Part shown: positions 1 to 64,000 of the stretch, piece by piece
Layout of the letters: the number at the start of each line of letters is the position of its first letter
Position numbering within the stretch: position 1 is the first letter of the stretch
From: Branchiostoma floridae
Taxonomy: Eukaryota > Chordata > Leptocardii > Amphioxiformes > Branchiostomatidae
DNA length: 64,000 nucleotides
Assembly (NCBI RefSeq): GCF_000003815.2
Contig: NC_049982.1
Coordinates: 11,223,282-11,287,281 of the forward strand
Reading direction: 5' to 3'
Program-made: the position numbers and the translations under genes
Notes under the pieces: generated by a model
The model's input: only the letters and a program-made list of their open reading frames with translations
Database searches by the model: none
Told to the model about the DNA's origin: nothing

Positions 1-208
1 GATTTTAATGTGATCAAAAAGTTGATAACGGTGTAAATGCTAAATTTAAATTTATTCTGCTAAGGGAGCCATGGATTTTAAATATTCAAACATACACAGT
101 GTCTACAAGTTGTTATGGGGAAACTGCTTCCATCTATAGAAATAAGACTGCCTTTGTTCAAGTGTAAACAATGAGAGTTCATGCTGTTGTTATTGTACAT
201 GTTCCCAG

Positions 209-2917
209 TGAAACTGCCAGTAAGGCCATGGTGGAGCTGTTGAGAAGTTACACAGAGGACAACGCCTCTCAGGCCAGGGACGATGCACACAGGTGGGTCT
301 TTAGGGCACTGTACAGGAACAAGGTTCGTTAGTGGCAGACCACACTTGTTAAGCATGTAATCTTATTCAACGACACAAATTGATTTGAAATTATGAGATC
401 AGTGATACCCAAATGGACTAGTGTCAATGTTGTGCCACACTAACGAAGAACATCTAACATTTATCACTAAAATATACAAGTTATCAGTGCGTAGTAAGCA
501 CCATGGAATACCTGTATAGGTCCTTAAAGGTACAAGGCAGTAACAATGGAACACCTGTGATATTTATGATATTCCCACTGTACAGGTGTATAGTACATCA
601 CCTGGCCCAGAAGGACATGTACCTGGTGGACCACCTGCTGGTTCTCAAACCCATCAAGTTTCTGGAGGGAGAACTCATCCATGATGTAAGTGCTATAGTC
701 AGAATACCATACTAAAAGTTAAATATTCAGGAGATGTTTATAGCAGTGTGCTATGAAATGATTGAAGTGAAGAGAATGCAAAAGATTTCCGAAGAAATTC
801 TTTATACCAGGTGTGCCTTTAATTTCTTTTATTGAATGGCCCATGACTAAGCTTATCAATGAAAGAATTCTTGTTAACAGGAACATTGAGGATGAATCTA
901 ATAGGTTTAATGTAGTTTCAAAATCTAGATTCTTTAGAAGTATGTTTTAATGATGGTTCCATATTAACTGTGTGTCCATCACAGCTGCTGACCATATTTG
1001 TAAGAGGGAGTCTTCACAACTACATGGAGTTCTGCAAGTCCAACCCAGACTATATTGAAAAGCTTGGTAAGAAGTATACACAAGTCTGTGTATTGTTGCC
1101 CTGGGGTGATTTGTTGTGTATCTGTTGTAATGTATCAACACTGCACAGATATGAAATTTGTGGGTTTTGTACATCCTGGGAAGGCTGTCATCATATATTA
1201 CAGGATATACAGGTACATTGCACATGTTGTCAAGTATAGCTATACCACACAATTGAATTTCTTACATTTCTAAAACTCTGAAAGTACAGAGCTTCACCGA
1301 GTGGCTAGTCTTGGGCTCCGTACCAGTACTGAAACCATGAAAATTGATTTGGTACATGTCCAAAATACAGGATAATGAAGTAGACGTACATTACTGATAT
1401 AAATCAACATCAAGTATATGCTTATTTTGTGACTAAAGATGCGTAAGTCCTACCACAAAGATGAAAATTTAGCACTGGAAAAGATGCCAAGCTGAAACTT
1501 AAAATCAGAGCTATCTTTGAAACTAAAATGTTTTAGTTTTCATCTCCCAACTTCATGGTCTCATGCGACACCAAACGTAACTGAAGTGACACCTACAGGC
1601 AGCATAACTAATGAAGAACAGATCTTTCAGCCGGGGAGTTTTTTTCAGGTACAGATACAGATACAGATCTGGACATGTACATGTACGTTAACCTCTCTAC
1701 CTGTACCTGAACTTGCACCAGATGTTCTGTTTAGGTACACAGCCCTAGGCTAGGCTTATTGAAGATTTTCCACTGTCTTACAACACAAAAATTAGCTTAC
1801 CTCGAATTTTCAGTCGCGCTTCCGTCGACCTTCTTCAGGAGTGATGATTCAGTTACTCTGATCACGTGACTTAGAGACACGTGATTCGAGTAACGAATCA
1901 TAAATGCCCGGCAAGCGATATCGGCCCCCGTCTCTGTTGAGTGTCTAGGCTAGGCTAGTGGACACAAGATCGAAATGTCACAGTTTCTATTCCTGGCTAA
2001 ATGTTGTATCCTTGAGAAAGGCACTTAACTCAACTTTTCCTCACTCCAGACAGATGTCAAATGGGTAGCTGGGTGGGGGAGATGATGAAGAAAATGAAGA
2101 TAATGAAAGGATGGGCTCTGCCTTCCAACACAATGCAGTAATTTGACAACCCACTGATCCTCAGCATCAAAGCCTATGTGACCTTTACCTTACCAATAAT
2201 GTTCTGTGTTCTGACATTTGACCATTGAAATTCCCCATCATGTTGTAGGTCTGTCCCATGAGCTGTGTATAGAGAAGATGCGTTTCCTGACGTTCCTGTC
2301 AATGGCCTCTGACAACAAGGAGATCATGTTTGATACGATGGAGCAACAACTCAACCTGACAGCAGACGAGGTGGAGGCATTCCTCATCGATGGTGACTAT
2401 TGTTCTCAGCTTTTTGTGCCTGCTGAATGCCTTGGGTTTTAGTGGGAGCATTTTGTTTTGTATTGCATTCGTTATGGATCCATTTCTTCTTGTATTCTTA
2501 AGTTCTTTTGGATGAAAGTGGGACAGATTGTAGATATTTGCTTATTTCCCATCATTAAACCTGAAGAAAAAGTAGAAGTACAAGGAAAAGTTTAATGCGA
2601 AGGAAAATCGAACAAAAGGAAAGAAAAAAAGGAAAATACCCATCTGACATGACTGGAGATGTTCTCTATGATACATAGCACTATATTGAAATGTATTAAT
2701 TCAAATGAATTAATAGTATTAATTTTCCCCAGTCGTGCGTACTCAACTGGTGCAGGCGTCCATCGACCAGATCCAGCGTAAGATCGTTATCCGCTGGTCG
2801 CAGCACCGCACGTTCGGCCGGCAGCAGTGGCAGCAGTTACGCGACATGTTGGAGCGGTGGAGGGAAAACCTGGGCACGGTCCGGAACAACCTCCAGCAAC
2901 TCACTCCGGCGTCGTAG
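209..2917 (+). CDS. EIF3M: Eukaryotic translation initiation factor 3 subunit M, 3' part (five exons)
   Basis: eIF3M is a PCI-domain subunit of the cytoplasmic eIF3 complex, which prepares the 40S ribosome for mRNA loading. Five exons join in frame: 209-292, 586-685, 985-1066, 2249-2392 and 2733-2917 (TAG). Each has an AG acceptor and GT donor with matching phase. The joined protein contains SYTEDNASQARDDAHRCIV, LKPIKFLEGELIHDLLTIFV, EKMRFLTFLSMASDNKEI, FDTMEQQL and HRTFGRQQWQQL. These line up with the C-terminal half of animal eIF3M: the helical repeats, then the PCI winged helix with the conserved R-x-F-G-x-QQW segment. The N-terminal part must lie left of the window; I see no further exon in 1-208. 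No canonical AATAAA was seen soon after the stop. No lesion is visible, so the gene is probably functional. Identity is based on remembered family sequence, with high confidence. Confidence 0.93.
1845..1900. repeat. Small imperfect hairpin in an EIF3M intron, probable MITE core
   Basis: The arms TGATTC-A-GTTACTC and GAGTAAC-G-AATCA are inverted around a centre holding two CACGTG-type hexamers. It sits inside the intron between the third and fourth visible EIF3M exons. It looks like the centre of a small foldback element; its outer ends are not clear. Confidence 0.4.
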
Positions 2918-5496
2918 AGCATAGCATATAGCAGGGTAGAGATCACAACTGCCGGTAGAGATCACAATCAGAGTCTTTGATTGGGATGCAGGGAATATGT
3001 GAGGGCAGTCTCCCTTTTATAAATCCTAAATTTCAAGTCAATCCATTAATGAAAAGTGACATGAATCAAAGTTGAGAAGTTCTGTCACTGTTAAGGGAAT
3101 ATCCTAAAAGTTGCAGACTCTGATAGGGATTTCTACCAGCAGAATTGGAATGTCTGCCCCGACACGTACATGGCACAAATGGGGCTTGAGATGTCTGTGT
3201 AAAAGAAGTGATATCTGTACATGTGATGATGTCATTCTGTATTACACCAGGCCTGACACAGCGAGGGTTAAAAGCAGGCATGATTATGAGGGAGGGTTGT
3301 GTGAAAAAGTCTGCACCATTTCCATCAGGTCAACAATCAAAATATGTACAATTTTTGGCAACTGTTTTCTGCACTATTTGGAAAACATTATGTCCATAGA
3401 TTCCCCATTTTTGGTTTAAAGTACCATCTATTGAATTCAATACACGTGTTACTGTTGTATCTACATTAACCTTACAAGCTTACAACTAGGTCCAGTACTA
3501 TTTGGATGATACTAAACTGTGGTAAGCATTATTATTTTACTGAAAATTTAACCAACAGATACATATATTTAGACTATTTGTATGGTATTCAGACATCACA
3601 GTTCTAAAATAGCTCCAGATTGTATTGTGCTCATGACAAATTGCCTACGAATATGTTAGTCATTTAATTGTTGTTTGGACTATGGCAATACAATTTCTTT
3701 GCTGTGAAACCAATGTACATGTATGGGCAAAAATTACACTTCTGGTAACTGAATAACTGCCTGATGTAGTCATTTATTGTAGCATATCAAAAGTTGAAGA
3801 AATGAGAGAACCACAATGTTTCATTGTGGTTGCTAAATGTAATGCAGTCATGTAGGCCTTTTGTTGTTTTAGGGTATTTCATGTGAATATTTTGTTAGAA
3901 TGTTGCTGCTGAAATTTCCAAATGAAATATCTGTTATCCTGCCTTGTAAAACCAAGATCTGAGATGGGGCTTGGGGCTTGGGGACAGTCTGCCATAGCAG
4001 CCTACGCTATACATGTAGTATAATGAAATGAATACATGTACATATCATGTGTATGACATGGACAAGAATCTCTTCAGGAAGAAACCAAGAAAATTCAAAT
4101 TTGAGTCGGAAAGATTGCCGAGAGTTTGAGGTAGAAAATTGGTTATGCTTTGGTAGGGTACGATTTTGTTTACATTGCATCCGAATTGGTAAAGCAAATG
4201 CCCCAGCTTCATCTTGTAGAACCATATCTGCAGTACTGCTGATGGTCGCCATGGGATGCTTTTGCAGTCGGCCCATCTGGGTGAAATCATTACACCGGCT
4301 TACAACATGGTGGAAGGTCCACAAAGGGTTTTGGATGCAATTTCGGCATGTAATCCAACAATTCTTAAGAGAGAATTGTATCATTTCGTGCCCTATACAG
4401 TAACTGTATTTTGAGAATGATACGTCAGACAATATTATATTAGATAGCTTCTTCACAAAAGAGAGATTGTATGCATAAAGGTTAGGAGATTTTTCAACAT
4501 TCCACTACGTATCACCAGATCTGTAAAACCTGTGTCGTCATTGTTAGAGCGCATTGTCCTTAATCAATTCAATGATTTGTTTCATGTCATGTCTTTAGAA
4601 ATTACAGTATTATTTATTCTTTGATATTTTGGAGGCTGACTGGGGCGAGGAGAGATACACGACATCGATGTCGACAATGGCTCCTCGATAGTGCCGCTCT
4701 TCATAGATAATCTAAGCTTGCGTCTCTTTGGAGGTCGTTTTTCTTTAAAAGTACTTTAAAATAGACCCCAAAAAACACTGATACTAGTACTTTGAAATTG
4801 ACACCTCAAGAACATGATGCAAAGCAGAAACACTTCGAATCCTCTGAAATGAAATGGGTTGTGATGCTTCTTTCTATCAACTTGATATTCTGCAAAGGTC
4901 TCAAACACCAACAGGTGAACGTAAACATAAAATATCTTGATTGGCCCAACACTGCCCATGGGCATACAGGTATGCACATAATGTTGTTAGACTACAGTGC
5001 TTACTTCTGTCTATGATTCACCGGACTACTTCAGGAAACAAAGTCTGTACGTGCACATGAGGTGGAGCTAGAGTGTTTTCGAATTATAGACGATCGAGTC
5101 GGAACGAGACGGCACATATCAGGTGAGAGGTTTATTTTATGTCGTGTGAAATGCCTTAACATTGTTAAGGTCAAAATCTTTTGCCAAAATGATCATTTCG
5201 ATAGCAGTACAGTTGTCAACACCTAGGTAAGAAGGAAAGCGTGTGTTTGTTTTAGCCCCAATGATATTTTACGTGTACACCGGTGTCCTCGAGCTGAGCA
5301 GCAGAAAGTTCCGGCATATTTTGTCACGGTGGCAGTCGAGGTGTGATATTGTCGTTTCTAAACTGAATAGTAATGCCCTGCGCATACATTCTTAAACATT
5401 CCAATATCACTGAATCCTACACGGCAACATTTGCAATAAGCAAATATTTTTACGATAATCCGTTAAAAAGTCTCGTCTTACTATCATAGTTTTAGT
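2918..5496. other. Intergenic region between EIF3M and the LRR receptor gene
   Basis: The EIF3M 3' UTR must begin at 2918, but its end cannot be placed because no clear polyadenylation signal was found. Around 4007-4456 both strands are open for more than 100 codons, yet neither reading shows a domain or splice logic. A strong donor-like CAG|GTGAGA at 5123 could close a 5' UTR exon of the downstream receptor gene. Otherwise nothing supportable is seen. Confidence 0.5.
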
Positions 5497-5508
5497 AATG
5501 ACGTCATT
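5497..5508. promoter_or_regulatory. Perfect palindromic CRE/ATF-type site
   Basis: AATGACGTCATT is a 12-bp palindrome containing the full TGACGTCA cAMP-response/ATF core. It lies about 170 bp upstream of the receptor start codon, next to a probable 3' splice site at 5670. It would therefore be in the promoter or in a first intron. Function is inferred from the motif and position only. Confidence 0.4.
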
Positions 5509-5679
5509 TAGAACAGTTTTGACATAAATCACAATCACTGCCTTTCCATAACGATCTACTATGTAGCATGCTACAAGCTGATCTCATTTACTTCTGAGTA
5601 GGCAAAAAAAATGGGCGCTGCAGTGTGACAAGCAAAGTGGTTACGCCTGTTTTTGTTCTTTTTCTACCAGCTGGCCACC

Positions 5680-8600
5680 ATGGTCCACACAAGAACAATG
5701 TCTTGTCTGTTAGTGCTTTCGCTCGCTGTCCTGACCAGAGTTGTGGCTGCCCTTGACTGCGCACCCCAGTGCCGATGTTACGGTAACACCACCGACTGCA
5801 GCCACGGTGTCCTTACGGAGTTTCCTCGGATTCAACTCATACCCTCTTCTACAGAAATCCTTCTGATGAATTATAATCGGATTTCAGAGGTGAGACGTAG
5901 TCCTCGGCTTCCTAACCTACTGGAACTGAACCTGGAAGATAACTCCATCACTGGCTTAACACGCCTCGGAATTTTCATTCACAATCCCAACCTTCAGGTT
6001 CTCCGGTTAGGAGGGAACGTGATCTCTACTGTACCCGCTTCGGCTTTCCTTTGGCTGAGCCAACTTGTGAGACTTTTCTTAAATAGAAATACCATCGAAA
6101 CAATAACTGCGTTTGGAAGTAATTCCTTCGTTGGCAGCTTGAAGATGCTCGACTTACAGGACAACAAGCTCACCTCCATCGGCATCGGGACTTTCACGGG
6201 AGTCTCGCTTCTTACGGAGCTCAACCTCTCGTCTAATAACATCTCAACGATAGAAGACGGGAGCTTCAGTCACCTCAAGGAGCTACGCGTCCTGTACCTG
6301 CATTCAAATCATATCGGCGCGTTGAACGATGCAACCTTCCTGGGGATGCCAGCCTTGACTCGTCTGACCTTGGGCCACAACAAGATTCAGACTCTGCCTG
6401 ATATGACCTTCACCGGCTCCACAAACCTGGAGTTTCTGGACCTGTCATTTAACGACATCTCCACAGTCCCGCGGACAGCGTTCTCTGGACTGTACAATCT
6501 TACCACATTGCTCCTGGACAGGAACAACATCAGCTCTATCGAGGACGGAGCGTTTGGTGACCTGGTCAAGCTGCAGTCGTTGGTCCTGAGAGACAATGCG
6601 CTACACAACATGTCGGCATCGACTTTCACCACTCCGGACCTATTGGTGAGCCATATCATTCTCACGACCTTGTTCCGTTTGATAAAATTCTTCATTTTCA
6701 GAAAGCACTGATTAAAACGCTTAAGTAAAAAATAAGATTATCAGAGAATAAAGAGCACATCTGGCCGTTCCAGGAGCTGGACCTGGCTGAGAACAGTCTC
6801 GCGGCTGTCCGGAGGGAGGATTTCGCCAGGCTGACAAAACTGAAGTATCTTCATCTGCATGTGAGTTGATTAATAATAGCACAGTCGTGAATTTCCGTTT
6901 CGTTGTTGTGTTCAATGATCAGAGCAGCCCGGCCGGTGTTGCAAAACCTCTCATTGTCACGGCCTCACGGGCCTTTAGTGGAATGGCTGCTAGAAGACTA
7001 GTGTGATTTAGTCAGGCAAAGAGAAACCTTAAATACAAGTTGATTTTCAATTGGATTTTGATGTAGCTTTTGTTAAGTATTTTTTCTCCCCAGTTGTTTT
7101 CACAATGAAATAAGGCATAACTTTACTTCGCGAAGGCATAAGTTAATTCATACATGTAGCACATTGAGTTAACATGTTATATTGAACCTTTCCACTAAGC
7201 CTGCTGCTATTTGATGATCGGGTTTGTACATGGCAATATAATCATTAAGTAGCTGTTCTTGTAGGGTTTTTTTTGCTTTATACGAAACCTAATCTACATG
7301 TATTTCGGTAGCAACATCAAAATTACACCAGTTCATAACTATCTTCATATCATAAGTTCCTTTCACGACTTTCCTTCTTGACTTGTTTGTATAACCCCGT
7401 ACAGGGTAACGTCATCACACGTGTGGAGGACGGCTCATTCGCCAATCTTAACAACCTTCTTGTGCTGGAAATTTTTGGGAACCGTCTGACTAGTGTGTCA
7501 GCTGCAACATTTGAAGGTACACAATAGACGCTTTCAACGGTTAGGAACAATGAAACAAGCTATAATTACCCTCTATAGATTACAATCATGTGCAGTTTTA
7601 AACGGCAAACCTTACATACCGACCACATACCGATCTGTATGTAAGGTTTGTACATAATTATGTATTAGTAGTAACCTACGTTGCCAACTGGTGTCAAGGC
7701 ATTGGTCAGCAGAAGGTAATGGACCCTTGATAGAAGAAAAACGGGGTGTTCCTCGCTGTTTTCTTGTTGTTTGAATATAAGGCATGACCTTGAGATGTCA
7801 AATTGCTGTTTACATGTTTGAGACGACAGTGGTAAAACCAGTCCATGCCAAGGCTGGGAGAGAAACACGTGACTTAAGGTTTTATCACTGTCATCGGGTC
7901 AAGGGTTGTCGGTGGTGCTTACCTTACCTTACCTTAGGCCTACAGACTCACTGGATGCAAGCCTTTCATCTAAATAAACATTTTAAAAAATAGGTTTCCT
8001 TTTCTCTGAGCCTATATTTCTTAGCTCAGTTTGTACTGAACGGTTATAACTTTTTTTCTTGATAGCACTTTGTGTAGGGAGCAAGTAATTAGATTTTATA
8101 AGTGACGAAGAAATCACATTTAGATACTTCCATATGCTCTACTATATACAGATCGATAGCAGATGATATGCAATTATTATGTGTAACAAATTTACCAGTA
8201 ACGTTTGATACAATATGAGCTATATAGTGTGATTGGGAAGAAACAGACCTATGCTACTCTGACACACACATGGGATGCTGATAGTATACATGATTATCCC
8301 TCAGGCCTGGTATCTGTGGAACACATAGGCATGGGAGGCAGTAACAGTATTGAGAGCTTTCCTGACGACACGTTCTGGCACCTTCCGAAGCTCGCTAGTT
8401 TAGGCCTACTCGGCCTCCCACTCGTGAGCATCAGTGACGCTGTGCTGTCACCCCTACAAAGCTTAAAAAGTGTAAGTAACCCATTCTCCAAGTAGAGGTT
8501 GGTTCGCGGAGATATCTGTATCTATATAGCCGGTATAACCGCCCTTCGGCGTAACACACCAGCTTCGCAGGCGCTAGGCACACGGTGCGGCAGCAGCTGG

Positions 8601-11600
8601 TTATATTACACTGAACGATCCGTCACACCTAACTTGTGCACATCTATCGATATAATAGTGTCCGCGTCCCAACCTCTGATTGGAGAACATAAGTAACCCA
8701 GAAAACCAATTCAATGTATTGTATTTATTGTAGCAGCTTCAGTGATAATAATAGCACACCGTTTTACGATTCATAACTTTTTTTTACCAATGCTACCTTG
8801 CCAGAATGTTTAGACCAGAATTTAAGAACACTGATGTCCCGGTTACATAACGCTGTATCTTTTCTTGTGGCTGCAATAGCTCTATTGCCGTGTGGGTTGT
8901 CATTGTTACGCGTGCTGGGGACGAATCGACAAGCTTTGGTACAAATCGATATACAGTGATTTGTAGGGCGCAAGAAACAAATTGATATAGGCATGCCGGG
9001 CGTTTCCTAATCTCGCTCCCTTTGTCCGCCTTTGCAGATTGCTTTATCAGGCTCCAGTCTGAGGTCTGTACCGGCTCTGCCCGTTTCCTTGGAGTCACTA
9101 ACGATACAGAACAATAGCCAGATGCTGAGGGAAATCCGCTTGGGAGATTTCACAACGCTTCCCCGATCAGGTATGGGAGATGCCGTTGGATGATGACATA
9201 TTTAGAAAAATCTTTACAAGCTCAGTCTGCTATATAGAGCCCGCTGTATATATATAGAACAACTGGCTTTGTTTTTTACCAACATCATGATGATTCTAGA
9301 TTCAGATGAAAAACTTGATGTCTACTCTCTATGCAGAGTTTGACGGGGCAAATTGTGACCTTCTTTTCATATGCCCCGTTTTCTTTCCTCCCTCCTCAAC
9401 AAGTGTGGTATTGGTGTCTATAGCTTCCTAATACCCCCCTCACATTAGGCGAAAATCGATCGAACGACGACTCTGCGAGCTCTAAATTACGAGGAGGCAT
9501 GACTCTGACGGGAAGGGGGAACTCTGCCATTTCTTCGTCGGCATCACGGTCATGCCTCTTTGTAATTAAGAGTTCGCAGACTCGTCTTTCGATCGATTTT
9601 CGCCTAATGTGTGTGTGGGGGGGGGGGTATTAGCAGACTTCTTAGATGATCGTCGTTTGTACGTTTTTTTTTTTTCTTCTTTTTTTTTTGAGGAGGGAGG
9701 GGGTGCTCCAAGAAGTCTAGATGTTTACAGGTTTCTGCTCTCATTGTCTCTGTCTTCAGGTACAGGAAATCACCTCCCACTCCCAAACCTGGTCACCTTA
9801 AACCTTCAGAATTCTGGACTGCAAAGGATCCACCCGTTTGCTTTCGCGACGTTACCGGCATTGAGAGATCTAGATCTGTCCAGGTATTCGCCACGTCAAT
9901 AACAATATACAGTATACATGTATATTGCGTATAAACTGTATAAGAAACAATATATCTGCCCAGGTATTCACCACTTCAATACCAATATTCAATACGTATT
10001 GTGTATTTATAAAGGAAAACAATTGTATAGTCAGATTAGTCTTAGCATGCCAAGTAACGTACATTTCTCAACATAGCATGCTTCATTTGATACGAAACCA
10101 AACTATGAAATACAGCATACGGTGAAAATTGTTTTCTGCTACGCTGTAATCGGAAAGGAAGAAGAAATACATGTGTATTTTTGCAGCAATGACTTCCAAA
10201 GCATTTCCTCAGTTGATCCGGACGCATTCGGTAACCTGACGACTCTGCTAACTCTGAAGATTGACAGAGTGACGACCTGGTCACCGCGTATGTATAACGT
10301 ATATCACGATGTCGTAAATTCTGTAGGTTCTGTGAGTAGTGGTCTAGAGTGATCTGCGCTTCTTACATATGTCGTTAAACGAACTTGAAAAAAGAAAAGT
10401 TTGTCGGCAAAATGTCTAATTCGACAAAGCGCTGTTATGATATATCAAAATAATGTCTGACGGCTTCTTAATTTACCCATATATTTCTGATGTTTGTTTG
10501 TTGTCTAAGAATTGATTGATCATGTGACATTCTGCTGTGAACACATGTACAGGTGTATTTCGGCATCTCCCTTGCCTCCAAACCGTAACCTTGGGAACAT
10601 GGTTCACCTGCAACTGTGACGTGCTCGATCTCGGGAAATGGATAAACCAAACGGGTAATTTTGTTCTCCCCTTAACATCAATAAAGATACACAAATGTGT
10701 CAGTGTGTCTGTCTGTCTGTCTCTGTTTCCGGATTTTTGTCGACAGCATAACTCAAGAACCTCTTAATGGATTACGATAACTGTAAATTCTTAGTTTTTT
10801 GGTGACAGGTTGTGATGTGTGGAAAAAGTGGTGTATGTTTGGACTCCCTAGCACCTTGCTCTGGAACTGCAGAGGATTTTTTGTCAGAATGTTCCAAGGA
10901 CAATAACTGAACAAAACAAAGCCGAATATCCATGATATTTTTTTTATTTTTGAGTGTAGACTCTCTTACAAACTTCCATTGTATGGTAACGTTATCTGTT
11001 TTTTTTCTATTGCAGTCGTGAACTTCGAACCAAGTCCACCAACCTGTAGGAGTCCAAGCAGGTTGCGAGGGCGTTACCTGGAAACCCTACGCGAAGAGGA
11101 CGTAGGGGGGACGTGTCCAACGACAACCGTTCCACCGGCAACAGAACCCGCGGTGCAGATCTGGTAAATGTTACACAGTTTACAAATTTACTTCTTTTGT
11201 TCAGGTTAAGCTCAAAATCCCCCAAAATGAACTGCCTAAGTGCTCAAATCAAGGATGGCCAATTAATTGCACCTCGTATCAGGCAACATGGTCCTTAAAT
11301 TAATTTCTTCAGTGTCTTCAGCTCCGTGCCAATAAAAGTACATGTAACAACATTCATAAATGATGTAACATCATGTCTTACACCATGTCTTATACCATGA
11401 CTTTTTACGTATGACCGGAGAGAAGAAAGACTGCCTTTCCTAAGGACACAATGTCAAACCATGAATACAGAAATTGAACCCTTGATCCCTTGCTCTCGTG
11501 TCCTCTAGCCTAGCTACGGCCATTCAATGCAATGGACATCTGCAGTTACAGTCCTTCAAGTAACCACGTGCACCCTCTATTTACACGATGCAGAGTCTGA

Positions 11601-13015
11601 ATATTGACACACCAACGAATGACATATGATGATTGCTTTCTGTCTGTACGTGGAAAGTTAACGTGCTGTTTTATCTTTGCACAGCCCAACAACCTCTCCA
11701 TCACCAACGATGGCACCTCCTTCCCAAGGTTCTTCCTCCGTGGCAACTCCAAAGTCGCCTGTTTCAGCTTCTACAATTGTAGGACAAACAGGCCCGTGTG
11801 TTGGCCCATCGGGCGTCACGGTACAGAATGTAAAAGACTCTCGTGCTGAGGTTAAATGGGCCCATGGTGGAAGTCCGGATCTGACAGGATTCGCTATTCA
11901 ATACAAACCCATAGGAGAGAACTCATGGAGCACAACACAACAGGTTCATTTGACCAGCCGTTCCTACCGCATATGGGACCTTCTCCCTAATACCCCCTAC
12001 ATAGCCTGCGTGATTGTTTTCTGCAATGATGTCAAGCTCATGGAACCAGAAGTATCCCATTGTCAGCATTTCACAACGGGAAAGGCAGCGCCTGTGTCAC
12101 AAACAGCAGCCGGTGGGCTGCCACAAGCAGCAGTTGTGGGCCTGGCCGTCGGAGTGCCCCTGTCACTCATCATCCTGGGGCTGGTGGGCGTCATCTTCCT
12201 GAAGATGAAAGGACGCTCCTCTCCCAGTCACGTGGACGGACGCGCGGCCGATCAACCTCACCAACAGGTATTTTCATATGTTGTGTTTTAGTACAGTTTC
12301 CGTAGTTTCCGGTAATGACAACTTTAGTCTCTGACGTATCCACTCTTGGGTTTATGTGTAGTTTGCGGCCCAAGGCGTCAACTTGTCAACCCAACAAAAT
12401 TACTGTCAGGCGCGGTTTTAAAGCCCGACGCGTTTTAAAACTATGATCGACCAGACGCCAGCCAAACCAAGCAGACACAACGTGAAGCAATATTATCGGG
12501 TTAGAAATTCGACTTCTTGGGCCGCAAACTACAGCTATGCCGCCGGGGCAGGTAGACGACGTCGGAGATCGTCAACGCAGGTAACGTTAACTTTACCGGG
12601 TTAGAAAGTGAGAAAGTGGGCATCTTCGGCCATAAACTACACACAACCCCATTGTTGTCCTGCTGGGCCAACCGTGTTCAGCTGGCCGCTAACGCGTGGC
12701 CGTGTCACACTGCAGGACGGGCCGGCCGACTCAGCGGAAGCTCACCGTGATGCCACAGTCGATCCTCCATACAACAAAATCAACGACGATCGGCGCCCAA
12801 GTCAGGAGAACCCCTACATGAACCCCGAGCCCCTGACAGGACGAGGAGCCTCCAGCATAACAAGTTGCTATCTTGAGTTACCTGGTGTGAACAACACTCA
12901 AGAATCAATTGCGATGACCGACAACGTCTACAACAAAGTCAATGATACCGGCTCTGAACAAGAACCAAGTGCGTCGCAGGACGAGGACAATGTTTATATC
13001 AGTATCGTCGGCTAG
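5680..13015 (+). CDS. LRR-FN3 single-pass receptor with ITIM-type tyrosine tail (11 exons)
   Basis: Exons: 5680-6645, 6774-6860, 7405-7516, 8305-8471, 9038-9170, 9760-9883, 10187-10287, 10553-10654, 11016-11163, 11685-12267, 12716-13015. Phases agree throughout and the sum is 940 codons plus TAG. The start at 5680 has a strong Kozak context (CCACCATGG). A pyrimidine tract ending in CAG just before it suggests an upstream UTR exon. Residues 1-24 form a signal peptide. Residues 27-40 are an LRRNT cysteine cluster, followed by about 20 LRRs. An LRRCT (WFTCNCDVLDL...W, then C-x(n)-TCP) covers about 570-630. Then come a Thr/Pro linker, an FN3 domain (about 688-778), a membrane helix (795-818) and a cytosolic tail. 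Tail tyrosines are PPYNKI (860), NPYMNP (875), SCYLEL (893, ITIM consensus), NVYNKV (913) and NVYISI (935). It is a cell-surface recognition or adhesion receptor by architecture. The ligand is unknown and I assign no orthologue. Confidence 0.85.
7606..7650. repeat. Perfect 14-bp-arm hairpin in a receptor intron
   Basis: The arm CAAACCTTACATAC at 7606-7619 is exactly inverted at 7637-7650, leaving a 17-nt loop. It sits in the intron after the third receptor exon. It may be the remnant of a small foldback element. Confidence 0.5.
8484..8690. mobile_element. hAT-like MITE inserted at a splice donor of the receptor gene
   Basis: The terminal inverted repeats are TTCTCCAAGTAGAGGTTGG on the left and the inverse of TTCTCCAATCAGAGGTTGG on the right, both continuing into a GCGGA stretch. 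The sequence TAAGTAACCCA occurs on both sides (8473-8483 and 8690-8700), consistent with a target-site duplication of about 8 bp plus chance extension. No coding sequence is present. The left target copy overlaps the donor GTAAGTAACC of receptor exon 4, so the insertion happened inside the 5' splice site region and left the exon-proximal donor intact. Confidence 0.65.
9428..9634. mobile_element. Foldback MITE in a receptor intron
   Basis: The left end (CTAATACCCCCCTCACATTA, then GGCGAAAATCGATCGAA) is mirrored at the right end by TTCGATCGATTTTCGCC followed by TAATGTGTG, a G-run and TATTAG. Inner arms around CTCTGCGA and GAGGCATGAC also pair. The polyC/polyG stretches belong to the arms. A further inverted pair (CTCCCTCCTCAA near 9388, TTGAGGAGGGAG near 9689) may mark an outer, older boundary. 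Confidence 0.6.
10738..10905 (+). repeat. Fragment of a dispersed repeat family (ATAACTCAAGAAC type)
   Basis: It contains the family signatures ATAACTCAAGAAC, then TGTTTGGACTCCCTAGC and GGAACTGCAG in the same order as the longer copies at 29.7-30.7 kb and 46.1-47.2 kb. It lies in the intron before the LRRCT exon of the receptor gene. It is a truncated, non-coding copy. Confidence 0.5.
12357..12533. mobile_element. 177-bp foldback element in the last receptor intron
   Basis: The left end TGTAGTTTGCGGCCCAAG is exactly inverted at the right end, and the inverted similarity continues inward for about 36 bp to AACCC/GGGTT. A third, diverged half copy (GGGTTAGAAA...GGCCATAAACTACAC) follows at about 12598-12645, so the intron holds one foldback plus a tandem half. 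No coding capacity. Confidence 0.6.
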
Positions 13016-14012
13016 TGAGGAGCTCTTGTAGATGCTTACTTGATATCGATATGAAAAAAAAATCTTTATGATCTTTATGGTTCTCTGATCTGTTATGGGG
13101 AGAACCGGCGCTTGCTTCATGCCAATAATACTATTATATATATAATAATAATATTATCTAGCATCGTGCCATGTAATGCTGATAAAGGCAACATTGAAAA
13201 TGATTTGGTGTCTCAATATGTATGCATAAATCTTGAAGATTAGCATAAACATTATGTCATATTTGATGGAATTCTTTTGATCTATTTTTGGCTCAAAGTT
13301 GGTCATCATACAACGGACACAATGGGCTACAATTTACACGACACTGTATATTAAGGTTTTCTTTGAAACAAATGCATTCTGAGTAATACACACTTATCCA
13401 TGGAAAAGTAACTTGTAGTTTAATTGGTCTAACTTTGTAATGGTACATAAGAGATATATTGTAAATTCCGACCATTTCACAATGTTATGTTGCTAAGGTG
13501 AAATAACTGGTCTGCTTTCTGTTTCATGGACATATTTTACGACATGGCATGGATTAACAGAGTACTGAACACCAATCAGTACGGCGATAATTTGCAACTT
13601 ACTGTTGTAAATGCCGAGGAAACCTACAATGTTTGCGAAAAATGCAGAAAATGTGATCTTAAGATTATCATTGCCTCGTTCAATCAAGGACGTTCTATCA
13701 AACGTCCTTGGTTCAATACAATGACGTCAACGGCCAACACATAACGATGTTCGCCATGTGGTAGGGTGTGTACTGGGACTGTACTTTGCGTCACACTATG
13801 TGCCTTTACCTTTAAATTCCCTTTTCCTTTTTTGGTAATCTTTTTAAAGAACTGCTAGACTCATTGTTTGTTAACGTTGGTATCTCATAAACATATACTA
13901 GTAGTTTTAGACTTCACATCTATAGTACTTCACTGAAGTTTTAGACTCCATTATCCTAGAGTATCTCCATTTAAATGTTAACTAGTTAAGTATTGTCAAG
14001 TATTGTGGATTC
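13016..14012. other. Receptor 3' UTR and intergenic sequence up to the assembly gap
   Basis: The 3' UTR starts here. It is AT-rich, with an ATATATAATAATAATATTAT stretch near 13137, but no AATAAA was found. A perfect 10-bp-arm hairpin (CAAGGACGTT / AACGTCCTTG) lies at 13685-13710, and a TGACGTCA palindrome follows at 13722-13729. No convincing coding exon is seen. Confidence 0.5.
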
Positions 14013-14112
14013 NNNNNNNNNNNNNNNNNNNNNNNNNNNNNNNNNNNNNNNNNNNNNNNNNNNNNNNNNNNNNNNNNNNNNNNNNNNNNNNNNNNNNNNN
14101 NNNNNNNNNNNN
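14013..14112. other. Assembly gap of exactly 100 N
   Basis: This is a run of 100 Ns, the conventional placeholder for a gap of unknown size. It removes the 5' side of the adjoining LINE, so distances and exon content between the receptor gene and the LINE are unknown. Confidence 0.99.
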
Positions 14113-14184
14113 TTAGATACTAGATACTTCTATCAACAGATATGAAAACATTTCCCAGGCGAGAAGCAAAGTTTTGGTGCCTGG

Positions 14185-15288
14185 AACGTTCACGGTTTAG
14201 GTTCCAAATTAGAGGATATGGATTTTGTGTCTTATGTAAACAAGTTTGACTTCTTCTCGCTCCTAGAAACCTGGAGCACAGACAACACAAAAATTAACAT
14301 TCCTGGCTATAGTCATTTCCACCAATGCAGACAAAAACACAAGCGAGCAAAACGCTCATCGGGGGGTATAATCTTTTTCTACAAGAGTGAGTACAGAAAC
14401 TACGTTAAGAAAGCACAATCCAAATCTACAGATGTTCTCTGGGTACAGATAGACCGAAAGCTACTGGGTCTACCAAAAGACTTGTTCATTTGCTCGGCAT
14501 ATATTAGTCCCAGTGCATCAACCACCCACAAATACGCAGAAAATCATACATTAGAAATCCTAGAAAGCGAAATATCTAGATATAGTTCAGACGGATTTAT
14601 TCTACTTGGCGGCGACTTAAACGCTCGTCTTGGCGATTTACGCGATTATGTAGATGATAGCACTCCCGACGATTGTAATCCAGACAGCTTCCCTTACTCC
14701 TCAGATAGACAACACATGGATAAGGCTCCTCCGAACAAATTCGGCAGACATATCGCTGACCTATGTGTTCAAGCTAGCCTAAGAGTTCTAAACGGGAGGG
14801 TAGCTGGGGATTTACAGGGGAAATTTACCTGCCACCAACCGCGTGGAAGCAGCACAGTTGACTACATAATTTGCAGCCAGTCCCTAATCCCACATATCTT
14901 ATCGTTTCACATAAAGCCATTAACGTTATTCTCTGATCACTGCATGGTTTGGGCTTTAATCCAGTCAAAATCAACAAATCACCCCTGCCAAGAAAGCCAG
15001 AAAATATCAAAAACAAAACCTCTCCCCAAACAGTATCATTGGAACGATAAATCAGCCCAGAAGTTCCTTTCTTCTCTCGGTCAGTCTCATTTTGTCGATA
15101 GACTACATTTTCTTTGTTCTAATGTTCCAAACAACATTAACAGCACTTTGGAAATTGATAATTATGTGTCTGAGTTTGGTTCCATTTTGAGAGAAGCAGG
15201 TGATCAGTCGCTGTGTTTGAAAAGGGTAAGGAAACGCCCACGTAAAAGACAAACAAGAAATGGTTTGACAAAACCTGCATGGAAATGA
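14185..15288 (+). pseudogene. LINE endonuclease (EEP) domain segment, broken by a frameshift at its end
   Basis: This segment of the LINE open frame covers the endonuclease/exonuclease/phosphatase fold. The metal-binding and catalytic signatures (N in NVHGL, E in LLETW, D and N in GGDLN, D in STVDY, DH in LFSDH) are all present, so decay is recent. The frame ends at 15288 because of a one-base shift in the K/R-rich linker. The first in-frame ATG is 14218, inside the domain, and an in-frame TGA lies upstream at about 14143. The true start is therefore lost or in the gap. Confidence 0.8.
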
Positions 15289-17669
15289 AAAGGGAAGTGA
15301 AAAACGTAGCATCTTTACTGGAAAAAAATCCTTCGAATCCAGACATAAGGGGTAGATCCTTCAAAAGTAAAAAAGAATATAAGAAATTGTTAAAAAAGAA
15401 AAAACGAGATTTCCACCAACAAATCATGGATCAATTGTCTTCACTAAGGGAAAGAAACCCGAGTGCATTCTGGAATTTGATAAATAAACTGAAACCAGGA
15501 AAGTCAAATGACGATAACCAGATCACAGAAGAGGAATGGGTAAATCACTTCAAGAATCTTGACAAATTTCCTGATAGCTCTACAGACAACGGCCCTCCCA
15601 GTGAAAACGCTCAAACAGACTTTTCGACCACCACCCCAAATTCGTCAGAACTAGACTCCGCAATTACTTCAGAAGAATTGGACACCGCAATTTCAAAACT
15701 GAAAAACAACAAGTCAAGCGGCAATGACAAAATTTTGAATGAAATGCTAAAATCTGGTAAAATGTTGCTTAAAGAACCTATACTCCACTTGTTTAATACT
15801 TGCTTACAAAATGGTCACTTCCCGCAAGAATGGTCAGTAAGTCATATTGTCCCTATCCACAAGTCAGGAGACACCTCCCTGCCAGATAACTACAGAGGGA
15901 TTTCTATAATCAGTTGTTTAGGGAAATTATTTTCCTCCATTCTAAATTCACGCCTTGTCAAATACGCAGAACACAATAACCTCTTTCAGCCACACCAAGC
16001 AGGCTTCTGACAAAACTTTAGAACTACCGATAATCTGTTTGTCTTAAGTACACTAGTTAGCAAATACCTAAACAAAAACCGTCAACTTTACGCTTGTTTC
16101 ATTGATTTTAGCAAGGCATTTGATTCCGTTTGGAGAAACGGCCTCTTATTTAAATTGAGTAAACTCGGTATTGGTGGTAAATTTCTAAAAGTAATAGAAG
16201 GCATGTATTCAAAGACTATAAACTGCGTTAAATATAAAAATGGATTGACTGAATCTTTTGTTACTAACTGCGGGGTGAGACAAGGGTGTAATTTAAGCCC
16301 TACATTATTTAACCTTTTTCTTAGCGATATTGTATCCCAATTTGACGGTGCTCCTTGTAATCCTCCATTTATGTACAACAAAACTGTCCCTTGCTTGTTG
16401 TATGCTGACGATTTGGTAATTTTTTCTGAGTCCAAACAAGGATTACAGCATTCCTTGAACAATCTGGAAAATTATTGTGCACTTTGGAAATTAAAAGTAA
16501 ATCTTAGGAAAACAAAAATTATTGTATTTACAAAGGGCGGCAGTCTACCTAAAAACTGTTCTCTCCTGTTTGACAATTGTGAAGTAGAAATTGTTACTCG
16601 TTATACTTATCTCGGTATCATAGTGAGCGCAGCTGGCACGTTTAAAGCTAACAACAAATACCTGAGTGGCAAAGGTCTGAAGGCTTTATTCGGAATAAAA
16701 CAATCTTTAGATAAAGCCACCGCCCCATTACCAGTTAGAAACAAACTTTTCGATGCATGTGTCAAACCTATTCTTTATGGCTCAGAAATCTGGGGCGCAT
16801 TAAAAAGCCCTAAAACCTGTCCCATTGAATCTGTTCACCTTAAATTCTGCAAACAAGCACTAAATGTCCCCAGATCAGCATCTAACCTTGCCACAAGAGC
16901 GGAATTAGGGAGGTACCCCATTCAACTGGAAGCCTCCCTGAACGCTATCAAACACTTTCTAAGAATCCGTCAAAACGTGCCAGCTGACAGTCTACAAGCC
17001 GACGCCCTATCTTGTCAATTACAACTAGATGCAAATGGAAACAAGTGCTGGGCGTCCGGTGTTCGTAAGATACTGGAGGAATGCGGTTTTGCCTACATAT
17101 GGAGATCTCAGTTACCTCTAGGAACAAACCTTTCACGTATAACCAACGCCATCAGCCAACGATTAAAGGATATTTACATTCAAATATTTAAAGCCGAAAT
17201 ACACAACAACAACCGGGAAAAATCTTTCGGTAACAAATTACGGACCTATAGATTATTCAAGCCTATTTATAAAGAAGAAGAATATCTGATGGTGAGCAAC
17301 ATACAACACAGAGTGGCTGTAACTAAACTCCGGATTAGTTGCCACAAGTTACATATCGAAACTGGAAGGCACAACCGCACTCCTCTGCAGCATAGAGTCT
17401 GTCAATTTTGTGATCTACAACAGGTAGAAGATGAACAGCATTTTATCTTACACTGTAAATTGTACCATGAGGAACGAATTGCGCTTTATGAACATATCAG
17501 AAAAGAGTTCCCATATTTCAAACATCTTAATGCAACGGATAAATTTCTATTTTTGATGCGCCTAGATAAACCATGTATATCAAACACTATATGTTCTTAT
17601 ATCTACACCTGTACAAAGAAGCGAGAAGATGTCGACCATCCTGTTAGCCTAGTACCTTCAATTAGTTAA
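15279..17669 (+). pseudogene. LINE reverse transcriptase and C-terminal zinc-type segment with one nonsense codon
   Basis: This is one continuous frame apart from TGA at 16008-16010. The linker at the start is lysine-rich, the palm motifs include the catalytic FIDFSKAFDS and YADD aspartates, and the thumb follows. The C-terminal cysteine/histidine motif resembles that of CR1/Jockey-type elements. The nonsense codon falls in the reverse-transcriptase motif that normally reads QAGFR, consistent with a CpG transition. There is no host function. Confidence 0.85.
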
Positions 17670-18075
17670 ATTGTTTCTTGTTGTCTCTGCATATGTCTGT
17701 TATGTCTGTTATGTCTGTTATCAGTGACCTGTACCTAGCCCGTCGAGGCATGAATGTACAATAAAGATCTTTCAATTAATTAATTAATAATTACCAGCAT
17801 ACCCAGGGAATGGGCATAAATGGTTGCTCACAGATAGTATCTTTCAGGAAGTGAAAAAACGTCCACAGGAAAGTAGATTGAAGAAGCAAATAATACTTAG
17901 TCTACCAGACGTTCTTAAGATCCCTTTTCTTTTGGAATTAAATCGGAAATCTTATGATATTTATGTCGGACAGCCACGTAATATCCGACACTCCAAGCCC
18001 CGACGGTAGGTCCACCACACTTGTACCTTGTACAAACGCATTTAGCATGTTACCACTACATTTCTATCATTTCAG

Positions 18076-18171
18076 GATATTGGTCTTCACCATCTGCACC
18101 AGCCCCCACTCCCATCGCCTCCTGTGACCAATGGTGGGCATGCTAACCCGGCTTACATGTACACTGGGTGA
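18076..18171 (+). CDS. Candidate terminal exon encoding a short tail ending in NPAYMYTG
   Basis: A pyrimidine-rich acceptor ending TTTCAG precedes an open phase-0 segment of 31 codons and TGA. It reads DIGLHHLHQPPLPSPPVTNG, then GHANPAYMYTG. NPAY matches the NPxY PTB/endocytic motif, and the segment resembles a cytosolic receptor tail. Receptor exon 10 ends in phase 0 at 12267, so alternative splicing across the LINE is possible in principle. It could equally belong to a gene hidden by the gap. The other two frames stop early. It is unproven. Confidence 0.3.
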   Translation, partial: DIGLHHLHQPPLPSPPVTNGGHANPAYMYTG

Positions 18172-19026
18172 AGCTGAGCTCGCGTGGAGACCAGGCTCCA
18201 TAACCACTGTAACGTTAATTACTAGAGGTCATGTTTAATAGGTCCAGCCATTTACATGGACTCGTAAATATAATCATGATAAGTATTGTATTACTAATCA
18301 GTAGTATCTTTGACCAGCACTACCAATATTTGGGCCATCAAATCGAACCCCAACCCAATCAAGTATTTACGTCAAGATATGTAACAAGTTATGATAAAGC
18401 ATTTCATTATGGTGGTGGGAATAATATATTATGTATTACATTATATATATAACAGATACTGTATAGTTCATGCTAAAGTGTAGTTTATAAACATGACAAA
18501 ATCCTGCCTGTGATTAGATCTAGCATAATTATGGCCATAGAATATTGAATGGTCTTGTAGCAAACAAATCTTATGGCCCAGAAATTTGTCTTCCATACAA
18601 ACATTTTATAACTTACTGTACATTATTTATTACGTACATGTATATTGTAAGCAAGGAATGGAAAACAACATACCATCCACAGATTTATTCTCTAAGGAAA
18701 ACATTACCATCCACAATTTCATCATCTTATTGTTAGTACACAAATATTGAACAATATTTCGACATAAACTGTACATATACACTCTCTAAGAACTATAAAA
18801 TTTTCACATACCCTCTAGATCTGTTGTTACTCTTACAATCAAAATATGGCAACCCATCTTCTTTCATACGCAATAAACTTTGTACAATTTTGATTCTACT
18901 AAAATATTTCTTGCTGTGTGTGCAACTTATGAATGCACCAGATGCTACCTTCCTCTGCAATTTCCCCAAGCACCATCAATATATTTCACCTCCATGGTTT
19001 TTAGACAGTTAAACTATCTTCCCTAG

Positions 19027-19166
19027 AGTACCCCAGGGAGCTCATGGACCTACAGCACCTGAGGGACAAATGGGACAAAGACCTCTCTATTACAGCTAAT
19101 GTTTGCTGGATCCTCTGCCAGATAGACTCTACACACCAGGTCCTCGTGTACATGCGTAGAGCTTAA
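19027..19166 (+). CDS. Candidate last exon of an unidentified + strand gene
   Basis: Acceptor CTTCCCTAG is followed by 2 nt completing a codon and 45 further codons before TAA. They read YPRELMDLQHLRDKWDKD, LSITANVCWILCQIDSTH and QVLVYMRRA. Composition and codon use look coding, unlike the AT-rich surroundings, and the reading would need a phase-1 upstream exon. No such exon was found between the LINE and here, so upstream exons may be in or left of the assembly gap. AATAAA occurs at about 20157 and 20386 on the same strand. I do not recognise the protein. Confidence 0.4.
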
Positions 19167-21031
19167 TATCAACAATTCACAATTCATTGGTCTTGAGTAT
19201 ATACGTTAAGTGTGGGAACCTAACAAAATGTTTCATCCTGTAACATGTACATGGAAACTTGTGCAGTGTACAAATATATGGCAGTGATATCATCGCAAAA
19301 CGCCTGGGCAACGACGTTGGACCCTCTGCATGAGAGAATGTGATAGACAAGAATCTCTGGTGAAAATCTAGAATTACTCATTCAAATCATGACTGGACAA
19401 ACCCTGAAAAACCCATAACCACATGGTCTTTTTCAATATGAAAAAAGGAAAAAAAATGTCACTATCATTCAACATCAAAATCATGCATAAACTTGATACA
19501 AATAATACAATTTCAACAATTTACAACAATTATATACTATTCACATTTGTTTAAATTTTCCATACATAAACACATTTGCACAAAACAATCTGTCTGAAGA
19601 CTCTGAAATGCTTCTGCAGATGGCACAATTTTTATCTTAACACCTACATTTGTATCTCTTCTTAAGTTAATGACATGCCACCCTACTGGTCTAAACCCAC
19701 ACCTCAGAGTCTAAGTGTTTCAGTCAAGTTCTTAGTCTAGCATATCTGTCAATTACGTAAAACATGTCACATTTGTGATTGCTTCTATGATTTTTTAGTG
19801 TTGAATGTTTAAATGAGTCTCTTCAAAATCATCCACCACAGCATTTCTTAACATGTACACCCGACCATTTTAGTTGAGCTCATCTCTTAAAATCAACATG
19901 CTGGTATTTTACATGCTCCATACCTGCTGATGCCATATTACATTACATGTAATTTGATCCCAAATTCTTGGAAGGACTTGTATCTATAATTACAAGTGAA
20001 TACTGATATCTACAATCTATTTCAATAGCTGAAGTACCTGAACAATGACCAAATGACAATGATCATAAAAACCATGCACCAAGACTCAATTGCCAATGAA
20101 GCCCAAAATACAGGCCCAGAAACAAGCTTGTGGTTGCGAAAATTGTGCTTTATCAGAATAAATATTTAGGATTTGTACAGGTCTAGCCAGTGTCAGATGA
20201 ACCACACATCCTGTCTAGGTCTGAGCTTCTCCTTATGTCTTTCATATTTGTACCCTGCAACTCCTTCTTACTGTTTAAAATCATATCTTTGTCAAGTCAA
20301 CTTGTTGAAGCTTGATAGGATAAAATCAGTTGTGTTTCAACATTGAAGAAAAACCAACACAAACAACTTCACGACTTCCTTGTGAATAAATTAAATCCAG
20401 ACGACGGCCTTTACGACAGCAGTTTTTACAGTGCAAGCTGTATGGCTGATGAAGGTCAAAGTAGCAAATTTACTTTAAATTAGCCTAATATACAAGATAC
20501 TGTAATGTATTACACTGTTGGGCATTGTACCTGTACATGATGAAGCTTTTAAATTAGCTATCCTCACTACTGCATAATATCTGATAAAATATCACTGATT
20601 TTTTTATACCATACTCCCTATAGTAAACTGTGAAAGAATCTAAAAATGTACAATGTCATGTATGTTGGGCCATGATAATTATCAACATTACCTTTGATGG
20701 TACCACTTTCATTCCTTTAGCAGAATGGATCCTTTTCGTTCTTAATCCGCTTTAAGATATGTATATCTCCATCCATTTATTCTAAAAGTTAGATACTCTG
20801 TCGCGCATAACAATTTGGAAGTTCTATATCTTATTTTGTTGTATATTTCTCTTTCAGTATAAAAATTTCTACAAATCGTCATGATTTTTTGTGTGTCTTT
20901 CATAATTCCTTTCTTATTCATCCTGGAAGATAAAAGTTTTCCATTCTGAAGTTGACACTGCATCATCAAGCAAGTCCTGACAGAGCTCCACTTTCCAAAG
21001 TTTCATATGGCTTTTAACCACGATGTCTTCG
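19167..21031. other. Convergent 3' region between the orphan exon and BMAL
   Basis: AT-rich sequence without coding signal. The 3' UTR of BMAL (- strand) begins at 21031 and runs leftward. A TTTATT at 20776-20781 gives an AATAAA on the - strand 251 nt after the BMAL stop and is a candidate polyadenylation signal. Nothing else is supportable. Confidence 0.4.
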
Positions 21032-24000
21032 TCACAGCGGCCACGGGATGTCGCTAAAATCCACCGGTCCGCCCAGCCCGGCGTCTGCCTCCAGCAGGCT
21101 CATGATGACCGCCATGGCTGCCTCGTCGTTCTCAGGCCCACCCAGGTTGGCGGGGTCGAGTTCCGGAGGGAATCCGTGGTCGCTGGCGGTGATGGAGATG
21201 TCGGGCAGGCTGGTGGCCAGCGTGGGCGGGATGACCAGGCCGTTGGGGTGTGTGCGCGGGACAGCAGGGGCCGCAGCATCCGCCTCCTGGTGACCTGGGG
21301 TTCAACAACATGTCAATCAGTGGCAGCGCTTCCTTTCGATTCATAATATTCCATTTCTTTACATTCTAACTTCCTTACTCAACATGATGCAATCTCTTCA
21401 TAATCATCAGGCCGTTGGTGTGTGTGCGCGGGACAGCAGGGGCGGCAGCATCCACTTCCTGGTTCCTACACAGACGGTGCTACCGGTATCGCTAAGTACA
21501 TGCAGACCACCAAACCTGTCAGATGTATAATTATGTAGAATGTCAAACCCACCTGGAGAAAGGCTGGGTGCCTGTCCTTCTGATGCCTGGCTGGTGGATG
21601 GCTGACTCATACCGGGAGATGCCACTAGGTTAGGGGTGCCTGGACTGCCCCGTATCACCTACAGAATGGAACACTCCTGTTACAGGGCCTTACACATGTT
21701 TTATACACAATACTTACAAATTTAAAGAATTGTTAGGACTCCTCCTGACGAATTCCACATCAGCAGGTCCCTGTGCATCAATACTGCCCAAACAGTATTA
21801 ACCACAGTCAACATGATGTAATATACTGATAAACAGAGAAACAACAGTGGACCTTAGCAAAACCTAAACGACATCCTACAAGGACCAGCTGAAGTTTTTC
21901 TGTAGTAAGGTATGATTAAAGATATAGCTATTACTACAGTCTAACAATCGTTTGTACTAACAAACAGTTGCTGGTTGTGACGGCTGCCTGTGTGATGGAC
22001 AAAACATGCACAACAAACTCTAAGTCACTAGGGGATGCTTAAAAGACAAACATAAAATTTAAAGTGTATCTTACAAACTAACTTAAGGAGGTCAGTGCTA
22101 CATGTACACATTTTGTTTCTTTCCTTGTTTGTTTGTTTACCTTGCCAGGTGAGGTCATCATAGGAGTGTGTGGAGAGCCCCCGTTCTGTCCAGGGTCCAG
22201 ACCCATGGGGCTGGGGGTGCCTCCGTGGCTGGAGGGGGAGGCTCGGCTGCAGGGGTGGGGGGACAAGTTTCACAAATCATCATATGCACCTGAGTTGCAA
22301 CACACTGATGTATCACATTGATATAGACATTGCTTCATGTAATCATGTACATCTAACTGATACTGTGAATTAAAGGAGTGGGTGCAACTTAATGGTTCAA
22401 ACAGAAGGGTTTTACTGTAAAATGGCAAATGTTTAAAGTTTGCAGTGGCGAGGACAGAAAATGAATCTACAACCTAAGCGTAACTTTTCACAGGTCCTGT
22501 AGGCACTGTTTTTTTTATTATACATGTACCTACAATCTGAACTTCAGATTGTAACTGTTTTAGAATTGCAAATATATCAACAAGTATATACAAAACAATT
22601 TTCTAGAATCTGAAGAATGCTGAATCTGAAAACTTTCACTTGTAAGGTGTCAATCATGTGGATTTTGATAAATATACTAAATCCTTTTCTCATCATTGTA
22701 ACTTTCATTATCTTCTTCAAGCCTTTAGTAAGAAAAACAATAGACTTGGTTATAAGTCTATTTCAGACTGCTTTAACCTTAATGTACAAATACATGTAGT
22801 TCCCAACACTCTAGAGGTATCATACAGCACCACAAATCAGGTTACATTCCTTGTGAAGTTAGAAGACCTTATTTTCATCCCTCACCTTCTGTGCATTTCT
22901 ATTATCTCCTCGGCGATCTGCCTGCCGATCTTGCCGGCGCCTGGCCGGGTCCCTCCTGGCACCCCCGGCACAGAGGGAACCTTCTGCTTTCCAGCTGAAT
23001 GATACCATACAATAGATAATTATCAGCCTGGGGTGACAAATACCAGCAGGCAATCATACCTGTACTTTTACCTTATCATGTCATCTTAAGGTGATACGTC
23101 AAAGTTGAATCAAAATGGTCACTGACTGTGAAATGCTCATGCATATGTGTACAAGACTAATTAGGAATGTCTCAACAAGGTATGACATGGTAAGAAAACA
23201 AGTCATAGAAATTGTTTGACTTACCGTCTATTTTTCTACTGACTAGTATCTTTACAAATTACGTGTAACTATACGATAGCCTTGCACTTGGTAGTCTCCA
23301 AGCAGACCCTACGGTGCCTTGGAAACAATATCAAAGCTGGCAAAGGAGTATAGCCGGCCAAAGGGAGATAGCCGGCTAAGGGAGTCAAACGGGCACCGGA
23401 GGTCTGCCTGCACTGAAACAGGGTGGAGCGTTTCTATTCAACAATGGTGTCGCTGCCCCACCCTGTTGTCAAGTGCTAATTACTTTACGAGCGACTTACA
23501 CTGGACCAAGTCAGTGGGAGGTTCGCGCCAAATGGCGCCGGGTTGAAAAATTTGGCAGCATCGCAACGTAACAGAACAGGCGCCACAATACCTAAAATAT
23601 TTAGTTTAAAATCGATTTGAAGTCTGAAAATAATGCCATACAAACTACAATTTTCAATATACATATATAATGACACCATACTAACGTTATGAGGTTTCAA
23701 AACATGCCGCCGGATCAGAACCCTCTAGGTTATGTTTGGATGCGGTAAAGAAAACAACAACACGCCAAGTGCGCTGCCATTTTATTTTGTCTCCAAAAAG
23801 TTTATTCCTGTTTTGTTCTGCGATTTTGTAATTTCATACGAACAAAAACTGTCAAGGACCAGATGTTTGCTCCCGACTAGCAGTTATGGCAAGTTTGGGT
23901 TGAAAACACAAAGCGGTACACATTGTTAGCACGGGGATTCCCCTTTTCCGGTGGCAAAATGATGCCGACAACGACGTCCGTCGCCTCTCAGACTGGCTAA

Positions 24001-27000
24001 CATGGCATCGAGTTGTGTTTTCCTCGCCTCGAATCCCTAGACATCACGGAAAAAACGTTGCACTCTTGCCTCAATTGTTGCCGGCATTTCAAAAATCTGT
24101 CTGTAACGGTCATCGTACGTGAACCGTGCCGTGACTTCCCGAGAGTCCGTGTATAGCTGAGCCGGGGCGCACACGAGCCGTCCCGGGCAGGGAGGGCAAT
24201 TAACACCTACTCCGCAAGCACAGTTTGATAGGCAACAATTAGATGTTAATAGCGTCTGATCAACCCGACTGGAGGCAGACCCTGGTGCCTTGCCAGCTTT
24301 GATACTATTTCTAAGGCACCGTAGGGTCTGCTTGGAGACTAGCACTTGGATCAAAACAATAAACCGTAACTATTTTCTGTGCACATTGAATGTGGCATTG
24401 TTTCCATTCCATTGAGTTCATTTTGCAGTACCTACATGTACATACAGAAAATGTGCTCCCCCCCCCCCCTTTTTTTATTCAACATACATGTATTAACAAG
24501 ACGGGACAAAGTGGCACTGCACTAAAGTTATGGAACTTATTTTGATAATAGTGCCACTTGACATAGATACTGAACATAAATATCTTCATCTTTGGCAGTC
24601 CAAATATATAAATATAAATAAATAAATACAAACACAATAACAATATATAAGCAAGGTTAAAGATAAAGTTAATGTGCACGACACTCCCCACCCCACATAG
24701 TGAGTTATCCACTTATTACTGACAGTAATTGGGACTGATGACATTCGAACTGAGAAGCCCTCATGATCAGTACAACAGAGCTAAAAGTGCTCTGTCTCCA
24801 GGATGTATGATTGCATGTCGATTGAGTAACATGATTTTGGAATTGTAGTCAGACAATTACTGAAGGTGACCTGCTCCCAGTTACTGCAGGAGTTTTGAGA
24901 TAGGATATTGCCAGTTTTGAAACTAACTATGAGTATTGCAGTCTCCATTGTCTTCTAGTTCTTCTGCATAGAGTCATAGTCTGTATAGACTGACTGTAGT
25001 AGTACCCCGGTATTAGTCAGTAGTATGGGACCAAAGGGTAGTGAAAGTGACCATACCTTCCATAGGGTAGTGGTAGAGAGAGTCCAGGTTGGCCAGCGTG
25101 GCAGGGGTAGCTGACACTGGAGTGTTCCCTCCATTTCTGTGGAAACAAGAAATGCTTTAAGTTTTAAAAAAGCTGGCCACACAAGCTAACAAAATGGTGA
25201 GGATGAAATGGTGACAGAAGATAGTTTGCAAGTATCGGAAAAGGTGATTTGAAACAGTGCTCAATCCTAGCAGAGAGAGAGAGAGAAGGTTAGGACAAAG
25301 CACAACAGAAACGACATCTCTGACAAGACAAGCAGCAGTAGTAGCCAGTAGTACAGTACAGATACAGATTGAACAACAGTCGTGGTGCTGTGCCACAACT
25401 TGCAAAAATGTGCCCAAATGATTAGAACACTAACAATGCTCGCGCTTGTGTGTCAAAAAAGTGGGTAGGGAAAACAACATTGAATATCTTACTTAAGACA
25501 GTATAATGTAATTGTAATGATAGTCAGTCCAGGTAGAATTCCAACAGTTCAAGTGACTGGATACTAATTGAATGTAAATTCTCCATGGAATCAGACATTT
25601 CAGATAGCATCCACCATCTTTGAGTCTGAAGACACATTCTTATCTACAGTTGATGAAGCAAACAAAAAGCAGACATACGGAGCGACCACAGTGTTGGTGT
25701 TGACGATGTATTCGACCTCCTTGGTCCAGGGGTTGCGAAAGCTGAAGCATTTTGTCCGCAAGCTGATGAAGCGACCGTCCTTCACGCGGAAGCGATACAC
25801 GCAGGTCAGGATCTTGTCTTTTGTCGTCAGAACTGTCGTCAGAAATAAAGCAGTGCTTGTCATAAACATTGTGACAGTCTAGATGAAGCATCATTAATTC
25901 ACATAATGAAAAGCCGCATCTTAATGTTGATGTTGAGAATCCAATACCAACATTTAAATGTCTATAGTGGACATATATTTCTGGAAAGAATTTCTTTTAG
26001 TTCACATCTAATGACATAGTCACAGAGTCGGTCATATATCAGCTTGACTTTGATAGAAAAGCTGCACCTGCAGTGCATACCCTCTCTCCTAGGTGGCTCT
26101 TCAGATCTAGATTTGGCCTGAATTTTGTTATCATTTTAACATGGTTCAATATATACCTGACAGTTTATTTTGAATAACCCAAAACACTAATCTGATGTGA
26201 CCTATTGTACAAATCTTCCTGGGGGGGGTGGAGGATCAGCAAAAAAGTTGGTCACAAATTTCCGCAAAAAACAATGTTAACATTCTGTTCTTCTATTTTC
26301 TCATGCAAGACACGAGGAGCATTTGTTCTCAAGACACAAGTATCAGCTTGGTGTGCCATCTTGGTTTCTGACCTCTTATCAGTTTGCAGCATTTCAATTG
26401 TCTTCTTACTGTACTGCAGTATTGTATAATCACACACAAAACCATAAGCGTCCTTTCTCCTTCAACCTAAAATTAAGTCCAATCTAGCATAAAATGAATC
26501 AATCAACTTTACAGTTCTTAAAAAAATACTTCCAAAACATTGTCTCAAACTTTCTAGTATCATGGTTATAATCTACATCCAGGAGATAACATATCCAGGC
26601 CAACCCCACCTGCTTTATGGCTCTCTGCTAGATGTGGCAGGTCTTCATAGTAGTAATACTCATAGCTGGAGGTTCCCAGCAGCTCCTGAGGCAGGTAACC
26701 CAGGATGGTGGTGGCTCTACAGCAATATAATAATAATCTTTATTGCAAATTCATGCCCGAGGGCTAATTGCATACAAAGTAAAGCAGTAGTGGTATACAT
26801 AAACATGCTTAACGAAGAAGGAAAATGATACTCATGGATAAATCAAAAGGGAATAACGACTAATCTAAATCTATTTCTACATAAGCTATTTGATGGGTTT
26901 GACTTCTTTTCCGTATGCACTGGAAGATGAATTGTCCAACATTTTCATATACAAAGGGATTTAACATGAGCAGTATTGGTTTATTTACAACCTACATGTA

Positions 27001-30000
27001 CAGTTTACATGTCATAGGGTAACTAGGGTAACTAGGATCTAAAGATGTGCTTTTCTGCTAAAAGACAGTTGAATTTTTTACAACGTATGCATGGCTATCC
27101 TAAGACGTTTTTGATTGTAGGACTATCGTATGACTATGACCAGGCCCTTATAATTACACATACATGTAGCACATTCACAGTTTTAGAAACAGCACTAGAT
27201 ATCACAAGCTTTATCTACACATACATTTGATATTACACGAATGTGTATATAGTATACAGTACTCATTCATCTGTGTTAACCATTGGTGCGAATATCTTGA
27301 AATAGTAATTTCATACATTCAATCAGCAATTTTTATTTTGTCAGAAACCATTTCAAGTTGCAGCTGTATTTTAGCTTTGTTCATCATCACATGTTAATCC
27401 ATTGAAAGTATATTCTATTCCATCTCTTCTTCTATTTCTTCATCTATTGTTTTGTTTCCTAATCTTTCTTTACTACAATTAATTGGCCATCTTTTCTCTT
27501 TCTTTTTTCTCTCCATCTATCCATCTTGAAGTTCTCATGCCCTCACCTCTGGTCTACGAAGGTGAACTTGTGATCAATTGTCAGTCTGGACACGAACTCC
27601 AGAGGTTTGACATTGATATTGGCGCTGTCGATGCCTGGGTTAGCCACGGCCTGCGTGCGCCCTACTGCTACCAGACAGCTCAGGTTACATCCCTCGTTAT
27701 CCGCCTCGTTATCCTCCTCGATCCCCATCTTGGAGGGCTGCCAGCTTTTCAGGTAGCCCGTACAGTGGATCACCAAATAGTGCTTACGCTCTGCAGAACA
27801 AAAGTTAAACGTTGGTAAACAAGTGGTTGAACATTAAATTCTGTCCCTTTGTATTATCATTGATCATTTTTCTTGACCATGATAGAAAAAAAATCCAAGG
27901 TGACAACCATGTACCAGATGGACAGACCACGTACATTAGGGAAGACTAGCTCCTCAACCTACACAGTGCCAGCAGTGGCATCTGGTATCAAGCCTCCACA
28001 TTTAACTCATGCGCAAAATGATGTAGGGTCCTTGAGTACAATCTCAGGACTTAATTCATGTAATGGCAATCGGTGACCATAGCACATGTTTCCAACCAGT
28101 TAACCAGATCATACCTACTCTTCTCTATATGCGTTTTGGGTTCTTTTACCTGAAAAGGTTTGACACTTAAGGCATAAACGCCTGAAGCTCTCTCATACAC
28201 AGAGCTCCCTTCAAAGGATAATAACTTTTCCAGTGATGAACCCAGAACGCTGGTTCTACGGAACTTGGACCATATGTGGAGAGTAGCAGGGTGTGCAGCC
28301 CACCACTGTTAATGAGTACTAGAGACTTCAACTCATAGATACTATATTTAGATGGTCTATACCAGCAAGGAGCTTATTAAAACCTCCTTGATACCAGTGA
28401 CAACAAGTAATCAAAAGACATTCTTTTCTTACAACAGCATCATCCAATTAGCGCTTTGTAGCACTCCAAGAATAGCATCGTAAAATGTCTCATGAACATC
28501 TTATCATGTCAGCTATAAGAAGCATAAGGATGTTAACCAAAGCTGTCAAGAATCCAGATATTCTACATGTACGTTGCCTCTATTCCTGGACATAATGGGC
28601 CCGTCAGAAATAGCTCGCTCTCTGCTTACATTATTATTCACAAAATTGCATTTGACATGATTTGAATCATTCTTGGAGCAAGGTTAAAAACTGCCTAGTA
28701 CACTGATACAGAGTAAATTCAGGCTCCAACTTTCCTGAAGAGGAGTCGTGAGGCTTTCTTTGTTATAAATAATCTTCTAAATCTAGCATGATACTATATG
28801 AATATAGATAGGTTACATATATATGTACCCGTTCACCATTTTTGTACAAGTGCAGCAAACTGTTTTTTTATTGAAATATCAATTATGGCCAAACAATATT
28901 GCTTGTAATTGCCATTGGAAATAAGTTGATAAACATTAAATCAGCATAACAAAAGTTCAGCAGTTTTCTGCTTGCAAGAAAATTATACCATGTATAATTT
29001 CCAGACAATAATTCCACAAGCATACTCTGCACGATGAGACTGGTAAGAGCAGTTTATAGGAGCTTTTAAAGCCACACGTGCACTCATTACTCATTAATTA
29101 ATATATAGTCGTGTGAGGTTTGGAAAGCTAACAGTCCCAATCAGAAATACACCAGAATGGACACTCCAACACTTACTATGATTGTATACATGTATGGTTG
29201 ATGTACATACATTTGCAATAGACCAGTGAAGGTAAACTGCAGTGGAAAACATATTCAGGATCCTACCAGTAGGATGATAGGCAATAGAGATGCAACAGTG
29301 CTCACCTTTTTTTCTGGAGCAGGGCGTGACACTATCAGGGCTATATTTCTCCTCCTTCACCACTCTCCCTGTTTTCATGCGACAGAAAAACGACCGCCGT
29401 GCCCCCGAACACAGGCACGATGGCATCGGTGGAACGTCTGCCTTCACTGGCAGACCAGCTACAGGAAAATACAGGACAATAACAAAATCATTTACAGACA
29501 ATGCAGCAATGTTGTGTTTAAGATAGCACAAACTTTGTCATTGCTCACAAACTAAACTCCTCTAAATATGCTACAAGGATTTATAAAAGAATAATACAGC
29601 AATGTACAAGAAATAAATGCAAATGTGACATTATGCAAGTGACACTTTTTGGACAATCCACTAATGATACATCTTGGAAAGAACAGTGTCTTTGTGGGAC
29701 TTTATTTGCTCTTAAATACCGTAACGTTAGCATTAACTCCTACACTAGTTAACAGGGGCATTTATTACCTTCGCCGAGAAGGTCGCGAGAAGGTTATATT
29801 TTGGGTAGCGTTTGTTTGTTTGTTTGTATGTATGTAGAAGACCAGGATAACTCAAGAACGCCTGGATGGATTGTATTGATATTTGGTATGTGGGTAGGTC
29901 TTGATGAGACCTGGAAACGATTAGATTTTGGGCCCCCTAGAAGCCTGTTACGGTACTGCAGCGGAACTTCCTGGTTTGAAATCTCGAGTTTTGAACATGC

Positions 30001-33000
30001 TGCGGCCATGATTTTTGAGTGTTAGACAGCTCTTGATGCCAAGAGTAAGTGGTGTAGGTTTGGGCCCCCTGGCGGCTTGTTTTGGAACTGCAGGGCAGGT
30101 TTAGTGTCAGACTTTAAAAGGGAATAACTCAAGAAGGGGTTAACAGATTGTTATGATTTTTGGTATGTGGATAGCTTAAATGATGTTTCATATAATGACA
30201 TATTAATTATGCAAATATTTATCTAATTTGCATAATTAATTATGATATTTTATGAACACGCTCAGTTCCATTATGGGACCATTGCAACATGTGACACCTG
30301 TAACTGAGAAGGAGAAGATTATTGATAGATATATATTATGCAAAATAAATACCTAATTTGCATAATTGATGAGAAAATGCCACAATTTTATTGTCGTAAA
30401 TGACAGTAACTTCTTACTTGTAGCATTTGGAAGTTATGTACGGGTGAACACATCGTTGAACATTAATTATGCAAATAAGACCCTCATTTGCATCAATTAT
30501 CAGAAAATGGGATAAAAGCCTTCTTTCTTAACATAGATTGTGTACGTCTGGTGTCTGGTAGAGGAGATGATCGACTGATACAATTTATGTAAATAAGAAC
30601 CTTATTTGCATAATCAATGCTAAACAATTAAAGCAGCAGTTGTAAAGAAAGGTAGGATTATTTGGCGAAGGTATGGGGTCGTGGAACTCTAGTTACTTTT
30701 TGCATCGATGAGTCTCTCCCTGGGGGACATGTCGGAGGACAGAAGCTGTTCTTTGACCTTGGCCACATCCTTTGGATGAAGAATATCAAACCAGCTCTGA
30801 CCCATCAGGTCTCTCTGTTGAAACAAAGACAAAAAAAATCAGAGGTCTCATTGGTTGATAGCCCATGCCACAGGTAGAAAATGTTCATTTTTGATTGGTC
30901 AGTTTCATAAGGATACAGAACATTCTGAAAATATATGGTATATCAACACTGATTAAATATAAAATAGGAGACATAAAGCAGACAAAAGTAAATATTATTT
31001 TATAGCTATTTCTACATTATGCTACTGATAGGTGTGAGCCTTTTTCAATTTCTACCTTTTGCTAGGGATAGGTTTCAGATTTTTTCTGTTGGCAATGGAA
31101 AATGAAATGCCCAACATGATGGTATAGAAATGAGTTGCATGATTTAAAGAATTTTTTGTAGACTGGTAAGATATAGACATGTTTCAGGGATAATTATGGT
31201 GTCAACTGTCTATAACGTTTTCAGACTTGTACTGAGCAGACTGATTTCCCCCTCTAATGCTTCACACCACGACTCCTGCACTCATCATCACATGGTGCTG
31301 ATACACTCCTCATGAAGGCTAAATTAAATGTTTTTTCCATCTCACCTGGTTGTAGTTCAGCACTCGGGCTACCGACTCGGACACATACAAGATCCGCCCA
31401 CGGTCACAGCTCACAACAAACAGGAAACCATCTGCTGCCTGTGAGAACACAATGTCATGTCACTTACTATACTACTGAAGGCTGTCAAGACAAGACATGA
31501 GGCTAAAGCAGGTCAACAGTCTCTACTGTGTATGAAACAAACATGTCAAGGTCACTAACTCCTAAGGAATGTAACTATGCAAAGATTACTCATAATTATG
31601 TAAATCATGTATGGATACTTCCTTTGAGTTGCAAAGAGTGGTCCCTTGTATTGCTTCAGCATGCAATTACATGGCATTTGCATACAATCCTCATTAAATG
31701 GCTTTCACATGTTATTTTCCAGTTAGACATACATGTACTTATTGATTTGTTGTACCAGTTCATTCCAGTGGTGCTGAAGAGGAGTGATGGATGTCAATCA
31801 TAACGTCCAGAAGTAAATCTCCAAATTTTATCAAGATGTACAAATGTAAAGACTACCTTTAAATCAACCTGCAGACAATTCCATTTGGCCAACTGTCAAT
31901 CATTTGGGCAGCAACACATGTACATCATGGAGTAGCTGTGTTTCTGCCAGACAGAATTGTCTGCGCTGATGTTTTACCAATTACTGGCCAATCATACACC
32001 CAAGGTGCCTGGCTCCCGCCGAGAAATTCATAGCATGACAATTTCCCCAATTTGAGTGGAAGTAAATTTGTCTCCTGACATTCTATTTACGTCTAACATT
32101 AATGCAATGGCAAAAAAAATTGTAAGCAATAATGCATGATACATTACTTTTAGATATGACAATTCCCCTCAACATTTTCTGCAGTTACATTGACATTAAA
32201 TGCACTGGTATCAACTTGTTCTGCCAGTTCTAGTAAAGTGTAACAATGTGTTCAACTCCCGGAATCTTTCCTAATTGCTAAGCATGGTAAGTAGTACTCA
32301 CCATTTGTTATATAACTCAGGATCAAACTCACAAACAACTGAATGCAAGACAAAGTTAACACTCTACCAACTTGGACATTGCACTGGAAAATATGGCCTA
32401 CCTCTAGAATAAGATGTTTGAGCTCATCTTCAGACAGGAAGGAAGGCTTGAAGTTACCCTCAGTGAAAGGATTTGCAGTTGCTGTTGGAAAAAAAAAAGA
32501 TAACGATATAGTCCATTGAAGAAAAACACACAACAAACAATCAGACACACAAGGTGGCGATATAGTTTCAGGAATGAGCTAATAAAGGTGCAACATCTTT
32601 GAAGGACTGATATCAGAACACCAACTATCATTTTATTACAAACAGTATAGTATCATCATTTTATTACAGGTATGCCTCAAATACATGTACAGAGGACAAA
32701 CTATCACTTGGAAGACTACAGCTTCAAGTCCAAGCAATGCAAATAAAAACAAGACATTGACATGTATGCTGCATGCCAAACACATTTGATAAGTCATCCT
32801 AAAATGTAAACTGTGCCTCAAAACAAGGATGCCATTGTACCTGTAAAAACACCTTATCAGCAGTCCACCCTCTAGATGCATGGATGGAGTTTACACATTT
32901 TGACACCTACATGTTTTGTGTAAACAATAATCATACATCCATCTTGGAACCTATCCAACGTGACATCTTTCTGTTCTTGAATATCAGCAACCTTTTACCA

Positions 33001-36000
33001 AGGGGCATATCCAACCCTCTTTTCACATTATGTAACTAAACCTAATTACAATGTATTACAGTTACATAATATGAAAAGAGGGATGGGTATTCTAGTTCCT
33101 GAGAGGAAAAACAACGAAGCAATGTTAGGCTTCCAGGCACAAAGAAAGGGCCGTAACCTTCCAGGCAACAAAGCAAATAAATCAATTCAACCAATTCTTC
33201 TCTAAAGGTTTCCCAGAGAGAACCATCTGGATTGACTGATTGCATGTAATTGGTGATACATCAGTCCATGCGTACATCTGCAGAGTTCTGTCTGCCATGT
33301 TAATTGCCTTCTCACTGGATTGAAATGTAATTGCCTCCTAGTAACTGGCATCAAGCCAAACCAAATTATCCTCAGTTCTCTATAGGGCAGTAATTTACAT
33401 GCTGATGAACCTTTTTACATAGAAAACCTTCCCAGTCCATGTTCTGTTCAACTTTGTCTTGGAATATGCTTAAAAGTGGGGTTTTACACATTTTCAGGCT
33501 GCACATAACACTGACCGAGCTTGAAAAAGGAAAGGAAAGTGATCTCTATCCAGTTTTAGCTCACTGAAGAGCTAACGCTAGTTTACCTTTATCCATTGGG
33601 TAACCTATATCCGTTGCTTTTAAAAACAGGATATTTAGGGATATCACGTTGACGGACGTTAGTTTCAAATTGCAATATTTTCAGGATATTGTAGTTCAAA
33701 ACTACTACCCGTCGATTTGATGTGCCTAAATACCCTGCTCTTAAAAGCGAGGGATATAGGTTACCCAACGGATAAAGGTGATCTACCGCTACATGTTGTC
33801 TTCTACTGGTCTTACCTCGGAGTGTCTTCATGTGCTGGACAGCCATGCGCAGGACGGTCAGCTTGTCCAGCTTGCGGGACATGGCATTGCACATGGGGAT
33901 CATAGCCGATAGCTCCATGATGTAACTGTTCATCTTGTCTCGCCGCCGTTTCTCGATCTCACTGTGGTTCTGTCGACTGAACACAGCAGACAGACATTTC
34001 TTTTTTTTTTGTATCGTTCAAGACACATTTTTAAAAATGCATCGTGCAAGTTCAGTACAACCTGGTCACATACATGTACATCGCACTATATATTGCAAAT
34101 TAAGGGAATTCTTGACATTGTCGTCTGGCAAAATTCAGCTGTCTTGGTACGAAAAAGGACTGTCTTCAAGTTGAACCCAGTCATTGGATTGTTCTGTCAG
34201 AGCCTGCTTGAAAATTCAAAGTCAAAATTGTATGGCGACCCTTGACAAATGTGAACTTACCGTCCGTAAAGAAACTGATTATTTATATTCTTGATCGTAA
34301 AGACATTGTGTGGACTTGAACAACCATTGAAGGTGACATCTAGACAAAGGTTGTCATTACAAATGTTTCTGCATGGTTAAGACTACAGTGTCTGCTTATT
34401 TACCTGACATTTTTGCGGCTGTCTGTGTCAGACTGGTCCATCCGGTCCATGTCCATCTGGCTGTCTGCCTCCATACCGCTGAAATAGAGAGGATGTGTCT
34501 TAGAGAGGATGTTAGCTAAGAAAAACATTTCGGCTACACCACTAGGGGCAGATGTAGAGCACTTCCATGTAAAGATAATGTTGCAGCAGCTGGCGAGGAC
34601 CTAAATGTCACAGGCTTTCATCATTGTGTACAATGTCACTTCAAAATATTTGGTTGATCATTTGGTGAAATCACTCTCCATCAACAACAATGTACATAGC
34701 ACAAATATAGAACTGCAATTATAATAGTATGGATTGGTAGGTGTGGAACTGGTCCATGAGGCCACCTACATTGTATGATATTGTGAAATGATAATGCCAG
34801 AATATTCACTTGTTTACTCGCGAGTCTATGATTTACCATGACAGGGAGAGAAAAATATGAGTACCGGTACTACCGACACAGCAAGTCTTTATAATGGATA
34901 AGTTGTGAAATTCTAATCAAATCAATTGATAGTTTATTGTAAATTCTTGTCCACAGGCTAATTGCAGATAACATGAAATGGGACAAATAGTATAGAACAA
35001 TATAGCACAGCAATACTCAAAGCTAAATCTAAATCCTAACCTTTTTTCTGAGACAGTAGAAGATGAAGGATTACTTTTTTTGCAACAATTCTGACAACAT
35101 TGAGCCAGTAAAAGAAATAAAAGTTTAACCCAGCAAACTAAAGGTCACCGAGTTGCATATGTATGGAGTCAACAACATCTTGCCACCAACATGTATGTAA
35201 CCAAACCCTTCATTTGACAACAGTCTCAGGTTTATTTCAACACACATCATTTGCCACTGACAGATAATTAGTTCACTCTCTGCATGGTATCCACTGCGTA
35301 ATTGGCAATTCTACATTCAAAGCAGCTGACAGTTGATAATTAGTTTGTAGGCGGAGAAACTAGATTGACATTAAGTTGGTCCTCATTACTAGAGGGGACA
35401 AAAGAGATGAAAGGGTTTCTTATGTTAGCTATTGCTTTATACCTTTTCAGTAAATGGAATAAAAGTCTGGCACTATTGATGTGCGTCACAGCTTTGAATA
35501 GCCTGGAGTCCAGCCTTGTTTGCTTTAGTACGCTCCAGAAGGTCGCTTGGGAGCGGACTAAAGCGAACACGGCTGGACTCCAGGCTAAGCTCTGAATTCA
35601 CTTCACACTCAATTCTTATCATGTATCTTCTGACTGTCTGAGTTAGCCTGACTAAAATCGTGCTCCTAGTGGCCGGCCCTACAACATTGCCGCTGCCAGC
35701 GAGGGATTGTGTAAACACAGGCTATCCTCTCAGTATCCTGAACTGATACACTGAAACATACGGCACTGTAAAATTTCCATGTCTTCTGCATGTCACTGCC
35801 TGTACAGACTGAAACAAAGGGTTTTTACAACATTACATGTACTTAGTATATGTAGCCATTATTTCTACATGTAAATACAGTCATAAATTCTTGCTGGAAC
35901 CGACAATTCCCCATAACTATGACATAGAAATGATATCATTTGATACTTCCCCAACCTATAATCATTTAGTCATCTGTCCAACTACTAATAGAACCAAGGT

Positions 36001-38844
36001 TATATTATATAGCAGCATATCATATGCATATAGCTTCCTTCTCATGGTAAATATGAGAATCTCCTTGATCGTATGGAGACCATCAGTGATTAAAAAATGT
36101 GGCTAACATTTAAACAGCATTTTCTCTTTTTTTCCCTTTCTGATGCTGTGACAAAAAAGGTTAAAGAAATATATATATAAAGCACTGAGTTTTAAGGTTG
36201 AGATCTTCACACAGGTCTTGCCAAGCATGCCAAGCATGCTACATGTATGGGAACCATGCAACATGTACATGTAAGGACTGCATTCCTACACGTAAACAAC
36301 GAAAAAATCAATGCCTAGGACTGCTACATGATGAGTAATTGTTGACTGGAAAATACTGGTTGGGACAGGTTTCTTGGAGTCAAGGATTAATATGTATTCA
36401 TTTTACACACATACACATGTATATCATATCAATTTTATGTTCTATATAACCCTACAAAGTTATAAAAGCAAAGTATCCTCATACAAACAATAGACGACAT
36501 GTCAGCATTGTGCTACTACTTGATGTTTTACCCAATCATAAGGCTTTCCTTCCAAGTCAGCATTTATGGACAGTAAGCAACAGGTGCAGTTTGAAGGATG
36601 GTTGCATAAAATTATAGAAACATTGCACATTTAACATGTAGTGTGTGCCACAGTTGTAGGTGATCCACAAAATAAATCTAAAACAACCTTTGGTTGTGTC
36701 AATAGATATAATGCTAGTTCACCTTTATTCACTGGGTAACCTATATTCGTTGTACCTAAAAACAGGATATTTTGGGAAATCAAGTCGATGGACGATGGTT
36801 TTAAATTGCATTTTTTTCAATATATTGCAGTTTCAGACCACCGTCTGTCGACTTGATATCCCGAAATACCCTGGGGTTAAATACAACGGATAAAGGTTAC
36901 CCCGCGAATAAAGGTGAACTAGCATTAGCATTTTGTGCTCCTGATGCTTTGAGGCTCCATCCTCAGTCTATTTGGTATCCAATATTCTAGGTTTGAGAGA
37001 GAAAGAGAGAGAGAGAGAGATTCTAGGTTTGAAAAAAATGTCACATTTTCTTGAAGCACATTAGATATTACTAAGCTGAAGGGCTAAACAGACATAAGTC
37101 CTACAAGGATATGTATAATGTAATGTTATGAAGACATAAGACATGCATGCAACAAGTCATAAAGCCTAGTGTGCAGATGAGAAGACCTGCACATTACCAT
37201 CCGATCGTCAGAATTCTGTGTGAATTCATGTACACGTAGACATCCATGAATCATACAATGTACTAGTATATCTCTGCTGAACGAAAACTCTAACCTTTGT
37301 GCAGTGATAATTGGACATCACACAATGTACATGTCCTACAGTATATGCAAAAAACCTGATGAAACTATTTTCGGAAGTATATGCATGCTCATTGCTGTGA
37401 GGCTCATCAGATAATTTTCTGATTTCAGTGTCTCCTGTTCTACAGGAAAGGAGGAGTCATCATGTCACTGGGCAAATGTGAAGGCTACCTAAGTTTCCTT
37501 CTGTCTCTGAATGTTGGAAATATCTCAAGAACCTGGACTATTACAACCATGTTTTTCTCTGTTTGGCTTTACAACTGAATGTACAATACATCTTTAGCAA
37601 CTTATTGAATGTCAAGATTTCTTAAGTTTAACAAAGACTACTGTACCAATTCAAGGATGATTATCTCATGTACGACATATTCTGAACATAAACTCCTATA
37701 TAAACTAACCCGCTACATTTTAGAGTTAGATGATCAAACCTTGCTTGTAGCTCATTTGTCAGTGGAGGGACAAGAAAGATGTCATCTGGAAGGCCAGGAT
37801 CGCCGGGTGCGTACTGGAAAAACTCCATTTTTATTTTCCAGAGCCGGTGCACTACATACGTACCACACTATTGGGTTAAGTTAATATGAGAGGTGATGTA
37901 CGTGCACCCACGCCACTGTGCACCCAAGCCTACATCCTCCCAATGTCAGCCTCTTAAGGCTGTCTGTCCCTGGAACTAGTTCTGTCGCTCCATTAGCCCA
38001 GGGGAAAATCTCCAGCTTGTACATCATGTCATCTTCCATTAGGTTTGGTCTTCAATAGATTATCCCTCCCTATACCTGTAAGGTTAATGGAGGGCTTACT
38101 CAATCCAGCTGACATTTTGCTTCCCAGTTTCCTTTAAAATAGTGAACCCCTCTTAAGTGACAGAACAGTGTGTGACTTTTGAGTTGCCCTTTGCAGAGTA
38201 TTAGTTATGAGGCTAAATGGGAGGCTGGGTGCAGCAAAATGCTTTTTACATGCCTATCAATTCAAGGGGTGGTGCCGCCACAGGTGAGAAAAACTGGACG
38301 TGCACAACATGATTATTTGGAAACAATGATAACAATTTGTGTGAGAGAGGAAGGAATCATTGTTCACTTATAGTGTCAATTCAGGTCAGAGGCTATGATT
38401 AAGGGGCAGTAACTCTGAGAGTTTTAGGTTCTTGAAAAGGAGCTGGTAGCCCTACATCATGCTGGCCAAAACTGCACCAGTTATACATGTAAAAGGAACC
38501 TCATCCCATATTTATCCCTAAATTCAAATAAGTAAATTCCCCAATCTATATCAGCATACCAAAGTAAAAAAACAGGTGCCCCTTCTTAGAACTAAAATAA
38601 CTTATTATTGCACTTTGACTTCTATCATTATTTTTTAACATGTATGCAGTGGCAGTTGTTTTCTTTAAATGATTCCAAAAATGCATGGACAAACAATTCC
38701 TTTTGTTGCCTGTGCACTTGCATAGTTGCAAAGATAATGCAAGTATAGCCAAGCACGTTGGCAACAATGAAAATATATACCAGTATATATAGATTACCAT
38801 CACATAGCCAGGGGAGATTTGTAAGACACCCCCACTCCACCCCC

Positions 38845-38892
<48 letters not shown>

Positions 38893-41800
38893 ACTCAGAG
38901 GTACCCCAAAAGAATGATCAATGAATCCTCTCTTGACAAAGTTATTATCGACAGTCTCAGCTTTGTACTTTAAAATCCTCTTCAAAAGGCTGGAAATGCC
39001 CTTTCAGGGGGTAGAATTTTCAAAGTTTTCGGGGGGAGCATGCCCCAGACCCCTAGTGTAGAAAGCTCGCACCTTCGGCTTTAACTTGTCCCCCCTTCAA
39101 GGCTAACGGAATGAGTAGTTTAAACAATACAGCAGCTGCCTGACTAACAGTTTGTAGAAAAAGGCTTTCCCATCTTTAGACAATTAGCCCATCTCCCACT
39201 CAGTGCTCAAATCTGCATTAAAAAGCACACATTGTCAAAGAGACTTGAGAGCAGGATGTGTCCTTTCTTCATAAAAGCTCCTTGTTCTATTTCATAAACA
39301 CAGCTACATCTATGCAGGAGTGATAGGGCTAATTCAAATCCTTACACAGGCAATTAGGCCTGACAAAAAGGGGCACCAGCTGTTCTAATCTTCTCTTTTG
39401 GACTGATACCTACAACTGTAAATTTGGTTCTGATGAGGGTGATGAAAAGATTTTCACACATTATCAGATTAACATTTCATGCTGTTTAAGATGACTCAGT
39501 ATTCAATCACTTTAATATTGATAATTGCTTTGTACTTTTTACATCTTCTGACCAAAGACATGATATACAATATATGTTATAATATCCTTGTTCCAACTTC
39601 CTAAATATTTGTTCATCAAAAGTAAACTGAGATGTTAAAACATGATACATTGACTGTTACACAGACTTGCAAGGTTTACCACAACAGTTATTTTACCCAC
39701 TACCACAGCTGCATCCTTTTGACAATGGCATAAAGCAAGCAAGAGAACATAACAAGAAATTCCACATATAGCGAGAAATTCTTGTCAGACTGTCATCACT
39801 TGGGTATTGTTGTTTGGGCTGCAGTATGAAAAGAGACCCAAAACCTGCCACTCAAGATGGCAGAGTGGTGAAATCAGCAGAATGTTATATTGTAATGACA
39901 TCGGATTCAAACAGCAGGGTTGCTGGTTGCTGGTCCCAACTTCACTCCGAGTTGATAGTCTTGTGCGTCAGCACCGTTGTTCGCCTAACACTTGATCTGA
40001 AGTGCTGTGGTGTAAAATTCCATCCTGAATACAACTCCACATATATGTAGCCGTGTGCACCTGTAAATGTCAGGTTATGTGGGGGAGTTTATGGAACAAA
40101 ACAAACTGGAAAGGCTGACATTTGCTCGAGAGCAAACACAGCATATTTCTGCCATCTCCCGCTCCAAGCAACAATAGACTGTTAAAAAATCACCCCTGTA
40201 CGAAAATGGAACACTTCTGCTTAAAAATGACTTTTAGTTATCACCTGCAAAACTTAGTATTAAAAAATGCCCCCCCCCCCCTAAACCATAATACTGTGCA
40301 ATCTTCAGTTGGGATTAGTCACAAGTAAATTTTGAAACGTCTTGTTAAGAGAAAGAACCACATTCCTTCTCGTGTGAAGGGGATATACATTGTAAGGTCC
40401 ATTTTGAATTCCCACCCGAATAGCACCGAATGTGGTACGAATTTTGCAAATACTTCATTCCGGCTGGTTCTGCTTGATTCCTGCTGATTTGGTTTCAGTT
40501 ACAGTTATGCATTGTACAAAGACACTCACACATGCATGTGTTCCAATGTATCTGATATCAGCATATGTAATCCGCAAAGCTTAAATGAAATAAAACCGTG
40601 TCCTTTGTACTACACTTACTCAATTGAATCACATTCTAAATCTGTATTGAGATATTCACATGATTTAGGGCAAACATGGGTCAAAACACTTAATTTTGTC
40701 CAAACCTAATGTAAATGCTTGAACCAAGTTGCGTGCCATATTTTAAGCCGATTAGCACATGAACTTAAGATGATGAATGATGTATCAGACTAGTTCATGT
40801 TGGAAATTTAAAGAATACTGCATTTATGTTAAGGCACCTGCTTAACACATCAATATTTTCTTCACAACTAATGACAGAGTGACACCAGCAGGTGTTTGCT
40901 ATGTCATGTACGAGGGGTGATCAATAAGTTCTCGGCCTAACCCAGAAATAATAAGCACAACTCAAATTTTGAGGCACAACTTCATAGTATGAAGCCTTTT
41001 ATAAATATCCGCCAAATTTCAAATCATTGCAGTCATTACTTTACAGGAATTCGTTTCTTGCAAATCAGAAGGTAAGGGGCAAGAAAAAAGTAGTGTGAAC
41101 TGTGATCAGACATGTGTGGGTCGAGTTCCCCATGCCGTAAATTAACAAAAGACATTGTCAAAATGTTTGATAATCATTCTTTTCCTATTTCAAGTAAAAA
41201 GAATTGGGTTTCTGACTTCCAGCAGCGCAATTTGACCCGCACACCTCAGGCCAGGTCAATTGTCAATGTCAGGCCAGGTCAATGTTTTTTCCTTCTCCCT
41301 TACCTAACATTACTGGGTGTCGCTTGCAAAGTAATGATCACAATAATTTGAATTTTGGTACATATTTACATAAGACTTTATACTTAACATCTATGCTTCG
41401 AAATCTGAGCTGTGTTTATTGTTTCTCGGCAAAGCCGAGGACTTATTGATAACCCCGCATACATGTACAAAGTCTTATATAAATGTGTACCAAAATTCAA
41501 ATCATTGTGGTCATTACGTTGCAGGTGACACCCAGTAACGTTAGGTAAGGGATAACGAAAAAAGAGTGGACAATTGATCTGTAACCTGAGGTGTGCGGGT
41601 CAAATTGTCTAATCACACTTCACCCTTCTTTTTCTCGCCACTTAACTTCTATTCTAGAAAAAACGAATGCCGGGAAAGTAATGACTCCAATGATTTGTAA
41701 TTTGGAGGATATTGATAAAAGGCTTCATACTGTGAAGTTGTGCCTCAAAATTTGAGTTGTGCTTATTATTTCTGGGTTAGGCCGAGAACTTATTGATCAC

Positions 41801-44800
41801 CCCTCGTACACGTATTATTTGCGAATGCCTATTTTGGTTGGTGAGTTGTTGTGATTAAAGGCCCTGGGATGTGTTGTGAAAAAAATGAAGTCACCGTTTT
41901 CGGTCATTTTTCAACATCATGTAAGAATTTACCTTGTCACACTGCACGGCAATATTCACAACGTATGAATATGACTTTCTTGAAATATTATATATGCACA
42001 CTTTCCTCTGCCACTTGAGTCATCTGCCATTTTGTCCACCGTTTGCTTGAATTCTTCCTGAAGTTTGTTGAAAGTCCCCGTGAAGCTCCAAAGATCTCCC
42101 GAATCAGTCGGTTCAAAAATCTACGGCTGGCTTACTTTTGGGTAAGCTTCCCGGAGGTAATGGAATTAAGTTGTGACTATCTTTCGCATTATTTACCAAT
42201 GTTTGAAATATGCTGAAAATGAGTAACAAATGTTAACCTGACAGTAGATTTTACAATTCTGAATATTCTATCTTTTGGCACCAAAATTTTGCAATAACGC
42301 TAGTTCACCTTTATCCATTGGGTAACCTATATCCGTTGCTTTTAAAAACAGGGTATTTGCGGATATCATTTTGATGGACATTAGTTTCAAATTGCAATAT
42401 TTTCAGGATATTGCAGTTTAGAACTACCACCCGTCGGCTTGATGTGCCTAAATACATTGTTTTTAAAAAGCAACAGATATAGGTTACCCTACGGATAAAG
42501 GTGAACTAGCCTTACATCCCTTTAAATGCTTTGTGACGTCTGGTAAATCACTGTCAGTGGTGAAGTTTGCTGCTCATTAAAAAATGTAATAATGATTATG
42601 AAACTGCACTTTTGTGGTTAGCCAAAAAGCAGTTACTCAAGAAACTGGATATGATTTTGGAAACGGTCAGACGTTTCAACGGGAATCCACCAGTTTTTGT
42701 CAGTGACATATTGTGGTTAGGCTTGGCATGACACTTGCATGTGTTCAATAAGATTTAGTCTATTTTCTTTTTGTATCGAATTCAAAGTTACCCAATTTGT
42801 TTTAATTCAAAGTCACTTTTATATCTCTTCCTTATAATAATAATAAATAATAATGGTTTATTTGGTCCATTAAAAGTGTACAGAATAGCAGGACTCAAAA
42901 AATGGGCCCTGAATTGCTCTTGTACTCACATGATGCTTGACGAGGACACTTAAAATCGTTTACAGTTATCAAACGTATTAAAATATATACATATTGGATT
43001 GACCGGTAAAATCGACAGATAAGGTAAAAACAACACAGTTCATGAGTTCAGTAGTCAGACGATGTGCGGAATGGTACTGTTCTTATACCGCTCCGTTCTG
43101 GCCGTTATAGTGTTCAGTTTGTTGTGTGATCTGGTACGTCGTCCACTGGTCTCACCTCGGGTTGGTGGTAGCCACTGTCTGAATGTTGTTGATTGCAACA
43201 AGGTGTTGCCGAATTTCATAGTGAGCTGTTCGCGTCGTTGCTGGAGAGTGGGTAGACCCAGTAGGTCGCATGCTTCCGAGTACTTTGTATAGCATCTACC
43301 GAGGATTATCCGACAGACACGGCACTGAATGCTCCTTTTTGAATGCGCTGAATGCTTCCTTTTTGTTGGTTCTTAACCACAAAGTTTTACTTAGCTACAA
43401 CGCAAGACAATAATGTTATAAAGCTTAGGTCTTCCTTGGTTGTAATAACTTCAAGTAACTTTCTACAAATAACGTACCCACTTTCACCTTGGCCAGTAGG
43501 AAGCCTTTGAGTCCAGGATTTAAGCAGAGTAAGAAGTCAGTATGTTGGCTTTGCTAAGGTCAAAATAGTCTTACTTCAGTCACTTTAAATTGGAGGTCAA
43601 AATTCAGATGTATTTAATAGTGTTACATGCTGTAGTTACATGTACATGAAGCCTTGATATGATTATAATGAAATTACTAATTTCTTTTTAATTTCCCCCA
43701 ATATACAGTCGATAAAGGTAATAAAAGGTATGGGTTATTCTTTGCCTTAGATTTTAGATTTTGCCTTTGCCTTTGATTAATTTGTATGCAATTTATTGGA
43801 TGTATTGGACATATTTGAGTTATGATTGAGGCAGCTCATAATGAACACGACATCAAAACTAATTAACAAAACCTAGAGTGACATATTTAATTACCTTACT
43901 GGGATATGCATGTGTAAAAAAAATGTTATTGTATTGTTTGCTATCATATTTACTTTGATCCTAGTTGACTCAGCTTCCCCCTCTTTTTTCTCACCCAACG
44001 CACGGCTAGATTAGTAAATAAGATTCCAGCAATCAAAGGATATCTGCATGTAACATGAACCCTAATAATCTGCCAGTGCTATAGTACAGTGCCACATGGG
44101 AAAAATACATTAGCTTAGTAATAAAGTTCTGCAAGGTGTACCAATGCAGCCTCAGTAATCCTGAGGAGTATATAGTTACACTTCAGATATTAAAGGTTTT
44201 CAAGACAATCTTGAGAAGGCCTCTATAACAATGTTCATTTGATGTGGCAGTATTATGGCACCTGGCAGAATTACATGTATAAGTCAATGTTACTAATCAA
44301 GAAGAAACTACCAGAAGAACTGGTGTTGCAGCATATTTCTTAACAACACCACAACACACGCCTTTGATCATACATTGAGGATTTCTTTTAAAATGTTGCT
44401 GCATATCAATTAACAAGAGCAATTAGTTATGTCACAGGGGCAATAAGTGATATCTGTTTTGCTATTACTACTAGCATGTCGAAAGGCTGGAAAGGAAACC
44501 GGGCTGTATCAACATCAATGTTACATCATCCAATTCTTTAACGTCTCATATACATGTATATATAGAGAGAGTGACTCACTACATAGAAGTAGATACACAC
44601 AGTAACTCACTACATAGAAGCACAATGAGAGCTGTACTCACTCAAACATGTTGCTTGCCTTGGTGGAGCTGTACTGCGTTGGGTCTGCGCATGAACTAGA
44701 TGAGCTAGGCGGCAGGCTGCCTCCAACCATCCCTGGGTTTTCTAGAGGGAAATACCAGGAGGACTGTCCGTAAGAGCAGGATTCGTACAGGTTGAGAAAG

Positions 44801-44847
44801 GACAGGTCGTCCTGATACGCACACGACGGCATCGCGTCAGGCTGCAT
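21032..44847 (-). CDS. ARNTL: BMAL / ARNTL circadian bHLH-PAS transcription factor (15 coding exons, complete)
   Basis: BMAL dimerises with CLOCK on E-boxes as the positive arm of the circadian clock. Coding exons, 5' to 3': 44642-44847, 34404-34478, 33816-33976, 32402-32481, 31346-31438, 30697-30814, 29306-29458, 27547-27790, 26610-26716, 25679-25832, 25057-25136, 22886-22994, 22141-22246, 21553-21658, 21032-21294. Phases match at every junction: 684 codons plus TGA. The bHLH (about 94-148) has [16 protein letters not shown] and [24 protein letters not shown] starts near 160 ([17 protein letters not shown]). The segment [13 protein letters not shown] links to PAS-B (about 358-463; [17 protein letters not shown]). 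[17 protein letters not shown] follows. The last 35 residues form the transactivation domain, with [20 protein letters not shown] and FSDIPWPL. Family length is about 600-680, so it is complete. The first exon has an acceptor at 44874, so 5' UTR exons lie further upstream. Confidence 0.96.
21403..21468 (-). pseudogene. Decayed duplicate of the 5' end of the last BMAL exon
   Basis: About 65 bp nearly repeat the acceptor-proximal part of the BMAL last exon (21231-21296). They share GTGTGTGCGCGGGACAGCAG and flanking bases at roughly 85-90% by eye. The copy lies in the intron just upstream (in transcript direction) of the true exon. One base is lost near the acceptor, so splicing at the equivalent AG would break the frame, and an alternative frame stops soon. 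It is probably a duplicated exon fragment, not a used exon. Confidence 0.65.
23284..24349. mobile_element. hAT-like non-autonomous transposon, 1050 bp, with 8-bp target duplication
   Basis: The 8-bp direct repeat GCACTTGG (23284-23291 and 24342-24349) flanks an element at 23292-24341. Its terminal inverted repeats begin TAGTCTCCAAGCAGACCCTA and extend about 49 bp with only a few mismatches, to CAAAGCTGG. The 8-bp target duplication is the hAT hallmark. A second, internal half terminal repeat (GGCAGACCCTGGTGCCTTG...CCAGCTTTGATAC) lies near 24270. No transposase frame is visible. It sits in the BMAL intron between exons 11 and 12 and probably depends on a related autonomous element. Confidence 0.85.
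26725..26880 (-). mobile_element. 5'-truncated LINE 3' end abutting BMAL exon 9
   Basis: Read on the - strand, it ends with TTAGCCCTCGGGCATGAATT, then a GCAATAAAG motif and an ATT-rich tail. This parallels the 3' end of the full LINE at 17740-17795 (CCCGTCGAGGCATGAATG, AATAAAG, AATT tail). The left limit is uncertain. The tail stops about 8-10 bases from the AG acceptor of BMAL exon 9 (26717-26718). Confidence 0.5.
29744..30693. mobile_element. Long copy of a dispersed repeat with inverted ACCTTCGCC ends
   Basis: The ends ACCTTCGCC (29767) and GGCGAAGGT (30664-30672) are perfect inverts, and similarity extends to ACTAG/CTAGT outside them. The inside carries ATAACTCAAGAACGCCTGGA, GATATTTGGTATGTGGGTAG, GGGCCCCCTAG and TACTGCAGCGG motifs. 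It also carries four degenerate repeats of ATGCAAATAA...TTTGCATAATTA at 30200-30620. A copy at 46.1-47.2 kb has the same ends. No coding capacity. The right end is 3 bp from the splice donor of BMAL exon 6. Confidence 0.6.
33573..33790. mobile_element. Foldback MITE family A, copy 1 (BMAL intron)
   Basis: The left arm TAACGCTAGTTTACCTTTAT and following GGGTAACCTATATCCGTTG pair with GATATAGGTTACCC and GGATAAAGGTG at the right. The centre is AT-rich. The same ~218-bp unit recurs at 36709 and 42295. It has no coding capacity and lies between BMAL exons 3 and 4, close to the bHLH exon (starts 33816). Confidence 0.75.
34930..35035 (-). mobile_element. Second truncated LINE 3' end in BMAL intron 1
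   Basis: On the - strand this reads GCAATTAGCCTGTGGACAAG, then AATTTACAATAAACT, matching the pattern of the copy at 26725-26880 and sharing the CTAAATCTAAATC stretch further in. The boundaries are approximate. Confidence 0.4.
35500..35586. mobile_element. Near-perfect foldback MITE (AGCCTGGAGTCCAGCC arms)
   Basis: The arm AGCCTGGAGTCCAGCC continuing to TGTTTGCTTTAGT is mirrored at the other end. Only about 22 bp form the loop, and GCTCC/GGAGC in the loop also pairs. A long stable hairpin would form in the BMAL pre-mRNA. The next 130 bp contain a looser TAGCCTG...CAGGCTA pair. Confidence 0.65.
36709..36927. mobile_element. Foldback MITE family A, copy 2 (BMAL intron 1)
   Basis: The ends GCTAGTTCACCTTTATTC and GAATAAAGGTGAACTAGC are exact inverts. 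The inner arms GGGTAACCTATATTCGTTG, CAAGTCGATGGACG and their partners also pair. It is closely related to the copies at 33573 and 42295. Confidence 0.8.
36995..37020. repeat. GA microsatellite
   Basis: A short (GA)n tract with one AA interruption in BMAL intron 1. Confidence 0.9.
38847..38890. repeat. CA microsatellite
   Basis: A 44-bp uninterrupted (AC)n tract preceded by a C-rich stretch, in BMAL intron 1. Confidence 0.95.
39840..39990 (+). mobile_element. Possible tRNA-derived SINE fragment
   Basis: TGGCAGAGTGG at 39858-39868 matches the pol III A-box (TGGCNNAGTGG). GGATTCAAAC at 39903 is a degenerate B-box at a plausible distance. The sequence does not fold into a clean tRNA by eye and has no CCA, so a SINE head is more likely than a functional tRNA. 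Weakly supported. Confidence 0.3.
40911..41806. mobile_element. Mariner-like foldback element, 896 bp, flanked by TA
   Basis: CGAGGGGTGATCAATAAGTT at the left end is inverted at the right end, which finishes with TGATCACCCCTCG. TA lies on both sides (40909-40910 and 41807-41808), the Tc1/mariner target duplication. The arms are long (hundreds of bp) and imperfect. A second terminal-repeat-like block (CCGAGGACTTATTGATAACC) sits inside near 41435, next to CGGCAAAGCCG. This suggests a nested or rearranged pair of elements. No transposase is visible. Confidence 0.8.
42295..42514. mobile_element. Foldback MITE family A, copy 3 (BMAL intron 1)
   Basis: The ends GCTAGTTCACCTTTATCC and GGATAAAGGTGAACTAGC match copy 2, and the interior is closest to copy 1 (GGGTAACCTATATCCGTTG, TTTCAAATTGCAATATTTTC). 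Non-coding. Confidence 0.8.
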
Positions 44848-44873
44848 GATCAAGAATTAATCTGTCTCCCTGC
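44848..44873 (-). other. 5' UTR part of BMAL exon 1 with an in-frame stop before the ATG
   Basis: On the - strand, a pyrimidine tract (CTTTTTTTCTCCCCCGGTAG) ends in AG at 44874. It creates an acceptor 26 nt upstream of the start codon at 44847. The leader includes TAA in frame with the start, three codons upstream of it, which fixes this ATG as the first usable one. The presence of an acceptor implies one or more non-coding exons at higher coordinates. Confidence 0.6.
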
Positions 44874-46062
44874 CTACCGGGGGAGAAAAAAAGTCTGACA
44901 AGAGTGTTGAGCAAGCAGCAGGAAGTAATGCAGGCACTGCGAGTACTGCGGTGTAGTCCAAGTACTTAGAGATAGAGGAGGAAACTTCCTTGGTTGCCCT
45001 GCAGGGAAAATCTGTAGTCTCTATATGCTCTTTCCCGAGAGCAGCCTGGTGCATTTGACCTTGATGGGTTATCAGTCCAGAAGCAGTGGAACGCAGATGT
45101 GTGTCTAGTGAACCTAAAAGCCCTCAGATGCACTGATTGGGGAGAAAAAAAGAGCCCATTCAACAGGTGAAGAGGCCTGATTGGTAGAGTCAATGCGAAC
45201 CTAGCCAGAGGTGGGATCTGTGGAGAGGAGTCAGCAGTCTTCCACTTTACTTCAGAAAGGCTTTTTTTCTGGTATTTTAAAGGAGAGACTCCGAGTGTCT
45301 CCTGGTGCCACTGATGGAGCTTTTATCTGGGGATTAGCACCCAGGTCCACCTCTGACATTTGATATGCAGTGACATCTTTTGTCGCCTCCCTCGGGATGG
45401 TACGGTCCAGCAATGGAAACACTTTCCCTGGAGCTGCTATCATCTAAAAGCATCAGACTTGCGTGGATCCATCCATTTTGTAGCAATTGGCTGACATTAG
45501 CGGCTAACAAGCCATTTTGAGCCCCTCTTAACGAAGACAATTACTTTGAAGTCTTCTCTGCAAGCTGTTAGCTCTCTCACCTAACTGGATCGTACCAATC
45601 AAAATATGAAGAGAACATTATTTGACTACTTGCGCTATAATGGTAATACATTTTGCTGCTTTTCCTATCAATTCCTATGATGAAATGAATTTATCATAGG
45701 AAATGTAGCATTTCATCATCACAACTATTATCTCTGCCATAATCACATTTCACTTTCAAGATTTGCACTATAATCACCAAACCAGTCCAAAGAAAAAGTC
45801 ATCTGCTTTGTTACCTCCATGAAAACATATCTCAGAATCATCTGGTTTTATTTTCTGCTTCAGTTCATTGCATGTATACATACAGAATATGACCTACGAG
45901 CCCCACCGCCATCGCAAAGGCCGTATAATCAGTATGTAATATCTCCTGCCAACTTAGTTCAGTGGCCAAGGCCGTTTTCTTGGCCTTGCACTCAGCAAAA
46001 TTGTTGACTTAGAATAAAATGTTATATAAGCCACTTTTAATGACTCAGCACAGAGTTTTTCT

Positions 46063-47168
46063 CTTCGCCAATGGCGATAGAGTATGTTTTTGTCGACTTG
46101 GGTCTGTATGTAGGTCAACAGCATATAACTCGAGAAATTGTAGATGGAACTTTGTGATTTTTGGTAGGTGTGTAGCGGTTGTCGAAAGGAATGCCAAGTT
46201 CGAAAACGGTTTACCTGGCGTTTTCCTACGGTACTGCAGCGAGCTTGGTATGTTTTTTGCAGTTTGTTTTGGGCAGCATAAGTCAAAATCTAGCTGGGCG
46301 ATTTTCAAGAAACTTGGTAGGTGTGTAGCGGTTTTGGAGAGGAAGGTCAAGTGCGAAAATGGTTTACCTGGCTCTTACCTACGGCGCTGTAGCGGGATTT
46401 GTATGTAAGTGCGTTTGTCTGTAAGCAAGATAACTCGAGAACCCTTGAATGGATCCTGATGATATTTGGTAGGTGGGTGGGGGTCAAGAAAACGAAGGTC
46501 AAGTTCGATAATGGGCCCCCTAGTGACTGCCTAAGGTACTGCAGCAAAACTTTTATTTTTGACACTTCGTGTTTTGGATATGCTGTGGTCATGATTTTTG
46601 AGTGGTAGATAGCCCTTGGGGCAGAGAGTAAGTGCTGTGAGTTTGGACCCCCTAGCGGCTTTTTGGGAACTGCAGGCACCGATTTCCTTTCAAACTTTGA
46701 ACGAGAATAACTCGAGAACGTGTTGACGGATCATCAGGATTTTTTGGTATGTAGATAGAATGAGTACTTAAAATAATAATCTACATGGAAAGATGCATTT
46801 AGTTGTAATCAGTGGCCAATTAACAGAAATAAACTGTTTTGTATATACATGTATCTCACTTGACCTATATCTATGGACACATCTGTTTGACAGATGTTTT
46901 TGCTGGAGGAAACACTGACAAGCCGTGAGCTGGACACTGAAAAGCTTGAAATTCTGATTGACCAGGGGTGCTATCAGGTCATCTTGTACAATCAGGTCTT
47001 GTTTTGGTAGCATTTGTGGGGTTTGGGGGTAGGTACTATTTAGTAATAGATGAATAAGACCTTAAAGTCTTAAATAAAGGCATGATTTAGTAATACATGA
47101 ATAAGACCTAAAGTCTTGAATAAAGGCATGATTATTTGGCGAAGAGATGGGTTCGTTGAACTCTAGTT
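46063..47168. mobile_element. Second long copy of the CTTCGCC-ended dispersed repeat
   Basis: It starts CTTCGCC (46063) and ends GGCGAAG...GAACTCTAGTT (47138-47168), like the copy at 29744-30693. Inside, a unit with ATAACTCGAGAA, GATTTTTGGTAGGTGTGTAG, GGTCAAGTTCGA and TACTGCAGC recurs roughly every 190-200 bp, so the element is internally periodic. A ~57-bp direct duplication (AATAAGACC...AAAGGCATGATT) lies at 47040-47135. No coding capacity. Confidence 0.55.
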
Positions 47169-47199
47169 TTTCAGTGTGTCTGTTTAAGTGTATGTGTCC

Positions 47200-47325
47200 T
47201 ACTCTCCAAGCAGAGGTTGGTCGGGAAAATCCTGACCTTTTCCTATAGCCGTTTTTTTAATCTGTCGATAGCCTCCCCACCAATTGTGGTCACGATTTTC
47301 CCCACCAACCTCTTCTTGGAGAGTA
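47200..47325. mobile_element. Short hAT-like MITE with TACTCTCCAAG ends
   Basis: TACTCTCCAAGCAGAGGTTGG-type and TTGGTGGGG-type arms are inverted at 47200-47230 and 47297-47325. The flanks TATGTGTC and TATGTGCC are 7/8 identical, a plausible aged 8-bp target duplication. The terminal CTCCAAGCAGA core resembles the 1050-bp hAT-like element. Confidence 0.6.
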
Positions 47326-50300
47326 TATGTGCCCCTGTCATTTGAATGCACTATCTGTAGAGTAAGAGGCAGCCAGGGAGTGGGAAGATGACCACAGAGG
47401 CCAGACGGTAAGAAGTAGAGGTCAGAGGTGGTGGAACAAGTCATTTTTCGAACATGACAGTCAAGGTCATGGTCTCAATGGAAAAAGCCACTTATTCACG
47501 GGCAGGTACTTTTTATTCAATTATTGTCTGTTTGAGTCTGGGCACCCAATGTTCTTTAAACTTGAATTGAAATTTTGAGGACCGTCATTCATGATTCCAA
47601 GAAGTCATGAATCTTGGTATGATGTAAGTGTGACCTAGAATAACTCAGTCTAACACAGAGCATAGAAAACTGACACTAAGCCTCCAAGATTCTTAGTGAC
47701 ATTTTGACTTCCGTAATGTCAGTTGGAAGCAAAATGTGGATATATTCATAATGCAGGGATTAACTTGAAAGACTAGAGTCTGACTGATATAAATTTTAGA
47801 TTTGCTGCAGATCTTAAGCATCACATCACATTCTTGACATGGATTGAAGTGTTCAACTTCAACTGGTCTTTTCATATGAGCCTTTTCTTATAATGTAGAA
47901 ATATGAGTCATGATTCTATATATTGACACAGACCATGACAATTAAAAACAAATTCATCAGCAAAATAAAAAAAATAATACAATACAGAGCGCAGGATATG
48001 GTTTTCTGTCACAAATTTCTTCCACCCAACATTCTGGGGCACCGTCCCTAGTAATCAAACAACCAGGTAATATTTGATTTTGTACTTATGAAATATGGAC
48101 TGTGACCTGCATGATTTATGTAATGTACATAAAAAATAACAACTTGGTGTTTTTTTCTATGTACCAAAAATGTGACCAGGAAAATATCACTATTAGTATT
48201 CTAAAGCTCAGGTGTGTCCCCTTTTCTCTCGTATACTCTCATATATTTTGTTCAAAACCAAAACCTTTATTCTTACCTACCTTTGCAGGAAATTCAGAAT
48301 GTCAACATTTTATATGTAACTACAAGTGTTATGAAAGTGCAGGGGGTAAGGAACTAGAGACAAAGTCATGCATGTTGAAAGCCACAAGTCATCAAATCTT
48401 TGTCACATCTTTTTCTAAGAAATTGTTAGGTCTGAATTCGCAGTCTCAAAATAATCACGGAAGTGTGAAATCCTGCTAACATCCTGCAAGCCTATCATGT
48501 CTATCACTAGACAGGTGTAACAAAGTTATTCTGATAACTGTTCCATTTCAAAATAGCTGTTATGCATACATTTTATGTACCCACCCTTTGGCTTACTAAA
48601 AGCCTTTTGTACCCTGTACTTAGTTAAGAAGTTCTTGGAGACAACGATTATCTTCAAGTTCAATGAACTACTGGCAAAAGCCTCTTTGCAAGTTCAGATT
48701 TTTATCCTCTTTTTGACCCGTGGAGCCTATTCTTAGGATGGACAGCAAAGATAAGGCTCTCACTCCTGGAGTTCAACTGATAGGTGAGACGTAGGAGGGA
48801 ACACCAACTTACCATGCACTGACAAGATTATCTACGACGCATAGATATGAATGAAAGTGCTTAAAGCTAAAGGAGGATTAGAAGAAAATGTCAGTTGCTT
48901 CTAAAAGTAAAAGAAATATTCAAGGAAGGAAATTACATTTGGTCTGCTGGTTTGTCAGCTCAGTGATAAACAGTCACAATGATGAGAAAGTGCCTGGTGC
49001 CCAAGTATGAAATTGGATACGTCATTATGACTGGGAGGCATGATAGAGTAAAATGTTGTTGAATCTGAGTAATGGAAAACACAGTTCAGGAGGGAGCTGT
49101 ACCAGTAAGGGACAGACTACAAACCATCCTCATGGGAAGAAGTGAGAAATAAAAAAAATGCCCAATGCTGATTAAAAAAGAGACATAATATTGCCTAATA
49201 GTATGCAATTATGAATAAAAAAATATGAAGCCACTCCAAGTCCAAAGCATTCCGCTCATTTCGAGATCAAAGGAATTTCTGGCCGCCATTTTGGTATGTT
49301 GGTGATGAGACGGTGGTTGCTGTTGATTCATAGTTTATAGGAATCATTAGCACAATATAATGTTATCACTATTAAAAATGTACCCAGCCTCAAGTACATG
49401 CAAGCTAGTATTCAATGATTGCACAAGCCATTGTGACCTCCCTTGACCCCTAACACCAACAATCCTTTGATCTTGAAAAAATTTCTAAATACAGTACTTA
49501 GGAGTTGCTGCATCTTTTTTTTCAAATTCAAATTTGCATAACCAATGTATCCTGAGCATCACCCCACGCTCACTGCATATTAGACCTGTTTGCAGTCATT
49601 TTGTGGTGTTTAGTGAGACCGGTCTGTTTATGTAGTACTAGGCTGAGCCGCTGAGACAGCAACACAACCGAACACAATGCGTCTTTTGGGCAATCTGGCA
49701 TTCAACTACGAGATACAGAGAATTTGTCAGTAATGCTTAAAACAATTTTGGACAAATGATTTGCTCCGTGTAATTGAAATTAAAGCAACTAAATACATTT
49801 TACGGATGATTTACCAAGCTTGAAGCTACATGTAGATAGCTTCAAACAACATGTGCAATCAGATGTGCAAAGGTTAGGTGTGACAAGTCGTTCAGTGTAA
49901 TATAATTCAGCTGCTGCCGCACCATGTCTGCAAAGCTGGTGAGTTACCACAAAGGTCAGTTATACCGTCTGTATCTTTACAGATACAGATACCAACAACG
50001 TTGGATTAGATAAGCGAGGTATGTTTACCATATAATAAATCAAAACAGCTCCAACTGTGCATTATGGTGTTAAGGCACCCAAACCCGCAGTAACTATCTT
50101 TACCAGGTCCAGAAAGAAGGTTAGGTTAAACATGGATGTTACTCTTTAGGTATCAGGGATAAATAGTTCCTATCATGACTCATCTAGCAACATGCACTGA
50201 AATGTTACCAACTATTAAGGTAATATACATGTGCATGTTATTGTACAACTGAACATGACTGACTATGATAATTAGAACTATGAACAGAGGCTGATTCTGA

Positions 50301-51188
50301 CATAGATCTAAACTAAGTGTTAGGATACGGACAAATAACAGTAACGATAGGAAATCAAATTTATGCATGCATGCATTGCCTTTTCAGTCACATTTCTTAA
50401 TTCCTTCAAAATAAAGTCAAATGGTATATCAATGAGAATGCTTTTATGTTAGACCTGACTGCAATTACTGGAGGCATGCCAAAGTTACATGCCAAATTGC
50501 AAATGCAAATAGACATGTAAAACTAACTAATTCCAAAGTAAAAGTCTGGGAAGGTAATTTTTAACACAGTAAAACGAGCAGCATATTTTCAACCGTTGCA
50601 AATTACTAACCCCCAGCTGCAGTATTACAAAGGAATGAAAGGTGGTGCTCCTGTACCATCCTTTAGAAAAATTGAACGTATTTTCTTGCAGAAGTTTCCC
50701 ACAAAACTATGACAGAATTGGAAATTTTGGTAGGGTTCAGTTAAAATTTTCCAAAATCAAATATTTCCAAATTCAATGGTATCTAAAAAAGAATTGGTGT
50801 TTCAGCAAATAATTGATTACATCATTACATACATGTACACCAAGGAGGTTGAAAAGAGGAACCTACTTGCATACATGTATATAAAATTTGATTCTGAATG
50901 CGAATACTTTTGACTAACATTAGCAATGCCATTTTGAAACATACCTGCTCAAAAAGTTCATTCATGGCATTGTCCAAAACTATTAATGCAGTTGGGTTGC
51001 AGGTTGCTAGATACAAGCTAGTCCACAGTCACGTTTAATATTATATGAAGTTCACACCCTTTGTGCATAGCCTTACATCGTAATGATAAAACAAGTTTAT
51101 AAGTGGTAGGAAATTGCAAAAATAAATACATGTACATGATTAACTTTAGTTGCCAAACCAGCTTAAGGAAAAAATGAGAAAGAGTTAC

Positions 51189-51270
51189 CTTCATAGTACA
51201 TTATTGCAACATCATTAGCACTGGCAATACTGGAGCCAACCACGCTGCTCAAGCACTCCACAGCGCTCAT
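51189..51270 (-). CDS. Candidate alternative first exon or upstream ORF for BMAL
   Basis: On the - strand an ATG at 51270 opens 27 codons (MSAVECLSSVVGSSIASAND, then VAIMYYE) that end in phase 1 at GAAG|GTAACT. Spliced to the BMAL leader acceptor at 44874, it would read four more codons and hit TAA nine bases before the main ATG. That makes an in-frame upstream ORF. It could instead be the first exon of another transcript. I see no family match. Confidence 0.35.
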
Positions 51271-51273
51271 ACC

Positions 51274-54200
51274 GACTCCTGTGCTATGGACAGTTCTACT
51301 CAGTCTGTTAAACTTTCAAATTCAGCTCGACAAGCAGTTTTTGCAATTTTTATACACGCTTGCCTGTACGAGATTGTGGTAACCAGTCTGAGCTCTAGAT
51401 CTTTGCACTCTTTGTAGTGTACTGCATATTGTACGTGATCATTCCAGCGCCTAGGGCATTATGCAAATGAACCTGTAATGGGCATGACCTTAGCCTGGTC
51501 TGACCAGGTTATCAACCTTAAATAACTCAATATCTTAATAAGACGCTGGATTTCCTTTATCATTGTCTCTGTTACAGTAGCTTTACTAGTACCTGTTTTC
51601 GATATGGTCATTAATGTAATAAAGTCGTTGGGTGGAGGTCTCAGTGAACCCTACCGTAATTACAATATATGTATATGGTACAATAACCATGTAACACCCT
51701 GGAGGTTTGATGCAGTAACATCCAGAGGTGTCCTTCCAATGATGTTCAATGCTATCAGGGCTTGTCTGTCATACGCAAGCTTGGATAAACACAGTCGTGT
51801 AAAACCTATCTACACGTGCATGTCCTACTGTGACAGTCACTTCAAAGTGGACAATAGCATAATGAAAGGTGGACTGCAAATTCTGATATGATTCTTCTAC
51901 CTGAATACCATTTAGCAGGCTAATGCAACAGGTGTTGGTAGGGTTACAAATTTGCTACAGCAATATAATATTTCACAATAATTCATATCACAAATATTAC
52001 ACCTTACTAATATGAGACACAGATAATGGGGAACATTGGAGTCCAACTGAAGGAATACCCTTAAGATTAAGAAAAGCTACTTTAGGAAATTAAAAAAAAA
52101 AATTTATTGTCTTCACCTTTGAATGATGTTTTGAGTGTCAATAAGTGAATAACTGTGCAACCTTCTTTTGTGGTCTCAAATTCAAAGATGAGCTATTGTC
52201 TTTTCAACCATTACATCAAGGTTGAAACACAATGATACGTTTATACACACCCTGGGGGAATATAACCTGTTCAGCCACCTAAGACTAACACATGGGGCAC
52301 ATGGGAGTCATTATTGTCATACTCTACTGCCGCAAGGTCACATCAAACAGCTTAAGGGTACTCGTGTGGCTTTGTTAAGGGTTTGGGCCTGTCGTTAATC
52401 AGATGTGGGGCTGTACGATATTTAGCAGGGGGAGGGCTGGTCATTGAAGAGTTGGGATACGAAAATTTTCTATGGCTGTACCCCTCCTCCTTAAAAATAT
52501 TCAACACAGCAAGACTACCACTGCGTTTTACCGAGATTTCACCGTGAAGCAGATATTTCTCTTTAGTAACTGGATGGCTCAGAGCCAATGTTAACTATGC
52601 TTATTAATTAGAGCCTAGTCCATCCTTTATTCGCAAATGATGCCAGCCCACTCTAAACAACATCGGCAAAGTATTTGTATATCAACGGGTAAATTGGCAA
52701 CTCATGAGTCATAGAGTCTGAGTGCCTTTCAATGTCATACTTTTTAAAATATGTTGATATGATAAAAGTTTGTGATAACATTCCCATCTACGTTCTGTAC
52801 AATCTACAGGATGTAGTTTGTTTTGTTGTTGTTTTTCCATTCAAAGCCATTACCCAATAAACAGGCATGATGGGTACTGAGATGAGGTTCTTCTCTTCAA
52901 GCAGTTAATGATTTCATGATAAATGTCATGTAATTTGGACAATAAAGAGAAAGGCTCATTACCATGTGGTCACCCCTGGCAACATCTAAATGATGGGCCT
53001 TGAAATATTCCAATCAGCTCTGACATTTGCAAGGTCAATGTACTGTAAATGCATTTAAGTTTGCGGAGATTTACTGAGCAGTAGCGAGAAAATGTATTCG
53101 CATTAGCGGCGTTTTAGCACCATAGACTGTAGTCAAAAACTATAATAAAAGAATGTTCATGGTGGTTTTGAGTTCGCGGTGAAGCGGCCACCGCAAAAAC
53201 CATAAACATAAAACATTTCTGCATGTACAGTAGCAGGCTCGATACAACAAAACCTGGAGATTAATTTTCTTTCTACCAGAGTACATCTATTGAACAGAAG
53301 AATTGATATTGCTTATCCCTACAGATGTTGGCCCAAACTTCCAAATTTGCTGCATGCAGTGCCCACCAATATTGTTTCCCTATTTTAGATCATTTTACAC
53401 TGCGTAACACAGGAGTTGAACAAACCCTGCCCCCTATCGGCTACACTGAGAAGAACAGGCAAAGCTATACTGACAAATCATCTAAAATCTGTCTACAATT
53501 ATGAAACAAAATTACTTACATGGTTACGCATTGATTCAAACGTAAGAACAGCATTGCTCAGGACTGATCAAGCATTGGTAGGTTTATAACACTTCATGCA
53601 TAAGACTATGTACAAAAATTACTGTAGTCACCATGCTAAACATGTATTCCATGACATGGCTCATACTAAAAGCAGATGTTTCAGTGTAAGGCCAATTGCA
53701 ATTCAGTCTACACACTAAACATAACATGTATGCCCAATTGAAATTTCTGACTTATCATCTTACATTCCTTTTTCTGGTAAACCAAGTATTTATCAAGTCA
53801 GGCTCCCTACTGCTGCATGTCAGTACACACTCAGGACGAAAACATTGTGATTGGCAAAATGTTAGTCTGGAACCCAGGCTTGTCAACCGGTCCGAACAGG
53901 CTTGTTTGTTTGAAGCTTTATCTACAAACAAAATGTATTCATGAGAAGCTCAAATCGGCCTGCAGGCCGCTTTGCATCAAGGTCATGAGGAAGGTATGGG
54001 TCAAATGAAATATAACAAAGATACAAATTACATTGAGTCCCAATAAATCTATCAACATATATCAGGTGAGTAGCACCTAGGGATTCCAGGCTAGGAAAAT
54101 ACCACATCAAATGTATGAATGAAGGAATGAAAGACTTGTAAGTGTGTACATTCTTGCTCTTACAAGCTACGTGCATGCCATGGTGACAAAGCAGTTCTAA

Positions 54201-55700
54201 GTACAATTACAGCGATATATCATAAAAGAGTGATATCTTACTACAGCAACAATGACATATGTATCATGGTTCATCCTCTCACTCCTGTAACTGCAAGGAC
54301 AAGTGGAGCTTATTATATGGTATATTTAATTGCAAAAGCGATAAGAATTTTTCTGTGAGGGCATATTGCATACAAGAGGATATTTCTCTCATTGCTGTAT
54401 AAAGTATAGTGCATAATATAGAGAAGTGGGTTGGATTTGGTCCAAATCTTTTATATGAACACAATCCGTGCCACTTGACATAGTACTCCTAGTCGAACAA
54501 CAAAGAAGACCAAAATAGATTTAAAAGTGGTCGAAAGATTCATAAGTGGCTTGTGTTTTATTTTGGTTCACAAAACCAGTTTGATAATAATTTTTTTCAC
54601 ACTTGTTATGAAGAAATATAATTCTAGCTCCTCTTATTTTCCATATTGCCTCCACTGCTGTTATATTTTTCTCCAATGCAATGTGGAGACAATAGTCTGG
54701 CTTCAACATACATAATTCATGTTTTACATATTTCCATGTCTGTCTTATCTTTTCTCCTCAAACAACAGTAAGGTTCTGGTAAGATAGCAGCACAAGTTTC
54801 ATTGCTGTGCACGATCGTGGGACCCAGGAATGTGTCAGGTCAAAGTCCTTTACTATGGCTTGCTGTATGTTTAACGTAACTTTCCATTCAGCAACAATAC
54901 GGCGTAAAGTAATCAAATGTTGTATGCGGGTGCTCTGGATAAAGAAAGCAATCTTGCTACGCTGATGAAACTTGTAGATGGAAAGCAGGGCTTAACATAG
55001 AAACAAGGACAATACAGGACAGAGACAAGGAAATACAGTCCTATCTAAGACTAAAATACATGAAACACGAGACTGATTAAACCAATGTTAATCCTGCAAC
55101 ACCTGAGGTATACTGGTGTAAGCTGTTGCTGCAGATTTATTCAATCCAATGTTCATTGACACAGAAAGCTGTATAGACCAGGATTGCAACTTGAGTTAAT
55201 TACTGATGATATAACGTTATATTGATAATACTGTAAAAGTAAATACATTAGATAATACATTTTCACAACAATGATGACATGTTATGTGGGAGAGTTGGAA
55301 AGGTAATTACCGACAGCATTCAATCATAATAGAGTCTGTCAAGATCAGATGATCATCTTCTTTGTATTTCCAACATCGTTTTTTTTTTTACTAGACTAAC
55401 AAAATGAGAACGCTGAGAAAACCGTAGTCAAATGTGACATTGTAGTGCGGTTAGTTCCTTGACCCTCACATACTTGCAGTACTGGTCACTGCGCAAACAA
55501 GCCGAGTACTGACCACCTGGCAAGCAAAAGGTCACCTATAAACTGGGCCCCGCGCTTCGAGGGCAAAACGATTTCGAAATGCAGACATGGCGTACATTTT
55601 ATTATGGGAAAAATCCTTGTTTGAATTAATGTCCTTCTTTCCTGCATTCAAAATGTGATAGCAGGTAAACAACGTGTCATGAATGTCGTGGGGTGTCACC
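51274..55700. other. Non-coding AT-rich region upstream of BMAL
   Basis: No supportable exon. A foldback element at 53041-53232 is listed separately. An open - strand frame at 52352-52588 has no recognisable domain or splice context. Confidence 0.5.
53041..53232. mobile_element. Small TIR element (TACTGTAAATGCA ends)
   Basis: The left end TACTGTAAATGCA and the inverted right end TGCATGTACAGTA differ at one position. The 192-bp interior has GCGG/CCGC-containing subterminal arms. The target duplication is unclear. It is a non-autonomous DNA element. Confidence 0.6.
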
Positions 55701-55701
55701 G

Positions 55702-55716
55702 AGGTCACCGTGACCC
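55702..55716. promoter_or_regulatory. Nuclear-receptor inverted repeat (IR3, ERE-like)
   Basis: AGGTCA-CCG-TGACCC is an inverted repeat of AGGTCA half-sites with 3-bp spacing, one base from the consensus ERE. It lies 19 bp from a RORE-type site and about 330 bp from a candidate BMAL 5' exon. Confidence 0.45.
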
Positions 55717-55734
55717 AACAGGACAGAGCGCGGC

Positions 55735-55745
55735 TGACCTAGTTA
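55735..55745 (-). promoter_or_regulatory. ROR/REV-ERB response element (RORE)
   Basis: On the - strand TAACTAGGTCA is an exact match to the RORE consensus WAWNTRGGTCA. In vertebrates, ROREs at the Bmal1 promoter drive its rhythmic transcription. Here the site is on the same strand as BMAL, near a candidate 5' exon. Function is inferred. Confidence 0.45.
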
Positions 55746-56045
55746 GAAAATACCCGTTTTACCCTCAGAAGTATCACGACGATCTTTGAAAATATGCGGA
55801 ATGCTTGGCTACAGTCTTGGCAACACAGCTGTACGATAAGAATAGAGCATATCTATGTTGAAGAGACAATTAGACAACAGAGATACTAACGTTATGTAAG
55901 ACTGGAAGGGTCACAACAAGCAGCTGTAGCTGCATCGAGGGAGGGACATATCTAAGACCGACCAGTCCCTTTCACAAGACATTTCTGCATCAGTACAACT
56001 CCGATTTGGGATCATTACATCGTTGGACAACACCCCCGTACTTAC

Positions 56046-56165
56046 CTACACCCCAGAAGGCGTCCCCGCTGTCCTCCAGCCCGCCTTTCTTACAAGACAA
56101 CCATCGCGCGACAGGAACGCATCTTGGCAGCGGCTGCTACAACAACATGGCCGTCGGGGTCATTA
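56046..56165 (-). other. Candidate non-coding first exon of BMAL
   Basis: On the - strand a strong donor (GTGTAG|GTAAGTACG) closes a relatively GC-rich block at 56046. The block has no sustained frame (short ATG frames stop quickly), which fits a 5' UTR exon spliceable to the acceptor at 44874. The right limit (transcription start) is unknown. It could alternatively belong to an unrelated transcript. Confidence 0.3.
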
Positions 56166-56229
56166 ACCCATGGCTGTACAGCGCCGCCTATCGGAGCAGC
56201 ACTACACAATCCTTGGGTCCCCTGCAAGT

Positions 56230-56271
56230 TGAAGTAACCATGGTATCAAGCATTGATACCATGAAGTAACC
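56230..56271. repeat. 22-bp hairpin flanked by 10-bp direct repeats
   Basis: TGAAGTAACC occurs at 56230-56239 and 56262-56271. Between them the arms ATGGTATCAA and TTGATACCA(T) fold perfectly around a GCA loop. It has the shape of a tiny insertion with target duplication. Confidence 0.6.
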
Positions 56272-57513
56272 TATTAAACACACCTGTAGGGCCTGTAGCC
56301 TACTGTGAGTGCTTGGCACATGCTTCCTGGTACTCGATAAAAGTGACCAAAAGTACTTGTAGCTATCGGTAGCTAGAGGTTGAACTCTAGAAGAGGTAGT
56401 CTTTTGATTGTCCGCATTCCGGCCATCAGAAAGTGGGCCACACAGTCACAGGAAGGTAGCGATCTCTAAATTCAACGTCACTTTTGCTTGAAACAGTGCT
56501 ATGATAAATGTAACGTTATCTGGTCTCTGGTGTCTTTATTAGTATTTCGAATTCCAATTAAAGAAAATGACAACATCAAATTTCTAACAGCATATTTTAT
56601 TTCTACACTCTGAGCAAAACATGTTTGTGACATTGGAGTGGCTGTGACTTTGAGATGGACACCGATTTTATGTGACTAACGTTAGATTTGTTGCACTGAA
56701 TGGCAACCGTTTTCTATTCTCTCTTTAGTGTTGTATGACTCGTTTCTATGTATACTGGGCCCTCTCGATCAACTTTTAAAAGTTGAAGGGGCTACCAAGC
56801 AATGTCTTGAAGTGAAATAAAACAACATGTGTATACATATGTCAGAACAACCACCGGAAAACAGTAATATCTTGATACATGGAGAGGTTACCATGATGCC
56901 TTGCTACAGTGTGCATGGAGGGCAGTACAAAGTAAGCGCTAATAGAGATTATCACTGGTGTGCGGCCGCAGAAGTCGAATGCTGTAATTCGATGAAATAC
57001 AGTAATCGGCGTCATCTTTTGTACCCAGACAAACGCATAGAGATAGACCTCCCATCTACTGATCGTCATCAGGATGGCCAAACCATACTATCGCAGTTAG
57101 TTGAGTGTACATGACCTTACGAAGTTCTCAAACAGTGCTTTGTCGTGTCAATACCTGCGATAATGCCATACTACGCTCTGAACATATCAAAATTATAACG
57201 ATCGTTTTCCTTTAGGCAATACAAATCCTGCTAGAGTGAACCTTCCTTAATTGAAAATGCTATTGCAGCAGGTCAATGCTGAATTGCATATTACGATAAC
57301 GTTACTGGTACATGTATATCAGATGATGTTCCATCGGCGTCATGAAAAAGGTTTGAGTGATGTAAAATTCATATCTGTGAGTATCCGAATAACTGTAGGA
57401 CGTGTATTACAACATACAGATATTCCCTTCCCCCAAATTCATCAATAGATGCCCCATATATCATCTCAGCTGTTGATGACTGAGAGAGCTTCAGTACGCA
57501 GAACTTGAGGGCA

Positions 57514-58015
57514 TTAGGGAGGATCGTCGAGCACCACAGGCACAGGCGGGTCGGCCCAGATCTGGGCTGCCATCAGCTTCTTGGTCTGGAGAATGAGATC
57601 AGTCCAGGCGGACAGGCTCCATCCGGGCTCGGCAGGGTCTGCAGTAAGAGAAATTGGTTACTATAAGTCGTTAAGAACATAAATCAGTAAAATGATGATG
57701 AAAGTGAATTCGAAGTACCGAAGTTCGTCGTTTTCCGAAACTTGATAACTTGTTCACATGTAATAGAAGCTGGACGACTTCATCTCTAGACAGCTCACCT
57801 TCTTGAACATCAGGTTCTGGTGTCTCGTCACTTGTTGCCCACGGCCAGAAGGTCTCCGTAACTTGGGAGAAGTAGGAGTGACTGGCGGTCCCCAAAGTAC
57901 CTTCTTGCGACTCGGCCTTACCATTGGCAAAATCTAATGCAACACCAGATGAGCAAATATGAATAAAAACACACAACTGTGTATGTCTCGGTGTCTGCCT
58001 GTGTGTGTGTGTGTG

Positions 58016-58055
<40 letters not shown>

Positions 58056-61000
58056 TCTGTCTGTCTGTCTGCCTGTCCGTCTGTCTGTCCGTGTGTGGGG
58101 GGGGGGGGGTGTATACACCATGCATGACACATCTTTGAATTATCCGATATCCTATTTTCTAGTAAAACTTTCTAGGAATCGTTTTTGTCTCAATCTTAAG
58201 CTTACCAGAAAATCGCACCCATACTTTTTGTTGCAAATTGTATCATTCAGATAAACCATTACATACCTGTCTCCGTGTAGTGTTCTGCCTTGCCATCAGA
58301 CCTGTCCGTATTGGCTGACCGGTATGAGGGGAGGCGGTTCATCAGGTCCGTGCACAAACCCTGAAGTGCAGCCCAAACTCCTCCCGTGGGCTCAGGGTCG
58401 GCAGGGTCTAGAGCAAAGATCAAGGGCGAAATTTCACCATCAACACCAAATTCTACGTAGCACAGCAAGGGAATCGCGAACCACGTTAACGTCTTGCCTG
58501 TTTCTACATACAGATGCATTTCTTGTATTAAATGTGGAAGTGAGTGAGTATAACAAGAGACAGATTTGTGTTAAAGTATGACATCTAATCATACTCGCCC
58601 CTAACGCAGAATTCCGACATCATATTTTAAAGTAGAACAACTTACTAGGATGACCGTTTCTCTCTAAATCGTACAAACAAGATCGCACCCTTGATTTTCC
58701 TTGCGATTTGTTTCATTAGATAAACCACGACGTACCTGTCTCCATGTTGTCCTTAGGCTTGTCCGTATTGGCTGACTGGTATAAACCCTGAAATGCAGTC
58801 CAAACTCCTCCCGTGGGCTCAGGGTCGGCAGGGTCTACAGCAAAGATCAAGGGCGAAATTTTACCATCAACGCCAAATTCTACGTGGCACAGGAAAGTTG
58901 ACGTCTTACCTGTTTCTACATACAGATGTATTTCATGTATTGTGTGAGGGAATAATTATAACAGGAGACGGATTTGTGTTAAAGTATAAGATCTAATCAT
59001 AATCGCTCCTAACCCAGCAAACACCTCTATCTATCAATTATCGAAATATATAATATTCTTACCAATGATCTCGTGTGATTCGGCAGGCGGTGTCTCTGAC
59101 CATGACCAGAAGATCACGTGAGACCACGTGACTAAGGACGCATCGGTCTCTGCAGGGTCAGTATTGCCGGCTGGGCGGGGCGGGATGTTAGCGGCGTCTG
59201 CAACACCATAGTGCAGAAATAAACGGGTAGGACGTGCCATATAACCCAATAAACCTGTACCTAATGTATGCTTATAAACTAGACAAACGATACCTCTATG
59301 TTAATTTAACGTTTAATATAAAAGTATCCTGCTGTCTTCGAAGTTCGATGAAACAGTCGAGACTCGAATCCCTAATCCTCCTGACAAATCAAGAATAGAA
59401 ATCAATCAGATGATTAACGAATCGTAAATAACGGAAATGTTTGGTTGGCCGATAAAACTCGTATGGCATAATTATTGTTGCCAGTTGTGTACTTACCCGC
59501 TTTGTTCTGGTCTTCCATTGATATCCAAGCCATGGCGCTTTTATAAACTCCATGGAAGAATTCAGACCACTTCAACGGTCTGGGTCCTGGCCCGGTATAG
59601 TTATCTGAAGGGAAAAAGGAACAACGATGCAATATCGGTCAGTTCACTGCTATATAAAGCAAAGAAACTGACTTTGTCAACGTTACTGTAAATAAAAGAA
59701 CACATAAGAAACAGTTATGCCGAGTTGATTAAACGCTGACCATGCTTTATACTAAAGTCTAGATACTAGATAGCTAAGTTTGTACACAGTTATCTTCAAA
59801 AATTTGAATTATGAACGGATGAGACGTTCTAGCAAATGTCTAAATCTTTCCCCTCACCTGCCGGATCTTCAGCGAAAGCCTCGCGAAGGTAGTCCTTGGT
59901 CCAGTCACGGATATTCCTGGCGAGCTGAAGCCAGGTAATAGGGTGGTAGGGAGGCGCTTCCTCTTCGACAGGAGGTACGTCGAAGTCAAAGTTCGGCAAT
60001 CTCACGTGTTTACAGGCATGTAATAAATAGGAGAACTGCCTGTAGGAGAAAATGTGAAAGTTAGTTTTGATAAGGCTTGGAATCTCTAAAGACTTTGGTT
60101 ACTTTAATGATATGTGAACAATGTTCGTTCCCGAACAGTTTCTCCTCACATACACAATGTATGAGCAACGACACCAGTGTTACCATTATCAACAGGGTGT
60201 AGAGATACGCTACCTTGTATGTCAGCAACAGGAGACGTATAGAAATAATGTTAACAACGTATATACAGCGTTCAGCCTACTGGTATAATGTATTAGATGA
60301 GACTGAACACGATATATCCTTTTTGGATATCTACAGATAACGGTCGGTGTTCTAAAAGGTGGAATTTGATGTGGATGGAGCCAAGGAGAAACTGACAGGC
60401 GTAACGAAGGGACGTCAAGGAGTCCTGAGCTGTCTGTAACCCAGGATAAACAAAGGAAACGTGTATGAAATGTTAGACAAAAACACTCACCATGAGTCGG
60501 ATGAATTGGCCATGTTGACTCCTCCTGGGTGTGTTCCCCCGGCCGTCAGCCTCTTCACCATAGTGTCCCTGTGTTCATCTCTGTACAGATCACAACCCAC
60601 GATTCTGCTGTAGTGGGTCTCGTTGGCAGGACGTAAGTACGCCCGCAGGAATATCTCCTCATTTGCTACCTGTATTCACGGGACGTAAGAATGAAATGAT
60701 AAAGGCCAAATACACCGAAAAAAACTGCAAATGGTTGACACAGTGATACTTTCAAGTCATACTTTTCAATCAAATGTAACAGTTATACGTTGGCGCAACA
60801 TCATATTACTCAGATGTTACTCAGATGATGACATGATCACAACATTAATGCATTGAATCGTTGAGGTGTCGTATGTCAGAATCGAAGAGATGATGTCTTG
60901 CTGTGGGAAAGTCGTGATGCCTAGTATTGTACTCGCAACATTTAGTTTACGCCCACTGAAAGGGTGCGGGTAAACTCAGTGAAAACATATTTTGAGGCCT

Positions 61001-61204
61001 GATAGTTTTACTTACCGGGTAGATTCTCCACTGCTCACTATTGGTGTCATAGACATCAAGCTTATCCAGAAATTCGCGTGCGATGATATCGCGGGGGATG
61101 ATCTGCCTCTCTACAGCTGCCTTCATTACCGCGGAGTACAAACACATACCGCACACGAACAGGTACAGGTGCCATGCTCTCCTCAACAAAAACCCAATCG
61201 GCAT
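57514..61204 (-). CDS. Unrecognised secreted-type protein built from symmetric phase-1 exons (9 exons)
   Basis: Coding exons, 5' to 3': 61016-61204, 60491-60669, 59858-60039, 59497-59604, 59063-59197, 58736-58834, 58267-58407, 57799-57933, 57514-57638. Together they give 430 codons plus TAA, with every junction in phase. The N-terminus has an RR pair and a hydrophobic stretch (residues 11-29, WHLYLFVCGMCLYSAV), a signal peptide or anchor. Exon 2 has NSS and NET sequons and exon 4 an NYT sequon, compatible with secretion. Exons 4-9 all start and end in phase 1 with an Asp codon split at the junction. Most start D-P-A-[DE]-P or similar and carry W/L-rich helical segments (GGVWTAFQGLYQSAN, PGWSLSAWTDLIL). 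I know no family with this pattern and assign no function. Splice and phase consistency make the gene itself convincing. Confidence 0.75.
57999..58110. repeat. TG microsatellite, CTGT tract and G-run
   Basis: A (TG)n tract of about 45 bp with one GC interruption, then (TCTG)n and a run of about 14 G. It lies in the intron between the seventh and eighth exons of the unrecognised gene. Confidence 0.95.
58260..59010 (-). repeat. Tandem duplication of one exon plus its intron inside the unrecognised gene
   Basis: Exons 58267-58407 and 58736-58834 both begin with codons for DPADPEPTGGVW and share the QGL...SANTD core. The adjoining intron sequence is also conserved (AGATCAAGGGCGAAATTT, then CCAAATTCTACGT and TTTCTACATACAGATG in both). 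The unit length is about 430-470 bp. One copy lost or gained about 42 coding bases in frame. Confidence 0.8.
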
Positions 61205-62505
61205 ATTATCGAGTTTTTTTCATCGATTCGCTGCAAAAGTCAAAAAGTTTCGCACGTTGTAAACAAAACACGACCGTTCACTGCGTAAACGTCGTATCGA
61301 GTGATTTGTGACGTTCTAGAACCTCGATGTCAATTGTCGCTATTGTACCTGCGTAGAACAGACTTGTTTATGCCAGATATGCGCAGATGGAACGCATATA
61401 ACTATGGTACTTAGAAGAACGTGTTTCTGCATGTAGAGAAATATCCAATGGTGAGAAATAATTGGGTGCGTCTTCCCGTGATTTTCCTACAGCTAGCGAA
61501 ACTTTTGTCCGAGCATTTCTTCGTACATTGGCACTAGACGTTCAATCGGACGCGAATTATTGTGTGCATTTTTCAGGAACTCTCATGTTTTAGACTCCGG
61601 AGTCACGTTACCAACTTGCTTTACCGGCGCATACTATAACGGTGCCTCTTGAATAAACAGTTATATATAGATAATCACTGCATGTAAGTTGAGATCTCCC
61701 ATGTCACTATCGTCAACTACTACCGTGCTATCTGTATTGTGATAGATTGGTAATTAGTAAAACAAGACACATTTGTGCGATATGATTATAAATGATGGTA
61801 ACTTGTGTGATATGATTGTAAGCCTTTAAAATGTTAGCCTAACTGCCCTACCATGTTAAGTTTTTAATGTGTGTGTAAATGTTTTTAATGCCTAAATACG
61901 CAATTCAGCGCCTTAGGGCGCTGCAATGTATTTAGAGGTTGTTGAAACAATCAATAAACGTTATATATATAAAAACTAGTCTTGGACAGTCTTAAACTAC
62001 ATATCCCTCCATCTCCTGTTGCGCTCAGGTGTAATGTTGCATCTGACGTCACATCCCGTCTTGCTAATTGCCAACCACGCGACAACCTTGAACACTTCCA
62101 TGTTAAATTACTACTGCAGCGGTAGTTTTTTTTTTATTTACTTCGGTGAGGTACATGATCTATTGTTCGCTTCGTGGTCGTAGAAATGCTAGTAGCCGAA
62201 GTAACAATTAGATGAAATATGAGCAGGTCATATCTATCAAGCTATGAGTATATATTTGAAATATCTTAATTAGTACGAATTCAACAGACAAATGCTGCTA
62301 ATAATCACAACCATAGCAGCGCACTAGATAAATAAAGTTCCCGAAATGAACTGTGCCTTTCTTTAATTAACTTACACCGGTGACAATGTTGATATTCTTA
62401 TCATTTGTGTATGAATCATGTAAACGATACTTCCATTTATCATATCAATGATGTCATATAGTCTGTGTAACGCAAATTCGGCCATCCAGGGCTGAAATTT
62501 GTTTA
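61205..62505. other. Upstream region of the unrecognised gene
   Basis: The region just above the start codon is comparatively CpG-rich to about 61330 and probably holds the promoter and 5' UTR. A TGACGTCA CRE palindrome lies at 62044-62051. No coding exon is seen. Confidence 0.4.
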
Positions 62506-62650
62506 ATCTCCAAGCAGATCCTCGGTGTTGGGCAGGCAGTATCTATGTACCTGAACAATCTCCTAAGGTGGCAAATGGAGTTTGCTGGACCAATGGAAAT
62601 TGTTTCAGTAAAGTTACATAGATACTGCCTGCCCGCCACGAAGGTCTAAA
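62506..62650. mobile_element. Foldback with perfect 20-bp arms
   Basis: GGGCAGGCAGTATCTATGTA at 62530-62549 is exactly inverted at 62615-62634. The outer left flank has CTCCAAGCAGATCCT, like the hAT-type terminal core seen at 23292 and 47200. It may be a derived or rearranged hAT MITE. Confidence 0.6.
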
Positions 62651-62763
62651 CCGATGGAGGAAATATCCACTTGTCCTGCTGCAATATGATCTAAAATCAC
62701 TAGAGGACGCGCGTGATGCGGAAGTAATCAACTTTTCAAGCCAGCCTGGTGACCGGGCTGAAG

Positions 62764-62817
62764 TTAGCAGCCCATTTAGCAGCCCATTTTAGCAGCCGAT
62801 TTTAGCAGCCGATTTTG
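62764..62817. repeat. Four short tandem repeats of TTAGCAGCC[CG]ATTT
   Basis: Four 13-15-bp units follow each other. The last two are the reverse complement of the AAAATCGGCTGCTAA start of each satellite unit downstream. Confidence 0.85.
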
Positions 62818-63039
62818 ACCTAGAGGAAAGATAGCATCCGATTCAACTACAAGTATTTTTATTTTTTTTTACGATTTAGCCCAATTGAACACATTTTTCG
62901 ACGTTAGCGTTGACAAAAGTTATAAAATAGTATTTTTCCAACAATTTGAGTTTGTTATCGTTAACTTGCAATTCTTAGTTTAGCAAATAACAGCAAAATT
63001 TTAAAAAACTCCAGCAGCGACACCTACCTGAGTGAGTGT

Positions 63040-64000
63040 ACTTACGTAAAATCGGCTACTATACGGCTTGTAGAGCGATATGCTACTTATCTAAACGTGG
63101 CCCGTGAACTTGTGAGGCCAATTTAGATAAATTATACCCTAACGTATTCAATACAAGTTGACAAGTATCAAATCTTACGGGCCGGATTTAATTAATGAAC
63201 TAGAGCGAACTAACTGATAGGAAATACGCAAGCAAGGGGGGGGGGGCATAAAATCGGCTGCTAAACTGCTTGTAGAGCAATCTGCTGCTTATCTAAACGT
63301 TGCCCGTGAACTTCTAAGTGCAATTTAGATAGCTTATACTCTAACGTATTCAATACAAGTGTCAGAACTCACGGGCCGGATTTAATTAATGAACAAGAGG
63401 GGAACTAACTGATAGGAAATACTTAACCAAGGGGGGGGGGGCGTAAAATCGGCTGCTAAAATGCTTGTATTGCAATCTGCTGCTTATCTAAACGTGGCCC
63501 GTGAACTTGTAAGTGCTATTTAGATAGTTTATACCCTAACGTATTCAATACAAGTATCAAATCTTACGGGCCGGATTCAATTAATAAACTAGAGGGGAAC
63601 TAACTGATAGGACATATGCAAGCAGAGGGGCGGGGGCGTGAAATCGGCTGCTATATGGCTTGTATTGCAATCTGCTGCTTATCTAAACGTGGCCCGTGAA
63701 CTTGTAAGTGTAATTTAGATAGCTTATACCCTAACGTATTCAATACAAGAATCGAAACTTGCGGGCCGGATTTGATTAATGAACTAATTGAGTTGAAGCA
63801 GTTTCTACACTGAGCGAAGAGAGCGCAAAAATCGGCTGCTAAACTGCTCTTAGAGCAATCTACTGCTTATTTAAACGTTGCCCGTGAACTTGTAAGTGCA
63901 ATTAAGATAGCTTATACCCTAACGTATTTAATACAAGTATCGAATCTTACGGGCCGGATTTGATTAATGAACTAATTGAGTTGAAGCAGTTTCTACACTG
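63040..64000. repeat. Satellite array, at least five units of about 188-201 bp, cut by the window end
   Basis: Units start at ATCGGCT 63051, 63252, 63448, 63643 and 63831 (spacings 201, 196, 195, 188). Each contains GCTTATCTAAACGT, CCGTGAACTT, ACCCTAACGTATTCAATACA and CGGGCCGGATT. Variation is mostly in the G-run between units; the fourth and fifth units share AGTTGAAGCAGTTTCTACAC at their 3' ends. No coding frame. The array continues beyond the right edge. Confidence 0.95.

Follow-up and report, generated by a model that had tools for sequence, protein, structure and literature searches.

The DNA analysed here, a 64,000-nucleotide stretch of the Branchiostoma floridae genome (the window; C4:11223282-11287281), hosts a nine-exon gene that, judging from its sequence, is real, protein-coding, and part of an uncharacterised multigene family. 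We consider it probable that the members of this family join a constant core of three exons, kept alike between loci by gene conversion, to a frame-safe tail that is possibly secretory and multivalent. More specifically, tail exons can be gained as second copies or lost with the frame left intact, which is how relatives within the same genome differ, and ectopic conversion would homogenise the core between loci as the tail diversifies.

Gene structure and the tandem paralogue cluster

The window gene occupies positions 61204-57514 of the minus strand, and its nine exons join into a frame of 430 residues, with GT-AG boundaries at all eight introns and intron phases of 0, 2, 1, 1, 1, 1, 1, and 1. 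Exon 1 (61016..61204; phase 0-0) encodes an N-terminal hydrophobic stretch resembling a signal or signal-anchor sequence (residues ~12-31, with basic residues ahead of it), exon 2 (60491..60669; phase 0-2) is part of the core and has homologous exons on contigs C16 and C7, and exon 3 (59858..60039; phase 2-1) carries core sequence and the first Trp-containing helix. The tail consists of exon 4, or module 4 (59497..59604; phase 1-1), exon 5, or module 5 (59063..59197; phase 1-1), exon 6, a shortened first copy of module 7 (58736..58834; phase 1-1), exon 7, its second copy (58267..58407; phase 1-1), exon 8, or module 8 (57799..57933; phase 1-1), and exon 9, or module 9 (57514..57638; phase 1 to the stop codon). 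A TGA in frame with the ATG stands a few codons upstream of it, and AATAAA signals are found 3' of the gene at 56601 and 56540. GC3 is 0.615 in the exons, and the GC content of the introns is 0.385. An upstream block on the same strand (61205..61408), probably a 5' UTR or promoter, is conserved with genes of the cluster described below; together with exon 1, it matches paralogue g3 at 94.7% (61408-60999) and paralogue g4 at 94.3% (61398-60999) by blastn.

The initial annotation had described nine exons joined in perfect phase, and our analysis confirmed both their coordinates and their phases. As a chance test, we used a dynamic program combining generic splice matrices with codon weights trained on the other frames of the window. 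In its first run, the program scored 85.9 over the stretch of the gene, and none of 60 dinucleotide-preserving shuffles reached this value (mean 7.1, SD 3.0, maximum 15.6); on the plus strand, no chain over this stretch scored higher than 19.7. The first-run chain began at a later ATG. It also used different acceptors at exons 5 and 8, the annotated ones scoring under the threshold. Once the acceptor threshold was lowered and the ATG fixed, all nine exons were recovered exactly.

Relatives were sought across 513 Mb of genome sequence in 431 contigs by DNA search and by a protein census seeded with the full window protein. This census returned 48 matches, 46 of them on C4 and the other 2 on C16, and all 48 candidates were scored. 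Five paralogues were found in tandem at C4:10.435-10.461 Mb, ~0.82 Mb from the window gene and on the opposite strand, at positions 10435407 (g1), 10441129 (g2), 10446331 (g3), 10451544 (g4), and 10457047 (g5). Since the stretches fetched from the end of the gap in g2 (10442289) to 10489999 contain no run of N, g3 to g5 are not joined across gaps. The module line-up is 4, 5, 7, 7, 8, 9 in the window gene, 4, 5, 7, 8, 8, 9 in g4 and g5, the same in g2 with module 7 out of frame (its exon 7 is broken), and 5, 7, 8, 9 in g3. Module 7 is thus doubled in the window gene only, module 8 is doubled in g2, g4, and g5, and module 4 is absent from g3, giving three line-ups among the five tailed genes (the window gene and g2-g5). 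In g1, exon 3 is broken and the tail is unrecognisable except for a 10-residue fragment. A single weak 8-residue match in intron 3 of g3 (E = 0.050) was considered as a remnant of module 4 and rejected. The initial annotation had named orthologues with variable module number as support for its proposal; such variation was indeed found, among paralogues of one genome and not among orthologues. The length of exon 5 also varies across the genes (135, 159, 177, 177, and 183 nt), the differences being multiples of three, and the donor of exon 2 is weak (score -0.6) in the four paralogues in which it could be read.

Composition and evolution of the tail modules

Both ends of a tail exon are in phase 1, so that its doubling, loss, or skipping causes no frame shift. 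Exons 4-9 had been described as six symmetric 1-1 exons; this holds for exons 4-8, five in a row, whereas exon 9 is entered in phase 1 and is terminal. All six open with a split Asp codon, as had been noted, and the D-P-A-[DE]-P opening said to occur often is present in exons 6, 7, and 9 but not in the other three. A Trp/Leu-rich helix had likewise been attributed to each module. Trp is encoded by every one of the six tail exons (17 of the 430 residues of the protein, or 4.0%, are Trp, and its pI is 4.66), and a helix is predicted in exon 7, the one tail module that was folded. When exon 7 was modelled alone with AlphaFold2 without an alignment, a single helix was predicted at residues 9-39 with a mean pLDDT of 68.1 (90 over residues 11-20, falling to 73 and then 53 in the two following blocks). 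The model of exon 3, also predicted without an alignment, has a C-terminal helix at residues 36-56 and a mean pLDDT of 69.8. The modules are 33-47 residues long, and module 7 contains one cysteine and the others none.

The tail modules are mostly separate types. Kinship between modules reached p < 0.05 in 5 of 36 pairs and was strong for exons 6 and 7 only. The summed likeness of six modules (the C-terminal half of exon 3 and modules 4, 5, 7, 8, and 9) was reached in 26 of 500 shuffles; once the junction residues were taken out, the number rose to 171 of 500, on which ground we rejected the idea that modules 4-9 are copies of one unit, except for exons 6 and 7. To call the modules interchangeable, as the initial annotation did, is therefore too strong: each type holds its place in the order, and beyond the junction residues only exons 6 and 7 are alike.

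The proposal that the gene evolves by exon duplication fared better and is borne out both by the three line-ups and by exons 6 and 7, which lie in two adjacent tandem repeats of ~400-470 bp. These units, on the minus strand, carry exon 6 with its intron flanks (58613..59017) and exon 7 with its intron flanks (58143..58609), and blastn aligns them at 73% identity over 472 columns. The two exons share 92 of their 99 aligned bases. All three gaps inside the exons are multiples of three (30, 6, and 6 nt), compared with 3 of the 11 gaps outside them. The differences comprise 0 synonymous and 8 nonsynonymous changes and do not point to purifying selection (p = 0.12 under neutrality). We also considered an extra coding stretch just 5' of exons 6 and 7, which is open in both copies and has a 15-nt in-frame gap. 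Its 2 synonymous and 5 nonsynonymous differences gave no support, and it was rejected; of its alternative acceptors, the farther pair scored under the threshold.

Codon counts show purifying selection, as estimated from pairs of genes that are not independent and from fractional counts that were rounded, in all seven tail comparisons tested. Nonsynonymous changes were rarer than synonymous ones between the window gene tail and those of g2, g3, g4, and g5 (p = 3.8e-5, 0.0087, 0.0046, and 1.4e-4) and among the tails of g3-g5 (p = 0.0034, 0.0034, and 0.016). The same was true between the window gene core and the cores of g3, g4, and g5 (p = 0.042, 0.0063, and 2.2e-5), and the g4-g5 core comparison was not significant (p = 0.092). 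Given this selection and the conserved intron phases, we argue that both core and tail are translated.

These results bear on the possibility that the tail is a fast-evolving, mostly disordered acidic region in which in-frame exon changes are tolerated and the modules do not act as functional units. Such a tail would explain why the modules share no similarity past their junctions, why the exon 6/7 differences are all nonsynonymous, and why the single-exon structure models are of low to middling confidence. In addition, divergence within the cluster is about as large in tail exons as in tail introns (6.2% for the modules and 7.4% for the module introns, in the 3' half of the genes). However, purifying selection acts on the tail codons in every comparison above, and the order of the modules and their Trp-bearing segments are kept between the window gene and the cluster. 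We regard a tail of this kind as possible, if rather doubtful. In our preferred reading, that of a constant core with a modular tail, the acidic tail might be a flexible chain of short helices that contain Trp, each perhaps offering a weak binding site, and exon number could then set the valency of the protein.

Unequal divergence of core and tail

Alignments of the window gene with the cluster show a near-identical core beside introns and most tail exons that are well diverged. Exons 1-3 are 93-100% identical. Synonymous divergence is 0.05-0.10 between the window gene core and those of g3-g5, and 0.29-0.40 between the window gene tail and those of the cluster (0.54 for g2), a contrast with Fisher p values of 3.7e-6 to 2.6e-5. 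It is not a clean one, since the synonymous divergence of module 7 (0.08) is nearly as low as that of the core. Among the cluster genes, too, the 5' half (core exons and introns 1-2) is more alike than the 3' half (modules and their introns). The introns are 55-72% identical, compared with 49-55% for shuffled sequence. These intron figures come from pairwise alignments with shuffled controls and replace the MAFFT values, since the doubled exon caused the whole-locus MAFFT alignment to misplace exons 6-8; we left out the rows of that alignment beyond intron 5.

We infer that ectopic gene conversion between the two loci keeps the core alike, and that the tail escapes it and diversifies. An alternative is that the core exons are near-identical through strong constraint, including constraint on synonymous sites. 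The likeness is confined to the exons and ~200 bp upstream and ends near the splice sites, as constraint would give. Two observations speak for conversion instead. First, the best matches form a mosaic in which different exons of the window gene are closest to different paralogues: exon 1 is closest to g3 (0 differences in 189 bases), and the start of exon 2 is closest to g2 (0 differences in its first 132 bases; in the adjoining intron, 141 of 143 aligned bases are the same). The match to g2 runs up to a gap in the assembly, and a misassembly could therefore mimic conversion at that point. Second, divergence within the cluster is 2.2% for core exons and 3.3% for introns 1-2 in the 5' half of the genes, so that the synonymous sites of the core are not specially frozen; the synonymous divergence of the core among g3-g5 is 0.04-0.06, no lower than the divergence of those introns. 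Constraint thus appears to us an unlikely explanation.

Because the likeness follows the exons and not the introns, conversion might perhaps proceed via spliced cDNA. Carried further, this would make a two-speed family in which conversion maintains a shared N-terminal anchor in genes 0.8 Mb apart and the frame-safe tail can vary in sequence and exon number, so that the genome would encode a repertoire of one anchor with many tails, for example for recognition in immunity or fertilisation, a scenario that we put forward as speculative and distinctly improbable.

Distant relatives and relation to known systems

Relatives with 27-30% identity, in which two cysteines and the phases of introns 1-3 are retained, were found on two further chromosomes. 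At two C16 loci, exons 2 and 3 were matched in order (exon 2 at ~30% identity and E ~1e-6 in a 9.5-kb stretch). One C16 gene (13038437-13041285) has six predicted exons with phases 0, 2, 1, 1, and 1, comprising the same core, two 1-1 modules, and a terminal exon. A census seeded from C16 gave 20 matches (12 on C16, 6 on C4, 1 on C18, and 1 on C7), the C7 match having E = 0.33. The C7 locus contains exons 1-3 with phases 0, 2, and 1, recognised through local exon matches in order within a 10-kb stretch (E = 5e-5 and 1e-4); the donor of its exon 3 scores weakly (-1.0), and we place no trust in the tail predicted there. A genome census seeded from C7 returned 2 matches, both of them the C7 locus itself, so the C7 link draws on the C16-seeded match, the ordered exon matches, the phases, and a shuffle test in which the core similarity of the three subfamilies was reached by 0 of 1,000 shuffles in each of the three pairs. 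Together, these comparisons show, at the sequence level, that a three-exon core with phases 0, 2, and 1 is kept in three subfamilies on three chromosomes. Its alignment has 25 invariant columns, including Y62, C89, C132, W123, and W159. The window gene also has three sequons, none of which falls within the C16 or C7 cores as aligned. With its N-terminal hydrophobic stretch, these sequons, and the two cysteines kept in all three subfamilies, the protein is plausibly secreted or membrane-anchored. The hydrophobic stretch would direct it into the secretory pathway, perhaps as a single-pass or secreted protein, and the two cysteines may form a disulfide within the core.

Classic exon shuffling would make the tail modules mobile units common to unrelated genes. 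Besides the 1-1 symmetry of the tail exons, a solitary copy of a C16 module on C18, preceded by AG and followed by GT, and a broken copy of one C16 module elsewhere on C16 could be taken in its favour. On the other hand, modules 4-9 were found only at the C4 loci of the family in the full-protein census of one genome, with all 48 candidates scored. The C18 copy was rejected as a shuffled module, being part of a copied segment of ~1.7 kb with 72% identity in which the dynamic program found no convincing host gene. We judge shuffling of this sort very unlikely. That we are dealing with a pseudogene or with open frames joined by chance, as the broken exons in two of the five cluster paralogues (g1 and g2) might hint, is hardly credible in view of the shuffle test, the codon-level purifying selection, and the intron phases conserved in distant relatives.

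No Pfam family was matched by the window protein or by members of the family alignments A2 and A3 up to E = 10, or by the C16 protein up to E = 1, and a sequence search of PDB chains with the family cores gave no relative (best E values 0.099, 0.41, and 0.097). The earlier statement that no homologue could be named thus agrees with our searches, in which neither Pfam nor PDB yielded a known non-modular family. In the literature, searched by topic and not by sequence, we recognised no description of the family.

According to Patthy's rule, extracellular mosaic proteins are built from phase-1 modules. The window gene resembles them in the consecutive symmetric phase-1 exons that follow its hydrophobic N-terminal segment and in the tandem duplication of modules, but its modules are 33-47 residues long, nearly free of cysteine, without a Pfam match, and mostly unlike one another. 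Homology between modules was detected for exons 6 and 7 only, and the census of one genome found no module in unrelated genes.

Lancelets have been reported to show the fastest exon shuffling among metazoans, with 941 candidate novel domains and a 1-1 bias of ~28% in non-shuffled exons, 40% in shuffled exons, and 51% in shuffled domain exons (PMC4284660, in the part on which we draw). At a rate of 28%, five 1-1 exons in a row would have a chance of 0.0017, or ~0.006 if exons 6 and 7 are counted once, and the family therefore fits the published 1-1 pattern. Internal 1-1 exons have expanded in this family as well; in contrast to the shuffling described in those sections (PMC4284660), we found doubling and loss within one family and no spread to other genes. 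Paralogues under gene conversion can carry islands of divergence beside stretches kept alike (PMC3728101, as far as the portion cited here describes them). The family likewise has homogenised and divergent parts, but differs from that portion of the report in that exons 1-3 are the stretch kept alike and the divergent tail varies in exon number as well.

Overall, the family is a fresh example of an evolutionary mode already known to be common in lancelets and not a new kind of system. Its interest lies in being small and bounded: a single genome displays together the doubling of exons, their loss, and a homogenisation confined to exons, so that the extreme 1-1 exon traffic published for lancelets becomes testable on a single family of few members.

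Exon 2 donor and intron sequence in the window gene

The nine-exon window gene (61204-57514, minus strand) has GTGAGT as its exon 2 donor, whereas the weak donor GTTGGT is found at this position in all four readable paralogues (g1, g3, g4, and g5) of its tandem cluster on the same contig, C4. Likeness between exons 6 and 7, which encode copies of module 7, also reaches into the introns: the ~60 bp directly upstream of exon 7 (58408-58468) and exon 6 (58835-58895) are as similar to each other as the exons themselves, and each intron stretch is open in the frame of its adjoining exon.

Surroundings of the family loci

Just past the window gene, the opposite strand carries a 95-residue open frame (56827-57111, plus), for which a Pfam search gave no match. 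A ~195-bp unit forms a tandem array of 4.8 copies (63045-63974) that extends almost to the window end. Within the cluster, the g1-g2 interval hosts exons of an NNMT/PNMT/TEMT-type methyltransferase (C4:10438440-10440022; Pfam E=6.5e-52). In addition, the 3' part of the distant relative on contig C16 has a ~1.7 kb copy on C18 (10615820-10617467; 72% identity), which contains one module and a repeat downstream.

Other genes and elements in the window

An LRR-rich frame (5653-6708, plus) and, downstream of it, a frame with an fn3 domain (11677-12288, plus) perhaps belong to a single LRR-fn3 membrane protein gene. Remains of a non-LTR retroelement, with reverse transcriptase and endonuclease frames, occupy 14218-17666 (plus). 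A clock gene resembling BMAL/ARNTL has its bHLH exon at 33592-33984 on the minus strand; this exon matches HLH in Pfam, and its top PDB match is ARNT-like protein 1 (E=2.7e-25).
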